DNA from: Calothrix sp. PCC 7103 | Lineage (GTDB): Bacteria > Cyanobacteriota > Cyanobacteriia > Cyanobacteriales > Nostocaceae | Direction: 5' to 3' | DNA length: 64,000 bases | Assembly: GCF_000331305.1 (NCBI RefSeq) | Contig: NZ_KB217478.1 | Span: 4,142,575 to 4,206,574, forward strand | Part shown: one piece after another, positions 1 through 64,000 of the stretch | How positions within the stretch are numbered: position 1 is the stretch's first letter | How the letters are laid out: every line of letters starts with the position of its first letter | Position numbers and translations under genes: made by a program | The notes under the pieces: generated by a model | Told to the model about the DNA's origin: nothing | Seen by the model: only the letters and a program-made list of their open reading frames with translations | The model's database searches: none

Positions 1-120
1 TATAATCGAGGATATACGATGTTAGTAAATATGTTTTATAATTATATACTAAAAGCTATACACTCAATTATCGTAATCCGCTTGTGTGATTATAAGTCTT
101 AATCCGTTTTGAATCAAAGT

Positions 121-387
121 TTAAGCTGCCCACTTGGAAATAATTTTACTTTCTGTAATTTCAAGAGCGTTTGCAATTCTATAAAGTGTTGTGCGATGTG
201 GCATAGAAGCAGAGTCAAAAAACCTATTTAAAGACGGTTGTGGAATACCTGTTTTAAGTTTTGCCATTTCTCGCTTATCTACGTTTTCATTACTTTTTAC
301 GTATCCCCTACATAAGAAAAAATCAGATAAGACTACGATACCAAGTCTCAATTGTACTTTTCCCTGCCCCATATTATGCCACTTCAT
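121..387 (-). pseudogene. HTH (Cro/CI-like) regulator fragment
   Basis: The last ~48 residues (from MAKLKTGIPQPSLNRFF to SKWAA) read like the C-terminal part of a small helix-turn-helix antitoxin or regulator: a TGIPQPSLNR recognition-helix region followed by TLYRIANALEI. The first ~40 residues do not resemble any family, and on the opposite strand the same DNA runs directly into an N-terminally truncated acetyltransferase. I read this as the 3' half of an HTH gene joined to unrelated DNA by a deletion. A functional short protein starting at the internal Met near 267 cannot be excluded. Confidence 0.4.
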
Positions 388-399
388 TTGTTTTAATAC

Positions 400-680
400 T
401 TTTAAAAGAGAATGATGGACAATTTACACAAGATTATGAAATTGGCTGGCATTTGAAAAAATCCGCATGGGGTAAAGGTTATGCGACTGAAGCAGCAAAA
501 GCTATTCTTAATTACGGGTTTAACGTTTTGAAGCTACGGGAAATTTACTCGATTGTAAACGAGAATAATATAGCTTCAATTAAAGTTACTCAAAGATTGG
601 GAATGATTGGGTTAGGTAGTACTAATAAGTATTATAATATGAAACTGAAGTTATTTAAACTTGAGGCGCCTGCTCAATAA
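400..680 (+). pseudogene. GNAT (RimJ/RimL-type) acetyltransferase, C-terminal fragment
   Basis: The readable part begins near EIGWHLKKSAWGKGYATEAA, the acetyl-CoA-binding motif A of GNAT N-acetyltransferases, and continues through NENNIASIKVTQRLGM, the typical motif B region of the RimJ/RimL class. Everything N-terminal to this is missing, because upstream codons in this frame overlap the HTH remnant on the other strand and look like translated noise. About half of a normal ~170-residue enzyme remains, so it is almost certainly non-functional. Its last ~50 bp belong to a segment duplicated near 798. Confidence 0.6.
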
Positions 681-930
681 AAAAACTGGGTGATACTTTA
701 AAACGTTCACTAATAGCTCTAGCTTGTGTTTCATTAACAGCCCTTTTACCGCTTAATATTAAAAATAATGCCAATGAGTTGAAGAAGGGTTTTAAAGTAT
801 TATAATATGAAACTGGAGTTATTTAAACTTAAGCTCCCTCCTCAATAAACAAACTAGGTGATACTTTAAAACGCTCACCAAGAGCTTTAGCTTGTGTTTC
901 ATTAATAGGCTTTTTACCGCTTAATATATC
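629..930. repeat. Imperfect direct repeat of ~133 bp (629-761 and 798-930)
   Basis: Bases 629-761 and 798-930 align nearly end to end, sharing TATTATAATATGAAACTG near the start and TTTTACCGCTTAATAT at the end, with about 15-20 differences. The second copy holds the true 3' end of the HigA-type antitoxin gene; the first holds the 3' end of the GNAT fragment plus a decayed antitoxin 3' end. The divergence shows that the duplication is old. Confidence 0.75.
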
Positions 931-1239
931 AGAGACTTCATCATCTGAACCAATAAGATTAGCTAAATCTGCTTGACTTATACCACTTGCTTCTATTATG
1001 TGTCTAAGCACTTCGTGTGGTGTAACTTCATCCATTGGGTAATTTTCAGCCTCGTACACTTCAATCAATGTTACCAATAGTTTATATAGTGCCGTTTCTT
1101 CTGGAGTTAAATTTTTTGCAAACGTAAAGTGTTCTGCTAACTCTAAAGCACGGTCATATTCTTCTTCCGTCTCTATGACTTGGGGTGCTACTTGTGCTAA
1201 AAGATTGCTATATATAACTTGGTCAAAAGTTTGAGTCAT
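829..1239 (-). CDS. higA: HigA-type antitoxin (HTH domain)
   Basis: A 136-residue antitoxin of a HigBA type II toxin-antitoxin module. I place the start at ATG 1239 (MTQTFDQV); the 28 upstream codons lie inside the toxin gene. Residues ~30-75 form the acidic helical N-terminal part common in these proteins (ETEEEYDRALELAEH). The C-terminal half carries an HTH (SGISQADLANLIGSDDEVSDILSGKKPINETQAKALGERF), close to the antitoxins paired with HigB-type mRNA interferases. It would neutralise the upstream-encoded toxin and repress the operon. The two genes overlap by 17 bp with the toxin first, the usual HigBA order. Its 3' end is part of the duplicated 133-bp segment. Confidence 0.85.
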   Translation of the reverse strand: MTQTFDQVIYSNLLAQVAPQVIETEEEYDRALELAEHFTFAKNLTPEETALYKLLVTLIEVYEAENYPMDEVTPHEVLRHIIEASGISQADLANLIGSDDEVSDILSGKKPINETQAKALGERFKVSPSLFIEEGA

Positions 1240-1522
1240 TTTTCCATTTACCTTTATCGTATTCAGCGTGGGTAAGAAAATATTTATAGTAAATAATTTT
1301 ATTTTTATAATTAATACCAACAATTAACCGATAAGCGTTACCTTTGATATTAAAAACTGTAAAATTACCAACCGCTTCTGCATCACGATATACTTCACGA
1401 ACATCCTCCAAATTATTCCATTCAGCCTTTTTAATCGACTTGTACCATTCATCAATTTGCCTTTTAACATCAGGATATTGAGCAGCATCAGCACGGAGGT
1501 TACGAATTGATATTAGATGCAT
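1223..1522 (-). CDS. higB: HigB-type mRNA interferase toxin
   Basis: A 99-residue protein with the hallmarks of the HigB-type mRNA interferases of the RelE/ParE fold: an N-terminal helix rich in charged residues (RQIDEWYKSIKKAEWNNLEDVREVY) and the C-terminal core FNIKGNAYRLIVGINYKNKIIYYKYFLTHAEYDKGKW. The Y-R-L-I-V ... F-x-T-H-A-E-Y-D pattern is diagnostic of this family. It should cleave mRNA on ribosomes when free. It precedes and overlaps its antitoxin, so both are probably co-transcribed from a promoter in the 190 bp between this gene and the amylase gene. Full length and apparently intact. Confidence 0.88.
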   Translation of the reverse strand: MHLISIRNLRADAAQYPDVKRQIDEWYKSIKKAEWNNLEDVREVYRDAEAVGNFTVFNIKGNAYRLIVGINYKNKIIYYKYFLTHAEYDKGKWKNDSNF

Positions 1523-1712
1523 TTATACTTCATACGGATTTATAAAAATTAAAGATTTGATTATAATCCTTTTTGAGCGGAATGGTCAATGCTAGTACGA
1601 TTATAACTAATTCTTCTCCAATAATGACGGTGCCCAGATGCTAAAATCAGCTTGACCAATCAGCAAGCTAAAGTCATAATTTGCAACATTGACCTATATG
1701 TAGGTGTAAATC

Positions 1713-3206
1713 ATGGCAATTAACGGCGTAATGATGCAGTACTTCCACTGGTACAACAGTAGCGACGGTACTCTTTGGAATCAAGTTAAAAACAATGCCA
1801 GTGAATTGAAGAATAAGGGTTTTACGGCAATATGGTTACCTCCTGCTTATAAGGGAACTGGGGGAGGATACGATGTTGGTTATGGTGTTTATGATTTATA
1901 TGATTTAGGAGAGTTTGACCAAAAAGGGTCTGTTCGTACTAAGTATGGAACTCGTCAACAGTATGTTGATGCGATTAAAGCACTTCATCGTGAAGGGATG
2001 CAAGTTTACGCTGATGCTGTTCTTAATCATAAAATAGGCGCCGACTCTCCTGAAGTCTTCAAAGCTACCCCTTTTCCACAACATAACAGGCTAAGTCCCA
2101 AAGGTGGTTTAGAAGAAATTAAAAGCTATACTCATTTTCATTTTCCTGGGCGCCAAAACAAGTATTCTCAGTTTGAATGGCATTGGTGGCATTTCGATGG
2201 TGTTGATTACAACGAGTATAAATCTGATGACCGTGGGACTGTTTACTTGGTAGAGGGTAAAAGATTTGATGATTATGTAGCTCTTGAAAAAGGCAATTTT
2301 GCTTACTTGATGGGTTGCGATTTAGACTTTCAGGATGAATGGGTACGCCGTGAAATAACTGATTGGGGTGAGTGGTATTTAGATACAACTGGTGTTGATG
2401 GGTTTCGACTTGATGCCATAAAACATATTTCCTCTTGGTTCTTTCCCCAGTGGTTGGATGATTTAGAAAAGCATGTTGGCAAAGATTTGTTTGTTGTTGG
2501 TGAGTACTGGGTTCCTGATATTAATATCTTAAACTGGTATATCGACTCGGTTGGCTCCAGAATGTCAGTTTTTGATGTTCCCTTACATTACAACTTTCAC
2601 TATGCAAGCAAGTCGGGTGGTAATTACGATATGCGTCGCATTTTGGATGGCACTTTAATGCAACAACGTTCAACTCATGCTGTTACGTTCGTAGAAAACC
2701 ATGATTCTCAACCACTGCAAGCACTAGAGTCTGTTGTTGAACCTTGGTTTAAACCTCTCGCATACGCAATTATCTTACTACGCGCTCAAGGATATCCTTG
2801 CGTTTTTTATGCCGATTACTACGGCGCCGATTACAACGACAAAGGATATGATATCCACATGCCTTCACATCGTTGGATAATCGATAAATTACTCTACGCG
2901 CGTCAACATTACGCACACGGTTCGCAATACGAATACTTTGACCATTTTAATACTATTGGCTGGACACGCTTAGGTGATGAAAAACACCCCAAAGCTATGG
3001 CTGTTATTATGAGTGATGGTGCCGAAGGTTCCAAATGGATGGAAGTTGGTAAACGCAACACCAAATTTATTGATATCACCGAACATATCCAAGAGCCAAT
3101 TTATACAAATGACCAAGGTTGGGCTGAATTTCGTTGTAAAGGTGGTTCTGTATCAGTTTGGGTACAAGATTCAGGTTTGGATTTAAAAGCATTATTTGGT
3201 AAATAA
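1713..3206 (+). CDS. Alpha-amylase, GH13 (cytoplasmic type)
   Basis: A 497-residue endo-acting alpha-amylase that hydrolyses alpha-1,4 linkages of glycogen or maltodextrins. There is no signal peptide, so it should act in the cytoplasm. All four GH13 motifs are present: DAVLNH (~101-106), GFRLDAIKH with nucleophile Asp234, GEYW with acid/base Glu264, and FVENHDSQP with Asp331. The start MAINGVMMQYFHWY is typical of the bacterial liquefying group (GH13 subfamily 5). A short palindrome follows five bases after the stop and may act as terminator. It stands alone, between a toxin-antitoxin pair and a Uma2 gene, so no pathway can be inferred from context. Confidence 0.95.
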   Translation: MAINGVMMQYFHWYNSSDGTLWNQVKNNASELKNKGFTAIWLPPAYKGTGGGYDVGYGVYDLYDLGEFDQKGSVRTKYGTRQQYVDAIKALHREGMQVYADAVLNHKIGADSPEVFKATPFPQHNRLSPKGGLEEIKSYTHFHFPGRQNKYSQFEWHWWHFDGVDYNEYKSDDRGTVYLVEGKRFDDYVALEKGNFAYLMGCDLDFQDEWVRREITDWGEWYLDTTGVDGFRLDAIKHISSWFFPQWLDDLEKHVGKDLFVVGEYWVPDINILNWYIDSVGSRMSVFDVPLHYNFHYASKSGGNYDMRRILDGTLMQQRSTHAVTFVENHDSQPLQALESVVEPWFKPLAYAIILLRAQGYPCVFYADYYGADYNDKGYDIHMPSHRWIIDKLLYARQHYAHGSQYEYFDHFNTIGWTRLGDEKHPKAMAVIMSDGAEGSKWMEVGKRNTKFIDITEHIQEPIYTNDQGWAEFRCKGGSVSVWVQDSGLDLKALFGK

Positions 3207-3210
3207 AATA

Positions 3211-3235
3211 GTAAGGTGGGCACTGCCCATCTTAC
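3211..3235. repeat. Palindromic repeat, GTGGGCACTGCCCA core
   Basis: A near-perfect inverted repeat (arms GTAAGGTGGGC and GCCCATCTTAC) starts 5 bp after the amylase stop. The same element lies at 25560-25584, 3 bp from the gltX stop. Its position suggests a terminator or mRNA 3'-end structure. Confidence 0.7.
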
Positions 3236-3309
3236 AAATATCATTTAATATCCGAGTATAAAAGCAAAGTCGCTTGATTTTGATAGCCTGGTAAAGGAAG
3301 TGAAGAGTG

Positions 3310-3429
3310 ATGGTGTTTCCTTACGAAACTTTAAAATTATTGGCGCAAGAACGTAGAATCACCATCAGCGAAGCTGCTCTTGATAATCTTCGTATTCCAG
3401 AGGTAGTTAGAGCTTCTTGGCTTGCTTGA
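3310..3429 (+). CDS. Possible 39-residue ORF or gene remnant
   Basis: An ATG-to-TGA frame encoding MVFPYETLKLLAQERRITI and ending VVRASWLA. The overlapping frame upstream also reads as plausible protein (SLDFDSLVKEVKSDGVSLRN), so the two may be parts of one gene split by a frameshift. I do not recognise a family. It sits between the amylase gene and a convergent Uma2 gene. Confidence 0.25.
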   Translation: MVFPYETLKLLAQERRITISEAALDNLRIPEVVRASWLA

Positions 3430-3447
3430 GAAACTAACTTACCATAC

Positions 3448-3999
3448 CTATACACTGAACATTTTGTTTACTTCTAGCTGTATGTTCGGAAAATCTTGAG
3501 GTGAAATAAAACCAGTAGTTAATTTTACCTCTGAAAGGTATTGATTTGAACTTGGGTTACGAAAAACGATCAGTTGTGAATTTTGTAAATCAACAACCCA
3601 ATACTCACGAATACCAGCTTCTGCATATGCTTCCTTTTTCGCTCCTAAATCTTTTTCCAAAGTAGTATTTGAGTATTCCACTACCCAATAAATATCTTCT
3701 ACATATGGATGATGGGCTAGATATTGTGCAAGAGGAGGAACAACGACTGCTATATCTGGTTCTGGTTCCGAATCATTAGGTAGTGTAATTGGGTGTCCTT
3801 CTCTAATTGTTGCTCGTTCACCCAACCTTAAACGTAAATACTCAACAGCAGAACTACTATATACAGCATGTGGTTCTCGCTCTGGAGCCATTTCTACAAT
3901 TTCCCCTTTCAACAATTCAACACGGCGCCCAGATAATATCCCTTTCTCAATCATTTGGTGGTAATCATCAACTGTCCATTTGGCTCTGGTTATAGTCAT
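3448..3999 (-). CDS. Uma2 family (DUF820) endonuclease-like protein
   Basis: A 183-residue member of the Uma2 group, PD-(D/E)xK-fold proteins that are greatly expanded in filamentous cyanobacteria and have no established cellular role. The family pattern is clear: YHQMIEKGILSGRRVELLKGEIVEM at the N-terminus, then SEPEPDIAVV, then the core DIYWVVEYSNTTLEKDLGAKKEAYAEAGIREYWVVDL, which contains the E and K of the nuclease motif. Length is normal. There is no obvious partner gene; the next upstream region is a 450-bp spacer. Confidence 0.85.
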   Translation of the reverse strand: MTITRAKWTVDDYHQMIEKGILSGRRVELLKGEIVEMAPEREPHAVYSSSAVEYLRLRLGERATIREGHPITLPNDSEPEPDIAVVVPPLAQYLAHHPYVEDIYWVVEYSNTTLEKDLGAKKEAYAEAGIREYWVVDLQNSQLIVFRNPSSNQYLSEVKLTTGFISPQDFPNIQLEVNKMFSV

Positions 4000-4457
4000 G
4001 TTTTTACCTCACTTTCTCCTATCCTAAACTATGTTTGATGCTGGATGCGAGTTAAGCATAATTTTTTTTATAGTGAATTTTTATAGGCACCTCTGTAGTA
4101 TACTGCTCTCAGGTAAAATTTAGACTCATGTCATGCGCTCACGTAATATAGTAAAGTGAAGCATCTTGTGGGATGGCCCTCTGCACAAGTCCAGTTGATT
4201 GGAGTGTTTGCTTACTTTGGTGGCATTAGAAAAACTTGGTGATAGAAGCGGTAAAAAAATGTAGCCAATAATACAGATTAGTTAATTCGTGCCAAAGCTG
4301 ATTGTTAAGAATTGTTAAGATGCTCCTGTGCTGTTGACTTTCAGGGCGAAAACTGTAGAGATACTATACCCGTATATGCCTCTATTATATTAAAATTATG
4401 TCTTTAGAACAATTTACAAAATAAGCGCTAACATAGTTGCAAAAATACTTTGTAATA
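4000..4457. other. Intergenic region without a supported gene
   Basis: About 460 bp, AT-rich. It contains a decayed piece of the AGTGAAGCATCT repeat seen again near 59640, and a small direct repeat ATTGTTAAGA at ~4310-4320. No convincing ORF or RNA was seen. It should contain the promoters of the divergent uma2-like and mlaE-like genes. Confidence 0.4.
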
Positions 4458-5243
4458 ATGGCTATAAAATTGCAACAAAAGCAAAGCGTCAATTCCCTAA
4501 ATGGCTTTGTACATTTCATTGCATCTGTACTACTTTTCGGTCAAGTTTGGTTACGCTTTATCCAAGGAAAAACCTGCTACAGCAAGGTTATGGAACACAT
4601 GGTCAAAGTCGGGCCTGGTTCTTTGTCTCCTGTGTTACTTGTTAACTTTTTTGCAGGTATGATTTTTACAATTCAAACTGCGAGGGAGTTAGTTAAATAT
4701 GGTGCTGTAGAAAGCGTTGGAGGCGCCTTTGCTTTAGCTTTTTGTCGAGAATTGGCGCCGATTTTAACATCGAGTATTATTGCAGGACAAGTAGGTTCAG
4801 CTTTTGCAGCAGAAATAGGTGCGATGAAAGTTACTGAGCAAATTGATGCTCTTTATATGCTCAAAACTGACCCAATTAATTATTTAGTTCTTCCAAGAGT
4901 GATAGCCTGTTCCTTGATGGTGCCCATTGCTACTATTTTTGGTTTAGTGGTGGGAGTGATTGGTGGTATTTTTGTTGCCGCACAGTTTTACCAAATTGCT
5001 CCAGAAGTTTTTTTAGAGTCAATTAGAACGCTTTTATCAACATCTGATTTGCTAATTGTTTTACTTAAGGCATTTATGTTTGGCACGATGGTCGCTGTCA
5101 ATAGTTGTAGTTGGGGACTTGTTACTAGAGGAGGAGTTAAGCAAGTTGGAGAAGCGGCAACCTCAGCAGTTGTTAGTTCTTGGGTCGCTATCTTTATGTG
5201 TGATTTCTTTATCTCGTTACTATTTTTGGAAAAACCAATTTAG
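4458..5243 (+). CDS. MlaE/YrbE-family ABC transporter permease
   Basis: A 261-residue integral membrane permease of the MlaE (TGD1-like) family, which moves phospholipids or other lipids between envelope membranes together with an MCE-domain protein and an ATPase. Family signatures are GPGSLSPVLLVNFFAGMIFTIQTA, ELAPILTSSIIAGQVGSAFAAEIGAMKVTEQIDAL and FGTMVAVNSCSWGL. Five hydrophobic stretches are visible. I start at ATG 4458 (MAIKLQQ); an in-frame TTG 21 bases upstream is less likely. Neither the ATPase nor the MCE partner gene is adjacent. In cyanobacteria these genes are often scattered, so the isolation is not in itself odd. Confidence 0.9.
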   Translation: MAIKLQQKQSVNSLNGFVHFIASVLLFGQVWLRFIQGKTCYSKVMEHMVKVGPGSLSPVLLVNFFAGMIFTIQTARELVKYGAVESVGGAFALAFCRELAPILTSSIIAGQVGSAFAAEIGAMKVTEQIDALYMLKTDPINYLVLPRVIACSLMVPIATIFGLVVGVIGGIFVAAQFYQIAPEVFLESIRTLLSTSDLLIVLLKAFMFGTMVAVNSCSWGLVTRGGVKQVGEAATSAVVSSWVAIFMCDFFISLLFLEKPI

Positions 5244-5257
5244 TTTAGTGGCTGTAT

Positions 5258-5281
5258 AGAAACCGGGTTTCTAGGTTTCTA
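5258..5281. repeat. GAAACCGGGTTTC repeat downstream of mlaE-like gene
   Basis: A copy of the short palindrome AGAAACCGGGTTTCT followed by a half-copy (AGGTTTCT), 15 bp after the stop codon. It is one of at least eleven copies in the window, nearly all at gene 3' ends. Confidence 0.75.
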
Positions 5282-5397
5282 TAATATAGCTAATAACCAA
5301 TGACTAATAGTCAACCACAGGCAAAAAACTAGCCACCAGCTATTAGCAATAAAGTTGTACATCAATGAAATGAATTGGTCAATGATTCAAGATTACA

Positions 5398-5736
5398 TTA
5401 ACATCGCTCATCAAAACGGGTATAGAAACCACCGTATTTAATCCAGTATTGTTTCAAGGTATGATGAGGAGTATGTAAACTCGCTTTTGCTTGATAAAGA
5501 ATCACTTGACGATGAGCGCCCATCCAAATTTTGTTGATAGGTTCAACTGAGATTAAACTGCCTCCCAGTGCTGCAACACATTCTGCAAAACGCTCAATAG
5601 TCGTGTATTCCACAGTTTCAAATATGAAAAAGTGACCCGAACAAATCAGATGGCGACTGCGAACCCAGCAACGCATCTTTCTTTCAGCCTGTGGCGGCAA
5701 CATTTTGGCACTCTTTGTTTCTAATTGCATTAACAT
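5398..5736 (-). CDS. cpeR: CpeR-like phycoerythrin gene regulator
   Basis: A 112-residue protein that I recognise as the CpeR family (core MLPPQAERKMRCW, then SGHFFIFETVEYTTIERF, then ISVEPINKIWMGAHRQVI, then QYWIKYGGFYTRFDE). CpeR is known as the activator of phycoerythrin genes under green light and in Fremyella is the last gene of the cpeCDESTR operon. Here it directly follows a cpeT-like gene and overlaps its stop codon (ATG at 5736; an in-frame ATG at 5730 forms a TAATG junction; a third at 5703), so translation is probably coupled. No phycoerythrin subunit or linker gene lies nearby. The family call is from memory of the family and its context. Confidence 0.7.
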   Translation of the reverse strand: MLMQLETKSAKMLPPQAERKMRCWVRSRHLICSGHFFIFETVEYTTIERFAECVAALGGSLISVEPINKIWMGAHRQVILYQAKASLHTPHHTLKQYWIKYGGFYTRFDERC

Positions 5737-6206
5737 AAATCGCTCACCGCAGGTACTTCGTTTGCAAAGTTTTGTTTCTTTTCAAAACATAAAAGCCCAG
5801 GTGTTGAACCCCATATTTGTTCAGGAGTTTCTACATCCATGCCTTTATCTAGGCTATTCCAAGCGTTCTCTGTTAGTGTTAGTTCACTAACGAGATAAGT
5901 TTGGCGACCTTTACGCGGAATTAGATATTTGTTGTCTGGTTCTACATCCCTCCTAAATACGTCACTTACACGTTTAAACACCATCGAATATGGCGCCCAT
6001 AAACCATAATCATAAACTTGCTCGGAGTAAAAGCCAATGCCAGTAAAGCAATTGAATGGTAAAGGCCGAAACAAAAAGTGAATGTGGGCATATTGTTTAG
6101 AATTCGCAACCGCAAGATTAGGATTACTAAAATTTCCCGCCATCCACTGTGCTAGAGTCAACAAATCACTAGTATTTGCACTCCGATTGGTCAGTGATAT
6201 AGTCAT
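5730..6206 (-). CDS. cpeT: CpeT/CpcT-family bilin lyase with internal deletion
   Basis: CpeT/CpcT proteins attach bilins to phycobiliprotein beta subunits. The N-terminal part (LTLAQWMAGNFSNPNLAVAN, FRPLPFNCFTGIGFYSEQVYDYGLWAPY) and the C-terminal part (SMVFKRVSDVFRRDVEPDNK, GRQTYLVSELTLTENAWNSL, DVETPEQIWGSTPG) both match the family well. About 45-50 residues that normally lie between them, including the conserved segment ending in ERRYGC just before SMVFKR, are absent without a frame break. The protein is 158 residues against ~200 usually. I start at ATG 6206. The missing piece should form part of the beta-barrel, so this copy is probably inactive, yet the frame and downstream coupling to cpeR are kept. 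Confidence 0.8.
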   Translation of the reverse strand: MTISLTNRSANTSDLLTLAQWMAGNFSNPNLAVANSKQYAHIHFLFRPLPFNCFTGIGFYSEQVYDYGLWAPYSMVFKRVSDVFRRDVEPDNKYLIPRKGRQTYLVSELTLTENAWNSLDKGMDVETPEQIWGSTPGLLCFEKKQNFANEVPAVSDLC

Positions 6207-7032
6207 ATCAAAAAAAAACAAAAACAAATGTTTACTATATTGTTGTAGCCTAAATTTTTCAAAATTTAATATTCTCTTATCTTCAACAAATTACGTTGCG
6301 ACCGCCATCGTCCAAACGATAGCTCAAGGAATTCAGTAATATTCATCACAAAACAAGTTTTAAAAGTAGATTAAAATATTTAAAATCTTGAGTTGCTTAT
6401 GACCATGCCCTTTTACAACTTAATCTTTATAACCAAAAATTAAAGTCATGGCAAGCACGATTCAAGCAGCAACAAAAGTTAACTGCGAGGCTATTTCCTT
6501 TTTGATATCTAGTGAAGACATCGTAACGTTTACAACTTTTCCTCCAGTTCGGCAATACCTTGTATAGTTTGTGACAAACGATTAAATAGTAGTTGCTATA
6601 CCATACATCAAAATTCCCTCCCTTGAAATAAATCACTTTAACTGTGTTACATGCCAGCTATCGCGCGGATAGTCGCTTTTTGAATTAGGGTATAACTCCT
6701 TACACTTTATCATTGATATCTAAAACTTGCCATCTTAAGTCCCTTGCAGGTAATGTTTAATTATTAAATGCTGGTTCAGATGCCATTGGTTAAAATCTCC
6801 TGTTAAACGAAATTTGAGCCTGATTCTGAAAACATGTTTACAAAACTTAATCATTTCTGACCAAGTACAACATCCGCGCAAGCACTGAAAATAAGTTAGT
6901 TGCGATGATTTGCAAGTTATATACTTAAAAACATCTTTCCCTATTCTAATTTTCGTATGCCTTTGGGACGATGTTGATTAAAAATTGTAAATTTTTATTA
7001 TACCGGAGGGAATAGAGACTCCCCCCACACAC
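6207..7032. other. 826-bp region without a supported gene
   Basis: This is the long leader upstream of cpeT. On the minus strand there are short open stretches, for example a good ribosome-binding sequence AGGAG before ATGGCATCTGAACCAGC near 6792 that stops after nine codons, and a 69-codon frame at 6427-6636 with no recognisable features. Decayed coding DNA is possible, perhaps from lost cpe genes, but I cannot show it. Confidence 0.4.
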
Positions 7033-7587
7033 TCATATTATCTTCTGCTCAACTCCAAACCCTACCAATACAACATCCGATAGAGCTTCTCCCTCTGTCG
7101 GGCGCCGATATGTTAAAATGCGGCGAATACGTAAACTCGGATTAATCATGGTAATAGAGTCAACCGCGATTACACGAGTATAGTTAGTAGTCATCAGTAA
7201 CTCACGCTTAGTATTATCAAAGCGAAAATCAGCAATAATTGGTCGCTCTTCCTCGTAAGCGCGGTCTCTTAAATATTTTCCTTGTAAAAAATTTGACTCT
7301 TGTTCTTGTGTCACAAATAACATATTCAACTGCTGCGAAACTTTCTCACCTTTTTCTGAAACAGTTTCAAACTTGAGATGATACCCAGGTAAACTATTAA
7401 CATTAGGTGGGACGCTAAAAGCATTATCTGCAATCACTTTCAGCTTAAGCGACTCTGTTATTGGTTCAACGACAAACTTGGTATGTGAACGCTCGACTTC
7501 TTGCTGTGTTAAATAATGATATGTACGTTCAGTAGACCAGTTACCAACACAATCATCAAAAAATTGTTGAAATTCTGAGATAGACAT
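7033..7587 (-). CDS. CpcS/CpeS-family phycobiliprotein lyase
   Basis: A 184-residue lipocalin-fold bilin lyase of the CpcS/CpeS/CpcU group, which ligates phycocyanobilin or phycoerythrobilin to Cys82-type sites. Recognisable segments are FFDDCVGNWSTERTYHYL at the N-terminus, then RDRAYEEERPIIADFRFD, ELLMTTNYTRVIAVDSITM, INPSLRIRRILTYRRPTEG and VLVGFGVEQK. Length is normal and no break is seen. It follows a phycobilisome-domain gene on the same strand, separated by ~90 bp that hold a foldback repeat. The neighbouring gene may encode its substrate. I cannot tell the CpcS, CpeS or CpcU subtype by eye, so no symbol is given. Confidence 0.85.
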   Translation of the reverse strand: MSISEFQQFFDDCVGNWSTERTYHYLTQQEVERSHTKFVVEPITESLKLKVIADNAFSVPPNVNSLPGYHLKFETVSEKGEKVSQQLNMLFVTQEQESNFLQGKYLRDRAYEEERPIIADFRFDNTKRELLMTTNYTRVIAVDSITMINPSLRIRRILTYRRPTEGEALSDVVLVGFGVEQKII

Positions 7588-7589
7588 AG

Positions 7590-7660
7590 GTAGGGTGCGT
7601 GAAGGCTATTAACAATTTTACAACGAAGCAAGTAACAAGCGTAGCCTTCACGCACCTTAC
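7590..7660. repeat. Foldback repeat, GGTGCGTGAAGGCT arms
   Basis: Arms 7590-7607 and 7643-7660 are reverse complements with one mismatch (GTAGGGTGCGTGAAGGCT against AGCCTTCACGCACCTTAC), with a 35-bp loop. It lies between the phycobilisome-domain gene and the lyase gene. A related GGTGCGT/ACGCACC pair lies at ~52455-52520. Confidence 0.75.
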
Positions 7661-7679
7661 AACAAGCTCATAACCATAC

Positions 7680-8255
7680 CTAATTCTTAAAAGCTGCCAT
7701 TTTTTGAATTAAATGGTCAAAATATGGCGCCAGAGATAGTTGACTTTCTTCACATCTTTTTAAACTTGCAGCTTTCAGTCCTTCTAGTCCCACCACCATC
7801 GCATCTAAAGGTACTTGTAACTCTTGATACAAGAGTTCCATATAATGCAACCCTTCAGAACTAGTATATTCAACATGTTGCCCAGCAATACCGTAAGTAA
7901 TACAGCGTTCAAAGTGCCAAAAATCACGCCAACAAGCGGCCGCCCGCTCGCTTGGATAAAGACCACCACCCGGACTAGTAATATCAGGAAAAGTAGTTAA
8001 AACTTGTTCGCGTGCTTCATCTATAATTTCAGTAACATGGTCGCGTAAGTATTTCACAACCGAAATCAATTCACTGCTCTGCGGTGTGAGCGACTCAACA
8101 AAAGTTAACTCTTCATCTGTCAGATACTTGCCTGCATCATCTGCTGCTTGAAATATCTGTACAGCTTCGCTTGAGTGGGTTTGTTGCCATTGAGCAAAGC
8201 TGACAATTCTCGCTTTTGTAATGAGTTCTTTGACTTTTTGCGTTAATTCAGCCAT
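7680..8255 (-). CDS. Phycobilisome-domain (globin-like) protein
   Basis: A 191-residue member of the phycobilisome-protein superfamily, but not a standard alpha or beta subunit. The bilin-pocket region is visible: YPSERAAACWRDFWHFERC corresponds to the MAACLRD...YVTY segment of phycocyanin beta, so the Cys82-type attachment cysteine is conserved (AAC-WRD). The following LQVPLDAMVVGLEGLKAASL corresponds to the LGVP helix region. The N-terminal ~60 residues are helical and divergent. It probably binds a bilin supplied by the lyase encoded just downstream. I infer a sensor-like, regulatory or chaperone role rather than bulk light harvesting, because it is a single gene without an alpha/beta partner. 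Confidence 0.75.
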   Translation of the reverse strand: MAELTQKVKELITKARIVSFAQWQQTHSSEAVQIFQAADDAGKYLTDEELTFVESLTPQSSELISVVKYLRDHVTEIIDEAREQVLTTFPDITSPGGGLYPSERAAACWRDFWHFERCITYGIAGQHVEYTSSEGLHYMELLYQELQVPLDAMVVGLEGLKAASLKRCEESQLSLAPYFDHLIQKMAAFKN

Positions 8256-8365
8256 ATAGAATTAAGTAGATTCGGTTTACCGTTAAAATAAACCTATTAT
8301 AATTCTCTGCTTAAAGGCTAAGATACAACTGTACGAGAATCGTCGGCGCCGGACTTGATGAATTA

Positions 8366-9103
8366 TTACAGTCTACGAATTGCGATTGTATAACTAGGTC
8401 GCTGATTTTGCTCGCGTTGAGTTTTCACCAGTCGTAAGTCATTGTCTACATATACGTGTTCTAGCGCAGGAGTTGCCAAATAAGTCTTCTCAAGTTTCCG
8501 AACTGTATTTCTGTCTAGATTTTCCAGTTTTAGAGTATTAGGTAATTCGCCATTTTGATACTTGTCTTTGATTTTTGTGTTTACAACGTTAGTAAACCAC
8601 TCATCCGCATCATCAATCGTTAGGGGTATGTCTCTGTTTCTAAATGCTTGGAATATTCCCACATTTTGAATATACCACTGGTTATTTTTAACCTCATACT
8701 TTTGCATCACCATCAAGTCATAAGCTGGAAGCTTTGCAGAGACTTGCTTTAATAATGATGATTGCTGCCCAGGTGCGTAACGCGCCATGTTAGCATATAG
8801 TCCATCCGCGTGAAAAATCTGATATGATGACGAATGAATGCGTCCAGGCAATACATCATGAAATGGTATTGTTGACCAAACTGGAGTCCAAACACCAAGT
8901 ACTACAGGTATTTGATTTTCAACTACTGGATAGAGATTACGTTTGCTTAACTCTTCAAAATATGGCAGCAGTTCATTTTGATAAAATAAAACTTTAGTTT
9001 TTAATGCTTCTGTGTCTTTGTCTTTGACCAAATCCAAAAGTTCATTTTTCAATTCTTGAGTGCTACGATAGCTTAGTTTATCGCTGTTAAGTAAATTAAC
9101 CAT
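8366..9103 (-). CDS. PAP/fibrillin family protein
   Basis: A 245-residue protein of the plastid lipid-associated (fibrillin) family, lipocalin-like proteins associated with plastoglobules and thylakoid membranes. The segment VVLGVWTPVWSTIPFHDVLP, followed by HADGLYANMARYAP, is typical of cyanobacterial members, as is the C-terminal TYLATPALEHVYVDNDLRLV. There is no signal peptide or membrane segment. It has the same orientation as the bilin-lyase group but is separated from the phycobilisome-domain gene by 110 bp. Its role there is unknown. Confidence 0.8.
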   Translation of the reverse strand: MVNLLNSDKLSYRSTQELKNELLDLVKDKDTEALKTKVLFYQNELLPYFEELSKRNLYPVVENQIPVVLGVWTPVWSTIPFHDVLPGRIHSSSYQIFHADGLYANMARYAPGQQSSLLKQVSAKLPAYDLMVMQKYEVKNNQWYIQNVGIFQAFRNRDIPLTIDDADEWFTNVVNTKIKDKYQNGELPNTLKLENLDRNTVRKLEKTYLATPALEHVYVDNDLRLVKTQREQNQRPSYTIAIRRL

Positions 9104-9485
9104 TAAAATTAACCTTTAATTTTTCAGTAATTCTTGAATGTTGTAATATTTTTTCTACTTGCTTCTTTCTCTAGTGCAGCATTTAATATAACTTTTAACC
9201 CCTTTCATGAGGAATAAAATATTTAATAAATAATTATAATTTTTTTATGACTCAAGATAGAAAATAAAACACTTTTTTGTATAATATTTATTTACTATAT
9301 AAAACGATTTTCTACGCAAAAGTGCCGTTTTTATTACCATATATTAATGAATAAACTCGGTTTATAGGATTATAATAAAAAGAAGAAAGGAGAACCAGAA
9401 TCAACTGTTTCCTTTCCTCAAGACTAACTTTCCACTATTTAGTGTGCTATGCTTTCACATTCAGAATCGAGATATCGTTAAAAAC
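9104..9485. other. AT-rich intergenic region
   Basis: A 380-bp, very AT-rich spacer that should carry the promoter of the fibrillin gene. No gene, RNA or clear repeat was found. Confidence 0.35.
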
Positions 9486-9812
9486 TTACCAAATTCTCTC
9501 ACCGTTTTCATCTACACGTGCTTTACGAATTAAGTCAGATATTTCTTCTGCGTCTTTGACGTGATGAAGTGCTTTCTGTTCACCTTTTTCATCTTCTGCT
9601 ACAAAATAGGTAGGTACAGTAATATGGTCTCCTGTAATATCTGGAGAATCAACGGCGATTTGCTTTGATTTTTCCTCAATCGATTGAGCTTCATCAGCAA
9701 TTCTATCTCCAGGGTTCGCTGTTAAATGTCTTTCGTTTACGTCTGGCTCATTTCTGGAATGTCTATCTACACTAACGGGTTGATTGATAGGTTCGTGGGA
9801 ATTACTACTCAT
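9486..9812 (-). CDS. Small hydrophilic protein of unknown function
   Basis: A 108-residue, strongly charged protein (starts MSSNSHEPINQPVSVDRHSR; ends DLIRKARVDENGERIW). It has no membrane segment, no cysteine and no motif I recognise. The first half looks disordered. The second half (HITVPTYFVAEDEKGEQKAL) could form a small beta structure. It is alone between two AT-rich spacers. Codon use looks like the neighbours', so I take it as real. Confidence 0.55.
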   Translation of the reverse strand: MSSNSHEPINQPVSVDRHSRNEPDVNERHLTANPGDRIADEAQSIEEKSKQIAVDSPDITGDHITVPTYFVAEDEKGEQKALHHVKDAEEISDLIRKARVDENGERIW

Positions 9813-10195
9813 AATGCGATATGAAAATTTCTAAACAACGCTCTTTACAATCTAGATAAATCATTTACACATTTAATCCTTCATCAGTAAGACTTTTACC
9901 ACCAACTAAAGTCTTAGTTTTTGCCCAGTCGAGTAGTGTAACTTTAGAAGTATTACTAAGTATATATGCTCAATACATTGTAACTATTATAACTATATTG
10001 ATAAATATAACTTAAGACGGCGCCATACATACTTTAGGGATGAAGAAATAATAATTTAAAATTTTGATAATTATATTTGAGAAAATAAAATTTCTAATTG
10101 CTCATGTTTAATATAATATGTACAGCAATTAAGTGTATACACGGTAATTTGACTCAATGCTTATGTTAATTAATGATTTTTTAGTTTGTTTACGC
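9813..10195. other. AT-rich intergenic region
   Basis: A ~380-bp spacer between divergent small genes. It contains one GGCGCC site at ~10019. No gene or RNA was recognised. Confidence 0.3.
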
Positions 10196-10354
10196 ATGAC
10201 TGCTGATAAATGTACTCAGAATAAAGCTTCAAGCTGCTACATTAACCCACCGTGTGGGTGCCTAAACCCTGGTAAAGAAATAAAATGCGAAAATTGTGAG
10301 CATCTTGAATCTTGTTTGTCACGTTCTGCAAAACCTTCAAGAACGGTATATTAA
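10196..10354 (+). CDS. Small cysteine-rich protein
   Basis: A 52-residue frame starting MTADKCTQNKASSC with seven cysteines, arranged as C-x8-C-x5-C-x-C-x8-C-x2-C-x6-C and ending LSRSAKPSRTVY. The spacing could hold a metal ion or disulfides, but it matches no family I know. An upstream in-frame ATG at 10157 would add 13 residues. It lies ~100 bp before a GTG-started potC and might be its leader. Real or not, it is worth a homology check. Confidence 0.4.
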   Translation: MTADKCTQNKASSCYINPPCGCLNPGKEIKCENCEHLESCLSRSAKPSRTVY

Positions 10355-10383
10355 CTTGTTTCAACTAATGTTTATAATAGACT

Positions 10384-10412
10384 TGACATGGTATTTTATA
10401 TATGATATCAAC
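10384..10412 (+). promoter_or_regulatory. Possible promoter of potC-like gene
   Basis: TTGACA is followed after 17 bases by TATCAA, ~40 bp before the GTG start of the potC-like gene. The -35 element is perfect and the -10 element weak. This is inference from spacing only. Confidence 0.3.
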
Positions 10413-10452
10413 GAAATTACATAGGGTAAAAATATTTTGATTAAATAAAAAC

Positions 10453-11259
10453 GTGACTATACCATTAACTACTAAGAAGCCGCGTGTCGCATCATGGCAG
10501 GCGGTTTTCTCATTGCTAATGTTCATTTTTATGTATCTGCCAATTATAGTGCTTGGTTTTTATAGCTTTAACCAATCACCTTATAGTGCGGCTTGGCAAG
10601 GATTTACTTTAACTTGGTATCAAAAATTATTTAGTGATGAGCGTCTAGGGTCAGCGTTAAGAAACAGCTTGATGGTTGCCTTTAGTGCAACAGCAATATC
10701 GGCAGTGCTGGGAACATTAATGGCAGTGGGTTTAGCGCGCTATAGATTTCCTGGTAAAAGTTTATATCAAGGTATTGCTTATCTACCTCTGATTATTCCT
10801 GATATTGCGATTGCAGTTGCAACACTTGTTTTCCTAGCTGCGTTCGCTGTGCCTTTAAGTATCTCAACAATTGTTGCAGCACACGTAGTTTTTTGCCTTG
10901 CTTATGTGGGTTTAGTCGTATCTTCACAGCTAAATAATCTTAACCCGTATTTAGAAGAAGCTGCCCTTGATTTAGGCGCCACGCCATTACAGGCATTTAC
11001 CAAAGTTTTGCTACCACAGTTAACACCTGCGATTGTAGCTGGTTGTTTGCTAGCTTTTGTACTGAGCTTAGATGATTTTTTGATTGCCTCTTTTACCGCT
11101 GGTAGTGGTGCCAGTACATTGCCGATGGAAATATTTAGTCGCATTCGTACAGGTGTGAAACCAGACATTAATGCTTTAAGTGTGATTCTCATCGCTGTAT
11201 CTGCAATAATTGCTGGCATTGCTGAGTTTGTAAGAATTAGAGGCGAAGCAAAGCATTAG
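10453..11259 (+). CDS. potC: Spermidine/putrescine-type ABC permease PotC
   Basis: A 268-residue inner-membrane permease of the polyamine/opine importer class, with six hydrophobic segments. The binding-protein-dependent permease EAA loop is clear: EEAALDLGATPLQAFTKVLL. The downstream LSLDDFLIASFTAGSGASTLPM is typical of PotC. Translation must start at GTG 10453, since no ATG fits. The partners PotA, PotB and PotD are not adjacent. In many cyanobacteria the operon is potABDC, so this gene may have become separated or may sit at the end of a rearranged operon. A copy of the GAAACCGGG-type repeat follows the stop. Confidence 0.85.
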   Translation: MTIPLTTKKPRVASWQAVFSLLMFIFMYLPIIVLGFYSFNQSPYSAAWQGFTLTWYQKLFSDERLGSALRNSLMVAFSATAISAVLGTLMAVGLARYRFPGKSLYQGIAYLPLIIPDIAIAVATLVFLAAFAVPLSISTIVAAHVVFCLAYVGLVVSSQLNNLNPYLEEAALDLGATPLQAFTKVLLPQLTPAIVAGCLLAFVLSLDDFLIASFTAGSGASTLPMEIFSRIRTGVKPDINALSVILIAVSAIIAGIAEFVRIRGEAKH

Positions 11260-11263
11260 CTAG

Positions 11264-11340
11264 AAACCCTAGAAACCCGGTTGATTTGTTAATATCTTAT
11301 AATAAATATGAAAATTTTGCGAGCGAAACCAGGTTTCTTC
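11264..11340. repeat. GAAACCCGG-type repeats downstream of potC
   Basis: Three partial copies (AGAAACCCTAGAAACCCGG at 11264-11283 and GAAACCAGGTTTCTTC at ~11325-11340) start within 5 bp of the potC stop. They belong to the 3'-end palindrome family. Confidence 0.65.
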
Positions 11341-11517
11341 ATTGATTTGTTGCAATTGTAAGGGCGGTAAAAGTCTATATAATGAGAATTCGCGCAATTG
11401 CACGGATGTCGTAGAATAATTGATATCAATAGACTAGTTATATCCCAACATATACTGATATTCTAGTAAATTAGAGTCAATATAATTTTGCATAAATTGC
11501 TCAGAGTTAAGTCTTTT

Positions 11518-12261
11518 ATGCCTGAAAGCCATAAGCATTCGTTCATGTATTTACGGGTGTTGAAAGCCGTACTAGTAACATTGATAGCCATACCCCTGCT
11601 ATCACTGCCTAGTATGGCAGGAAGGATAACTTTCAAACCACCTGGAGAGCCAGCACCAAAAGAGACTGCGGGAGGAGCGTCACGAAATGGTTTTAGTGAA
11701 ATTACCGCTTGTAGTTCTGCACGAACAGGTATTGGTAAGTCTGTAACACCTGTGTTACCAGAAAAAACTAACATTGGCTTTACTTTGACCGAACATCCAA
11801 CAGTGTTTGTTTATATTCCGCAAACAACCGCACGTAAAGCATTTTTTAGCGTTCAAGATGAAGAAAATAATCATGTTTACCAAACAGGTGTCGAGTTGCC
11901 ATCTCAACCAGGTGTAATGCAGTTAAAACTACCACCCGATGCACCTGGACTAAAAGCTAATAAAAACTACAAATGGTCTTTGGTAATGATATGTACCGCA
12001 GATTTAGAGCCAGACAGCCCATTTGTAAGTGGATGGATTCGTCGGGTTGAATATAAAACTAACATCAGAAATAACAGTAAAACTATAACCCTAGACTCTG
12101 TATCTAAGTTAGCTGAGACAGGCATTTGGTACGATACACTTGCAACGTTGGCACAATTGCGAATAAATCAACCTAATAACCAGCTATTAGCAACATCTTG
12201 GCAAGAACTTCTAGACTCGGTTGGTTTGGATGCAATTGCAAACGAACCGTTGGTACACTAA
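11518..12261 (+). CDS. DUF928 domain secreted protein
   Basis: A 247-residue protein with a signal peptide (hydrophobic VLKAVLVTLIAIPLLSLPSMA) and the DUF928 pattern: ITFKPPGEPAPKETAGGASR, then SVTPVLPEKTNIGFTLTEHP, then FVYIPQTTARKAFFSVQDEE, with a paired cysteine and the C-terminal GIWYDTLATLAQL. I start at ATG 11518; an upstream TTG is less likely. DUF928 genes commonly sit beside CHASE2 sensors and TPR-CHAT proteins in cyanobacteria, exactly as here (CHASE2 kinase 50 bp downstream). The periplasmic location suggests that it senses or modifies the signal read by CHASE2, but its biochemical role is unknown. Confidence 0.88.
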   Translation: MPESHKHSFMYLRVLKAVLVTLIAIPLLSLPSMAGRITFKPPGEPAPKETAGGASRNGFSEITACSSARTGIGKSVTPVLPEKTNIGFTLTEHPTVFVYIPQTTARKAFFSVQDEENNHVYQTGVELPSQPGVMQLKLPPDAPGLKANKNYKWSLVMICTADLEPDSPFVSGWIRRVEYKTNIRNNSKTITLDSVSKLAETGIWYDTLATLAQLRINQPNNQLLATSWQELLDSVGLDAIANEPLVH

Positions 12262-12311
12262 CACCAACTCCCAATTGTAATTATTTTTTAATTTAACTTC
12301 AAAGCTTGCGG

Positions 12312-15047
12312 ATGTGGTTCCAACTAAAAAAACGACTTTGGCAATGGCGTGTTGTCTTAATAACATCTCCCAGCGTAGCAATCATAATTATTGCCGGGAG
12401 TATGTTGGGATGGTTTCAGCTATTAGAATGGGCAACACTAGAGCAGTTTTTCGCGATGCGTCCGCAAAAACCACCTGAAAAGCGCGTACTAGTTGTTACT
12501 TTTGACGAAAAAGACATTACCAATACAGGTAAAGCATTAATACCTGATGGTGTTATTGCCTCTGCAATCACAAAAATCAGGCGCCAAAATCCTGCTGTCA
12601 TTGGTATGGATATCTACCGAGACTTACCAGTGGTATCAGGGCATAAACAACTAGTTGATGTCATGAAAAGCACACCTAATTTGATTGGGGTTAAACAATT
12701 AGCAGGGCAAGGAGTGGCGCCTCCCCAAACTTTAGCTTTATTAGACCGTGTAGCACTCGCAGATTTTGTATTAGACTCAGACGGGAAAGTGCGACGAGGC
12801 TTGTTGACGGCAGGAGATAAAAATGGAAATATCTACGAAAGTTTAGCTGTACGCTTAAGCCGAATGTATTTAGAACCCAAAGGAATAGAATTAAAAGCAC
12901 TAGACGAAAGTGGCACTATTCTCGGTTTGGGTAAAGCTGTCTTTCAACCACTCCAGAAAAATCAAGAATTTAATTATCATGGCGCCGACTTGGGAGGATA
13001 CCAAATTCTCCTTGATTACCGTGGTTATCAAGATAAATTTGAAACAGTCACACTACAAGATGTACTGAGTGACTCAGTTCCTTCATATAAAATAAATTCA
13101 CGCATTGTTTTGATAGGCTCAATAGCTCCTAGCAGCAATGACTTTCATAGCGTTGGCTTTAAACGTGGTTGGCACCAATACCAACGAATGCCGGGAGTAA
13201 TTATTCATGCCAACTTAACAAGTCAAATTTTGAGCGCGGCAATTGATGGAACACCTTTACTACGTGGATTATCTTTACCAGCCACATGGGTTTGGATTTT
13301 TAGCTGGTCATTGTTTGGTAGTTCGGTTAGCTGGCAATTATTGAAAGTCAGAGCATCATACAAAAAACTCTTTCCAGGATTGTTACTGCTTGGAATTATA
13401 TTTTCTGCTGGTGTAATACTAGTTTTTAACTTTACTAGTTTCACATTCGGTTGGTGGATTCCTTCGATTTCGCCAATTTTAGCATTACTTGTATCTACAG
13501 TTATTAGCACCATCTATCATAAACAGTTTCAACTCGAACAAGCTAATCTTCAGCTTCAAGAATACTCACGTACCCTTGAGCAAAAAGTTTACTTACGTAC
13601 ACGTGAACTAGCTTTAGCTAAAGAAAGTGCGGATATTGCGAACCAAGCTAAAAGCGAATTTTTGGCTTCGATGAGTCATGAGTTGCGAACTCCTCTTAAT
13701 GGTATTCTGGGATACGCCCAAATTCTTCAACGTTCTCAAACTATGGCGAAGCGCGAGCTTGATGGTGTAAATATTATTCAGGAATGTGGCACACATCTTT
13801 TGAGTTTAATTAATGATATTTTAGATTTATCCAAAATAGAAGCGCGTAAATTAGAATTACACAATAGTAATTTTCATTTTTATTCATTTTTAACAGGCAT
13901 TATTGAAATGTGCCGAATTCGAGGGGAGCAAAAAAATATTGTTTTCGTTGCTAATCTAGATGAACAGCTACCTGTGGCTATTAATGCTGATGAAAAAAGA
14001 TTACGACAAATTTTAATTAACTTGATTGGTAATGCAATTAAGTTTACTGATGAAGGGCAAATTTCTTTTAATGTTAATTTATTAAATTCCAGGACAAATG
14101 AACAACAAATCTTAATTAATAAAATTCGCTTTGAAATCATTGACACTGGAGTTGGAATGTCTACAGAGCAAATAGAAAAGATTTTTCTACCATTTGAACA
14201 AGCCGGAGAGAATAGAAAGCAGTCTGAAGGAACGGGACTTGGGTTAGCTATTAGTTCTAAAATTACCGAACTGATGGGTAGCAAAATAAATGTTGAAAGT
14301 CAACTAGGCGCCGGAAGCCGATTTTGGTTTGATGTTGATTTAATCGTTTCGCGCAAATTAGTCAAACCTCCAATGATACAGCCAATTAAAAACATAATTG
14401 GTTTTCGAGGTGATAAAAAGAAAATACTTGTTGTTGATGACCAATGGGAAAACCGCTCGGTAATTACTAACTTGTTGGCGCCGATTGGTTTTGATTGTTT
14501 TGAAGCAAGCAACGGTAAAGAAGCATTATTGCAAGCTGAACAAATATATCCTGATTTAATTATTACGGATTTAGCAATGCCAGTAATGGATGGTTTTGAG
14601 CTAATGCGAGCCATTAAAAAATATCAAAGTTTACAAGAAACGATACTTATTGTTTCTTCTGCTAGTGCTTTTGAAACCGATAAAAATAATAGTTTATCAG
14701 CAGGTGGAGATGATTTTATTCCAAAACCTATTCAGCTTGATTTGTTATTAAACATGTTACAAAAATATTTAAATCTGGAATGGATTTATATAGATAAACC
14801 AGAGCCAATTAAGAATGATGCGCTCCTCAATCAAGAGTTAGTACTTCCACCTGCAAATGATTTAGATAAAATTCTTGACCTTGCGATGCGAGGGAATGTT
14901 AAAGACATTCATAAAATATTGGATATACTGGAAAGCAGGGGTGAAGAATTTACTCCTTTTGTCTGGAAAGTGCGAGAACTAGCTGATAGTTATCAACCTA
15001 AAAAGATTAAAATATTTATTCAAACTATTAGTCAAGCCAAATTATGA
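12312..15047 (+). CDS. CHASE2 hybrid sensor histidine kinase
   Basis: A 911-residue membrane sensor (numbering below includes two residues from a possible TTG start at 12306). An N-terminal membrane helix (~20-38) is followed by an extracytoplasmic CHASE2 domain (~40-320), three membrane helices (~322-402), a coiled coil, HisKA with phosphorylated His458 ([14 protein letters not shown]), HATPase with N-box [11 protein letters not shown] and G-boxes DTGVGM and GTGLGLAI, and a receiver domain with acceptor Asp755 ([13 protein letters not shown]). A ~100-residue helical tail follows. It overlaps the next gene by 4 bp (ATGA), so both kinases are translationally coupled. The likely output is phosphotransfer within the cluster. 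Confidence 0.95.
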
Positions 15048-16360
15048 AACAAAACACATTTAATAAAGCCACTATTTTAATAGTAGACGACAATCAAAAT
15101 AATCTAAAAGTATTATGTGAGGCAATTGCAGATTCTGGTTGGGAAATTTTAGTAGCCAATGATGGTGAAAGCGCTATAGAACAAGCTCACTATGCTCATC
15201 CAGACCTTATATTACTCGATGTCATGATGCCAGGAATCGATGGATTTGATACTTGCCAACATCTTAAATCTAATTCCTTAACTCGTGAAATTCCAATTAT
15301 TTTTATGACTGCTTTATCTGATACAATCGATAAAGTTAAAGGTCTTTCTATTGGTGGTGTTGATTATGTTACAAAGCCATTTCACACCGAAGAAGTCTTA
15401 GCTCGCATTAATGTACATCTTCAACTACGCTATTTAAATAAACAACTTGAAGAGCAAAAGCTAGATTTAGAAAAGCGTGTTGCAACACGTACTAATGAAC
15501 TATCGCAAGCACTACACGAATTGCAGCAATCTCAACTACAGCTAGTACAAAGCGAAAAAATGTCAACACTAGGTCAATTAGTTGCTAGCGTTGCACATGA
15601 AATAAATAATCCGGTTGGATTTATTACAGGTAATTTAAGTCACTTAGCAGATTATACTCATAAAATAATTAATCATTTACAAATTTATCGTCGTCATTAT
15701 TGTGAACCAGCTATAGAAATTACTCAGAATGAAAAAGAAATTTGTTTAGATGAGTTAATTAAAGAAATTCCAGACGTTATCTCTTCAATGGAAGTTGGAA
15801 TTGATAGAATTTCTAACATCAGTACCAGTTTAAGAAATTTTTCGCGTTCGGATACTTCTAGTAAAGTTGAATTTGACATTCATCAAGGAATTGAAAGTAC
15901 TTTAATGATTTTAAAACCTCGTTTGAAGTCAAATAAAAAGCATCCACAAATAGAAATTATCAAACAGTATGGTAATTTGCCTTTTGTTAACTGTTATCCT
16001 GGACAGCTTAATCAAGTTTTTATGAATGTTGTTTCTAATGCTATAGATGCTTTAGAAGAATCTGTGGAATTTTTAGAAAAGAAAGAAAAAAATCAAGCTA
16101 TTTTAACAATAAATATTATTACCAAACAAGAGAATAAAGAGTGCGTTAGCATTTCAATTAAAGATAATGGATTAGGAATGAGTCCAGAAACAGAAGCAAG
16201 AATTTTTGACCAATTTTTTACTACAAAATCTATCGGTAAAGGAACAGGTTTAGGATTATCAATTAGTCGGCAAATTATTGAAAAGCATGGAGGAACAATT
16301 TATTGTATCTCTAATTTAGGACAAGGTACAGAATTTACCATTAAAATTCCAATTTTTTAA
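15044..16360 (+). CDS. Receiver-histidine kinase (REC-HisKA-HATPase)
   Basis: A 438-residue cytoplasmic signalling protein: receiver domain (1-125) with acceptor Asp59 ([13 protein letters not shown]), a coiled coil with [15 protein letters not shown], HisKA with His185 ([13 protein letters not shown]), and a complete HATPase (N-box [27 protein letters not shown]). Its REC domain probably receives phosphate from the upstream CHASE2 kinase. It has no DNA-binding domain, so the pathway continues by phosphotransfer or protein contact. The TPR-CHAT gene follows after ~105 bp. Confidence 0.93.
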
Positions 16361-16465
16361 TTATTTAATCCAATTTAAAATAAATTATATAATTATATCA
16401 ACTTTATAAAAAACCATACTATTCTCATTAGAAATTATCGACTAAAATAATTCATTACAATTAGC

Positions 16466-19108
16466 GTGAGTATGATCAATCTCAAAAAATATGTTAATCT
16501 AATTACTAGTACAAAACGAATAAGTATTTTTTTAATTCGTCCACTGTTCCAATTCATTATTGGATTTTTAGCTTTTTTGCTGGTAGTAAATATGGCGCCT
16601 ACAAATGCAAATAAGCACGAATTATCGCATGTTTTAGCTCAATCTACTCAGCAAAATTTAAGCCCCACTATTCAAAGTTCTACATCATCTCTTGACCAAG
16701 GTAGAATTCGATATGAAGCTGGACGTTTTAACGAAGCAGCCAACATCTGGCAACAAGCAGCAGTTAATTATAAACGTCAAGGAGATATAAATAATCAAGC
16801 ATGGACTTTAAGTTACTTATCGCTTGCTTACCAAAATTTAGGAGAGTGGAAAAAAGCTCAAACTGCAATTGACGATAGCTTAAAAATACTACAGAATAAC
16901 TCGAACAAAACCGTAAATCCTCTATTATTAGCAGTCGTTTTAAATACTGAAGGTAGCTTAAAAATTTCTATTGGGCAACCCGAAGCTGCCTTAAAAAGCT
17001 GGCAAAAAGCAGAGCAAGCTTATACAGCAGCGAACGATATATTCGGTCAATTTGGTAGCAAAATCAATCAAGCTCAAGCATTGCAAGCTCTAGGTTTATA
17101 CCGTCGTGCTAAAGACGTTTTAACAGAAGTTGATAAAAAATTAGTTAATCAACAAGATTTATCGCTCAAACTCAAAGCTTTACGAAGTTTGGGTGTTGCG
17201 CTGCAAGTTGTTGGTGATTTACAGCAGTCTGAAAAGGTTTTAAAAGAAAGTCTTATTATTAGCCAGAAATTAGGTTCAATTGCTGACACAAGTGAAATTC
17301 TATTTAGTTTGGGCAATACTAAACGTAGCTTGCCACAAAACGAAGAAGCTGTCTCTTATTATAAACAATCTTTTTCAATAGCTACCAATCCTAGAGTTCA
17401 GGTAGAAGCTTTACTTAACCAATTAAGTATCTATGTTGAAACATCAAAAATAAACGAAGCTGTTGAGCTTGTACCAAAAATAAAACCGCTATTATCAAAG
17501 CTTCCTACGAGTCGGATGTCAATTTACGCAAAAGTTAATTTTGCTACAAGTATTAAGCATTTACCCCAGAAAGACAACACTACACCTTGGCAATATCAGG
17601 CAGCTGAAATTTTAGCTCTTGCAATAAAAGATTCTGAAAATATAGGTGATTTACGCGCTAAGTCCTACTCTTTAAACGAGCTAGGAAAATTATACGAGTC
17701 TTCGCAGCAGCCAGATTTAGCCTTAAAATTGAGTAATGAAGCTTTTTCTATTGCACAAGCCATTAATGCTTCTGATATTGCCTACCAAGCTGCTTGGCAA
17801 ATTGGGCGCCTAAATAAAAGTGAAGGTAATATTGAAGTTGCATCGAGAGCATATAGCTCTGCTGTAGAAATTCTCAAATCACTACGTAGCGATTTAGTAG
17901 CAGTAAATCCGAATATTCAGTTTTCGTTTCAAGAAAGCGTTGAACCTGTTTATCGCGAATATGTATCATTACTACTAACCTCAAACCCGAATCAAAAAAA
18001 CCTTAAAACAGCACGGGAAATTATAGAAGCGTTGCAACTTGCCGAACTCGATAATTTTTTCCGTGAAGCTTGTATTGATGCCAAACCGCAACAAATCGAT
18101 AAAATCGATACACAAGCAGCAGTAATATATCCAATTATCTTACAAGACCGCCTGGAAGTCATTTTGTCAATGCCCAATGGTGAAGCACTTTCAAGTTACC
18201 GTACACAGCTTGGGCAAAGCGACATTGAAAATACAATAAAATTAATGCGTCAATCGCTTAATCCTGTATTCTCTAATGACTTAAGATTAAAGGCATCACA
18301 ACAACTATATAACTGGCTAATTCGTTCAGCAGAAGAAAAATTAGCAAGTCACGGTATTAAAACTTTAGTTTTTGTACTTGATGGTTCGCTTCGCAATATC
18401 CCAATGGCTGCTTTATACGATGGCAAACAATACTTATTAGAAAAATATAATGTTGCACTGTCTCCTGGCTTACAAATTATGCGCTCGCAATCTGTAAATA
18501 ATAGGCGTCTAAAAGTAATCGCAGCAGGGTTAAGCGAAGCAAATCAAGGATTTAAAGCATTACCTGCCGTCAAATCTGAAGTCACAAAAATTTCTTATAA
18601 GTTGTCAACAAAGCTACTACTTAATGATAAATTTACTGACTCCAATTTAAAAAATTTAATCAAATCTACACCTTTTTCTGTCTTGCATTTGGCAACGCAT
18701 GGCCAATTTAGTAGCAGGTCAGATGACACATATATTGTCACTTGGAATGGCAGAATTAACGTTAAGGATTTAGATGAACTATTAAAAGTTCGTTCTGAAC
18801 CTGAGTCAGTACCTGTAGATTTAATTGTTCTCAGTGCTTGTCAAACTGCTAAAGGTGATAACCGTGCAATTCTAGGATTAGCTGGAGTCGCTGTGCGTTC
18901 AGGCGCCCGTAGTACTATAGCAACTTTATGGGCAGTACAAGACGAGTCAACCGCAAAATTTATGGTGGAATTTTATAAACAACTCAGTACTCCTGGTATC
19001 ACTAAAGCTCAAGCATTACGTAACACTCAAATTACATTCTTAAAAGATAGAGACTTTTTACATCCATTTTACTGGGCGCCGTTCGTTTTAATTGGTGACT
19101 GGCTTTAA
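16466..19108 (+). CDS. TPR-CHAT caspase-like protease
   Basis: An 880-residue protein with an N-terminal membrane segment or signal (~23-45), many TPR-like helical repeats (~70-520) and a C-terminal CHAT domain (~600-880), a caspase-fold peptidase module. The catalytic dyad is present: His745 in LATHGQFSS and Cys792 in LSACQTAKGD. The start may be GTG 16466 or ATG 16472. TPR-CHAT proteins can be separase-like proteases or effectors that process a partner protein; no substrate gene is obvious here. Its place after DUF928 and two kinases suggests control by phosphorelay signalling. The stop codon merges into a GAAACCGGG repeat. Confidence 0.9.
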   Translation: MSMINLKKYVNLITSTKRISIFLIRPLFQFIIGFLAFLLVVNMAPTNANKHELSHVLAQSTQQNLSPTIQSSTSSLDQGRIRYEAGRFNEAANIWQQAAVNYKRQGDINNQAWTLSYLSLAYQNLGEWKKAQTAIDDSLKILQNNSNKTVNPLLLAVVLNTEGSLKISIGQPEAALKSWQKAEQAYTAANDIFGQFGSKINQAQALQALGLYRRAKDVLTEVDKKLVNQQDLSLKLKALRSLGVALQVVGDLQQSEKVLKESLIISQKLGSIADTSEILFSLGNTKRSLPQNEEAVSYYKQSFSIATNPRVQVEALLNQLSIYVETSKINEAVELVPKIKPLLSKLPTSRMSIYAKVNFATSIKHLPQKDNTTPWQYQAAEILALAIKDSENIGDLRAKSYSLNELGKLYESSQQPDLALKLSNEAFSIAQAINASDIAYQAAWQIGRLNKSEGNIEVASRAYSSAVEILKSLRSDLVAVNPNIQFSFQESVEPVYREYVSLLLTSNPNQKNLKTAREIIEALQLAELDNFFREACIDAKPQQIDKIDTQAAVIYPIILQDRLEVILSMPNGEALSSYRTQLGQSDIENTIKLMRQSLNPVFSNDLRLKASQQLYNWLIRSAEEKLASHGIKTLVFVLDGSLRNIPMAALYDGKQYLLEKYNVALSPGLQIMRSQSVNNRRLKVIAAGLSEANQGFKALPAVKSEVTKISYKLSTKLLLNDKFTDSNLKNLIKSTPFSVLHLATHGQFSSRSDDTYIVTWNGRINVKDLDELLKVRSEPESVPVDLIVLSACQTAKGDNRAILGLAGVAVRSGARSTIATLWAVQDESTAKFMVEFYKQLSTPGITKAQALRNTQITFLKDRDFLHPFYWAPFVLIGDWL

Positions 19109-19153
19109 GAAACCGGGTTACTTCTATTTCGATATCAAAAACCCGGTTTCTGG
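19105..19153. repeat. Paired GAAACCGGGTT repeats between convergent genes
   Basis: TAAGAAACCGGGTTACTTC begins with the CHAT stop codon; AAAACCCGGTTTCTGG lies within the last codons of the facing kinase gene. The inverted pair could act as a two-way terminator. Confidence 0.75.
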
Positions 19154-20605
19154 CTCATTAACAGCTTCTAATGGTAAGAAAATAGTCATAACTTCACCGT
19201 GTTTAGGACGCTGACGTACAATTAACTTACCGCCTATAGCTTGAAATAAATGTTTTGTCGCTGCCAAATTTAAACTAATGGTTCCAGTTTCTGGTTGAAA
19301 CATCAGTAACTGACCGATAGCTTTGCGAATTGGTGGTGTACATTCATGTTTGTTAGCATTTGTATCATCACCTTGTAACAAAGGCAGTAGTTGTAACTTA
19401 AGCTGGTTGCCAGCAGTGACAAACTGCACTTGAAGTTGGCTACCAGAAGGTAAATTTCGAGCAAAGTTCTCAATCAAATTGGTGAGAACTCTATCCAACA
19501 TATTAGGGTTACTTATAACTGTTGGTAGCTTTTGCGGTAAAACTACATTTAAATTTAAATTACGACGGCTTGCTGCTTGTTGCCAACGAGGAATACTTTC
19601 TTGTAATACTTGCTCTAAACACATTGGAGTTAACTGTGTCCCGGAACTACCCGACGTATTAGATGTTTCTAATTCCGCTGCTCTAAACAATAACTCCATC
19701 CGGTCAATTTGCTCTGTACACTCTGCATCTATCATCTGTAGTCGCTTAATGACATTCGCCGGCAAATCTTTATATTTAAGTAATAACCGTGTCATTGTAC
19801 GAATAGTTGCCAAAGGAGTACGAACTTCGTGAGCAAAAGCTTGGAGAAGTTCTACGTCAGAACGGTATGAACTAGCTGAGGAAATTGGGACGTGATGAGA
19901 TTGATTTCCATCGCTTTCTACAACTAGTGAATCATCTCTATCATTAGTAGAAGCTGATTTTATATCTTTGTTTTCAGAAAACTCTGTTAAAAGCAATTGG
20001 CTAAACTGTGTTACTACCCTAAAATCAGGCGCCACTTCTCCATACTTTTGTACTAAAGAAGCTAAATTAGCGAATTCATCAGGGTTAACCAACATGATGC
20101 GCGCACCTAAAGCTTTCCAAGCTTGTTGTACGACTTCGGGGTCAAACGAAAATGAAAATAATCTATTACCATTTTCATCTTCACCCAAAACCAGCACTAA
20201 TTGAAAGGTATTTGTAAACACTAAGCAAAATTGTTCTGAACCTAATGGGTCTTGTGCAAGTAACGGCAGTACAGGTTCAGATGGATGCGAACTTAATTCT
20301 GGTACTTTTACAGTAGGCATCTGAAACGGCATTAACGCTAACGGGTTAAATGGCTTTGCTGTAAAAGTAATTGTTTGAAGATTCTGGGTTAGTTCAAGCT
20401 GGCTAAAAAGCGGTGCGGGCGCAGCTAAAACTAAGCCTTGAGTGTTATCATTAATACTATTGCCGAGTGTATTTAACAGTAATTTTTCGGTTGCTGCTAA
20501 ACTCAGGCACCATTGACTTTCCGCTTTTGCAGAGCAAGCAGGCGCCATAGGTGTTTGGTTGGCGGCTAAAATATCACTCAGGCTTGGCAGAATCCATTTA
20601 TACAC
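19124..20605 (-). CDS. Histidine kinase with degenerate ATP lid
   Basis: A 493-residue soluble protein. The N-terminal ~200 residues are a poorly characterised sensory region, followed by an acidic linker and a HisKA domain with His259 (FAHEVRTPLATIRTM). The HATPase keeps an N-box-like NLIENFARN, but no DxGxG-type G1 box is visible: the region reads LQLLPLLQGDDTNA, and the C-terminal part is short (LNLAATKHLFQAIGGKLIVR). ATP binding may therefore be weak or lost. The last residues (EPETGFLISK) are encoded by a copy of the GAAACCGGG repeat. It converges on the CHAT operon with only 15 bp between stops. Paralogue-type cyanobacterial kinases of this shape exist, but I cannot name it. Confidence 0.8.
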   Translation of the reverse strand: MYKWILPSLSDILAANQTPMAPACSAKAESQWCLSLAATEKLLLNTLGNSINDNTQGLVLAAPAPLFSQLELTQNLQTITFTAKPFNPLALMPFQMPTVKVPELSSHPSEPVLPLLAQDPLGSEQFCLVFTNTFQLVLVLGEDENGNRLFSFSFDPEVVQQAWKALGARIMLVNPDEFANLASLVQKYGEVAPDFRVVTQFSQLLLTEFSENKDIKSASTNDRDDSLVVESDGNQSHHVPISSASSYRSDVELLQAFAHEVRTPLATIRTMTRLLLKYKDLPANVIKRLQMIDAECTEQIDRMELLFRAAELETSNTSGSSGTQLTPMCLEQVLQESIPRWQQAASRRNLNLNVVLPQKLPTVISNPNMLDRVLTNLIENFARNLPSGSQLQVQFVTAGNQLKLQLLPLLQGDDTNANKHECTPPIRKAIGQLLMFQPETGTISLNLAATKHLFQAIGGKLIVRQRPKHGEVMTIFLPLEAVNEPETGFLISK

Positions 20606-20978
20606 AATTTTTCACCCCTTCAGAGAGAGCGCGATATCAATAGGTTTGATAAGCATACACAACTACTACGAGGTTATATGCATTTACGTCTGTCTGAAAG
20701 TCGTAGAACCGAACATTCAGAGGGCGATTTCCGCGCAAATACCCACTTTGGCAATTAAAAATTCACACTTGTTCATATTGTACATAAGTTTTAATCACTA
20801 ATTGATTAGTATCTATTGACGATTCGTTTATCTTCCATTTCCATCAATTGATAGATATTGAACCATTCCCTGTGATTGATGGAATTAAGCTTTAAACGAA
20901 GCAAAACTATAGTATTGATTGTCCTTTATAAACTCCTCACATTCGACGTACACCTTACCCAGTAGTTTATTGGAACGG
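20606..20978. other. Intergenic region upstream of BON lipoprotein gene
   Basis: A 370-bp spacer between divergent genes. It contains pairs such as TATCTATTGACGATTCG and ATCAATTGATAGATATTGA that could fold. No gene was recognised. Confidence 0.3.
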
Positions 20979-21440
20979 ATGAAAATGAAAAAACTAATTC
21001 CATTACTCATCAGTAGCGTACTAGTTGCAGGGGTCGCCGCTTGTGAGTCTGGCTCCAAAACAAGCGCTGACGCACCTAATAATACTAACGAAGCTGCACA
21101 AGCACCAGCAAAAGAAGCTTCTCAACAAGCTCAAAACGACGCTACAAGTCAAGTACGCCAAGACCAGCTTAATTCAGACATTCGTGCGCGTGAGCAACGC
21201 AATAACGCTACAGGTGGCGATGATGAACGTGATGGCGATGATTTAGAAAGTGAAGTTCGCAGTAAGTTAGAGGCAAATCTACCAGCTAGTCGTTTAAAAG
21301 TTGATGAGGACGACGGTACAATCGTCATTACCGGAACAGTGCCAACGCAAGAGCAATTAAACAAAATTCCGACTTTAGCACAAGAAATTAAAGGCGTTAC
21401 AGGTGTAAAAGTAGATGCTAAAGTGGCGCCTGGTCAGTAA
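20979..21440 (+). CDS. BON-domain lipoprotein (first of two)
   Basis: A 153-residue exported protein. The start MKMKKLIPLLISSVLVAGVAAC carries a lipobox (GVAAC), so it should be lipid-anchored. An Asn/Gln/Ala-rich linker leads to a single BON domain (~95-150: LESEVRSKLEANLPASRLKV, IVITGTVPTQEQLNKI, GVTGVKVDAKV). BON domains bind phospholipid or peptidoglycan-associated surfaces. I choose ATG 20979 rather than an upstream TTG at 20919, because the signal peptide then begins properly. A paralogue follows 380 bp downstream on the same strand. Confidence 0.85.
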   Translation: MKMKKLIPLLISSVLVAGVAACESGSKTSADAPNNTNEAAQAPAKEASQQAQNDATSQVRQDQLNSDIRAREQRNNATGGDDERDGDDLESEVRSKLEANLPASRLKVDEDDGTIVITGTVPTQEQLNKIPTLAQEIKGVTGVKVDAKVAPGQ

Positions 21441-21820
21441 CTAAAAGACATATCTTGGGATATCTTGTGGAACAGGCATCCTTGCCTGTTTCATGTGCTG
21501 GGTGTTTGCTTGGATGCCCACTCCACAAGAGGGTAATGTAATATAAAATACTTATTTTTAATTTAGACTACTAATTGACTAATAAAAACATTGCAATAAA
21601 ATAGTTCAGTTAAAGCGCGTCTAGAGATAGCAGATTTTCTTAAATCTGTTAGTATCTATTCACCATTGATAAAGATATTTAACAGTTTAGTACTCAGTTA
21701 TTTGAGTGCTTAACTCAAATGCCTTTGCCATTTCACATTTAAGTTTGTTTTAAGATTTGCTCCTCAGCACCGCACACCCTATTAACTAATCGCTGTTCAT
21801 TACTCAATTTGGAGATAATA
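21441..21820. other. Spacer between BON paralogues with a GCATCC-type inverted repeat
   Basis: Near 21468-21532 the sequence CTTGTGGAACAGGCATCC ... GGATGCCCACTCCACAAG forms a long inverted repeat with a ~30-bp centre. Pieces of the same element recur at ~36802-36830. The rest is AT-rich and has no recognised gene. Confidence 0.6.
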
Positions 21821-22279
21821 ATGAAAAAGATAATCCCATTTTTAGTTAGCGGTATTTTGATGGTTGGTGCCGTAGCTTGCCAACAAGATGCCTCGAAAAC
21901 TTCGGACGCAGGCACTACTAATGAAGCTCCTGCAACCACTGCAAAAGAAGCAACTTCCAAAACTGCTGACAACGCTAAAACTGCTGTTACAGATACAGCT
22001 ACTAAAGCGACTAATGCTGCTAAAAGTACTGCCAATGGCGCCAAGACAGCAGTAACGGGAGCAGGTGGAGTAAAAACCATCGTTAAAAACCGTTTAGAAG
22101 AAAAGTTTCCTGGCAGCAAACTATCTGTAGAAGAGAAAGAAGGTGTATTAACAGTTAAAGGTACCGTACCTGATGAAGCAACCCTCAAGAAAATTGAGCC
22201 TGCTATAAAAGAGTACAAGTTCCAAGGCGTTAAAACCGTTAAGGTTGAAGCTACTGTTGCTGGTAAAAAAGCACAATAA
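21821..22279 (+). CDS. BON-domain lipoprotein (second of two)
   Basis: A 152-residue paralogue of the preceding lipoprotein: signal MKKIIPFLVSGILMVGAVAC with a lipobox, then a long Ala/Thr/Lys-rich stretch (TADNAKTAVTDTATKATNAA) that resembles LEA-like amphipathic repeats, then a BON domain (VKNRLEEKFPGSKLSVEEKE, LTVKGTVPDEATLKKI, GVKTVKVEATV). The ATG at 21821 is preceded by GGAGATAATA, a good ribosome-binding site. The different linkers but similar ends suggest a tandem duplication followed by linker divergence. An envelope stress role is likely but not shown. Confidence 0.85.
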   Translation: MKKIIPFLVSGILMVGAVACQQDASKTSDAGTTNEAPATTAKEATSKTADNAKTAVTDTATKATNAAKSTANGAKTAVTGAGGVKTIVKNRLEEKFPGSKLSVEEKEGVLTVKGTVPDEATLKKIEPAIKEYKFQGVKTVKVEATVAGKKAQ

Positions 22280-22363
22280 GTAGTTTCAATAAAAGCCAAT
22301 AATCAAATAAATATATTATGGGACTTACTAATACGTGTAAGTCCTATTTTTTAATAAGTTAGT

Positions 22364-22621
22364 TCATCGAGTTAATTCGCGCCAAGTAATTGCGCCTACT
22401 ATTCCATCGGCAGTTAAACCACGTCGAGCTTGAAAAGCTTTAACTGCACTTTCTGTTATGGCGCCAAACGAGCCATCAATAGCAACAGGATAGCCATTAG
22501 AGCGTAATAGCCTTTGCAATACTCTAACAGACTCACCCGAATTGCCGAAACGTAAAGTAGGTAGCCCATTAGTGTTGGCTAGTAATCGCATAGTTGGTTG
22601 TTGAGATTCTGAGGTTTCCAT
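22364..22621 (-). CDS. Peptidoglycan-binding domain protein (PG_binding_1)
   Basis: An 85-residue protein consisting almost entirely of one PG_binding_1 module: LRFGNSGESVRVLQRLLRSNGY, then IDGSFGAITESAVKAFQARR, then LTADGIVGAITWREL. I start at ATG 22621 (METSESQQPTMR); the 24 codons upstream are probably not translated. There is no signal peptide, which is odd for a wall-binding module; it might be exported by another route or act as a cytoplasmic relic. It is convergent with the BON lipoprotein gene. Confidence 0.75.
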   Translation of the reverse strand: METSESQQPTMRLLANTNGLPTLRFGNSGESVRVLQRLLRSNGYPVAIDGSFGAITESAVKAFQARRGLTADGIVGAITWRELTR

Positions 22622-22751
22622 ATTAAATCCTTTATAAAATCTTAATGCGTGTAGTTTCAACCGTATTGCTTTGGCTTTATCGCTTACCCACAAGTTAATT
22701 ACTTGCTATAGAAACTACAAACATGATTTATATAAATACGGAAATAAAACA

Positions 22752-22791
22752 AAGAAACCAGGTTTCCTCAAGAAAGCTGGTTTCTAATAAA
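22752..22791. repeat. GAAACCAGGTTTC repeat downstream of ftsH
   Basis: AAGAAACCAGGTTTCC followed by AAGAAAGCTGGTTTCTAAT, a tandem pair of the 3'-end palindrome, lying 17-56 bp beyond the ftsH stop codon. Confidence 0.65.
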
Positions 22792-22807
22792 TCTCAACTT
22801 GTAATAA

Positions 22808-24694
22808 TTACAACTGAGGTACAAACTGTAGTTTTTCAGGGACTTCGGCGTATTCTGCTACAATTTGACGGAATTCTTCACCATCGATAGTTTCTTTTTC
22901 GATAAGCAAATCTACTAAACGGTCACATGCGGTGCGGTGTTCGCGCATGATTTTCTTCGCGTTTGCGTAGCACTCATCAACAATGGTATGTACTTGTGCA
23001 TCAATACGCGCTGCAATTGATTCAGAATATTCTGAGCGTGTTGTCCAGTCACGACCAAGAAAAACTTCACCTTGTTGACTTTCTAAGCAAAGAGGCCCTA
23101 ATTCGGACATCCCGAACCTTGTTACCATTTGACGTGCCATTCCAGTTACCTGCTGCAAGTCATTTCCGGCACCAGTAGTTACTTCTGCGCTGCCAAATAT
23201 AACTTCTTCAGCGGCACGACCACCTAATGCTCCAGTAATTCTTGCACGTAGTTGGGCACGAGTTACTAAGCCCATTTCTTCATTAGGAGTAAACCAGGTT
23301 AAACCTTGAGCTTGTCCACGTGGAATTAAGGTAACTTTTTGTACAGGGTCATGGTCTTTGAGCAGGGTACCAATGAGCGCATGTCCAATTTCATGGTAAG
23401 CAATTAATCTCTTGCTCTTACCATCTACTAACGGTGTACCTTCCATACCCGCAACAACACGGTCAACTGCATCATCAATTTCTAAAAGCGTGATGGCATC
23501 TTTACGACGACGAGCAGTCAAAATTGCAGCTTCGTTGAGCAAGTTGGCTAAGTCGGCGCCTGTAAAACCAGGTGTGCGACGTGCAATAGTTTCTAATGAA
23601 ACACTTGCATCCAACTTCTTGTTACGTGCGTGGACTTTTAATACTTCTAAACGACCTTTAATATCTGGTGCATCAACTGTTACCTGACGGTCGAAGCGTC
23701 CAGGACGTAATAACGCAGCATCAAGGACATCAGGACGGTTGGTAGCAGCAATAATAATGATGCCTGTGTTACCTTCAAAACCATCCATCTCGGTGAGTAG
23801 CTGGTTAAGAGTTTGTTCACGTTCATCATTACCACCACCAATACCTGCACCACGTTGACGACCTACTGCATCAATTTCATCAATGAAGATAATACAAGGT
23901 GCATTGTCTTTGGCTTTTTTGAATAAATCGCGAACACGCGAAGCACCCACACCAACAAACATTTCTACAAATTCTGAACCTGAAATACTAAAGAACGGTA
24001 CACCCGCTTCACCAGCAATTGCTTTCGCAAGCAATGTTTTACCTGTTCCTGGAGGTCCTACTAAAAGTACTCCTTTAGGAATACGGGCGCCAACAGCAGT
24101 AAATTTTTCAGGTTGTTTCAAGAAAGTAACAACTTCTTGAAGCTCTTCTTTAGCTTCTTCAATACCAGCGACATCATCAAACTTAACGCCAGTTTTCGCT
24201 TCCATCGCGAACCTAGCTCTCGACTTCCCAAAGTTCATGGCTTGACCAGGACCACCAGGAAGATTGCTCGAACGTCGGAACAAAAAGAATAATCCCGTAA
24301 TCAATAGTACTGGGAAAATCAAATTGCCCAACAATCCCCAAATAGCTCCATCATTCCGCACTGGATGAGCATCAAAGTTAATATTTTTCTCTTTGAGCTT
24401 GCTTATTAGCTCTGGTGCGCTTGCAGGCAAATCAACTCGTACCCGTTGAATACGATTATCAAGTGCTGGGTCAAAAGCCTCAACAATCGCAGTTCTACCA
24501 CCTTCATAAAAATCAACACTCGATACCCGATTCGCATCCAAATATTCTAGAAAGCGACCGTAGGTCATGCGTGTACTGGCTGTATTTTTGGTCATTTCAG
24601 CCGGAGCGCTTGCAAAAGCTCCTTGCCAAAAGAAAAAGCCAATAACTAAAGCGGGTAGTGTCCAGAGTAGCAGTACTCTCCAGGAAAATTTCAT
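22808..24694 (-). CDS. ftsH: ATP-dependent zinc metalloprotease FtsH (FtsH2-like)
   Basis: A 628-residue membrane AAA protease that degrades membrane proteins; in cyanobacteria the closest relatives act in photosystem II repair. I start at ATG 24694 ([14 protein letters not shown]), which gives the length of the FtsH2 group. Two membrane segments flank a lumenal domain. Walker A is GPPGTGKT (~213-220), followed by the second region of homology ([20 protein letters not shown]) and the zinc site HEIGH. All catalytic elements are intact. Upstream is a 260-bp spacer with no gene. It is monocistronic. Confidence 0.96.
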
Positions 24695-24984
24695 TTTAAC
24701 TTGTCGTTCCTCTTTGCAATACAACTTTGTGCAATAACCGCGCTATACACTCGGTTACGGAATCGCGCTTAAACGGATGTTTCTTAATCCATTATGTTTA
24801 ACTTGGATGCGTGACGCGGCTGTGATAACACGACGCTCGTATTACGACATTACCGTAACGTCAACACGAATCTTAATTAAATTTAACTTAATTCTTATTA
24901 ATTGTACTAGACATTACTCAAAGATGGTGACTGGATTCCCGACTATGGCAACTAAAAGTCGGGAATTACACCATCTACAACTGA

Positions 24985-25464
24985 CTACTTACCTTCTGTG
25001 ATTTGTAACGTATAAGGAATGTAACTATTTTTTCGGTACGAACCAATCCAGACGTTATAGGTTCCAGGTAGCCATTCACCGATGATACCGGGGTTTTTCC
25101 CATCTAAATCATCGTTACACCAGGCGCCACCGGGACCTTTAACAATTAAAGTAGTATCGGCTGGACTCTCAACTCGTAACTTTAAATATTCAAATCGATT
25201 TTTTAGCTCAATAGTATGGTCTGGTTTCTCATCAAAAAAGCCAGCACACGGACCAGTTGGTGTGTCTGGTGAGTTTGTAATGCGTTTACCTGGAATTTCT
25301 CCACCACTCATTCCCCTTACTGTTACTGGGTCTGGTCCAAATTTTTGCCCTATAGTCACATCACCAAATATAGCCGCCTCTTGTGCGCGTACATGAGTAT
25401 TAATTATCGAGGTGACAGCGACGGTTACTAACAAAAATGATAGTTTAAAAGTTTTATTTAACAC
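24985..25464 (-). CDS. Secreted protein of unknown function
   Basis: A 159-residue protein with a clear signal peptide (FLLVTVAVTSIINTHVRA). The mature part has paired cysteines (GPCAGFF and GAWCNDDLDG) and a beta-rich pattern (DHTIELKNRFEYLKLRVESP, DTTLIVKGPGGAWC, LPGTYNVWIGSY), which resembles the C-terminal pre-peptidase-type beta-sandwich found in many secreted cyanobacterial proteins. The DDLDGKNPG loop could bind calcium. No catalytic motif is seen. It stands alone between ftsH and gltX. Confidence 0.7.
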   Translation of the reverse strand: MLNKTFKLSFLLVTVAVTSIINTHVRAQEAAIFGDVTIGQKFGPDPVTVRGMSGGEIPGKRITNSPDTPTGPCAGFFDEKPDHTIELKNRFEYLKLRVESPADTTLIVKGPGGAWCNDDLDGKNPGIIGEWLPGTYNVWIGSYRKNSYIPYTLQITEGK

Positions 25465-25559
25465 AGCGTCAGAAGTTTAATTGCATAGTACTCTAAGTGT
25501 GATAGATGACATCTATGCTACGTGATTTGTTCCAGATGAAGATTCATTTGCTACTAAAT

Positions 25560-25584
25560 GTAGGGTGGGCACTGCCCACCTTAC
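25560..25584. repeat. GTGGGCACTGCCCAC palindrome at gltX 3' end
   Basis: A near-perfect inverted repeat with arms GTAGGGTGGGC and GCCCACCTTAC, 3 bp from the gltX stop. Same family as 3211-3235. Confidence 0.75.
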
Positions 25585-25586
25585 TA

Positions 25587-27026
25587 CTAGTTGATTAGTT
25601 GTAACGCAGTTTTTATACGTAACACATCGGCGCCATTTTGGTGGAGTAATAACCATGATTGTACCAAGTCTGGCCCGTGGGTTTCCCCTGTTAGAGAAGC
25701 ACGCACAGCTTTCATGACAGCAGGTTTTTTAAGGTTATGAGCTTTCATTACCTGTTTAATAATGTCTTGCACTGAATTTTCGGCAAGTTCTTGTGTATTA
25801 TCTAATGCTGTTAACACAGATTCCAAAGCATTCTTAGAACCATCTTGTTGTAATTGAGCTTTTGCTTCTTCGTTGTATTCAATGTCATTAAAGAAGGGTT
25901 TGCTAATTTCTACTGCATCTGTTAAGCGGGTTAAACTGGCGCCAATTAAAGCGGTGAGTTTTTCCAACCATTCTTGAGGACGCCCTTTAACATCATAACC
26001 AGCCTCTTCCCAATATGGAATTAGCATAGTAATTAACTTTTCGGTAGGCATTGCGTGAATATACTGGCTATTAATCCAATCTAACTTTGCCCAGTCAAAT
26101 TTGGCGCCAGCTTTATTAACTCGTTCAAAGCTGAATTGTTTAGCAGCTTCTTCTAAAGTAAATATTTCTTGCGTTGAGTCAACAGGAGACCAACCCAACA
26201 GAGTCATATAGTTAACTAACGCTTCAGCGACAAAACCCATTTTTTGGAAATCAGAAATTGACGTTACACCGTCGCGCTTCGATAATTTACGCCCTTCTTG
26301 GTTCAAAATGAGGGGTGTATGAGAAAATTCTGGAACTTGGGCGCCAAAAGCTTCGTATAGTAAAATTTGCTTGGCTGTATTCGCAATATGGTCTTCACCG
26401 CGAATAACATGGCTAATTTGCATATCCATGTCATCAACAACCACAGCAAAATTATAAAGTGGTTGTCCCACTCCATCTTCTGCCGCGCGTGCAATTACCA
26501 TATCACCTCCCAAGTCGCTTCCTTTCCATACAACTTGACCACGCACTAAATCATTCCATACTATTTCTCGGTCGTCATCGATTTTAAAGCGAATTACAAA
26601 GCTACGTCCTTCGGCTTTAAACGCATCTTCTTGCTCTTTTGTCAAGTTACGGTGACGATTATCATAACGAGGCGCCTCATTTTTGGCTTTTTGGAGTTCG
26701 CGCAATGTCTCAAGTTCATCGGAAGTTGTATAGCAGCGATAAGCAAGACCATTGTCTAATAACTTTTTTACTGCCTCTTTATATAAATCTAAACGTTTCG
26801 ATTGAAAAAATGGCCCCTCATCCCAGTTCAACCCTAACCAGCGCAAACCCTCAAATATATTTTCTGTAAATTCGTCTTTTGAGCGTTCTTCGTCAGTGTC
26901 TTCGATACGCAGAATAAATTTACCATCAGAATGGCGCGCGAATAACCAGTTAAATACAGCAGTCCTAGCTGTTCCTATATGTAAATTTCCAGTTGGACTA
27001 GGTGCAATACGAACTCTTACTGTCAC
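25587..27026 (-). CDS. gltX: Glutamyl-tRNA synthetase
   Basis: A 479-residue class I aminoacyl-tRNA synthetase that charges tRNA with glutamate, which in cyanobacteria also feeds tetrapyrrole synthesis. The HIGH motif is [14 protein letters not shown] near the N-terminus and the KMSKS loop is [10 protein letters not shown] (~240). Additional family features are [13 protein letters not shown] and [10 protein letters not shown]. The C-terminal anticodon-binding domain is complete. Length is normal. It stands next to a membrane protein gene on the same strand, 50 bp away. Confidence 0.97.
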
Positions 27027-27076
27027 AAGTTTTTCTCTCTTAAATTAATTGTGGGGAAGCAAAACTTATTATATAG

Positions 27077-27511
27077 TTACAGCCATTGTCCGCCACGAAA
27101 CCGCCAACGTACAAATATAATCCGCATTAAGCTTTGCGAAGCGATAAACACTGCTAACCATACAGCGCTATAATGTAGCAAAAACATTCCTGGGTCTAAT
27201 TGCTCTTTAGGTATAGGAATTGGAAGAAAACCAAATAGCTTTGCTCCACAGAAAACAAACACTATTTCCCATACTCCCGCTATTAATTGGTATGCTGCGG
27301 GCCAGTCTCTATCCCAGCGATACTTTTGTATTTGGTCATAGACAACATCCCAAATAATCCCAAAAACAGCGACATAACCTAGTATCCAGTAATATATCGA
27401 CCCTGGACTGCCGCCGATTAAACCTGCTACAAAAGGTAACGAGACAATAACACCAACCGTTGCAAGTAACAATAAGCGAGTTTGCCAGCGACCAAATAGA
27501 GTAGGAGTCAT
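27077..27511 (-). CDS. Conserved cyanobacterial membrane protein
   Basis: A 144-residue protein with four hydrophobic segments (LLLLATVGVIVSLPFVAGLI, YYWILGYVAVFGIIWDVVYD, LIAGVWEIVFVFCGAKLFGF, YSAVWLAVFIASQSLMRIIF) and a positively charged end (RWRFRGGQW). I recognise no family. It lies upstream of gltX in the same direction with a 50-bp gap, so they may be co-transcribed. Function unknown. Confidence 0.7.
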   Translation of the reverse strand: MTPTLFGRWQTRLLLLATVGVIVSLPFVAGLIGGSPGSIYYWILGYVAVFGIIWDVVYDQIQKYRWDRDWPAAYQLIAGVWEIVFVFCGAKLFGFLPIPIPKEQLDPGMFLLHYSAVWLAVFIASQSLMRIIFVRWRFRGGQWL

Positions 27512-27523
27512 AAAGAGTTAAAA

Positions 27524-27620
27524 GTGCTGAGTGCTAATTTAGGAGTTAGGAGTGCTGTCATTCTGAACGTAGTGAAGAATCTATAAGATACTCAGCACTC
27601 AGAACTCAGCACTTTCCACT
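27524..27620. repeat. Mixed short repeats (AGTGCTGAGT and CATTCTGAACG)
   Basis: Several direct and inverted copies of AGTGCTGAGT, plus GTCATTCTGAACGTAGTG, a relative of the element at 59594-59780. The repeat enters the SGNH gene and encodes its last residues (SAEF and stop). Confidence 0.7.
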
Positions 27621-28312
27621 TTAGATAGTGGTTCCCAATTTATAACTTGTTCTAATAAAGTTTTATAGCCTAGAGTGCTGGGATGTAACCCATCTTCACC
27701 GATACGTTGATTAATCCAGTCTTGGCCGTGTGCTATCCAAGTGTCGAAAATATCAAGATAGGGTATTCCCCTTTCTACACAAGCTATGCGAATTGCTTCT
27801 TTATAACGATATTGGTCGGCGTGATTATAGTATAAACAATCTAAGAATGGCATTTTACTTTCGTTGACAGGCGCCATTCCCACAAAAAACACTGGACATA
27901 ACCGTTGTGCTTGTTCGAGTAATATAGCGATTTCAAGTTCAAAGCGGTTAAAGTCGGTATAGTTTTTACCATCAATACGGCCAACACGTGCGGAGTCATT
28001 AACCCCTACAGAAAGAATAATTAAATCAGGAACACGATTTCGCAACTCTCCACGATGGCGAAACTCAACCTCTAAACGTTGGGCAACTTGCATCGTTCTA
28101 TCACCCCGCACTCCCAGGTTATACAATACATGACCAGGACTATCAGGTAACATCCAAGTGCGGCGTAATCTTTCTACCCAACCACCGCCTTCAGGGTCGC
28201 CAAAACCATATATTAAACTATCCCCTAGCGCGACAATCTTTTTCGGTTGAATTTGAGGTTTTGCTGGTCGAAACGACAATTGCATTGGGGAAGGTGTTAA
28301 GAAAGTTTGCAT
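27599..28312 (-). CDS. SGNH/GDSL-type esterase
   Basis: A 237-residue hydrolase of the SGNH fold. Block I has the catalytic serine (IVALGDSLIYGFGDP), block III has GVNDSARVG, and block V carries the Asp-His pair in EDGLHPSTLGY. There is no signal peptide, so it is probably cytoplasmic, acting on an acyl ester or acetylated carbohydrate; the substrate cannot be told. The N-terminal ~20 residues are a poorly conserved extension and the start could be internal. The last codons (VESAEF) come from the AGTGCTGAGT repeat. Confidence 0.88.
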   Translation of the reverse strand: MQTFLTPSPMQLSFRPAKPQIQPKKIVALGDSLIYGFGDPEGGGWVERLRRTWMLPDSPGHVLYNLGVRGDRTMQVAQRLEVEFRHRGELRNRVPDLIILSVGVNDSARVGRIDGKNYTDFNRFELEIAILLEQAQRLCPVFFVGMAPVNESKMPFLDCLYYNHADQYRYKEAIRIACVERGIPYLDIFDTWIAHGQDWINQRIGEDGLHPSTLGYKTLLEQVINWEPLSKVESAEF

Positions 28313-28643
28313 GTTAAATATTTTAAGTTTTTATCTCTTCAAAATACTATACATTTCTACACCATTTCCTCTACATCTCTCCAAAAACCCAAAAAAACCT
28401 CGTAATAGTAGCTTTAGTTACTTCTTTCTCCCAACCCTAAGTAATATTCTCCTCCGGAGACACTCTGTGAACTCAAAAAACGCGGGAATAAATAGCTCGG
28501 TGGTTAGCCGAGCTGCAACGAAGGTCACTAAGTATGTGAGGTGATTGCAATATCTGTATTATTGTCATAAGTATTATTTACAGTCATGTACCGTGCGCTA
28601 CAATAATTATTTCTTTACATTTTTATATAAATCCCCCCTCAAA
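28313..28643. other. Intergenic region with a hairpin
   Basis: A 330-bp spacer between the convergently read ends. AGCTCGG TGGTTAG CCGAGCT at ~28494-28514 is a perfect 7-bp stem without a T-run. No gene or tRNA was seen. Confidence 0.4.
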
Positions 28644-30869
28644 CTATTTTTTCTCAGCTTTAGTACATTTTAACTCACCAAACTTAGGACTCCACCAGCC
28701 CTTAGCCGTATTAAAATAAGCTGCATCTTTATGTTTACTATCGTTCCGCGAGTCTGGGTTAGAACACCGCAGCATTTTTTTATCTTGCCCGTCTTTCGTA
28801 TAGCTGTACTCTTCCAAAGGTTTCTTACACACCGGACAAGGAAATTTTGTCAAATTAGCTGCTTTAGCTGGTGACTTTTGAGATTTTGCCACAGTTTTGG
28901 CGCCACCATCTGTTTTTGCAGCCTCACCATTAGATGAGCGAGGCGCCTCCCATGATTTGCTATAATCACTCCAAAATAGAACTACATTGTCGCATCCACT
29001 TACACACTTCAGAAAATATTTTTTCTTAACTTTACTGCTGGGTATTTTGGCTAAGTTATTTTTGCACTCAGGACACTTGCTGCGAGAAGTTTCATATTTA
29101 CGTTGAGTTGTGCTTCCAGCATTCTTTACATTGGATGGAGTAATAGGTACTGTTTTGGCTTTGGCAATCGCAGGGGCAAAATAATTTTGATTCCAGTCAA
29201 TGAGATAACGTTGCCAAGCTTGTTTACCCGAAGCGATTGTATCTAGCACATCTTCCATTTTGGCGGTAAACTCGGTCTCTAATAAATCTGGTAATGCTTT
29301 CTGTAAAAAATCATCGACTTCTAACCCTAGTGTTGTCGGGTGTAATATATCTTTGGCTAACTCTATATAAGTACGTTTTTTGAGGGTGGCAATCGTGGGA
29401 GAATATGTACTTGGGCGCCCAATCCCTTTACGCTCCATTAATTGCACTAATTTGGGTTCGGTGTAACGTGGTGGTGGTTGAGTTTTTTTCTTTTCGTGAC
29501 CTGCGTCTTCTAAAGTTAATTCTTGCCCTTGCTGTAAATTGGGTAAAAGTGTGTCTTTACTTAAGTTCGACCAGTAACGTGCGTAACCGAGAAACTCCAC
29601 GACTTGACCTCTGGCTTGCCATAAGATATCACCCGACTGTGTAATAATCAAGGTTTTTCTGAGTTGAGCAGCACAACACTGCGAAGCTACCGCACGCTTC
29701 CATATCATTACATACAAGCTAAATTCATCATTTGTTAACTCAAGTCGTAACTGTGCTGAAGGTTTAAATACATCTGTAGGACGAATAGCTTCGTGACCTT
29801 CTTGAGCGGTTTTGCTACTGCGATGTTTGGCTGTATTCTTAGGAACGTTTTGCGGGTCGTTCTGCTGTAACCACTTGCGTGCGCTATCGCAAAACTCAGG
29901 ACTTAACATTACAGAGTCAGTCCGCATGTAAGTAATTAAACCTGCTTCATACAGCTTTTGTGCGACTTGCATGGTTTTGTCAGGAGAAAATTTCAACCTC
30001 GAACCAGCAGCTTGCTGTAATGACGAAGTGATAAATGCTGGAGGGGGTTGACGGTAAGTAAGTTTTCCTTCGTATTGAACAACATGGTGAGGATGACGTT
30101 TTGCTTCTTCAACTAAACGGTCAGCTTCTTGTTCAGAAAGAACGCGCGTTGATTCAGGCGCCTGTGTATCATTTTTAGTAGCAGCGTCATCATTAACATC
30201 TTCTTGGTTAGCTGGCGCCTCGGTTTGAGTATTTAATAAAGCTTTATAAAAAGCTCTAAACCCCTCAGCATAGTCAACCCATACACTCCAGTAATCTTGG
30301 GGTACAAATGTTTGGATTTCCCTTTCACGCTGACATATTAAATGTAAAGTGGCACTTTGGACTCTACCGACACTTTTGGCACCATTATTTAATGCCCAAA
30401 CTAAAGGACTTCCTTTATAACCAACTAACTTATCTAAACAATCGCGACACAAACCGGCGCCAATTAAATTCAAATCAAGCTTTCTGGGATTTGCAATTGC
30501 CGCACGCACAGCAGCTTCGGTAATTTCTGTATATACGACACGTTTCGGTTCTCTGAGTCCCAACGCTTCTTTAAGATGCCAAGCAATAGTTTCACCTTCT
30601 CGGTCTGGGTCAGTTGCTAAAACGACTTCCTGCACTTGGGAACAAGCAGACTTTAGTTTTTGTATTGTTTCCTTCGCTTGACTATCGCGCGCTACATAAC
30701 GACACTTCACACTGTTGTCGTCCATAGTAAAACCCAGCGAATCCTCTCCTTCATCACTAAGTTGACGAATATGACCGCAACTTGCACGAACTATCCAGTC
30801 GGCGCCGAGAATTTGACTAAGCTTCTTGACTTTACCAGGAGATTCTACAACTAGAAGGCGTTTAGGCAT
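28644..30869 (-). CDS. topA: DNA topoisomerase I (type IA)
   Basis: A 741-residue enzyme that relaxes negative supercoils. I start at ATG 30869 (MPKRLLVVESPGKVKK); the 25 codons upstream look non-coding. The Toprim domain has ATDPDREGETIAWH and the active-site tyrosine is in LITYMRTDSVML. Two C-terminal zinc-ribbon-like modules are visible (SKCPECKNNL ... LKCVSGCDNV and FPCPVCKKPL ... MLRCSNPDSR). An acidic insertion (NTQTEAPANQEDVNDDAATK) interrupts the core and is a lineage-specific expansion. It is shorter than the ~880-residue main cyanobacterial TopA, so a second topA may exist elsewhere. Confidence 0.93.
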   Translation of the reverse strand: MPKRLLVVESPGKVKKLSQILGADWIVRASCGHIRQLSDEGEDSLGFTMDDNSVKCRYVARDSQAKETIQKLKSACSQVQEVVLATDPDREGETIAWHLKEALGLREPKRVVYTEITEAAVRAAIANPRKLDLNLIGAGLCRDCLDKLVGYKGSPLVWALNNGAKSVGRVQSATLHLICQREREIQTFVPQDYWSVWVDYAEGFRAFYKALLNTQTEAPANQEDVNDDAATKNDTQAPESTRVLSEQEADRLVEEAKRHPHHVVQYEGKLTYRQPPPAFITSSLQQAAGSRLKFSPDKTMQVAQKLYEAGLITYMRTDSVMLSPEFCDSARKWLQQNDPQNVPKNTAKHRSSKTAQEGHEAIRPTDVFKPSAQLRLELTNDEFSLYVMIWKRAVASQCCAAQLRKTLIITQSGDILWQARGQVVEFLGYARYWSNLSKDTLLPNLQQGQELTLEDAGHEKKKTQPPPRYTEPKLVQLMERKGIGRPSTYSPTIATLKKRTYIELAKDILHPTTLGLEVDDFLQKALPDLLETEFTAKMEDVLDTIASGKQAWQRYLIDWNQNYFAPAIAKAKTVPITPSNVKNAGSTTQRKYETSRSKCPECKNNLAKIPSSKVKKKYFLKCVSGCDNVVLFWSDYSKSWEAPRSSNGEAAKTDGGAKTVAKSQKSPAKAANLTKFPCPVCKKPLEEYSYTKDGQDKKMLRCSNPDSRNDSKHKDAAYFNTAKGWWSPKFGELKCTKAEKK

Positions 30870-30895
30870 AAAACCTGATAGAAATGATGCAACAC

Positions 30896-30928
30896 TCGTA
30901 GAGACGTTACATGTAACCTCTCTAACGT
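30896..30928. repeat. Decayed GTAGAGACG palindrome
   Basis: GTAGAGACGTTACATGTAAC followed by CTCTCTAACG. The centre GTTACATGTAAC is a perfect 12-bp palindrome. It is related to intact copies at 41585-41612 and 53542-53569, and here lies just upstream of topA. Confidence 0.6.
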
Positions 30929-31006
30929 TATTTATATAGTACAACTGTCTAAAATACTCCTATCTTTAAGAAATATTTACTTTTCGCTCCTGTTCTGAAT
31001 ATTCTG

Positions 31007-31483
31007 TTATTCATCCTGTGTTGCATCGGTTTCTGGCACCAATTCATCTAAACTATCTGGAAATGTCCCTTGCTCTACCATTTTAGTAAACACCTCGTAA
31101 CAATCCTCTTTGGCACCCTCTTTACGAGGAAACCCTAACCACAAAATGACAATCGCTTTCAACTCTGGGGTATCAAACACTCGAAAAAACAGACGGTACC
31201 TCGAAGGTAAACCCATCTTTTTTAGGCGCCCATATCGTTGTAATGCCCCTGTTAATGCAAAATAACTTGCTCTTGGGTCAGCTGGGATTTTTATTTCAAT
31301 TGCAACTGTAATTGCAGCTAATAACTTGACTGTTGCGTGGGTTTTATATTCAGCTTCTGGTAATTTTTCACGCAAATTAGAAACACGGTCAAACAATTCT
31401 TGAAACTGAGTGTCAAATAGTTGCGGGTGAAAATAAACCTCCCAGCCGTTACTAACGAACTTAGCTATCTTCTTCTGACTCAT
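31007..31483 (-). CDS. yhaV: YhaV-type toxin (type II TA)
   Basis: A 158-residue ribonuclease toxin of the YhaV family. Recognisable parts are NGWEVYFHPQLFDTQFQELF at the N-terminus, then KLLAAITVAIEIKIPADPRA, then GLPSRYRLFFRVFDTPELKA with the conserved R-Y-R-L-F-F-R core, and IVILWLGFPRKEGAKEDCYE. Length matches the family. Its gene follows and overlaps the PrlF-type antitoxin gene by 23 bp, the normal order for prlF-yhaV. It should cleave mRNA when not bound by the antitoxin. Confidence 0.9.
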   Translation of the reverse strand: MSQKKIAKFVSNGWEVYFHPQLFDTQFQELFDRVSNLREKLPEAEYKTHATVKLLAAITVAIEIKIPADPRASYFALTGALQRYGRLKKMGLPSRYRLFFRVFDTPELKAIVILWLGFPRKEGAKEDCYEVFTKMVEQGTFPDSLDELVPETDATQDE

Positions 31484-31790
31484 CTTCTAATTCCACACCG
31501 TCAATTAATTGATGAACAGCTTCAGACATCTCAACTGTATAAGGTCGCAACGTATTATTTTTGAGAGCTTCTGCCATCGCAAAATCGAGAAAAAGCCGCA
31601 TCATCAGTGAATCTTCTTCTTCATCGTCGTCAGAGGGAACAATCCGCACAATTGCCGTATTGGGAGATAACACCTCTATCCAACCGTCTGCATTAGCAAA
31701 CTGGGGATGTTCCCGATAAAACTCCGCAGGTAGACGAAACCCCGCGCTGTTACCAATTTTTGTGCTGCGAATGCTGTAAGAGTTGCTCAT
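31461..31790 (-). CDS. prlF: PrlF-type antitoxin (AbrB-like)
   Basis: A 109-residue antitoxin. The N-terminal swapped-hairpin DNA-binding domain (SIRSTKIGNSAGFRLPAEFY) is followed by AIVRIVP, an acidic linker (SDDDEEEDSLM) and a helical toxin-binding tail. It is the first gene of the pair and should repress its own promoter, probably located in the ~100 bp before 31835. It appears intact. Confidence 0.85.
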   Translation of the reverse strand: MSNSYSIRSTKIGNSAGFRLPAEFYREHPQFANADGWIEVLSPNTAIVRIVPSDDDEEEDSLMMRLFLDFAMAEALKNNTLRPYTVEMSEAVHQLIDGVELEDESEEDS

Positions 31791-31834
31791 GTTTGCTTGT
31801 ATGTACGTAATGTACTTACATAATATCCTATTGT

Positions 31835-32324
31835 GCAGATGATGCTCAAGCTATAGCTGATGCACTGCTTAATGCTTTACGCTCTGGCACCATGAGTGTA
31901 TACCTCAACCGCTTTTTGAATGTGCCAGCAGCACGAATTCCTGAACCAAAAGATACTATAGATAACCCAGAAAATTTACTTAACCAACTACCAGATTTAC
32001 TAAACCGTCAGCAACAAGTAAATGAAGTTGGGAAATTAGTTGCTCACTATCTATATAGTGGGGGTAAACCAGAGCTATTAATGGCAACGTTAGGTAAATT
32101 AATGTTGCGAGAGAATCGCGATTTCTATGTAATTCAAGAAATAGAAGCTGCCTTCAAACATTATTATTTATTGGGTAAATCTCATAAAGAAGGCGCCCTA
32201 CAATCTTCTGATTGCGGCAACAAGGTATTTAGCGGCACATGCTCCAACAATGCGCTCCCAAGCTCAAACTTACCAAATGGCTTACCGCTTGCACAAAGGT
32301 GAACGTCTGTTTGAAGATGGGTGA
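31835..32324 (+). pseudogene. C-terminal fragment of a gene, with a frameshift
   Basis: One frame reads ADDAQAIADALLNALRSGTM, continues through KLVAHYLYSGGKPELLMATL and KHYYLLGKSHKEGA up to ~32200. The adjacent frame then continues sensibly (NLLIAATRYLAAHAPTMRSQ, AYRLHKGERLFEDG, stop at 32324). The two halves fit one protein broken by a frameshift near 32190-32205. There is no start upstream of 31835: the frame runs back into the intergenic DNA before prlF. I recognise the C-terminal type as recurrent in cyanobacteria but cannot name it. The rest of the gene has been lost, perhaps when the toxin-antitoxin pair arrived. Confidence 0.65.
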
Positions 32325-32806
32325 TAAAAACCCACATTGCGCTAATAATTACCTAGAAGCCTTACTCTGTACAAATTAAAGGCGCCCAATTGATGAACCT
32401 GATACTAAGCGACTATCATATGATTGTATAATACACAACTTGCCTTACAAGTAAATGTATTGACAAATACATTTAAATATATTACATTAGCTTTTTGTTG
32501 TTTTCCCTGTTAATACTTAAAATAAATAGATAAGGTCATTTAACTGCTAATTTGTTATGATGGCAAGGTTTCATCACTTCTATAAATTTTTTTGTCATGA
32601 AAGCATTTTAGCGATTTACATTACCACCAGTTGAAACTCTATTGTTGGAATAATTGATATTGCGAACGATAAAGACGCAGGAAAAATACATGCACCATAT
32701 GTTTAACAAGCAGTATTTCTAATCAAAATTTCAAATCATAGAAACCCCATTTCTTCGCGTAAATCCTAAATTAAAGTCAGCAAAGTCTTAAATCAAAATT
32801 GCGAAT
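32325..32806. other. AT-rich leader of the cyanobacteriochrome gene
   Basis: A 480-bp spacer with one GGCGCC at ~32382. No ORF or hairpin of note was seen. It should contain the promoter of the receptor gene. Confidence 0.3.
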
Positions 32807-35563
32807 ATGCCAGTAAACACTCCTCACAATAAAAATCAATTGGAAGAGCCTCAAAAGAGAAAGTCTTTAATTGAATGGTTTTATAATTTACCTATTAATA
32901 GCAAAATTTTGTTGACTTTACTAGGGGTAGAAATAATACCGCTGTTGGGTTTGACTGTTACTATTATTGTTTCTTATATTGCTTCTAGAGGTGTGGATTC
33001 AAAAGAACTTGAGCAAGTCAAGTCAGAAGTTACAAATATTGCGACTAATTATCAAATTAATGCTGATAATAATGCTTTTATTTTTAATAGTCAAGCTACT
33101 GACTCAGCAATTCAACAAATAACAGCTTTGTACGATTATCGCAAAGTTGTACGCGATGACTTGGCAATTGAGGTCAAGCAAACTCTTCAGAATAAAATTG
33201 AATACCTAAAGCTTGATAATCTTAGTTTAGTGGGGACAGATTTAAAAGTTATTGTTGATTTAAAAAAAGATAAAAAAGGTAAGATTTTTAATCCCAATAA
33301 TTTAGTCGTCGAAGCTATTAAAAAGCAGAAACAAATTAAAGCTAACTTACTTGTAAAATGGTCTGAAGTTAATCAAGAAGAGTATTTATTGCCACCTGAT
33401 TTAATTAATCAATATGTTTTGATTCGCTTGACGATAACACCCATTCAGTCGAGGTTTGGTAAAGATGTTACTGGCGCCTTAGTTGCTCAAGAAGTAATGA
33501 ATGGAAGGGCTAAAACTCTATCGGAAATATCTGTTGTGAAAGATACCGCTTTAAGCGCAATATATGTATATAAACCAAGTAAAGATTTTGATTTAATTGT
33601 CTCTAATTCCCCAAATAAAGTTACTAAAGACTTTGCAGATAAATCTTTGTTAAAAGAAGCAGTCTCTGCTCCAGACAAAATTGTTGCTAGACGTATACGT
33701 GTCAGCGACCAAAATTATCTGATGGCAGCTATGACTTTGCCAACTAAACCTTTGGGCAATTTAGTAGCAAAATCTACTGATTTAACGACTAATCCTCCAA
33801 CGGTGTTAGCTTTTGCTGTTCCAGAAAAGGATTGGACTGATTTGTCCTCACCAAAGCTACTGGTTTTGATGGTTTCTTTGACATCGGTATTATTTTTTAG
33901 TTTAACTATACTTAGAAAAGCCATAGCTAAACCACTTGTTAAACTAGAAAATACAATGCGGAAATTCACCGCAGGAGACCATCATGTTCGTGCTGAAGTC
34001 GCTTATAATGATGAAGTCGGAGTTTTAGCTAGTAGATTTAATGAAATAGCTGATAAAGTCGTAGAACAAACCGAACATCAAAATAAGCAAATAACTGCTG
34101 CTCAGTTTGTTAACGAAATCTCTTCTAATATTCATGAATCTTTAGACCAGCAAAAAATTCTACGTTCTGGTGTTATTTTTACTCGCGAAGCTTTGGCTAC
34201 AGACCGAGTAATCATATTTAAATTTGATGAAAATTGGAATGGTTATATTGTCGCAGAATCTGTTGCCTCTAAATGGCCAGCGGCATTAGGAAGTAATATT
34301 TATGACCCATGTTTTGCTAGAGAATACATAGATAAATATAAAAAAGGACGTGTCGTTTCTATTGCAAATATCTATAAAGCTGAACTAACTGAATGTCATA
34401 TTAGGCTGTTAGAACAATTCGCAGTCAAAGCAAATATTGTGGCGCCAATTTTAATTAATGGAAAGCTTTATGGTTTACTTATTGCTCATCATTGTTCAAA
34501 ACCTAGAGAATGGCAAGATGTAGATAAACAGTTATTACAACAAGTATCAGCACAAATTGGTTTAGCATTAGTTAATGCAAACGTACTATCAAAAATACAA
34601 GCAGTTGCCGTACAAAACCAATCAACAAATTCTTTGCCACTCAATTTAAGTATAAACAATCAGGAACAAGAAATTATTACATTAAATGCGTTTCGCGAGC
34701 CGACACTAGACAATTATGAAAATTTTAAAACATTTAGCAGCTATATCTCACAAATCGATAGCCTTCTTGCAGAAAATAAACCAGAAATAGAGAAAATATT
34801 AATATCACAGCAAGAATTTTTAGAAACTACATATACCATAGAAAAGCTCGAAGAATTAACAGGAGTAGTAATAGAAATAAATCGTAAAATTGGACAGGTT
34901 TTTGATATATCAAATCAAACAAATCAAAACGTTAATGATAGCAGAAGTATCATTGAGTCAATAGCACAAGAATTTTATTCTTTACTAGAAAATTTAGTTT
35001 TAACAACACATCAAATAGAAGAATTAAACGAATCAACACAACAAATATATCAAGCTATCCGCTTAGTTAATAAAATAGATACACAAATTAATCTACTCGA
35101 CTTGAATTCTAATATCGAAACAGACAATAATGAAGATGAACCAAAAAGTAACGCCAAACTTTTAAAAGATATCCGTTACGTTGCAAGCTACTCAAAAGTT
35201 GCTGCACAAGACATTGAAGAAATACTTTCATCAATTCCACGAAAAATCAATTTAGTTATGCAATCAATCGAAAAAAGTAATTTGCAAGTTACAAATGAAT
35301 TTGTTATGATTGAAGAAAATAAGCAAAAACTAAATATAATCCAAGATAAAGTTCAACAAATTAATACCTTCGCTCACTCAATTAACCAAGCGACTGGTTC
35401 GCAAAGGCAGACGCTACAAACAGCAATTCAATCCTTAGAGGAAGTCACCATAGCGTCAAAATATACCAAAAGTTTTATTTATAAAATATCAACATTACTA
35501 CAAGAATTAACGTTATTATCTAAAAAACTGCAAACAGAAGTCAAAATTATTAAACCTAGGTAG
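32807..35563 (+). CDS. DXCF-type cyanobacteriochrome chemoreceptor (PixJ-like)
   Basis: A 918-residue membrane photoreceptor. Two membrane helices (~35-59 and ~350-370) bracket an extracytoplasmic sensor domain, followed by HAMP (~371-424), one GAF domain (~445-595) and a long helical C-terminus. The GAF has both cyanobacteriochrome cysteines: Asp500-Pro-Cys502-Phe (the DXCF motif) and Cys530-His531 (the canonical bilin site, LTECHIRLLEQF). DXCF proteins usually switch between blue-absorbing and green or teal states. The C-terminal part lines up with MCP signalling helices, but the normally invariant tip is degenerate (INLLDLNSNIETDNNEDEPK). It stands alone, without CheW, CheA or CheY genes. 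Confidence 0.85.
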   Translation: MPVNTPHNKNQLEEPQKRKSLIEWFYNLPINSKILLTLLGVEIIPLLGLTVTIIVSYIASRGVDSKELEQVKSEVTNIATNYQINADNNAFIFNSQATDSAIQQITALYDYRKVVRDDLAIEVKQTLQNKIEYLKLDNLSLVGTDLKVIVDLKKDKKGKIFNPNNLVVEAIKKQKQIKANLLVKWSEVNQEEYLLPPDLINQYVLIRLTITPIQSRFGKDVTGALVAQEVMNGRAKTLSEISVVKDTALSAIYVYKPSKDFDLIVSNSPNKVTKDFADKSLLKEAVSAPDKIVARRIRVSDQNYLMAAMTLPTKPLGNLVAKSTDLTTNPPTVLAFAVPEKDWTDLSSPKLLVLMVSLTSVLFFSLTILRKAIAKPLVKLENTMRKFTAGDHHVRAEVAYNDEVGVLASRFNEIADKVVEQTEHQNKQITAAQFVNEISSNIHESLDQQKILRSGVIFTREALATDRVIIFKFDENWNGYIVAESVASKWPAALGSNIYDPCFAREYIDKYKKGRVVSIANIYKAELTECHIRLLEQFAVKANIVAPILINGKLYGLLIAHHCSKPREWQDVDKQLLQQVSAQIGLALVNANVLSKIQAVAVQNQSTNSLPLNLSINNQEQEIITLNAFREPTLDNYENFKTFSSYISQIDSLLAENKPEIEKILISQQEFLETTYTIEKLEELTGVVIEINRKIGQVFDISNQTNQNVNDSRSIIESIAQEFYSLLENLVLTTHQIEELNESTQQIYQAIRLVNKIDTQINLLDLNSNIETDNNEDEPKSNAKLLKDIRYVASYSKVAAQDIEEILSSIPRKINLVMQSIEKSNLQVTNEFVMIEENKQKLNIIQDKVQQINTFAHSINQATGSQRQTLQTAIQSLEEVTIASKYTKSFIYKISTLLQELTLLSKKLQTEVKIIKPR

Positions 35564-35571
35564 TTACTGTG

Positions 35572-36579
35572 TTAACTATACTCAACTTCTCCATAAGTTT
35601 TTAGCAACGTCGAAAACTTGCGACGCATCAAAATGCCGGGTTTATCGGTCATCATATGCTGTTCTTTGGTGATATCAAGCGGTACGTTGTAGTCGGTTGT
35701 TTCCAAAATGACTTTATCTTCAAGCGTAACTGCACGGTCAAAAGCTACGATATTTTCTGCTTTTGTTTCGGCTTCGGTATCGTTACGTAAACAAAATTGT
35801 ACTATTTGAGAAGTCGAATCGTCGATTGGTGTGGCTGTATTGACAACTATATGAACTAAGCCATTAGGATAACCTATCCGCAGTTGGGCAGTAAATGGCA
35901 TGTACCAAGTCATATGCATTGTTCGCACTACCTGGTTTTGCTCTATTTTCAAATTTTCTTGCTGTAGCTTGGGGTTTGTTACTCCCAGCACCGTCCAAAA
36001 ATCAATTCCCCACTCGTGTTCTTGCAATTCCATTTTATCGGGAATCGGATGTTCTTCGCTGCCAAAAGTTGTTGTGTGTACAAACGTTGGGTGTGCGGTG
36101 TCAAACTCATTTTCCATCACTCGCAACCCCGCACATTTCCAAGGTTCGTAAAATTCTTGAATTAAACGATATTTAGAGTCTTTAGCTTCTGGTATATCTG
36201 GAATATCGTACAATGGTTCCTCTAAACATACCCAAATATAACCATACCTCTCTGCACAGTTATAGGCGCCTATTTTATAACTAGGTGATATCATTCCATC
36301 TTGGAGTTGGGGTACATGTGTACAAGTTCCTGCACCATCAAACCTCCAACCATGATATGGACATTCTATATTACCGTTTGTAACCTTTCCTTTCGATAGC
36401 TGCGCGGAACGATGACAACAACGGTCTTGCGCTGCTGCTGGGTTCCCTTCGGCATCTAGCCAAAGGACTATTTTTTGACCCAATAGCGTAAATGGTTTAG
36501 GATGACTATCTAATAAATGACTTTTGGGAATAACAGGATACCAAAAACGTTTTAATACAGGTTGCTTTGTTACTAACAT
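35572..36579 (-). CDS. Rieske-type non-haem iron oxygenase
   Basis: A 335-residue oxygenase alpha subunit. The Rieske [2Fe-2S] ligands are CCHRSAQ (C-x-H) and CPYHGW (C-x2-H), 17 residues apart. The mononuclear iron site is NEFDTAHPTFVH, with two histidines; the C-terminal substrate domain follows. No C-terminal membrane helix of the PaO/CAO type is seen, so it is probably soluble. Such enzymes hydroxylate or demethylate aromatic or cyclic substrates using a separate reductase. It is transcribed divergently from the NifE-like gene 360 bp away, and shares an inverted-repeat candidate operator with it. Confidence 0.9.
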   Translation of the reverse strand: MLVTKQPVLKRFWYPVIPKSHLLDSHPKPFTLLGQKIVLWLDAEGNPAAAQDRCCHRSAQLSKGKVTNGNIECPYHGWRFDGAGTCTHVPQLQDGMISPSYKIGAYNCAERYGYIWVCLEEPLYDIPDIPEAKDSKYRLIQEFYEPWKCAGLRVMENEFDTAHPTFVHTTTFGSEEHPIPDKMELQEHEWGIDFWTVLGVTNPKLQQENLKIEQNQVVRTMHMTWYMPFTAQLRIGYPNGLVHIVVNTATPIDDSTSQIVQFCLRNDTEAETKAENIVAFDRAVTLEDKVILETTDYNVPLDITKEQHMMTDKPGILMRRKFSTLLKTYGEVEYS

Positions 36580-36939
36580 AAAAATATTTTGCTTATTAAT
36601 CTACTTTGACGTAGGTGGCATAGCCCTACTTACAGGTTATATCTAAGATTTTCCTAAGTTTTTATACTTATTTTGTATTCAAAAATACAAATGAATCAAG
36701 TTGTAAGTAATTTTTAACGCTTGGAGTGTTAATAAAATCTAGCAAAGTATTGAAAATAATTACCTCAGTATGATTACTGGTGTAGTTTAGGGGTTAGCAA
36801 GGTGGGCAGAGATGCCTGCTCCACAAGAGAAAATTAATTTAGATACAAAATGAAAATTTTGTAAATAACATAAATAACACAATATTTCTAGTTTTTATTA
36901 TATTATGAATTGCGATAAATCTACCCTATCACGGCTAAA
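36580..36939. other. Divergent promoter region, Rieske / NifE-like
   Basis: 360 bp between divergent genes. It holds an inverted repeat at 36672-36691 and, at ~36800-36830, a copy of the GTGGGCAGAGATGCCTGC / CTCCACAAGAG repeat. No canonical NtcA box (GTA-N8-TAC) was found. Confidence 0.5.
36672..36691. promoter_or_regulatory. Inverted repeat, possible operator
   Basis: TTTGTATT-CAAA-AATACAAA: two perfect 8-bp arms with a 4-bp centre. It lies 93 bp upstream of the Rieske start and ~250 bp upstream of the NifE-like start. The size and symmetry fit a dimeric regulator, for example the RHH-TOBE or CRP-family proteins of this cluster. This is inference. Confidence 0.45.
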
Positions 36940-38223
36940 ATGGAAGCAAGTCACGATAAAATCGAAGGCTTTTCTGATGGGCAAAAATCACTAGCACAGC
37001 AAAATCAACAAGATTGTGCTTTTGATGGCGCAATGATGGCTTTAGTTCCTATTACAGACGCTGCTCATTTAGTTCATGGTGCGAGCGGTTGCGTTGGTTC
37101 TTTTTTGTCTCGTAGTAATGATGCTGCAATTCTTAATAAAATTCGCTTTACTACCGATATGGAAGAAAGTGATATTATTTTTGGTGGCGCCAAAAAGTTA
37201 TACAAAGCAATTTTAGAAGTTCATCGTCGCTATAATCCTAAAGCAATATTTGTATATTCTACCTGCGTTTCTGCTATGATTGGTGATGATATTAACGGCG
37301 CCACACACGACGCAGCAGAAAAATTAGGTATTCCTGTTATTCCTGTAGATTCACCAGGGTTTATTGGTAACAAAAATTCAGGTATTCGTCTTGCTGGTGA
37401 TATTTTACTCGAACACGTTATCGGTACTGTAGAACCAGAATTTACTACCAACTATGATATTAACTTGATTGGCGATAGCTTTAATGAGGGCGCCGTTGAA
37501 ATAGAATCTTTATTGGAAAAAATAGGAATTCGAGTATTAGCAAAAATTGCAGGCAATAGCCAATACAAACAAATAGCTCAAGCACACCGTGCGAAACTGA
37601 ATGTGGTTATATCCTCTAAACAACTGCTAAAATTAGCAAAGCAAATGTCCAAGCGCTATGGAATTGATTATATTGAAGAATCTCTATACAGCTTAGAAGA
37701 AATCAACAACTGTTTAATAAATATTGCAATCAAACTAGACACTGACTTAAAAGAACGAGCTGAGAAGTTAATCGCAGCACAAACTAATAATCTAAATTAT
37801 CAATTAGATTTATATCGTTCCTATATCAAAAATAAGAAAATTCTCATTGATGTTACAAGTGGAAACTTATCAATTACCTCTACAGCTAAAATTCTAAATT
37901 TAGATATTATTCTTATTGCCGAGCATCTCAATGAAAAAGATAAATCAAAAATTACACAATTATTCAATCAAGAGGTAATTGTTTTAAATAAAGGGAATGA
38001 GAAAAATCAAGTCTTACAAATAATTCAAGATAGGGCAGTAGATATGTTAGTGGCACCACACAATTATCAATCTATCGCGATTCAAACACAAATTTCTTTT
38101 CTCAATAATCATCATCAATCTACTTATGCAGGATATACAGGAATAATCAAAGCTGCACAAGAATTATATATAGCTTTTAAAAGCAATGTTTGGAAGCAGT
38201 TAAATACATCGGCGCCTTGGTAG
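36940..38223 (+). CDS. NifE-like nitrogenase-cofactor scaffold subunit lacking the L-cluster cysteine
   Basis: A 427-residue NifE homologue. NifE-NifN normally builds the FeMo-cofactor on its surface. The family pattern is strong: QQDCAFDGAMMALVPITDAA, HLVHGASGCVGS, RFTTDMEESDIIFGGAKKLY, AIFVYSTCVSAMIGDDI. The three cysteines expected to hold the shared [4Fe-4S] cluster are Cys26, Cys51 and Cys109. At the position of the FeMo-co-precursor ligand (Cys250 in Azotobacter NifE, Cys275 in NifD), the sequence reads NVVISSKQLLKLA, with Ser225 instead of Cys. The N-terminus is ~10 residues short. The stop codon begins a GAAACCGGG repeat; the NifN-like gene starts 44 bp later. No nifHDK or nifB is nearby. 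An altered function is inferred. Confidence 0.85.
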   Translation: MEASHDKIEGFSDGQKSLAQQNQQDCAFDGAMMALVPITDAAHLVHGASGCVGSFLSRSNDAAILNKIRFTTDMEESDIIFGGAKKLYKAILEVHRRYNPKAIFVYSTCVSAMIGDDINGATHDAAEKLGIPVIPVDSPGFIGNKNSGIRLAGDILLEHVIGTVEPEFTTNYDINLIGDSFNEGAVEIESLLEKIGIRVLAKIAGNSQYKQIAQAHRAKLNVVISSKQLLKLAKQMSKRYGIDYIEESLYSLEEINNCLINIAIKLDTDLKERAEKLIAAQTNNLNYQLDLYRSYIKNKKILIDVTSGNLSITSTAKILNLDIILIAEHLNEKDKSKITQLFNQEVIVLNKGNEKNQVLQIIQDRAVDMLVAPHNYQSIAIQTQISFLNNHHQSTYAGYTGIIKAAQELYIAFKSNVWKQLNTSAPW

Positions 38224-38237
38224 AAACCGGGTTTATT
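38221..38237. repeat. GAAACCGGGTTT repeat at the NifE-like stop codon
   Basis: TAGAAACCGGGTTTATT begins with the stop codon itself and fills the gap between the two nif-like genes. Confidence 0.7.
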
Positions 38238-38267
38238 TTTATTTTCTTTTTTTCTAAACTAATCATC

Positions 38268-39590
38268 ATGGCAATTGTAAGCATCACAAATACATCGGTA
38301 GCAGTAAACCCCCTTAAACATAGTCAAGCAGTAGGTGCCACTTTAGCATTTATGGGGTTTGCTGGAGTAATGCCTGTACTACATGGTTCACCTGGCTGTA
38401 GCACATTCGCACAAATACCTTTAACTCAACATTTGGGTGAAATAATTCCTCTTTCTACAACAGGAATGACTGAAGTTGTTACCGTTTTGGGTTGTGAGGA
38501 AAATATTAAACAAGCGATTATCTCGTTAGTACGCCAGCATCACCCGGAAATTCTTGGTCTTTGTACAACTGGACTCACCGAAACCAGAGGGGATGATATG
38601 GCGCGTTTTTTAAAAGAAATTCGCCAAATTCCAGAATTAAATAATTTACCGATGGTTTTGGTATCTACGCCAGATTTTAAAGGTAGCTTACAAGATGGCT
38701 ATGCGGCAGCAGTGGAGAGCATTGTTAAGGAAATTCCTACAGTCAGCAAACCAGATACACAGTCAAAACAAATAACAATTTTAGCTAGTTCTGCTTTTAC
38801 ACCTGGTGATATTCAACAAATTAAGGAAATGTGTCTTGATTTTGAACTAGACCCAATTGTTCTACCAGACTTATCTGGCTTACTTGATATAGATTTTAAT
38901 AATGATGATAATAATTATGATAATAATTTTAATAGTACATTAAATCGTGCAGTCACTCGTAGTGGCACAACTTTAGAACGATTACAGTTAGTTGGCAATT
39001 CTAGCTTCACTTTGGCACTGGGTGAAAGTATGCGCTCTAGTGCGAGGATATTACAACAAAGATTCAAAGTTCCTTACGATGTATTCACAGAATTTGTTGG
39101 ACTTGATGCTACAGATAAACTTTTGTACGCGCTCTTCAAAATTAGTGGTAATGCTGTACCAGAAAAATACCGACTTTTTAGGCGCCAGTTACAGCAAGTA
39201 ATGCTGTTTACGCATCTTAAGCTTAGTTGTAAGAAAGTTTCTGTGGCGTTAGAACCTGATTTACTTTGGTTGACCATTGATTTTCTGCAATCAATGGGAG
39301 TATCTATTCATGCAGCAGTAACAACTGGACGCTCTCCACTGCTTGAAAAAATACCAATTAAAAGCGTTACTATTGGTGACTTAGAAGATTTTGAGCAACT
39401 AGCAGCAGGTTCAGATTTATTAATCGCTAACTCCAACGCTTCGGCAATTGCAAAACGTTTAAGTATTCCTCTATATCGTCAAGGAATTCCTATTTTTGAC
39501 CGTTTGGGCAATATTTTCTCAACCAAACTTGGTTATCGAGGTGCCATGCAGTATTTATTTGACATAGCGAATGAAATAAATGCACTCTGA
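38268..39590 (+). CDS. NifN-like nitrogenase-cofactor scaffold subunit
   Basis: A 441-residue NifN homologue, the partner of the NifE-like protein. Recognisable parts are VNPLKHSQAVGATLAFMGF, PVLHGSPGCSTFAQIPLTQH with Cys44, exactly the NifN position that provides the fourth ligand of the shared [4Fe-4S] cluster, and LSTTGMTEVVTVLGCEENIK, LCTTGLTETRGDDMARF, VLVSTPDFKGSLQDGYAAA. I start at ATG 38268; the 26 codons before it lie in the NifE-like 3' end. An Asn/Asp-rich low-complexity insert (DIDFNNDDNNYDNNFNSTLN, ~206-225) is unusual. Its stop is 14 bp from the convergent CRP-family gene. Confidence 0.85.
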   Translation: MAIVSITNTSVAVNPLKHSQAVGATLAFMGFAGVMPVLHGSPGCSTFAQIPLTQHLGEIIPLSTTGMTEVVTVLGCEENIKQAIISLVRQHHPEILGLCTTGLTETRGDDMARFLKEIRQIPELNNLPMVLVSTPDFKGSLQDGYAAAVESIVKEIPTVSKPDTQSKQITILASSAFTPGDIQQIKEMCLDFELDPIVLPDLSGLLDIDFNNDDNNYDNNFNSTLNRAVTRSGTTLERLQLVGNSSFTLALGESMRSSARILQQRFKVPYDVFTEFVGLDATDKLLYALFKISGNAVPEKYRLFRRQLQQVMLFTHLKLSCKKVSVALEPDLLWLTIDFLQSMGVSIHAAVTTGRSPLLEKIPIKSVTIGDLEDFEQLAAGSDLLIANSNASAIAKRLSIPLYRQGIPIFDRLGNIFSTKLGYRGAMQYLFDIANEINAL

Positions 39591-39604
39591 TGGTTATGTT
39601 TTAT

Positions 39605-40207
39605 TTACGCACTTATGATTAACCAGCGCTTATGGCGCCTTAATTTACCTTCGTCCTCTAAATCTCGCAATACACGTGTAACAGTAACACGAGTCGTATT
39701 TAGCACGTCGGCGATTTCTTGATGAGTAATGTGCAAATCAATTAATTTACCATCTTGTAAATCACGGCTAAATTTATCGCTTAACCAGATTAAAAATTGC
39801 CATATGCGGGTAGAGACACGTTTACTGTTAACGATACTTACTAATTCTTCAGTTCGTTGAATACGCGATAAAAGTTGGTCTAGGTTTTCGTGTAATTTTT
39901 CAGATGGAATACTAGCTAACTCTACACCACTAATGCATTCAAGATGATAAGGTTGAACACGCGATAGCGAATAACCAACAATATCACCAACTCCCCAGTA
40001 ACCTAAAGTCGTATAAACACCGTTTTCATCCCAGGTCAACGCACGCACGCTTCCCCTTTGAATTTTCCATAGTACTTGCTCCTGCTCAGGTATTAATTGG
40101 CGCCGTTCAAAAGTGCGGTGCTGAATATGAGTAGATGCGGATACGGAGTTATTCATATTTGTTATGGCTACAGCCTTATTCATAATAAATACCAGATTGT
40201 TAGTCAT
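39605..40207 (-). CDS. CRP/FNR-family transcription regulator
   Basis: A 200-residue regulator with an N-terminal cyclic-nucleotide-type beta-barrel (VLWKIQRGSVRALTWDENGV, GDIVGYSLSRVQPYHLECIS) and a C-terminal winged HTH (HQEIADVLNTTRVTVTRVLR). No Cys motif for Fe-S sensing is visible, and I cannot tell which effector it binds. Possible starts are 40207, 40183 and 40156; the last gives the most family-like length. It reads toward the NifN-like gene and away from the RHH-TOBE gene. Related to NtcA in its DNA-binding helix, but not NtcA. It probably regulates the surrounding cluster. Confidence 0.85.
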   Translation of the reverse strand: MTNNLVFIMNKAVAITNMNNSVSASTHIQHRTFERRQLIPEQEQVLWKIQRGSVRALTWDENGVYTTLGYWGVGDIVGYSLSRVQPYHLECISGVELASIPSEKLHENLDQLLSRIQRTEELVSIVNSKRVSTRIWQFLIWLSDKFSRDLQDGKLIDLHITHQEIADVLNTTRVTVTRVLRDLEDEGKLRRHKRWLIISA

Positions 40208-40480
40208 TAAAGTAGCTTATAGCTAAGTATTATTAGCTACTTTACATTTTAATACTGACTACAGGACAATCCAATACAAATATGATTTTTATACATTGTG
40301 TTTATATAAATTTCATATTCATAAAAATAAATAAATTATCAATGTGCGTTTTATCACTGTTTTTATAGAAAATTTTAACCAAACCTTCATACAATCTTTA
40401 AATACTGCCTTAATTTCCGTCATGGCGCCACTGACACAAGTAAGATAGTCTTGTAATGTATTACCAACTTTTAACCAATT

Positions 40481-40497
40481 TACCAATTAATTTGGTA
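40481..40497. promoter_or_regulatory. Palindromic operator candidate upstream of RHH-TOBE
   Basis: TACCAA-TTAAT-TTGGTA, a perfect 6-bp inverted repeat with a 5-bp centre, 5 bp before the ATG at 40503; a half site TACCAA lies at 40463-40467 and again at ~40474-40479 (AACCAA). The position suggests autoregulation by the encoded RHH protein, with binding blocking translation initiation or transcription. Inference. Confidence 0.45.
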
Positions 40498-40502
40498 GAA
40501 CT

Positions 40503-40964
40503 ATGCCAAGAAAAGAACAAGGATGGATAACATTTCAAACATCTGAAGACGAGCGGAAAATTCTAGAGGAGTTCTGCCACTCGTCTCAGCGTACTAAAAC
40601 AGAGGTGCTGCGTGAGTTACTACGCAATTTAACTGATAAGTCTTCGCAATCAGCTATACCAAACGAGTACGAATCAGAGACACGTATACCAACTCCAGAA
40701 AAGCCAATAGATACAAATGTATCTTTCATTGAAGCTAGCATTCAAAAGAAACCGCTCAAAGTTAGCTCACGCAACCTCCTTAAAGGTGTCGTGACTGAGG
40801 TTAAAAATGGGCCAGTTAACAGTGAGATAACGCTAGAAGTTGTGCATAAAGTCAAACTCACCTCTGTAATTACCAGAGTCTCAGCAGATGAATTACAACT
40901 TGATATAGGTAAAGAAGCTTACGCTGTGATTAAATCTACAGATATAGTGATTGCTAGCGAGTAA
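40503..40964 (+). CDS. RHH (CopG-like) - TOBE fusion, probable molybdate-responsive regulator
   Basis: A 153-residue protein joining an N-terminal ribbon-helix-helix DNA-binding domain (WITFQTSEDERKILEEFCHS, RTKTEVLRELLRNL, ~8-44) to a C-terminal TOBE/Mop molbindin domain (KVSSRNLLKGVVTEVKNGPV, NSEITLEVVHKVKLTSVITR, EAYAVIKSTDIVIAS, ~85-153) through an Asn/Pro-rich linker. Known molybdate regulators of the ModE type use a winged HTH with two TOBE domains, so this RHH version is a different architecture. It lies next to the nif-like pair and a second Mop protein, and has a perfect palindrome just upstream. I infer oxyanion-dependent repression. Confidence 0.8.
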   Translation: MPRKEQGWITFQTSEDERKILEEFCHSSQRTKTEVLRELLRNLTDKSSQSAIPNEYESETRIPTPEKPIDTNVSFIEASIQKKPLKVSSRNLLKGVVTEVKNGPVNSEITLEVVHKVKLTSVITRVSADELQLDIGKEAYAVIKSTDIVIASE

Positions 40965-40966
40965 AG

Positions 40967-40992
40967 TTAGAAACCCGGTTTCCGGGTTTCTT
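40967..40992. repeat. GAAACCCGGTTTC repeat between convergent TOBE genes
   Basis: TTAGAAACCCGGTTTCCGGG then TTTCTTTG, one full and one half palindrome between the stop codons of the RHH-TOBE and Mop genes. It is suited to terminate both. Confidence 0.75.
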
Positions 40993-40996
40993 TGAA

Positions 40997-41215
40997 CTAA
41001 TCAACGGCTACCATGACATCAGTAGATTTTACAACAGCATAAGCATCGGCGCCTTCAGTTAAATTCAGTGATTGTACGGCATCCTTAGTAATAATTGCTG
41101 TTACTTCCAGACCTTCTGAGATTTCTAAAATTACCTCTGAGTTCACAGAGCCTGGTATAATTTTTTTAACTTTTGCTTTTAAAGTATTGCGTGCGCTAAT
41201 TCTCATTTTTGACAA
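40997..41215 (-). CDS. Mop/TOBE molbindin
   Basis: A 72-residue single TOBE domain (ISARNTLKAKVKKIIPGSVN, SEVILEISEGLEVTAIITKD, GADAYAVVKSTDVMVAV). Free molbindins form rings that bind molybdate or tungstate in the cytoplasm, serving as buffers or sensors. It is a relative of the C-terminal domain of the neighbouring RHH-TOBE fusion and is convergent with it, 32 bp apart. The pair may have arisen by duplication of one TOBE unit. Together they point to molybdenum or a related oxyanion as the signal for this locus. Confidence 0.9.
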   Translation of the reverse strand: MSKMRISARNTLKAKVKKIIPGSVNSEVILEISEGLEVTAIITKDAVQSLNLTEGADAYAVVKSTDVMVAVD

Positions 41216-41293
41216 TCCTAGTAATAAAATTACTAAGTAATATTAGCAAACTAATAAGGATGAAATCATATCCTTTTAGGAAGAATTAATAGT

Positions 41294-41465
41294 CTATACT
41301 TTATATGTAACTGGAATTTTGATTGTAAACTTTGTTCCATGACCTGGAATTGAATCAACGAAAATGGCGCCATGATGTTTTTCTACCACAATCTGACGCA
41401 CAATAGCTAGCCCTAGTTTCGTTCCTTTACCAACTGCTTTCCTAACGGCAGCTTCACAGATTCTT
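41294..41465 (-). pseudogene. Histidine kinase C-terminal fragment
   Basis: On the minus strand the sequence reads VGKGTKLGLAIVRQIVVEKH, then HGAIFVDSIPGHGTKFTIKI and ends PVTYKV with a stop. This is the G2 box and last strand of a HATPase_c domain. Nothing kinase-like is found upstream of ~41465, so only ~55 residues remain. Dead remnant. Confidence 0.75.
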
Positions 41466-41546
41466 CACTATTGAATTTTCAATTAAAAACATAGAATCGC
41501 GTTATTCCATAGCACGCTATGGAAAAATATTCCCCAAGTGCTTTTG

Positions 41547-41649
41547 ATATCATGTCCGGTTGCTTGCACATAATTCCCGTCCTGGTAGAGACGCGATTAA
41601 TCGCGTCTCTACGATGGTTTTATTATTGTTATGTACCCGGACATGATAT
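41547..41649. repeat. Nested foldback element (MITE-like)
   Basis: Outer arms ATATCATGTCCGG (41547-41559) and CCGGACATGATAT (41637-41649) are perfect 13-bp inverted repeats. Inside lies a perfect 28-bp palindrome at 41585-41612 starting GTAGAGACGCGATTAA. The inner repeat family also occurs at 53542-53569 and, decayed, near 30896. Confidence 0.75.
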
Positions 41650-41815
41650 GACGACAATGAAAGATTCATGAACTTGTTGCCAATATTGGAATTATAGGTT
41701 TAAATTAGTAGGTTCGTTTTAATTTCATGGCAACGCTATCAGTTATCTCAACTTCAATTGGCTTCAGGGTGCAGATAAGCAAACTTTGACCGATGTACAG
41801 CTAATCACACAAAAC

Positions 41816-42877
41816 ATGAGCGTAAATTCAAAAATGACATCATTGCGTCACCTAGTGCGCTTTGCTGGTCTTACACTTCTACTGTTCCCTTCTATTGCAA
41901 CAGCTTCGCAATTACAATCTTCACAACAGCAGTCAAATAATACTAAATTGGCGCCGTTACCACCTTTACCAAATATTCGCTTTGTTGCTCCAACAATACA
42001 AAATAATCCCATAAATATTATTCCGGCGCCAACAAGTAATGGGGAAATGCGGTTAGGGAAACAAATATTACCGCTTAATTCTCAAATTAGAGCATTAATG
42101 AGTCGCTACAATTATCTTTCTCCGGGAATGTTCTTTGTTGATTTACAAACAGGCGATTATATAGATATTAACGGCGATAAAGTATTTTCAGCAGCTAGTA
42201 CAATTAAATTACCAATATTAATAACATTATTTCAAGAGATAGAAGCAGGTAGAGTTCGTTTAGACGACACTCTTGTAATGAGACGTGACTTGGTTGCTGG
42301 TGGTTCCGGTGATATGCAAAACATGCGCGTAGGCAAGAAGTTCAGCGTTTTGGAAACAGCGACCAAAATGATGACTATCAGTGACAACACTGCTACAAAC
42401 ATGATTATTGACCGTTTAGGCGGATTTTCTCGATTAAACGAGCGTTTTCGGAGTCTTGGACTAAAAAACACCGCACTTCGTCATCTATTAGCTGATGTGT
42501 ATGGTACTAACACCACCAGTGCTAAAGACCTAGTGCATTTGTCAAGTTTAATCGCCAACAATCAAATACTTAACGATGGCAGTCGCACGCAAATTTTAGA
42601 CATTATGCGTCGTTGCCATAACCAAAGTATGCTGCCATCAGGTTTAGGAGCAGGTGCAGTAATTGCTCATAAAACCGGAACACTTCGATTTGTACTTGGT
42701 GATGCTGGTATTATTCAAACCGCAAGTGGTAAACGCTACTTAGCAGGAATATTAGTTAAAAGACCAAATCACGACGAAAGAGCAATAGCTTTCATCCGCC
42801 AAGTTTCACATATCGTATACGACTACATCGACCACACACAACAATTTACTTCAACAAACCCCAAAGACAAAGTATAA
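41816..42877 (+). CDS. Class A beta-lactamase-like serine hydrolase
   Basis: A 353-residue exported protein (hydrophobic segment LVRFAGLTLLLFPSIATA). The active-site serine motif is SxxK (Ser128-Thr-Ile-Lys131), then SDN (189-191) and KTG (286-288). The Glu166-type deacylation residue of true class A enzymes is not found: the omega-loop region reads LRHLLADVYGTNTTS, which is shorter than usual and lacks the expected E-x-x-L-N. It may therefore be a penicillin-binding or D,D-peptidase-like enzyme rather than an antibiotic-resistance enzyme. I start at ATG 41816; an upstream TTG is possible. A long Pro/Asn-rich linker precedes the domain. Confidence 0.85.
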   Translation: MSVNSKMTSLRHLVRFAGLTLLLFPSIATASQLQSSQQQSNNTKLAPLPPLPNIRFVAPTIQNNPINIIPAPTSNGEMRLGKQILPLNSQIRALMSRYNYLSPGMFFVDLQTGDYIDINGDKVFSAASTIKLPILITLFQEIEAGRVRLDDTLVMRRDLVAGGSGDMQNMRVGKKFSVLETATKMMTISDNTATNMIIDRLGGFSRLNERFRSLGLKNTALRHLLADVYGTNTTSAKDLVHLSSLIANNQILNDGSRTQILDIMRRCHNQSMLPSGLGAGAVIAHKTGTLRFVLGDAGIIQTASGKRYLAGILVKRPNHDERAIAFIRQVSHIVYDYIDHTQQFTSTNPKDKV

Positions 42878-42885
42878 ATTATATC

Positions 42886-42916
42886 CTCTTGTCGCACAGG
42901 ACAAAAAGCCTGTGCA
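42886..42916. terminator. Hairpin CACAGG / CCTGTG after serine hydrolase
   Basis: GCACAGGACAAAAAGCCTGTGC forms a 7-bp stem with an 8-base loop between the two convergent genes. No T-run, so only a possible terminator. Confidence 0.45.
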
Positions 42917-42922
42917 GTTACC

Positions 42923-43165
42923 CTACCGTTTTTTCGTCTGCCGATAAATAGTTATTGCTTGTGCCCAAGATTGTAAAGCTGCTCGATATTGATTACTTTG
43001 ATACTGATTAATACCTTGTTTAAACAATCTACTAGCTTTTGCCTGACGTCCGTATGGCGTTTGAAACGCTACCTGCGTCGCTCCAGAAGAGTCAGGAATG
43101 AGAGTTACAGGAGTTGCAACGGCAATAAGTAGAACAACAAATATAACGTTTATCTTGCTACCCAT
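42923..43165 (-). CDS. Small exported protein with one TPR-like motif
   Basis: An 80-residue protein. Residues 1-30 form a signal peptide or membrane anchor (NVIFVVLLIAVATPVTLIP). The C-terminal ~45 residues read as a single TPR unit (SRLFKQGINQYQSNQYRAAL, SWAQAITIYRQ) ending KKR. This is the usual start of a TPR-CHAT or secreted TPR protein, so it may be the N-terminal remnant of a longer gene that now ends early. A short real protein is also possible. Confidence 0.5.
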   Translation of the reverse strand: MGSKINVIFVVLLIAVATPVTLIPDSSGATQVAFQTPYGRQAKASRLFKQGINQYQSNQYRAALQSWAQAITIYRQTKKR

Positions 43166-43853
43166 AAGTTTCTATACCAGATAAATATAAACTAAATTTT
43201 TAAGAGTCAGCTTGTAATTAAACTTATATCTCGTGTACCATTAGTTATGCAATTACATTGGTAGTAGAGACAATCTTCTATGTAGGACTTACGCTAAGAG
43301 ACCTAGTTTATACGTAAAATCTTCATTTTTATTATATGTTATCAACGTATATTCCAGGTTGCTAGGTTTTCATGCATAAGTCCTGCTATGTTACACCTGC
43401 TTGAAGAAAATGGTGGCGCCGTTAAAGTACACACCTTCGTTATTCTCTTCTGAATAAAGTATAACTTTGTAGCTTTGTGGACTTGCCAAAATTGGGTAGA
43501 TGATAAGTAAGATAACCTGATAAAATAAGTAAGATTATTATTTATATTATTTAGATATTGGCATAGAAGTTAAGAAAAAATATCAGTATTTACACTGGTT
43601 TTGTGACTTCAAATCGAATTGACATTGTGGCTACTTTTTTAACGTCAATTCCACACACATCAGAAGGAAGTGTTGTGCGACCAGTACTAAGATCGCGAGT
43701 GCTTATATCTAAATCATTAAATAAATAGTAGGCGCCCGACATTCGGTTTTTACTGCAAATTTTTAGTTATGGCGCCCATAACCGATAATCCAGAATACTC
43801 TAAAATGAATTCAGGTGAATCTATACGACCGAAACGCGGGGGATTCAAGGGCA
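43166..43853. other. Intergenic region of ~690 bp
   Basis: Contains GTTATGG-CGC-CCATAAC (43766-43782), a GGCGCC-centred hairpin ~70 bp upstream of the GTPase start, and two further GGCGCC sites. No gene was recognised. Confidence 0.45.
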
Positions 43854-45125
43854 ATGAGTCAGCCTAAAAATAGCAATCCAATTGTGGATGTTTGGAACAA
43901 AACTGCATCGCGCTTTGTAGAACTGCTGCCAACTGAGCAAGTCGCTAAAACTGTTGTTAATTTATTCAACGTTAGCGATGCTAAAATAGCAGAGATATTG
44001 AAAACTGTCAAGGCGCAATTACCGACGACAGAAGCTTTGCTAATTGGTAAACCGCAAGCTGGTAAAAGCTCGATAGTTAGAGGTTTGACAGGTGTCTCCC
44101 CAGAAATTGTCGGACAAGGATTTCGACCGCACACGCAGCATACAGAACGTTATGCTTACCCTTCTAACGATTTACCTTTGCTGATTTTTACTGATACAGT
44201 CGGCTTAGGTGATGTTAATCAGGATACTCAAAGTATTATTAAAGAGCTTATTGGCGATTTACAGCAACAAGCTCGTGGCGCCAGAGTTTTGATATTAACT
44301 ATAAAAATAAACGATTTTGCTACCGAAACATTACGGCAAATCGCCAAACAATTACGAGATAAATACAAAGAGATTCCTTTTTTACTTGCTGTCACCTGTT
44401 TACACGAAGTTTATCCACCGGGTGTAGATAATCATCCTGCCTATTCCCCTGACTATGAAGAAGTCAACCGCGCGTATACAGCAATTAAAGAAGACTTTAA
44501 AGGTTTATACGATGCGTCAATTTTGATTGACTTTACTTTAGAAGAAGACGGTTATGAGCCAGTATTTTATGGTTTAGAAACATTACGCGATACTTTAGCT
44601 GATTTATTACCCGAAGCTGAAGCGCGTGCGATTTACCAATTATTAGATTTAGATAAACAAGCAAGTACTCAAATTGGTAACTTATACCGAAATGTTGCGC
44701 GACGCTATATGTATGCTTTTTGTGTAATGGCAGCAACACTTGCCGCAGTTCCATTACCATTTGCCACCATGCCAGTACTGACGGCATTACAAGTATCAAT
44801 GGTTGGTTTATTAGGAAAATTATACGGACAAAACTTAACGCAATCGCAAGCTGGAGGTATCGTTAGTGCAATTGCTGGTGGTTTTCTAGCGCAAGTAATA
44901 GGACGAGAACTAGTTAAATTTATACCTGGTTTTGGTAGTGTAATTGCTGCATATTGGGCTGCTTCATATACATGGGCATTAGGTGAAGCTGCTTGTGTTT
45001 ATTTCGGTGATGTAGTAGGAGGTAAAAAACCTGATCCGAAACAAATTCAATCTGTTATGCAAACAGCGTTTCAAGAAGCTAAAGAACGTTTCAAAAATGT
45101 GGGGGCGCCTCTCTCTAATAAATAA
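43854..45125 (+). CDS. Membrane-associated GTPase (Era-like, DUF697 type)
   Basis: A 423-residue protein with an N-terminal GTPase domain: P-loop GKPQAGKSS (~65-73), G3 DTVGLGD, and a G4-like LAVTCLHE in place of the standard NKxD, so guanine specificity is uncertain. The C-terminal third has two hydrophobic segments (AFCVMAATLAAVPLPFATMP and AGGIVSAIAGGFLAQVIGRE), matching the DUF697 membrane region. Such proteins are common in cyanobacteria and their role is unknown; membrane or stress functions are suggested. I start at ATG 43854; a GTG at 43815 is in frame. Monocistronic. Confidence 0.85.
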   Translation: MSQPKNSNPIVDVWNKTASRFVELLPTEQVAKTVVNLFNVSDAKIAEILKTVKAQLPTTEALLIGKPQAGKSSIVRGLTGVSPEIVGQGFRPHTQHTERYAYPSNDLPLLIFTDTVGLGDVNQDTQSIIKELIGDLQQQARGARVLILTIKINDFATETLRQIAKQLRDKYKEIPFLLAVTCLHEVYPPGVDNHPAYSPDYEEVNRAYTAIKEDFKGLYDASILIDFTLEEDGYEPVFYGLETLRDTLADLLPEAEARAIYQLLDLDKQASTQIGNLYRNVARRYMYAFCVMAATLAAVPLPFATMPVLTALQVSMVGLLGKLYGQNLTQSQAGGIVSAIAGGFLAQVIGRELVKFIPGFGSVIAAYWAASYTWALGEAACVYFGDVVGGKKPDPKQIQSVMQTAFQEAKERFKNVGAPLSNK

Positions 45126-45279
45126 CAATCATAAAAATTGTACCAATAAAATTACAACAAAATTTTTGGGGTATTCTCTCTTCTAGCTCTTTCTTTTTGT
45201 CCTCTGTGCCTCTGTCGTAAAAAAGTAAAAAAATATCTGAAAGCACAGTTCGTATGCCTGTGCCACGTTGAGATTTGAA

Positions 45280-46608
45280 TTATTTTGTGTATGGTGCAAT
45301 TTCCTTACCGAACAATGTTAAATACATCAAACGATATATATCTGTATTATCTAAAGTCTTGGGTAACTTATCAGCATTTAGACCATGTGCTTTAGAAACT
45401 ATTGAACCTGCGTTATCTCCCCCAGTTGACCAACCGATAGCAAACGGAAATCGTTTTCCTTGTTTATCAGGCGCCGAAACAAATGGTAGAGTGGCTTTAC
45501 CGTCTTTACCATCCCAAGGTGCCCCATTTTCGCTTTTTTCGGGTAGTGGTTTATCGAGGGGGAAATCTCTTTCTGTAACTCCCACAACTTCCAAACCTCC
45601 TGCATCACTATCAGCAGCAGTAACCATAAGAGTATTTGGATTATTTTCTATAAACTTCATCGCTACTCCCACAGCATCATCTGCACGCTTCATAGCTTCT
45701 AAGGCGCCTGCGGCATTATTATAGTTTGAGAAGTTATCAGTACCTTCTTCTTCTAATACAACTATAAAATTCTTATTCTTCGCTGCAAAGTTTTTCAAAG
45801 TTACATCAAGCATCTCGCCAACAGTAGGCGCCGTTGGCACGTATAAAACTTTATTTTCTAACTTTAATTGCTCTTCTGGCGCATCATTATAAGTATCATC
45901 TGCGGCAAATACACCTAGTATTTTCTTGGTATTGGGTGGTAACTTTAATAATTCGTCGCGAGTATATACAACTGTATATCCTTTCTGCTTGGCGACTTCA
46001 ATTAAATTCACACCGTCCACACGCTGAGTTTGTTCTGCGGTAGTGTGTCTTCCAGCGGTTCCCTTTGGTAAATACCACATCTCACCACCACCCAAAATAA
46101 TATCCACATTTGACTCAACAATTTGCTTGGTAATTTCAGCAAAGTTACGTCTAGTGGGAACTTTCGCAACAAATGCACCTGTTCCCGGTTCATGAATCAT
46201 ACCTGAGTTAATTAAGGCTGTCCCTTTCCCTGCTGCAATTGCTTCCTGAACGATTGTTTGAGTTTTTCCTGATGCTGCAACGATTGGCTTAAAATTTTCA
46301 TCTAATCCAAATGAGTCAGCGTTCACTTTTACTCCCGTTGCATGTGTGACGGCGCCTCCGTTAGATGTTGCTGTGAGTTGGTTTTTCATGTGTCCTAAGT
46401 AAACACCTAGGTTAGACGTTTTATCCCAGTTCAACCTACCATCGGGGCCATAGTGCAACATCCGAGCGGCGCCCCAATGTGAGGGACTTGTACCGTCTGG
46501 GTGAATGAATATCACGTTACCTTGACCCGAAATGTTTCTAGGAGCGCAACCACTTATAGCCAATAAACTTAAAAACAATGTACTAATAATTCGATTCGTT
46601 AGACGCAC
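45280..46608 (-). CDS. phoA: Alkaline phosphatase (PhoA type), lipoprotein
   Basis: A 442-residue periplasmic phosphomonoesterase of the PhoA superfamily. The signal LFLSLLAISGC has a lipobox. Metal-site parts visible are FIHPDGTSPSHWGAARMLHY and TAADSDAGGLEVVGV. The nucleophile region reads TSNGGAVTHATGVKVN; aligned with the D-S-A-A-S of E. coli PhoA, the serine is conserved and the preceding Asp is Thr. It is likely induced by phosphate limitation, though no Pho box was found. A CTCTGTGCCTCTGT-type repeat lies downstream (~45215). Confidence 0.85.
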   Translation of the reverse strand: MRLTNRIISTLFLSLLAISGCAPRNISGQGNVIFIHPDGTSPSHWGAARMLHYGPDGRLNWDKTSNLGVYLGHMKNQLTATSNGGAVTHATGVKVNADSFGLDENFKPIVAASGKTQTIVQEAIAAGKGTALINSGMIHEPGTGAFVAKVPTRRNFAEITKQIVESNVDIILGGGEMWYLPKGTAGRHTTAEQTQRVDGVNLIEVAKQKGYTVVYTRDELLKLPPNTKKILGVFAADDTYNDAPEEQLKLENKVLYVPTAPTVGEMLDVTLKNFAAKNKNFIVVLEEEGTDNFSNYNNAAGALEAMKRADDAVGVAMKFIENNPNTLMVTAADSDAGGLEVVGVTERDFPLDKPLPEKSENGAPWDGKDGKATLPFVSAPDKQGKRFPFAIGWSTGGDNAGSIVSKAHGLNADKLPKTLDNTDIYRLMYLTLFGKEIAPYTK

Positions 46609-46732
46609 GGTTTCTTTTCCTTAAGTTTGTTATTTTTTCAACTAACTTTAGAAATATATTAGCAAGGTTAAGATTTATTAAAGGATTGGACAGTTTGTAG
46701 AAGTGGTATACAAAACTAAACTATAAATATAA

Positions 46733-46759
46733 AAAATGTCCACAAATTGTGGACATTTT
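46733..46759. terminator. Rho-independent terminator of the gmd-fcl operon
   Basis: AAAATGTCCACAA (46733-46745) pairs perfectly with TTGTGGACATTTT (46747-46759), flanked by A and T runs, so it can work in both directions. It lies ~25 bp beyond the fcl stop; a partial copy (TGTGGACATT) lies between. Confidence 0.85.
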
Positions 46760-46783
46760 TTAGGTATGAACTACTGTGGACAT

Positions 46784-48906
<2,123 letters not shown>

Positions 48907-49330
48907 GCTCTATATCCCTTGTTATCTGCTTTGTATTTACTGATGAAGTCATAGATATGTACAACCTGATATAAGCTAGCAAGTGCTAGCTACATTTCCC
49001 AATGGGAAAGCTACTAGTTATGAGCCGTATATCGAAAAATATCTCAGTAAATCCACGGGTTTTACAACTTACGTACATAACCATCTAAGCTTAACTACCA
49101 AATGTTAAGTTACTCAGTGAGGTTATGTTCATATTCATGAAAAATTTATATTATTTATACATTTATGAAGAGTTTATTAAATTTAATAAACCAAGCAAAC
49201 TAGGTTTCTGAGCAAAATTGTGATTTTGATTACAAGATATCGGCAAAAAATCAGGTTTCTGGTTTCTAATAAATATCTGTAAAGCAAATATTTGCTCTAC
49301 AGATATAATTAAAATATACATCTAAATGAG
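48907..49330. other. Intergenic region of ~420 bp with repeats
   Basis: Contains GCTAGC-AAGT-GCTAGC at ~48976-48991 and, near 49196-49270, several GGTTTCT units (AAACTAGGTTTCTGAG, CAGGTTTCTGGTTTCTAAT) that belong to the 3'-end repeat family and lie downstream of the sugar transferase gene. No gene. Confidence 0.5.
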
Positions 49331-50083
49331 TCAGTATGCGCCGTTATCTTTTGGTATAACGACCACCCCAACAGTCTTTAAAACAATCCACAAATCAAGC
49401 CAGAATGTTCTAAATTTTACATAATGCAGGTCAATCTGAACTCGTCTAGGGTAAGGAATATCATTACGTCCAGAAACTTGCCACAACCCTGTAATACCAG
49501 GACGAATAGTTAAAATTTGTTCGATGTGGCAGCCATACTTTGGTAGTTCTTCCTCTACTAATGGTCGTGGACCAACAACGCTCATGTCTCCCATCAGCAC
49601 ATTCCAGAACTGAGGAAATTCATCTAAGCTAGTTATTCGCAGCCATCGACCAATAAGCGTAATTCTAGGGTCGTGTTTAAGTTTAAAATTTGACTCAAAC
49701 TCCTGCTGTAATTGCGGTGAGGTTTGCATCATTTGCACTAGAACTTCGTCAGCATTGCTCACCATTGTACGAAATTTTATACAATTAAAACGTTTATAGT
49801 TTTTCCCGACTCGTTCTTGGATATAAAAAATCGGTCCAGTTGAGCTAATTGCAATCAGCAAAGCTAACAGTAGGTATACAGGGGAAAAAGCTACTAGCAT
49901 GAATAGCGAAAACGCTATATCAAATAATCGCTTGGTTAACTCTCCGTTGATGCTCTCAAATGGCAAAGGCGATGGTGTCTTTTTTGGTTGACCCCGCTTT
50001 ATTATACTGCGCGTAGGTGACGCGCCAGTTGTTTGCCTTTTGTTTCGCGAACCGGAGAGGAGTGAGCTCTGGGCTGTCATCAT
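49331..50083 (-). CDS. Polyprenyl-phosphate sugar-1-phosphate transferase
   Basis: A 250-residue bacterial sugar transferase (WcaJ/UndP-Gal type) that links the first sugar phosphate to a lipid carrier. A hydrophobic hairpin (IAFSLFMLVAFSPVYLLLAL) precedes the catalytic part: GPIFYIQERVGKNYKRFNCI, KFRTM, SLDEFPQFWNVLMGDMSVVG, PRPLVEEE, and RPGITGLWQVSGRND. It is the shorter form, without the N-terminal CoA-binding-like region. It starts polysaccharide assembly and fits with the GT4 gene immediately upstream (90 bp). Confidence 0.93.
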   Translation of the reverse strand: MMTAQSSLLSGSRNKRQTTGASPTRSIIKRGQPKKTPSPLPFESINGELTKRLFDIAFSLFMLVAFSPVYLLLALLIAISSTGPIFYIQERVGKNYKRFNCIKFRTMVSNADEVLVQMMQTSPQLQQEFESNFKLKHDPRITLIGRWLRITSLDEFPQFWNVLMGDMSVVGPRPLVEEELPKYGCHIEQILTIRPGITGLWQVSGRNDIPYPRRVQIDLHYVKFRTFWLDLWIVLKTVGVVVIPKDNGAY

Positions 50084-50172
50084 ACTCCTTTATTATCCAC
50101 ACCACACATAGTCCCAATCTTAAAGCTTTTTGGTTAGCGCCTCCGAAGAGACTTATTTCCAAAGCATATCAA

Positions 50173-51327
50173 TCAAGACTTCATAGACCAGGTTTCCTTA
50201 CTTTTTTCTTCGCACCCATTTACGAACTCAACATAGCGACGCGCAAATACTTGTGCGCCAAATTGAGCAGCATGTTCCTTTGTATACTCTGAATCGAATT
50301 TACCGATACATGTTTCAAATTCCCTTACTGCTTCAATTATTGCTGCAATGCTTTGTGTTTTAAAAAGTACTCCAGTACCAGTGCGAGGTGAGGAGCGGAT
50401 ATCACGTACAGTCTCTAAGGCGCCTCCAGCACCAAAAGCGATAACTGGGGTGCCGCAAGCCTGAGCTTCAACCAGAGCAATGCCAAAATCTTCACATGCT
50501 GCATACACGAAAGCTTTAGCGGTGGACATATATTTTTTTACCACATCATCTGGTTGCCATCCCAGTATATTTATATTTGGTTTTGATATCTGTCGTATTT
50601 TGTTCATTTCTGGTCCTGTGCCGATAATAACCAAAGGTTTTTGAAGCTCATTGAAAGCTTTGACAATTAAAGATACTTGTTTATAGCTTACTAAACGGGA
50701 CACAATAACGTAAAAGTCTTCTTTTTGGGCTGAAAACGGAAAATCATCAACATTAACGGGTGGATAGATAACTTCGGCTTCACGGCGATAGCAGCGCCAA
50801 ATGCGTGCGCGTGTATGATGAGAGTTGGCGATAAAGTAATCGACTCGATTTGCACTTAACACATCCCACTGACGTAGACGGTGCAGTATGTAACGAGATA
50901 TCCACCCAGCGGCGCCCTTCCCAACATTACTTGCATTTAAGTAATCGAAAGTTAAGTCCCAAGCGTAACGCATTGGACTATGGCAATAGCAAATATGTAA
51001 CTGGTTGGGAGTTGTTAATATACCTTTCGCAACCGCGTGTGATGAAGAGAGTATTACGTCATAAGAGCGCAAATCCAATTGTTCAATCGCTAATGGCATC
51101 AAAGGCAAGTATTTTTGTACGCCTTTCTCGGAACCAGGAAAATGTTGGAGAAAAGTGGCGCCGACTTGACGTTTATATAAATAACTATTGGGGTTACGAG
51201 ATTCAAAATCAATTAGAGCATATAAGTCAGCATCAAAGGAATTCAGAATTTCGCGAACAACGAGTTCTGACCCCCCAGTGGCTTTCGGTGTAAGCCATTC
51301 ATGTACTAGAGCATATTTTGATGACAC
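50173..51327 (-). CDS. Glycosyltransferase family 4
   Basis: A 384-residue GT-B enzyme. The N-terminal acceptor domain begins ALVHEWLTPKATGGSELVVR; the donor-binding region has VIIGTGPEMNKIRQISKPNI, AFVYAACEDFGIALVEAQAC and GTPVIAFGAGGALETV. The E-x7-E motif (EDFGIALVE) is intact. It probably transfers mannose or a related sugar to a lipid-linked exopolysaccharide precursor. It is the first gene of a pair with the sugar transferase, separated from it by 90 bp. Confidence 0.9.
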   Translation of the reverse strand: MSSKYALVHEWLTPKATGGSELVVREILNSFDADLYALIDFESRNPNSYLYKRQVGATFLQHFPGSEKGVQKYLPLMPLAIEQLDLRSYDVILSSSHAVAKGILTTPNQLHICYCHSPMRYAWDLTFDYLNASNVGKGAAGWISRYILHRLRQWDVLSANRVDYFIANSHHTRARIWRCYRREAEVIYPPVNVDDFPFSAQKEDFYVIVSRLVSYKQVSLIVKAFNELQKPLVIIGTGPEMNKIRQISKPNINILGWQPDDVVKKYMSTAKAFVYAACEDFGIALVEAQACGTPVIAFGAGGALETVRDIRSSPRTGTGVLFKTQSIAAIIEAVREFETCIGKFDSEYTKEHAAQFGAQVFARRYVEFVNGCEEKSKETWSMKS

Positions 51328-51532
51328 ATTCTTGATGGAAAAATTAACGATGGTGTAAAAGAATAATGTGCGTTGACTTGACTTGAGTCAAAGCTTTACC
51401 CATACCAAAGACGTGATTCTGCTTTTACTAGTTCCAGAGGTATACCACAACCTGATAACCTCGTTGTTGGGATTAGTTGTTGGGAACACGCTCTGACCTC
51501 AAGCCAAATACATAAACATACAAAGGGTATTT

Positions 51533-52474
51533 ATGCGAATCTTAATCATGGGTGGCACCCGCTTCATTGGTATTTACCTCACACAACAGTTAGTAGAACA
51601 AGGACATGAAGTTGTTTTGTTTAATCGCGGTAATCGTCCTGCACCTGTTTCTGGGGTAGAAGTCATTACAGGTGACCGTACTAACCCAGAGCAATTAAAG
51701 CAAAAACTACAAGGCGAAAAATTTGATGCCATCTTCGACAATAACGGTAGAGAACTTACTGATACTCAACCATTAGCGGAAATTTTTCAAGATAGTGTGC
51801 AACATTTTATATATATGAGTTCCGCTGGTGTGTATTTAAAATCTGACCAAATGCCCCATAGAGAAGGCGATGCCGTTGACCCAAAAAGTCGCCATAAAGG
51901 CAAATTTGATACAGAAGAATATTTAATGAAACAAAACGTCCCGTATACATCTATTCGTCCAACCTATATTTACGGGCCACAAAACTACAACGACCTAGAA
52001 GCGTGGTTTTTTGACCGAATAGTCAGGAACCGTCCCATCCCTATTCCAGGTAACGGAATGCACATCACGCAGTTAGGACACGTTAAAGATTTAGCAAACG
52101 CTATGTGTTTAGTTTTGAATAACTCAAGCGCAATCAGACAAACTTATAATGTTTCAGGAGACCGTTTTGTTACATTTGATGGTCTAGCACGTGCTTGTGC
52201 AGTTGCCGCAGGAAAGGCTATAGACGATATCCAAATAATCCACTACGACCCCAAAAAATTCGATTTTGGCAAACGTAAAGCATTCCCAATGCGAGTACAA
52301 CACTTTTTTGCCTCAGTTAGCAAAGCCAGAACAGAGCTAGGGTGGCAACCTGAATATGATTTAGTATCAGGATTGAAAGACGCTTATGAAAATGACTTTA
52401 TCCCATCTGGAAGAGACAAAAAAGAAATTGACTTTTCTTGCGACGACGAAATCGTAGGGTGCGTAACACCATAA
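51533..52474 (+). CDS. NAD-dependent epimerase, CSP41-like
   Basis: A 313-residue SDR-fold protein. The Rossmann motif is MRILIMGGTRFIGIYLTQQL, with SSAGVYL and a Y-x-x-x-P-like TYIYGPQNYND region that resembles the atypical CSP41 (chloroplast RNA-binding/ribosome-associated) family rather than true epimerases. The catalytic Y-x3-K is not obvious. The last residues (EIVGCVTP) come from a GTAGGGTGCGTAACACC repeat, so the natural C-terminus was probably a little shorter. It is divergent from the GT4 gene. Confidence 0.8.
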   Translation: MRILIMGGTRFIGIYLTQQLVEQGHEVVLFNRGNRPAPVSGVEVITGDRTNPEQLKQKLQGEKFDAIFDNNGRELTDTQPLAEIFQDSVQHFIYMSSAGVYLKSDQMPHREGDAVDPKSRHKGKFDTEEYLMKQNVPYTSIRPTYIYGPQNYNDLEAWFFDRIVRNRPIPIPGNGMHITQLGHVKDLANAMCLVLNNSSAIRQTYNVSGDRFVTFDGLARACAVAAGKAIDDIQIIHYDPKKFDFGKRKAFPMRVQHFFASVSKARTELGWQPEYDLVSGLKDAYENDFIPSGRDKKEIDFSCDDEIVGCVTP

Positions 52475-52520
52475 AAATCATGAAATAAAACGAATAATCT
52501 AGTAGCGTCACGCACCGAAG
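52455..52520. repeat. GGTGCGT / ACGCACC inverted repeat over the epimerase 3' end
   Basis: GTAGGGTGCGTAACACC (overlapping the last codons and the stop) and TAGCGTCACGCACC form the arms. It is a relative of the foldback at 7590-7660. Confidence 0.6.
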
Positions 52521-52608
52521 CGAGGTCGATCTAATTCTGTGGTGATAAGAATTTATTTCACCACAGAGACACAGAGGAAACAGAGAAAAGAGATAATTGA
52601 GCAAAATT

Positions 52609-52875
52609 ATGGGAACTATAACTAGAAAAAATAAAACCAACCCTTTAATTTTTAATCGGCAATTTAAAGATATAAAACAAATTGGCGCCTCAAAACAGTC
52701 TCAATTATTTGATTATCAATATCCAATTGTAAAGGCAGCCTTTAATTGTCCGGCTAAAACCGGGTTCGCGGCATTCTACCCCGATATAAATACCGTCAAA
52801 GTATCAATTCTTCTTGGAATTAATACTTTGACTTCGGGGCTATCTGCCTTTCACGCTTGGGATGGTATATTTTAG
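52609..52875 (+). CDS. Hypothetical ORF, doubtful
   Basis: An 88-residue frame (MGTITRKNKTNPLIFNRQFK ... AFHAWDGIF). No family is recognised. Its 3' half coincides with the strong stem-loop at 52779-52839, which is unusual for real coding sequence. I list it at low confidence. Confidence 0.2.
   Translation: MGTITRKNKTNPLIFNRQFKDIKQIGASKQSQLFDYQYPIVKAAFNCPAKTGFAAFYPDINTVKVSILLGINTLTSGLSAFHAWDGIF
52779..52839. other. Strong stem-loop of unknown nature
   Basis: Arms 52795-52810 (GTCAAAGTATCAATTC) and 52817-52832 pair with one mismatch around a 6-base loop. An outer pair CCCCGA (52779-52784) with TCGGGG (52834-52839) extends it. It lies 80 bp before the next ORF start and may be an mRNA leader structure, small RNA or a mobile repeat. 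Confidence 0.6.
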
Positions 52876-52921
52876 AGGTTAAACATTAACCCAATTTAAA
52901 GCTTGGCTTGCTATATACAAT

Positions 52922-53539
52922 ATGCCCTTTGCTTTTGAAATTATTGCTACCCGTGAGGTACATCGCGACTTTGGAGGAGACAGTTACCGTCACTGGACTT
53001 TACTAACAGGTATTCTTCGTTCTGGAGTTATTAAGCTGCGTGACCATATTTGTCTACCTTCACAGACGGGGCAAAATTTAGTTTCCACTGTTATTGGGTT
53101 TGAGCCAAACGTTGATGACATATCAGAAGGTGAAAAGCGTTTAATGCTCCCCTCACGCCCATTTTCTCAAAATATTCCTGACTTTATGCGGCGCCGAGGT
53201 AAACTATGGCTCAAACAATCATCAAAAAAGCAAGTTAAAGCTAGCGTTGTCAACCAACCTTTTATGCTAGTTACTTGGGAACCAGCTTACAATGCAGCAG
53301 ATATACGCTTAGGAGGGTTAGCTACAGAATGCTCAAACTCATATTACCAAAATCGTATATTAGAAACATTACAGCTAACTCCAGAAAATATATTACATTG
53401 TCGCGATTGTGCTACACCATTATCGAGTATACCTGCTGCAATGCCATATCTCAAAGAGCTTTTCACGCACCCAAACAAAGAAATAGTAAGCCGTGCCGTC
53501 AACATATACAACTATCTAAATTGGCAACAAAAAGGGTAA
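52922..53539 (+). CDS. Protein of unknown function
   Basis: A 205-residue soluble protein. The N-terminal ~60 residues (EIIATREVHRDFGGDSYRHW, LLTGILRSGVIKLRDHICLP) look like a small beta-barrel, loosely like the second domain of translation GTPases. A basic middle part (FMRRRGKLWLKQSSKKQVKA) and a C-terminal helical part with a HCRDC motif follow. I do not recognise the family. It ends 3 bp before a 28-bp palindrome and faces the ZnuA-like gene. Confidence 0.55.
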   Translation: MPFAFEIIATREVHRDFGGDSYRHWTLLTGILRSGVIKLRDHICLPSQTGQNLVSTVIGFEPNVDDISEGEKRLMLPSRPFSQNIPDFMRRRGKLWLKQSSKKQVKASVVNQPFMLVTWEPAYNAADIRLGGLATECSNSYYQNRILETLQLTPENILHCRDCATPLSSIPAAMPYLKELFTHPNKEIVSRAVNIYNYLNWQQKG

Positions 53540-53541
53540 GA

Positions 53542-53569
53542 GTAGAGACGTGATTAATCACGTCTGTAC
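53542..53569. repeat. GTAGAGACG palindrome between convergent stops
   Basis: A 28-bp inverted repeat beginning GTAGAGACGTGATTAATC, one mismatch, starting 3 bp after one stop and ending 4 bp before the facing one. Same family as 41585-41612. Suitable as a shared terminator. Confidence 0.8.
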
Positions 53570-53572
53570 GAG

Positions 53573-54586
53573 TTAGGAGTTAGGAGTTGTGGCTTTTGCC
53601 GTAGCAGGCCTAAATATTAAATATGTTCCTCCTAATCCTTCCACAATAGTACGTGTGTTTGCAATCATCATTTTTTGATAAGTATCGCTTTCGCTACCCT
53701 TGGCGCCCAAATTATTCGTAAAAAGCGACCGTTCGGATACTCGGACATTTGCTTGTTTAGCAACGCTTTGAACTACTTGAGGATTTGCGGCATTACTTAT
53801 AAAAATAGATGGTACACGGGTCTTTCTAATATTAGTGATTAAAGGCTTTAATTGTGGAGAATTTTGTTTATCGGAAGGGTTAATAGTCAAAAACGCTGTT
53901 TGATATGTAAGTCCATAAGCTGTTGTATAATAGCCCATTTGTACATTATTGGTAATTAGCGTGCGTTGATAAGATGGAATACTAGCAATTCGCGATTTAA
54001 TCCATTTATCTAATGCAGCTATTTGATTTTTGAGTTTATTACTATTTGCCGTATACAACTTAGCATTTTGCGGCGCCACTTTTTTGAGGTTATTACTGAT
54101 AACATCTACCATTGCAGTAGTATTTTTTGGATTATGCCATAAATATGGATTAATTTGTTTTTTGTTACCTTGCTGAATACTCAAACGAGGTTTAGGAACT
54201 GCTACTTGGGCAACTGCGATTTTTGGCGCCAGGTTTTTACTGACTTTGATTGTATTAAATACACCCGGTTCAAGATTATAACCGTTGTAAAGAACTAATT
54301 TTGCTCTATCAATAGCTTGACGGTCTTTTAGTTGTGATTGATAGTTACGAGGATTCGTATCTGATGGAATAAGACAATTTATATCAACCGTGTTTCCTGC
54401 AACTTGCTTTGTAAGGTCACACAAAACACTTGTAGTTACAACAACTTGAGGACGATTCGGTTTTTGCGTATTTTGTGGCGCCGTTGTTCTAATAGTTAAA
54501 GATGTTGTATTATTAACATTGTTTTGATTGCTACAAGCTGATAATAAAATCTGAAGTGTTAAAAGCGATATCAGCAACTTCCCCAT
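53573..54586 (-). CDS. ZnuA/MntC-like binding protein lacking metal-binding histidines
   Basis: A 337-residue lipoprotein (lipobox LLSAC, Cys18) with the fold of cluster A-I metal-binding proteins: LIPSDTNPRNYQSQLKDRQA, VLYNGYNLEPGVFN, NPYLWHNPKNTTAMVDVISN, ITNNVQMGYYTTAYGL, SESDTYQKMMIANTRTIVEG. In zinc and manganese binders the three ligands are His in DPHxY, DPHxW and TSHDAF; here those positions are Arg80, Tyr148 and Asn214. Only the Asp near the C-terminus remains. It therefore should not bind zinc or manganese in the usual way. No permease or ATPase gene is adjacent. The last residues come from the CTCCTAACTCCTAACTC repeat. Confidence 0.85.
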   Translation of the reverse strand: MGKLLISLLTLQILLSACSNQNNVNNTTSLTIRTTAPQNTQKPNRPQVVVTTSVLCDLTKQVAGNTVDINCLIPSDTNPRNYQSQLKDRQAIDRAKLVLYNGYNLEPGVFNTIKVSKNLAPKIAVAQVAVPKPRLSIQQGNKKQINPYLWHNPKNTTAMVDVISNNLKKVAPQNAKLYTANSNKLKNQIAALDKWIKSRIASIPSYQRTLITNNVQMGYYTTAYGLTYQTAFLTINPSDKQNSPQLKPLITNIRKTRVPSIFISNAANPQVVQSVAKQANVRVSERSLFTNNLGAKGSESDTYQKMMIANTRTIVEGLGGTYLIFRPATAKATTPNS

Positions 54587-54645
54587 AATTTTTTAAACTT
54601 TTTAAACTACAGTTTAATGATATTTACGAGGTATTGTAGCAATTA

Positions 54646-54675
54646 AAAACCTGGTTTCTTAAAGAAACCAGGTTT
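54646..54675. terminator. GAAACCAGGTTT hairpin, probable terminator
   Basis: AAAACCTGGTTTCTT pairs perfectly with AAGAAACCAGGTTTT: a 15-bp stem with no loop spacer, downstream of the small Cys-motif protein gene. The T-run is weak but the stem is strong. Confidence 0.75.
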
Positions 54676-54700
54676 TCTACCATACATCTATAAGTTATTC

Positions 54701-54967
54701 TTATAAGAAACTAGAAAGTGATAATTTGCCTTCGAGTTGAAGTTTAGCTTTAACACAAGCTGAACAGCTACAACCCATCGCATCATTAATAGGATTGGAT
54801 TTTTGTGAGAACTTTGGAGTAACCGTTGCAAAAGTCGGGTGACTGGATACTAGTTCAACCCGTTGGTATTGAGTAGGTTGAATAACTTCTGCTGTTGCTG
54901 GACTAATGAGAAGCAGCGAAGCTAGCAATACCGGAAAAGTAAATAAAATCAATTTAGTCAACTTCAT
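54701..54967 (-). CDS. Small exported protein with CSCSAC motif
   Basis: An 88-residue protein with a signal peptide (LILFTFPVLLASLLLISPATA). The mature part ends with a short C-x-C-x2-C site (GCSCSACVKAKLQLEGKLSL). The cysteine cluster could bind a metal or an Fe-S or haem group, but it matches no named family I know. It lies ~115 bp upstream of the ZnuA-like gene in the same direction, across the GAAACC hairpin, and may be functionally linked with it. Confidence 0.65.
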   Translation of the reverse strand: MKLTKLILFTFPVLLASLLLISPATAEVIQPTQYQRVELVSSHPTFATVTPKFSQKSNPINDAMGCSCSACVKAKLQLEGKLSLSSFL

Positions 54968-55074
54968 GGTGTAGACCTAAACAAGGCATTTGTGATAAAG
55001 CATAACGAATTCGCAGCAATTAGTCATTAATCGCAAGCTACGTGTAAAGACTTTTTTGTACAAAGTTTGGTTCC

Positions 55075-56127
55075 TTACTTACCAAAACCTTTGCCACGCA
55101 AGGATTTTGCCCAAATGATAACTTTACCATTATCCGCTCCTGCTGCAAGGAGTTTACCTTCCGGGTGCCAAGCTAAACAAGAAAAACCCGCTTCGGTTGT
55201 AAGAACTTGGGAAACTTGTTTTGCTCCCTTCCATAAACATAACCATCCATCACTAGCAGCAGAAGCTAGTAGAAAACTATTTGGTGCAAACTCAATACCT
55301 TGAATAACGTCAACGTGGTTAGTTAAAACTCGTGCTTCCCATCCTTGAGATTCGTCTTCGAGTTTTTCCCACACTACCATACCTTCGACACTCGATGTTG
55401 CCAGTAATGGGGCGCCTATTGGTGTATTAATATCAGACCAAGCAACTTGTCGAATCTTACCAGGGAAACCACGCATTAACCAAGGCTCAGAATTACCCCA
55501 TTCCATTACACCCACAGAACGGTCCATATTGCCCGAAGCCAAAAATTTTCCATCCTTTGACCATGCGAGAGCAACACTAACTGTAGGCATTTCCCATACA
55601 TAAGGTTCTTCGTCCCAGTTTTCACAGTTCCAAACTTTAACACCTTGATTGCCACCAGCAGCCAAATTTTTACCATTGCTAGACCACCCCATACCCAACG
55701 GAGAAGAATCTTCAAAGTTGAGTGTAGCGACAACTTCGTTTTTAGAAGCATCCCAAATTTGGATATAACGGTTCAAGCAAAAAGCTAGCTGGTTAATGGT
55801 TGGGTTCCAAACAAGCTTATCTACCCAAGCAGGAGCATTTTCTAACGTCGTAACTATTTCACCTTCTTGCCAAATCGTAACTCGTCCATCTTGCCCCCCA
55901 GTCGCTAAAAACTTGCCATCATAAGAAAATTTTACACAGTCAACAGACTTACCCGTAGCAACTTGCAAAATTTCTAATTCATCATTCTGCCATAAAGTAA
56001 CTTCTCCCGCTGCAGAAACAACAGCAAGCGTAGAACCAACAGGCGCCCAAGTCACAGACGTTATATAATCTGACAGGGTTGCAGTAAATTTAAGGTCAAA
56101 GTCTTTTACAGTTGTTGATGTACTCAT
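55075..56127 (-). CDS. WD40-repeat protein
   Basis: A 350-residue protein with about seven WD40 blades (for example TSVTWAPVGSTLAVVSAAGE, VKFSYDGKFLATGGQDGRVT, LAWSKDGKFLASGNMDRSVG, IEFAPNSFLLASAASDGWLC, LAWHPEGKLLAAGADNGKVI). A closed seven-bladed propeller is expected, serving as a protein-interaction scaffold. No signal peptide, so cytoplasmic. It is upstream of the small Cys-motif protein and the ZnuA-like gene on the same strand, ~107 bp away, which suggests a shared role that I cannot specify. Confidence 0.9.
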   Translation of the reverse strand: MSTSTTVKDFDLKFTATLSDYITSVTWAPVGSTLAVVSAAGEVTLWQNDELEILQVATGKSVDCVKFSYDGKFLATGGQDGRVTIWQEGEIVTTLENAPAWVDKLVWNPTINQLAFCLNRYIQIWDASKNEVVATLNFEDSSPLGMGWSSNGKNLAAGGNQGVKVWNCENWDEEPYVWEMPTVSVALAWSKDGKFLASGNMDRSVGVMEWGNSEPWLMRGFPGKIRQVAWSDINTPIGAPLLATSSVEGMVVWEKLEDESQGWEARVLTNHVDVIQGIEFAPNSFLLASAASDGWLCLWKGAKQVSQVLTTEAGFSCLAWHPEGKLLAAGADNGKVIIWAKSLRGKGFGK

Positions 56128-56455
56128 AAATATTGCCAGGTGCGGCGAACAACTTTTAATTTTACGTCGTTTAAATCTTAGAAACCTGGTTTCTACGCAA
56201 AATTGTCATTTTTATTACAATATCTCAACCAAGAAACCGGGTTTCTTTGGGTAAAATCATAATAATAGATTTTGTGCTATGATTAAAACAAAGAAAGTTA
56301 TTTTCCGCAAAAAAATGTAGCTCAAGGCTTAGAGAACTTTATAGAAGCTCAAATTAAAAATTTTAAAATTTCAGAAATAAAATCTTCATAAGCTCAATCA
56401 CAAGATTGTTGGTATTTAGAGTGATTAAGCTATTTTTAACAAAAATGAGGTCAAA
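56128..56455. other. Intergenic region with two GAAACC repeats
   Basis: Two palindromes lie at 56178-56194 (AGAAACCTGGTTTCTAC) and 56230-56247 (AAGAAACCGGGTTTCTTT), upstream of both flanking genes, an exception to the 3'-end rule. No gene. Confidence 0.5.
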
Positions 56456-56665
56456 ATGCAATTATTAAATAAATCTCTTCAGAAGCTATCTAGTTCTGCA
56501 ACTAGAATTAGCAAGAAAGATGCTGTCATACATACCAAGCAACTTATGCTCAGTAATTCCACCTGTCCTAGCTGCTCTTACACTTTGCTTCGCCATATCA
56601 GTTTGAGAGGAATTTACTGGCGTTGTAGTCATTGTTACCAAGAAATGCCAACTTTTTCTACATAA
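56456..56665 (+). CDS. Small zinc-ribbon protein
   Basis: A 69-residue protein with a CPSC ... CSHC pair (STCPSCSYTLLRHISLRGIY, WRCSHCYQEMP) that should bind one zinc ion. This C-x2-C-x16-C-x2-C type with RHI...YW...CxxCxQEMP is a recurring small cyanobacterial protein. The N-terminal half is unstructured and basic. GAGGTCAAAATG before the start fits a ribosome-binding site. The stop codon is followed at once by a GAAACCGGG repeat. Confidence 0.75.
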   Translation: MQLLNKSLQKLSSSATRISKKDAVIHTKQLMLSNSTCPSCSYTLLRHISLRGIYWRCSHCYQEMPTFST

Positions 56666-56684
56666 AGAAACCGGGTTTCTAGAA
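56666..56684. repeat. GAAACCGGGTTTC repeat after the zinc-ribbon gene
   Basis: AAGAAACCGGGTTTCTAG directly follows the stop codon of the small zinc-ribbon gene. Confidence 0.75.
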
Positions 56685-56711
56685 TTTCATGAAAACCAAT
56701 CCGTAAAAATA

Positions 56712-57032
56712 ATGTTTGACCTTAACGCTTTAATTCAATTCTCAAGCACTTACTGTATAGGCATCTGTGCCCTTCTAATTCCAGCTAATTTGCTTGCAAC
56801 CTCATCGACAATAATTTTAACACTGCTACATCGTTCATCTGTTCAAATTTGGCAATCTGCCGCAATTGCTAGTGTCTTTGCTTCACTGATGATACTACAT
56901 GTACTTGCTTGGTTTATGATTGGAGTAGTTATGGCGCCTACGTACATTTTATTAAGTTTGGCAACTATTTGTGTATTAGCAAATTTTGGGGCAATTCTTG
57001 GACACAGGCACTTGGTAAGTGTTTATAGCTAA
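56712..57032 (+). CDS. Small membrane protein of unknown function
   Basis: A 106-residue protein with three hydrophobic stretches (ICALLIPANLLATSSTIIL, SVFASLMILHVLAWFMIGVV, YILLSLATICVLANFGAIL). No family known. It lies between the zinc-ribbon gene and the first LRR gene, all on the plus strand. Confidence 0.55.
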   Translation: MFDLNALIQFSSTYCIGICALLIPANLLATSSTIILTLLHRSSVQIWQSAAIASVFASLMILHVLAWFMIGVVMAPTYILLSLATICVLANFGAILGHRHLVSVYS

Positions 57033-57084
57033 AATAGGTGTGCCAAACTAATTACAACAATATACTTAACCCCTTGATTTGAAA

Positions 57085-58362
57085 ATGAGCAAATCAAACC
57101 AACCTAGGGACTTTGATGCAGTACTTAGTGCAAAAACGGCGCCTCCTCCTATTGATGGTATTGTATTAGGAGGAATTGAAGGCGCCAAAATTCGTCTATT
57201 AAGTCCAGATATCAAAGTTCGTCGAGCTGCACTTTCGGAAGCAATAAATTATGGTGAACCTGGTTTAGACCTAGTAATTCAAGCATTGCAAGCTGAATCA
57301 AAGCAACTTCAACGCACAGCTTATTGGTTATTGAAGAAAAGAGACGAAGAAAAAGTCAAGCAAGCGTTACAAAACTATAAACCTTGGAATCTCGAAGAGC
57401 GTTTACAACGTTACCCAGGATATAGGGGAGACAACGTATCGATATTTGCAAATCGACAAGTAGAAAATTTTGTTCCCGAAGTCGGTATTACAGACCCAAT
57501 TAATACAGCATACGCATTTCGGTGTGAATACGACGAAGAAGAAAATGCAGTAGATAAGTTAGAAGAATTGTTACAACATCCCTCTTCTGGTACACTTGAA
57601 GCTTTAATTATAGGCGCCTGGAGTGGAGAAGTCACCGATTATAGTTCGAGTGCTATTATCGAAGCGTTAGTTGCTGCCTCCTATAAACTTATAAATCTTA
57701 AAGCGTTATTTATAGGCGATATCCACTATCAAGAATCAGAAATATCTTGGATTTTACAAAGCGATATTAGTCCAATTTTACAAGCATACCCCAATTTAGA
57801 AATATTACAAGTTCGCGGCGGCACTGGTTTAGAATTTAGTTCAGTACAGCACGATAATTTAGAAGCATTAATAGTTGAAACGGGTGGATTAAATGCTGAT
57901 ACAATCGCTCAAATATGCACTTGTAATTTCCCAAACCTAACACATTTAGAATTATGGTTAGGTTCAGCAGAGTATGGTGGAAATTCATCAACTTCTGATT
58001 TACTTCCAATACTAACTGAATTAGTATTTCCCAATTTAATATATTTAGGTTTGCGAAACAGCACATACTCAAATGATATCGCCGAAACTGTGATTAATTC
58101 ACCCTTGATAGACGCAATTAAAATTTTAGACTTATCAATGGGAACACTTACTGATAAAGGTGCCGATGTTTTACTCGCAAGTCCAGGAGTAAGACAGCTT
58201 GATATTTTGAATATTAGTGAAAATTATCTTTCTGATGATAAGGTTGCTTTACTATCTTTACAGCAATCAAGAGGTAATTTCAATGTTTGTGTAATGACGA
58301 ATGAGCAAAAGAAAGATGATTATGAAGAAGAAGATTATCGTTATTGTTCGGTAGCTGAGTAA
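57085..58362 (+). CDS. HEAT-LRR protein (first paralogue)
   Basis: A 425-residue cytoplasmic protein. The N-terminus has a conserved RDFDAVLSAKT segment, an armadillo/HEAT-like region (KVRRAALSEAINYGEPGLDL), and the C-terminal ~200 residues are leucine-rich repeats of the STM4015 kind (YPNLEILQVRGGTGLEF, FPNLTHLELWLGSA, KILDLSMGTLTDKGADVLL). It probably acts as a protein-protein scaffold; no enzyme motif is seen. The next gene, 14 bp downstream, is a close paralogue. I start at ATG 57085 rather than the TTG at 57079. Confidence 0.85.
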   Translation: MSKSNQPRDFDAVLSAKTAPPPIDGIVLGGIEGAKIRLLSPDIKVRRAALSEAINYGEPGLDLVIQALQAESKQLQRTAYWLLKKRDEEKVKQALQNYKPWNLEERLQRYPGYRGDNVSIFANRQVENFVPEVGITDPINTAYAFRCEYDEEENAVDKLEELLQHPSSGTLEALIIGAWSGEVTDYSSSAIIEALVAASYKLINLKALFIGDIHYQESEISWILQSDISPILQAYPNLEILQVRGGTGLEFSSVQHDNLEALIVETGGLNADTIAQICTCNFPNLTHLELWLGSAEYGGNSSTSDLLPILTELVFPNLIYLGLRNSTYSNDIAETVINSPLIDAIKILDLSMGTLTDKGADVLLASPGVRQLDILNISENYLSDDKVALLSLQQSRGNFNVCVMTNEQKKDDYEEEDYRYCSVAE

Positions 58363-58376
58363 ATAAAATTTGAAAT

Positions 58377-59576
58377 ATGTCACAAGAACCAAGAGAATTT
58401 GACGCAGTACTCAGTAACTCCTTACCTCCAAAAAAAGGCGCCGTATTAGGAGGACTTGCAGGTGTAAAAAGTCAGCTAAATAGTCCGATACTCGAAGTAA
58501 GAATATCAGCGCTAACTAGTGCATTAAATTACGGTGATGCAGGTATAGACTTAATTATACAAAGCTTACAAGATGTAGAACAAGTCCAACGTTATGCCAT
58601 ACAAATACTACTACATAAAGGAGGCGCCAGAAGTAAACAAGCCTTACTAGACTACGACCCAAAGCTGTTTTTTACAACTTTACAGCATTGGGATATTCAA
58701 AACTATAACCCTCAACTTAGCATTACAAATACTGCGTATAGTATTAATCTAAATGGTATTCAAGCCAACAAACCAGATAAATTTGACTTAACTCAGTTGC
58801 AAACCTTCCTTCAAAGTAATCAAACCACACAAATAGAAGCTCTAGCATGTAAAATGTGGGATGACTACTGGCAGCATGACACACAATATAAAGATTTTAG
58901 TAATGTTTTGTGCGGCGCCTCTAATAAATTACCAAATTTAAAAGCCTTATTTATAGGAGACGGAGACGCGCAAGAAACTAATTATATGAAATCTCGGCTT
59001 TTACTAGGTGATAGTACTGCAATATTAAAAGCATATCCCAACTTAGAAGTATTACAATTTCGGGGTGGTTGGGGTTTGAAGTTCGACAAAGTACGACACG
59101 AAAACCTAAAAACCCTAATGATTCAAACAGGTTATACACTAGTACAACCACAAACCTTAAAAGACATTGCCAACCTCGACTTACCAGCACTTGAATATCT
59201 AGAAATATGGCTTGCCGAAAGTTTCCACCACGGTCAAGATATAAGTACCGAGCAACTGGCGCCTATCTTATCAGGACAATTTCCCAATTTAAAATACTTG
59301 GGACTCAAAAGTAGTGAATACTCAGATAATATTGCCACTACATTAGTTAACTCACCCATACTCGAACATCTTGCAGTACTCGACCTTTCCCAAGGAACTT
59401 TAACTGATTTTGGCGCCGAAACTCTACTAAAATGCCCAACCATAAATCAACTTCACACCCTTAACATCTCAAAGAATAAACTTAGTGGGCGCCAAATCCA
59501 AAAACTATCTCAACTAAACTGCCGACTCATCACACAACCCCAAGACAACGCAGAGCGGCAACAAGCATTAAACTAA
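58377..59576 (+). CDS. HEAT-LRR protein (second paralogue)
   Basis: A 399-residue tandem paralogue of the preceding gene with the same layout: REFDAVLSNSLPPKKG, HEAT-like LEVRISALTSALNYGDAGID, and LRRs (YPNLEVLQFRGGWGLKF, LEYLEIWLAESFH, LAVLDLSQGTLTDFGAETLL). It lacks the acidic C-terminal tail of its neighbour. The 14-bp spacing implies co-transcription and perhaps a heteromeric pair. GGCGCC sites are dense here (six in 1.2 kb). Confidence 0.85.
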   Translation: MSQEPREFDAVLSNSLPPKKGAVLGGLAGVKSQLNSPILEVRISALTSALNYGDAGIDLIIQSLQDVEQVQRYAIQILLHKGGARSKQALLDYDPKLFFTTLQHWDIQNYNPQLSITNTAYSINLNGIQANKPDKFDLTQLQTFLQSNQTTQIEALACKMWDDYWQHDTQYKDFSNVLCGASNKLPNLKALFIGDGDAQETNYMKSRLLLGDSTAILKAYPNLEVLQFRGGWGLKFDKVRHENLKTLMIQTGYTLVQPQTLKDIANLDLPALEYLEIWLAESFHHGQDISTEQLAPILSGQFPNLKYLGLKSSEYSDNIATTLVNSPILEHLAVLDLSQGTLTDFGAETLLKCPTINQLHTLNISKNKLSGRQIQKLSQLNCRLITQPQDNAERQQALN

Positions 59577-59593
59577 CATACTACAAACTATAA

Positions 59594-59780
59594 TGTCATG
59601 CTGAGGAACGTATACTGCTAATGGGTAGAATATAAACTTTGTCATGCTGAACGAAACGTAGTGCAGTGAAGCATCTTAGAGATTCTAGCCTGCGGCAAAT
59701 GCTCCGCATTACGCTACGCTCAGAATGACATTTCTTACCCGTGTTAAGTATAAACTCCGTTTACGTTCCTCAGCATGACA
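59594..59780. mobile_element. Nested inverted-repeat (MITE-like) element
   Basis: Outer arms TGTCATGCTGAGGAACGTA (59594-59612) and TACGTTCCTCAGCATGACA (59762-59780) are perfect 19-bp inverted repeats. An inner pair TGTCATGCTGA / TCAGAATGACA is nested inside. TAA flanks both ends, which fits a 3-bp target duplication. No coding capacity, so it would need a transposase supplied elsewhere. It lies between the LRR and HAD genes; related sequences are at ~27550 and ~4150. Confidence 0.7.
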
Positions 59781-59791
59781 TAAGTGCTTCT

Positions 59792-60505
59792 TTAAGCAGC
59801 AGATTTTTGTATAAAAACTTCAGCAACTCTATCGAGTTCTAAGTCTGAAAAATAATCAACAGTCCAATTGCTAACTCGTTGCAGCATGTGGAATGGGTAC
59901 GTATTAGCAATTCCCACTACTTGCATTCCCGCACTTTTAGCCGCTTGGATACCAGCGGGTGTGTCTTCGATAACCAAACATTCGTTTGCTTGGAGATTTA
60001 AATCAGGGTATTCTTGATTCAAACGTTCTACTGCTAAGAGATATCCAAACGGGTCAGGTTTGCTGGTTGTGATATCGTCGCCTGCTACTATAACTGAAAA
60101 GTATTCTTGTAATTTACCTCGTTCGAGTACTATTTCAACTTCCTTACGAACGGCGCCTGTAACTAGTGCTAATTTTAAACCTTTAGAGCGTATTTGGAAA
60201 ATTATATCATCTATCCCAGGATATAATGGCAATTTTTCCAGCTTATTGAGTTCTTTTAAGTATAGAACTGCCTTCTTCTGTATTATTTTATTCAATGATT
60301 CTTCAGTGAGGATTCGACCGCGATTATTTAGTAACTCTCGTAAACAAACACGGTCACTGCGTCCTAAACAAACTTGTTCAAATTCACCCTTTCTTAAATT
60401 AGTGACGTTCTCACCGATGAGTATTTCTTCGACGAGTCGCTTGTGAATTGGCTCGTCGTTTATTATTACGCCATTAAAGTCAAATAGAACCGCTTTTAAA
60501 CTCAC
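59792..60505 (-). CDS. HAD-superfamily hydrolase, beta-phosphoglucomutase-like
   Basis: A 237-residue HAD protein. Motif I reads VLFDFNGVIINDEPIH: the nucleophile Asp9 is present but the second residue of D-x-D is Asn11, which normally is the general acid/base Asp. Motif II is LALVTGAVRKE, motif III/IV ITTSKPDPFGYLLA and LVIEDTPAGIQAAKSAGMQ. The cap is helical, as in beta-phosphoglucomutase. Loss of the second Asp usually weakens phosphatase activity and suggests another chemistry. Its substrate is unknown. It is transcribed in the same direction as the methyltransferase 110 bp further up. Confidence 0.88.
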   Translation of the reverse strand: MSLKAVLFDFNGVIINDEPIHKRLVEEILIGENVTNLRKGEFEQVCLGRSDRVCLRELLNNRGRILTEESLNKIIQKKAVLYLKELNKLEKLPLYPGIDDIIFQIRSKGLKLALVTGAVRKEVEIVLERGKLQEYFSVIVAGDDITTSKPDPFGYLLAVERLNQEYPDLNLQANECLVIEDTPAGIQAAKSAGMQVVGIANTYPFHMLQRVSNWTVDYFSDLELDRVAEVFIQKSAA

Positions 60506-60584
60506 TGTTTTTTAGTGCTGAGTGCTGAGTGAAATAGTACAGCAATAAGGCGCCTTTTGTCATTTGTTATTTATTACAAGAAAC

Positions 60585-60612
60585 CAAGCAACCAAGAAAC
60601 CAGGTTTCTGGG
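60585..60612. repeat. GAAACCAGGTTTC repeat downstream of methyltransferase
   Basis: AAGAAACCAAGCAACC followed by AAGAAACCAGGTTTCTGG, ending 3 bp before the methyltransferase stop codon on the minus strand. Confidence 0.7.
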
Positions 60613-60614
60613 CT

Positions 60615-61505
60615 TTACGCGGGTGAGGGAAAGCCTTGTAATTCAGTGTTATCACTAACAGATGGTGTATATGTTCGCACATTTTTATTTACGGCAGTTT
60701 CTCCGTTAACTATGGGTTTTATACCACTTGTAACTTGATGTATCAGCAAAATATCTTGCGTTTGTACTGCCTCGAAACCCGCAGCACCCATCCAAGCATC
60801 AACACTACCTGCGCTGAAGTCTCGAATATATGGTTTTTCAAAGACGTTATGTAAAAATTCTAGTTGACGGATTGTTTTTTGATTACCGTCTAAAACTAGT
60901 ACTTGCCCTCCTACAGTTAGCAAGCGGAAGCATTCACGTAAAATTCCCACTGTTACCGCAGGTGGTGTTTCATGAAATAGTAGTGACGCTGTAATTAAAT
61001 CAAATGATGCATCTGGGAAACCTGTTTCTTGTGCATCCCCGTGGCGCCAGTTTATATTTAGTCCTGCTTCCGCCGCTTTGTGTTGTGCCCTCACCAACAT
61101 ATACGGTGATAAGTCTAAACCAATTGCTTCTGCTTCTGGGTACGCACGCTTCAACATTATGGTACCTGTACCCGTTCCACAACCTATATCAAGAATCCGC
61201 CGTGGTTGTACACGTACTGCGTCTATTAAACCCTGACGAACCCATGTTTCATTCGGTGGTACTACATACTGTGTTATTGGGTCGTAGGTAACTGCGGCGC
61301 CTGAAGTGAGGTATCCACCCTTTATTCCGTGAAAATTTTGGCTACTGTAGTATGTAGGCGTAATTACATCTGGGCGCCGGATGTAGCTGCATTCCTTTTC
61401 CCAGTCAACACTATCGTTATATTCACGTAACGTTTTCTCGTCTATAAAAAGCCTGAATACAGGTGATAAAAACTTTTCCCACATTGTATCTTGACGTGTT
61501 GTCAT
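60615..61505 (-). CDS. Class I SAM-dependent methyltransferase
   Basis: A 296-residue methyltransferase. Motif I is RILDIGCGTGTGTIMLKR, followed by AIGLDLSPYMLVRAQHKAAE and INWRHGDAQETGFPDASFDL with the acidic residue for the ribose, then LITASLLFHETPPA. About 85 residues precede the fold (YYSSQNFHGIKGGYLTSGAA), as in lipid or quinone methyltransferases. Substrate unknown. It is alone upstream of the HAD gene. Confidence 0.88.
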   Translation of the reverse strand: MTTRQDTMWEKFLSPVFRLFIDEKTLREYNDSVDWEKECSYIRRPDVITPTYYSSQNFHGIKGGYLTSGAAVTYDPITQYVVPPNETWVRQGLIDAVRVQPRRILDIGCGTGTGTIMLKRAYPEAEAIGLDLSPYMLVRAQHKAAEAGLNINWRHGDAQETGFPDASFDLITASLLFHETPPAVTVGILRECFRLLTVGGQVLVLDGNQKTIRQLEFLHNVFEKPYIRDFSAGSVDAWMGAAGFEAVQTQDILLIHQVTSGIKPIVNGETAVNKNVRTYTPSVSDNTELQGFPSPA

Positions 61506-61662
61506 AGGGTTTTTAGGTTTCCTGCACTGCTATGTAGACAATTACTTCTTTTACAAATTGTAACGGATGTTCCTAAATTCTGCTTTGTGTTGCTTCTTGA
61601 CGTTTGTATATTACATGTATTACATTGTAATTACACCTTAAAAGGTGTGGCTATATGAACAA

Positions 61663-61680
61663 AGCCTGCCTCCGCAGGCT
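61663..61680. other. Hairpin in the rtcB leader
   Basis: AGCCTGC-CTCC-GCAGGCT, a 7-bp GC-rich stem 46 bp before the rtcB start; a weaker stem ACACCT-TAAA-AGGTGT lies 15 bp upstream (61633-61648). Both are in the 5' leader. Confidence 0.55.
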
Positions 61681-61725
61681 AAATATATATAAATATACAA
61701 AATAAATATCTAAAATTAAAAATCT

Positions 61726-62907
61726 ATGGCTTACGAAAAATTAGAACTTTCTACACCTACACCTGTTTTGTCTTGGGCTGGTCATCCTTTAGGGAAGGAT
61801 GAATCTAAGATGGCGCAAAATGTGGCTTCTCTACCATTTGTTTTTAAACATGTGGCGTTGATGCCTGATGTGCATTTGGGTAAAGGCGCCTTAGTTGGGT
61901 CGGTAGTTGCTACGAAGGAAGCTGTAATTCCTGCTGCTATTGGTGTTGATATTGGTTGCGGTATGTCCGCTATCAAGATGCCATTTAAAGGTAATAAGCT
62001 TGAAGGTAAACTCAAAAAGATTCGTCTTGATATTGAAGCAGTTATTCCTACAGGTTTTAATGAAAACCCAGAAGTTGAAAAAGCTGTAACTAATTGGCAA
62101 CACTGGCGCCAGTTTAATAATTTGCACCCAGGTGTACAAGACTTGGAAACTAAAGCAATGCGTCAGTTAGGTTCGTTGGGTGGTGGTAATCACTTTATTG
62201 AGGTTTGTGTCGATACAGATAACCAAGTTTGGCTAATGTTGCACTCTGGTTCACGTAATATTGGTAATAAGCTAGCTAGCTGTCATATTAATACAGCTAA
62301 AGACCTAGCAAAATTGGCTGGTAATAATTTGCCTGACCCAGATTTAGCTTACTTTATTGCTGGTACACCTGAATTTGAAGCTTACTGGCGAGATTTACAG
62401 TGGGCACAAGAATATGCCAAGATGAACCGTGATGTGATGATGGCACGCTTTAAGCGAATTATCGAGAAGCATTTAGCGGGTGGTAAAGTCACAAAACCTT
62501 TACTCGAAGTAAATTGTCACCATAACTACGCTGAAAAAGAAGTACATTTTGGCGAAGAAGTAATAGTAACTCGTAAAGGTGCCGTGCGCGCGCAACAAGA
62601 TGATTTCGGTATTATCCCTGGTTCAATGGGAGCAAAATCTTACATTGTTAAAGGTAAAGGTTGTACTGAAAGTTTTTGCTCCTGCAGCCACGGAGCAGGT
62701 CGTTTACTATCTCGAAATAAAGCTAAAAACGTTTATACACTCGATGATTTGATTAAACAAACTGAGGGTGTAGAATGTCGTAAAGACGAAGACGTTTTAG
62801 ATGAAATTCCCGGCGCCTATAAACCGATAGAGACAGTCATGGCAAATCAGGCTGACCTAGTTGAAGTTGTAGCAACACTAAAACAAGTTGTCTGTGTAAA
62901 AGGTTAA
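61726..62907 (+). CDS. rtcB: RNA-splicing ligase RtcB
   Basis: A 393-residue RNA ligase that joins 2',3'-cyclic phosphate or 3'-phosphate ends to 5'-OH ends, using GTP and Mn. Metal and active-site motifs are present in order: MPDVHLGKG, GVDIGCGMSAIK, GSLGGGNHFIEV, LHSGSRNIG, NCHHNYAEKEV, VTRKGAVRAQQ, PGSMGAKSYIV and the guanylated-His motif CSHGAGRLLSR. Length is that of the short bacterial subgroup. It has two hairpins in its leader. No release-factor or CRP-type neighbour is visible. Confidence 0.93.
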   Translation: MAYEKLELSTPTPVLSWAGHPLGKDESKMAQNVASLPFVFKHVALMPDVHLGKGALVGSVVATKEAVIPAAIGVDIGCGMSAIKMPFKGNKLEGKLKKIRLDIEAVIPTGFNENPEVEKAVTNWQHWRQFNNLHPGVQDLETKAMRQLGSLGGGNHFIEVCVDTDNQVWLMLHSGSRNIGNKLASCHINTAKDLAKLAGNNLPDPDLAYFIAGTPEFEAYWRDLQWAQEYAKMNRDVMMARFKRIIEKHLAGGKVTKPLLEVNCHHNYAEKEVHFGEEVIVTRKGAVRAQQDDFGIIPGSMGAKSYIVKGKGCTESFCSCSHGAGRLLSRNKAKNVYTLDDLIKQTEGVECRKDEDVLDEIPGAYKPIETVMANQADLVEVVATLKQVVCVKG

Positions 62908-63092
62908 CTATAAGAAGTTTGCTTTCTTTACAATTAATAGAATTGATCCCCTCAACCCCCCTTATTAAGGCTTTCAAGGGTAGGGGGGATTTGTATTTGT
63001 ACAACCAAAAATATGAGACAATTGTAAAGGTCAAAACTAACAACCGTCTAGTTTAGACTTGCGATAAATATAAATGCTCAGAACAATTTAAA

Positions 63093-64000
63093 ATGTCTGA
63101 AAATCGAGTATCTACAAGTATTGTAGGTTTGGATGAAGTTTTAGAGGGTGGTTTCATTGCTAATCGCGCTTATCTATTGCGTGGTGGACCCGGTACAGGC
63201 AAGACGACGTTAGGGTTACATTTTCTCACGGCAGGCGCCGCTCAAGGAGAACGAACCCTGTTAATTACACTAGCAGAAGCTGGGGAACAGATATTTCAAA
63301 ATGCTCAACGGTTAGGTTTCGATACTGATGGTGTCACCTTTCTCGACCTTAGTCCAACTTCAAACTTTTTTGCCGAGGTGCAAACCTATGATATATTCTC
63401 TCCAGCAGAAGTAGAACGAGAACCGACGACGCAAAGAATTGTTGAGCAGGTACAGACTCTTAAACCTCAACGTGTTTTTCTTGATTCAATGACGCAATTA
63501 CGCTATCTTGTCAGCGATGCGTTTTTGTTTCGCAAGCAAGCATTATCGTTTCTACGTTTTTTGATAGAACAAGGTGCCACAGTATTATTTACTTCCGAAA
63601 GCAGTGAAGAGGCGCCTGACGAAGATTTACAATTTATTAGCGATGGAGTAATTAATCTCAGCTTTTCTAACCAAGAACGAACAGTATGTGTTAGCAAATT
63701 TCGCGGTTCTAACTTTCAGAGCGGGTTGCACTCAATGCGCTTGACAAAAACAGGAATGAAAGTATACAGACGCTTAATTCCAGAAAGTCACCGACAGGAG
63801 TTTATCAAGGAAACAATTCCTTCAGGAGTGGTGGAAATCGATGAATTATTGCACGGTGGGTTAGAGCGTGGAACTATTACAATTTTAACAGGCCCTAGTG
63901 GTGTGGGTAAAACTACACTAGGACTTCAGTTTATGAAAGAAGCAGCAGGGAGAGGAGAGCGTTCGGTTGTTTACACATTTGAAGAGTGGAAAGAGACGCT
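63093..64000 (+). CDS. KaiC-like RecA-superfamily ATPase (partial, runs off window)
   Basis: From ATG 63093 an open frame runs past the window end (302 codons seen). The first RecA/KaiC domain has Walker A GGPGTGKTT (~32-40) and Walker B VFLDSMTQL; a second domain begins near GVVEIDELLHGGLERGTITI with its Walker A GPSGVGKTT. It is a KaiC-domain protein of the two-RecA kind, but without the KaiC N-terminal hallmark; these cyanobacterial paralogues often pair with response regulators or kinases. Function unknown. Confidence 0.85.
   Translation, partial: MSENRVSTSIVGLDEVLEGGFIANRAYLLRGGPGTGKTTLGLHFLTAGAAQGERTLLITLAEAGEQIFQNAQRLGFDTDGVTFLDLSPTSNFFAEVQTYDIFSPAEVEREPTTQRIVEQVQTLKPQRVFLDSMTQLRYLVSDAFLFRKQALSFLRFLIEQGATVLFTSESSEEAPDEDLQFISDGVINLSFSNQERTVCVSKFRGSNFQSGLHSMRLTKTGMKVYRRLIPESHRQEFIKETIPSGVVEIDELLHGGLERGTITILTGPSGVGKTTLGLQFMKEAAGRGERSVVYTFEEWKET

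Follow-up and report, generated by a model that had tools for sequence, protein, structure and literature searches.

What a NifE-like and a NifN-like gene may be doing when they stand together, apart from other nitrogenase genes, is the question raised by a locus in Calothrix sp. PCC 7103, where we analysed a stretch of 64 kb (hereafter, the window). A reading from the letters alone had described the pair, framed by a Rieske oxygenase, a CRP-family regulator, an RHH-TOBE fusion and a free Mop protein, as a possible scaffold that builds or reduces something else, or as part of an alternative-nitrogenase locus regulated by molybdenum or vanadium. The genes of the pair and those framing it lie where they were first placed (Table 1), and the pair is indeed alone: the window holds no further match to PF00148 (component-1 proteins) or PF00142 (the NifH family).

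Table 1. Genes, putative operator and cluster-related residues of the locus, in window coordinates
Feature	Position	Strand or placement	Remarks
Rieske (VanA-type) oxygenase	35572-36579	-	divergent to E; neighbour conserved in genus
NifE-like gene (E)	36940-38223	+	427 aa; Oxidored_nitro family match
E C26	37015-37017		O-cluster cysteine
E C51	37090-37092		O-cluster cysteine
E C109	37264-37266		O-cluster cysteine
E S225	37612-37614		occupies place of A. vinelandii NifE C250
NifN-like gene (N)	38268-39590	+	440 aa, ATG start
CRP/FNR-family regulator	39605-40207	-	neighbour conserved in genus
Exact palindrome TACCAA-N5-TTGGTA	40481-40497	5 bases 5' of RHH-TOBE start codon	putative operator
RHH-TOBE gene	40503-40964	+	putative molybdate-sensing repressor
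Mop, free TOBE-domain protein	40997-41206	-	69 aa

The host is a heterocystous cyanobacterium of the Dulcicalothrix/Calothrix vicinity. Its genome (11.58 Mb, 12 contigs) carries canonical nif genes 1.7-2 Mb from the pair: nifE and nifN, with pieces of nifK, nifD and nifH, were recovered at C7:2.18-2.47 Mb, with genes of DPOR type further on, at C7:2.59 Mb and C7:4.35 Mb. A single intact extra nifH (C7:3.765 Mb) lies in a separate locus, C7:3.763-3.766 Mb, which preserves intact the regulator and NifH half of an operon described below. The order Rieske, E, N, CRP, RHH-TOBE, Mop is kept in five of six related named contigs (L039-L043), while the sixth (L044) is without the CRP and RHH-TOBE genes; G436, G353, G380, G439, G437 and G438 are assumed, from matching coordinates, to be the genomes of L039-L044. 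E itself is present in all seven genomes of the genus that were searched, and the neighbours of the pair, whose conservation the sequence-only reading had proposed to check, are conserved within it. Beyond this conserved adjacency no link of the Rieske and CRP genes to E-N was found, and the oxygenase may be unrelated to the pair.

That the two frames are chance ORFs is ruled out by their full-length conservation and dN/dS ratios. N passes the cut-off of the nifN model (481.1 bits; cut-off 326.8), whereas E does not reach that of the nifE model (391.1 bits; cut-off 505.1). Membership of the DPOR or reductive-cyclase families was rejected on scores far under their cut-offs (53 against 490; 52 against 268). 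E was also modelled with AlphaFold (mean pLDDT 70.6, pTM 0.60, with low values over residues 1-24 and 49-81), and seven NifEN chains headed the Foldseek matches; at a TM of about 0.5 and an rmsd of about 10 Å, the model supports the family assignment and is uninformative on the cavity.

Relatives of E are patchily distributed, occurring in 62 of the 217 genomes of the host's GTDB family, a count that genomes with short fragments only escape and that depends on a limit of 694.8 bits, set afterwards in the small gap between the lowest NifH-linked match (694.8, L202) and the next, nifK-linked one (692.8, L203). The five matches inspected below this limit (L203-L207) all keep the cysteine C250 considered below. 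An order-wide search of 388 genomes gave 16 matches at E 1e-204, all within the same family, one of which (G315, 681.7 bits) falls under the limit. The E sequences form a single clade (support 99/98; 26 rows), the N sequences are set off together by one branch (97/100; 12 rows), and the associated NifH sequences group with an SH-aLRT of 97 in a quick tree. The sequences show that the window pair represents the Calothrix group within a clade of NifEN paralogues.

Outside the host's genus, the usual order is a VnfR-type regulator followed by a NifH paralogue, E and N. Within the genus, NifH is not adjacent to E-N and occupies a separate locus in six of seven genomes; in the seventh (G438) the pair is present and the sole NifH match groups with ordinary NifH. 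Four loci from one genus (L186, L188, L192, L195) carry regulator, NifH and E without an adjacent N. Two Nostoc plasmids, pC052_A and p057_H, hold the operon together with modA, modB, porin and Mop-type genes; their copies are publicly annotated as nifH, nifE and nifN, and predictions of N2 fixation from gene counts could therefore be misled. In open PubMed Central papers, including parts of PMC5452144, we found neither a VnfR-NifH-E-N operon nor a cyanobacterial NifE without C250.

In its ligands E departs from NifEN. In A. vinelandii numbering (taken from alignment to its NifE), C37, C62 and C124 hold the O-cluster, while the L-cluster is bound internally by C250 and at the surface by C25 together with C15, according to excerpts of PMC13031127 and PMC13128457. 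Of 122 distinct E-type sequences, taken from chosen loci as open frames no shorter than 380 aa, 66 lack C250 and 56 retain it; serine takes its place in 59 of the 66, F and D in two each, and G, P and A in one each. C250 is what separates these two groups; that they correspond to the clade is judged from NifH/nifK context, genus and the trees (26 rows of clade E): the C250-less sequences have a NifH paralogue directly upstream in 58 of 66 cases and nifK in none, whereas the C250-keeping sequences have nifK upstream in 42 of 56 and the clade NifH in none. All 66 C250-less proteins keep C62 and C124, and 65 keep C37, the sole exception being cut by a contig end; in the other 56, C37 is missing from four and C62 from one, at least some of them cut at the locus end. 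The N-terminal segment of clade E is free of cysteine in 57 of 66 sequences and has one or two in nine. The window E has no cysteine before C26 and so lacks the C15/C25 ligands, and N retains S41 and C44 on the O-cluster side. The alignment shows E to be a NifE paralogue without the NifB-co ligands but with those of the [4Fe-4S] O-cluster.

These losses bear directly on whether the pair is simply a canonical NifEN duplicate, placed under molybdenum control and functioning normally. N does score above the NifN cut-off, and the plasmid copies bear nifE and nifN annotations, but C250 is missing in every one of the 66 distinct clade E sequences; such a duplicate appears very improbable, and is largely refuted by the alignment unless another residue substitutes for C250. 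Canonical nif genes exist elsewhere in this genome, yet the pair lies outside canonical NifEN. Since the cofactor-holding residues are lost, E-N probably has a different job, and the suggestion of a scaffold acting on something else fits insofar as E lacks the ligand for the cofactor precursor while keeping those for the [4Fe-4S] cluster.

It is also conceivable, if rather doubtful, that an old vnfH-linked nifEN copy survives here in a relaxed or decaying state. Over five relatives, dN/dS is 0.25-0.41 for E and 0.07-0.16 for N, indicating purifying selection; the E value is 4-7 times higher than that of canonical nifE (0.055-0.06), which is also compatible with relaxation. Positions invariant in canonical sequences are kept on average at 72% in E 1-220, 54% in E 221-427 and 80% in N (means of 16 rows each, the N set counting the window N twice); N is better conserved than E. 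The patchy distribution fits decay, as do truncated relics—an E of 109 aa in L051 and an N of 102 aa in L240—which are absent from the 122-sequence set because only frames of at least 380 aa entered it. In G541 the NifH is kept, but its locus shows no clade E and only a 102-aa remnant of N; the pair is therefore dispensable. Against decay, none of 65 clade matches contains an internal stop, the cluster cysteines persist in 65-66 of 66 sequences, N is clearly constrained, and E is retained in seven of seven genomes from the host's genus.

A molybdenum setting for the locus, as originally proposed, is consistent with Mop, with the operator-like palindrome before RHH-TOBE that recurs at modA, and with the clade-wide VnfR-type link; the vanadium part of that proposal did not hold as a claim of membership. 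The RHH label rests on the appearance of the sequence, this half of the protein having no Pfam recognition even at E 0.1. A shortened RHH-TOBE relative adjoins modA in L051, and other relatives lie near vnf clusters. In the host genome the exact palindrome occurs nine times, against none for a reversed control pattern; two of the nine sites were tied by eye to molybdenum genes, namely RHH-TOBE and modA (at the latter's 5' end, overlapping its earliest possible start codon), and the other seven look unrelated. Across the operon loci (one scan of 43, representing 40 distinct), it was found 43 times, in 29 of 40, with 11 lacking any copy, whereas 16 distinct canonical nif loci (L205 having been entered twice) contain none; thirteen vnf or E-only loci have three sites, each at an RHH-TOBE gene start. 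Only 17 of the 40 carry vnfR with a palindrome at most 450 bp upstream, and the motif is seldom found at Mop (2/17), modA (2/9) or porin genes (2/10). In the host genome, neither the NifH locus nor the stretch 5' of E has an exact copy. Aligned across the genus, the intergenic region upstream of E has a conserved 3' block and no exact palindrome, and the idea of an operator there was consequently dropped. In A. variabilis, VnfR1 and VnfR2 are described as Mo-dependent repressors, with a common promoter for vnfR2 and vnfH (PMC4284476, in part).

As to vanadium, the best matches of the pair are NifE and NifN, with cyanobacterial vnfE and vnfN outside the three best of eight seeds (a comparison of best matches, made outside the trees), and no match to VnfG/AnfG (PF03139) was found anywhere in the host genome; membership of a vanadium system is contradicted on both counts, and VnfEN identity was rejected on these together with the ligand pattern. 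Nevertheless, VnfG is present in 27 of the 62 genomes with the clade and in 9 of the 155 without it (Fisher p 2e-10, uncorrected for phylogeny), and a historical link of the clade to vnf remains. The partner NifH seems to correspond to vnfH of Anabaena variabilis. Excerpts of PMC4284476 place a regulator and then a NifH-type gene (vnfR2-vnfH) in that species downstream of vnfN, at a distance of more than 20 kb and beyond a transporter; G541 is arranged likewise, its NifH belonging to this clade. Part of PMC6645180 describes a conserved vnf cluster, many of whose genes are uncharacterised. The VnfG association and the map position of the NifH would suit a FeV-co scaffold of VnfEN function that outlived the loss of VnfDGK, but the vnfE and vnfN that accompany vnfDGK belong to another family, the cofactor ligands are lost, and 35 of the 62 clade genomes have no VnfG above the cut-off. 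Such a scaffold is accordingly hard to credit, and may be considered largely ruled out by the ligand pattern and best matches.

We regard it as an evenly balanced proposition that E-N is a Mo-linked, cofactor-less nitrogenase-like complex derived from NifEN, and not a maturase of the known kind. Under scarce molybdenum, repression of the VnfR/RHH-TOBE type would be lifted, and E and N would assemble into a complex bearing the O-cluster. The NifH paralogue, with ATP, would then deliver electrons to this cluster, from which they might reach a substrate within the emptied cofactor cavity or close to it, so that E-N and NifH would act as a two-component reductase of DPOR design and recent NifEN derivation. 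This reading draws on the ligand pattern, the tree support, the purifying selection with its uneven spread over E and N, and the Mo link of palindrome and VnfR; it is weakened by the separate or missing NifH in the host's genus, the loci with E but no N, the dispensability seen in G541, the raised dN/dS of E, the gaps in palindrome occurrence, the nine clade E sequences with N-terminal cysteines and the Firmicutes precedent. More tentatively, and somewhat short of even likelihood, a NifH-NifEN-type reductase may have shed its cofactor in an independent and recent DPOR-like re-invention out of NifEN, induced by Mo scarcity in heterocystous cyanobacteria and acting on a substrate that would perhaps aid Mo gain or sparing.

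Another explanation, unlikely but worth weighing, is a low-Mo helper of FeMo-co synthesis that hands over to canonical NifEN without holding NifB-co itself. NifH-E-N might load Mo/homocitrate on NifH, or E or N might form mixed complexes with canonical NifN or NifE. The components of Mo insertion are NifH and NifEN (excerpt of PMC13031127), the plasmid operons sit with the modA, modB, porin and Mop-type genes, E occurs without N at some loci while N is the more conserved protein, and canonical nif component-1 genes are also present in 12 of 12 named clade-bearing genomes searched. Yet C250, whose replacement in C250A reportedly abolishes FeMo-co formation (PMC13128457, in part), is gone.

The Mo-linked reductase reading, if true, would mean that a nitrogenase maturase is turning into another enzyme inside one bacterial family: a natural NifH-NifE-NifN operon, in dozens of genomes, in which the cofactor ligands are gone and the electron-entry cluster site is kept. 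This is of some relevance to NifEN as a model of ancestral nitrogenase (discussed in parts of PMC11168457) and to the nitrogenase analogue assembled in E. coli from NifH and NifEN (excerpt of PMC12047441).

Among known systems, NifEN (3PDI, 9IAN, 9ONK, 9I0G) is closest by sequence and predicted E fold; it shares the O-cluster ligands (C26, C51 and C109 of the query E; C44 of N) and, at other loci, the link of clade E-N to NifH. It differs in that the clade lacks C250, mostly lacks C15/C25, has an eroded E 221-427, and is preceded in its operon by a VnfR-type regulator and NifH, not by nifK. Cyanobacterial VnfEN shares a region with the clade operon in some genomes but is a separate family by best matches, and the window genome lacks VnfG; for vnfR2-vnfH of A. 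variabilis, the relevant portions of PMC4284476 mention no E-N beside vnfH. With the NifHEN-like proteins of Firmicutes and Archaea, DPOR and Ni-sirohydrochlorin reductive cyclase, the clade shares two component-1-like subunits and, at the loci where NifH accompanies E-N, an Fe protein, and with cofactor-less nitrogenase-like enzymes the presence of [4Fe-4S] cysteines and absence of cofactor ligands. NifEN-like sequences that are linked to NifH and devoid of FeMoco ligands, some of them next to ABC transporters, had already been noted in Firmicutes and Archaea (excerpt of PMC3464626), and the design is therefore not new. What sets this clade apart from the Firmicutes sequences, which stood outside our trees, is its position near cyanobacterial NifEN; because it adjoins these proteins, its loss of ligands looks independent and recent.

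The genes described by the sequence-only reading lie where it had placed them in this 11.58-Mb cyanobacterial genome, with the NifE-like and NifN-like genes (E and N) as open frames in one direction, 44 bases apart. The remaining nitrogenase genes were found elsewhere in the genome, canonical nifE and nifN occurring in a region with fragments of nifK, nifD and nifH (see table); VnfG/AnfG has no match in this genome. The three nifH fragments extend across about 216 kb, and because canonical nifH is fragmented, the sole intact nitrogenase-type NifH found in the assembly is a paralogue at 3.765 Mb. An inverted repeat upstream of E, partially conserved across the genus, could be a regulator site.

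Coordinates of features in the window, on contig C7 of the same genome, and at fetched loci (L-numbers)
Feature	Location	Strand	Remark
NifE-like gene (E)	window 36940-38223	+	427 aa
NifN-like gene (N)	window 38268-39590	+	440 aa
RHH-TOBE gene	window 40503-40964	+	
Inverted repeat TACAAAAT-N4-ATTTTGTA	window 36844-36863		about 77-96 bases 5' of E
Canonical nifE, nifN; fragments of nifK, nifD, nifH	C7:2.18-2.47 Mb		nifH, nifD, nifK each fragmented (L064-L068, L133-L135, L144, L145)
DPOR-type genes	C7:2.59 and 4.35 Mb		
Regulator and NifH paralogue	C7:3.763-3.766 Mb (L141)		intact
'E-only' NifE-like genes	L118:7816-9183, L050:14598-16040, L053:8883-10274, L117:9768-11222		
VnfD-like protein, C-terminal CAAD domain (PF14159)	L050:18062-20098, L115:14980-17016		L050, Calothrix brevissima NIES-22
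HSDR_N-domain protein	L048:12956-13873		type I restriction R-subunit N-terminal domain
Small protein, no Pfam match	L048:6028-6387		about 120 aa

E shares about 50% identity with the NifE of its own genome, and N shares about 58% with the NifN there; among eight seed proteins compared with the pair, cyanobacterial vnfE/vnfN did not rank in the best three. Among the closest named relatives, Dulcicalothrix desertica PCC 7102 and Calothrix strains, identity of E is 89-92% in four and 71% and 63% in two others. A profile (A1) built from 16 E proteins of this NifEN-paralogue clade recovered a member in 62 of 217 genomes of the GTDB family, and in 7/7 of the window's genus, at a limit of 694.8 bits set afterwards in the narrow gap above the next, nifK-linked, match (692.8). 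All 16 matches in an order-wide sample of 388 genomes fell inside the same family. An IQ-TREE analysis places 26 clade E proteins on a single branch (99/98), within which the Calothrix group (100/100) is nested, separate from 16 canonical NifE and four 'E-only' paralogues; 12 clade N proteins lie on one side of a branch (97/100) from 17 canonical N.

Excerpts of recent structural work (PMC13031127, PMC13128457) give NifE C37, C62 and C124 as O-cluster ligands, with NifN S41/C44 beside the cluster, and C250 (inside) and C25 with C15 (surface) as ligands of NifB-co/L-cluster; the substitution C250A inactivates FeMo-co formation. Aligned to Azotobacter vinelandii NifE, E has C26, C51 and C109 at the O-cluster positions, S225 in the position of C250, and no cysteine before C26. 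Among 122 distinct E-type sequences from fetched loci, C250 is missing from 66, all in clade context (nine with one or two N-terminal-segment cysteines), and present in 56, whose context is canonical or E-only. Across 16 clade sequences, a mean of 72% of canonical-NifE-invariant positions is retained in residues 1-220, which hold the O-cluster cysteines, 54% in residues 221-427, which hold S225, and 80% of canonical-invariant positions in N. Comparison with five relatives gives a dN/dS of 0.25-0.41 (E) and 0.07-0.16 (N), set against 0.055-0.06 for canonical nifE and 0.04 for nifN; E is constrained, yet far less than NifE. The E-only genes, a second NifE-like set with no adjoining N partner, form one clade (99/100); all four retain C250, and a NifX-like gene, recognized by eye, adjoins two.

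In genomes outside the window's genus, the usual gene order is VnfR-type regulator, NifH paralogue, E. This NifH, about 320 aa long, is 86-94% identical to the own-genome copy and has a conserved C-terminal tail; the own-genome regulator has HTH and PBP-like (PF12727) domains. The paralogue is directly upstream in 58/66 distinct clade sequences, N downstream in 60, and nifK upstream in none; the regulator stands at the expected distance in 40 within the fetched stretches, many of them short. Of the eight sequences that lack this NifH, seven come from the window's genus and the eighth lies where a contig ends. Six of the seven genomes of the genus keep the paralogue at 94-100% identity; in the seventh (G438) the only NifH match falls among ordinary NifH proteins. 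A second locus of strain NIES-4105 (L051), with NifH, a truncated 109-aa E, modBC, modA, a shortened RHH gene and the TOBE-domain protein Mop, hints at how this NifH became separated from the pair. In one genus, regulator-NifH-E occurs without an adjoining N gene (L186, L188, L192, L195).

The operon recurs in a molybdenum-type setting: on annotated plasmids of Nostoc sp. C052 and C057, where its genes are annotated nifH, nifE and nifN, it occurs with modA, modB, porin, Mop-type proteins and a HesA/MoeB gene. Across 40 distinct operon loci (626 kb), the palindrome TACCAA-N5-TTGGTA has 43 occurrences, spread over 29 of them; 16 canonical nif loci contain none. It lies within 450 bp upstream of vnfR (17/40), HSDR_N-domain protein genes (17/20), small protein genes (9/22), mop (2/17), modA (2/9) and porin (2/10), and in none of those 40 loci upstream of a NifH, E or N gene itself. 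Homologues of the HSDR_N protein occur in loci of this operon and in vnf loci, near which the small protein also recurs. The genome under study has nine palindrome sites (zero for the reversed control), with no exact copy either in front of E or in the NifH locus; one, the only site in the window, is 5 bases 5' of the RHH-TOBE start codon and another is at the 5' end of modA, so the RHH-TOBE gene adjoining the pair may encode a molybdate-responsive repressor of itself and modABC.

VnfG exceeds the cut-off in 36/217 family genomes, 27/62 with the clade and 9/155 without (Fisher p 2e-10, phylogeny not corrected); since 35 genomes carry the clade without VnfG, it is associated with vnf, not dependent on it. 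The VnfD-like/CAAD gene neighbours a vnfH-type gene, an RHH-TOBE gene and an extra NifE, with no VnfG match there, in a genome that holds vnfDGKEN too. In genome G541, vnfDGKEN is followed by a vup-like transporter, a VnfR gene and, about 21 kb past vnfN, a VnfR-NifH pair whose NifH belongs to the clade; a 102-aa N remnant adjoins it, and no clade E is present at that locus. Another vnfH-type gene (279 aa) lies in between, about 12 kb past vnfN. In PMC4284476, Anabaena variabilis vnfH is mapped >20 kb past vnfN, behind vnfR2, a position that fits the clade NifH, not the 279-aa gene; the clade NifH is therefore probably the gene named vnfH there, and vnfR2-vnfH shares the regulator-then-NifH layout of the clade operon.

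The pair derives from NifEN, has lost the known cofactor ligands, keeps the electron-entry cluster site, comes in most of the clade with a NifH paralogue, and has molybdenum-type neighbours. We infer that the pair would most likely carry out ATP-dependent reduction of a substrate other than N2, on the DPOR design. The main rival reading is that it assists FeMo-co synthesis when molybdenum is low. That E is under relaxed constraint, that the pair has been lost in G541 and that some loci have no N all speak against an essential function. Proteins of NifEN type that lack FeMoco ligands and are linked to NifH were already noted in Firmicutes and Archaea (PMC3464626) and share this design, which is thus not new. 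What appears to be new is that the design arose again, from NifEN, inside one cyanobacterial family, and that copies still carry annotation as nitrogen-fixation genes.
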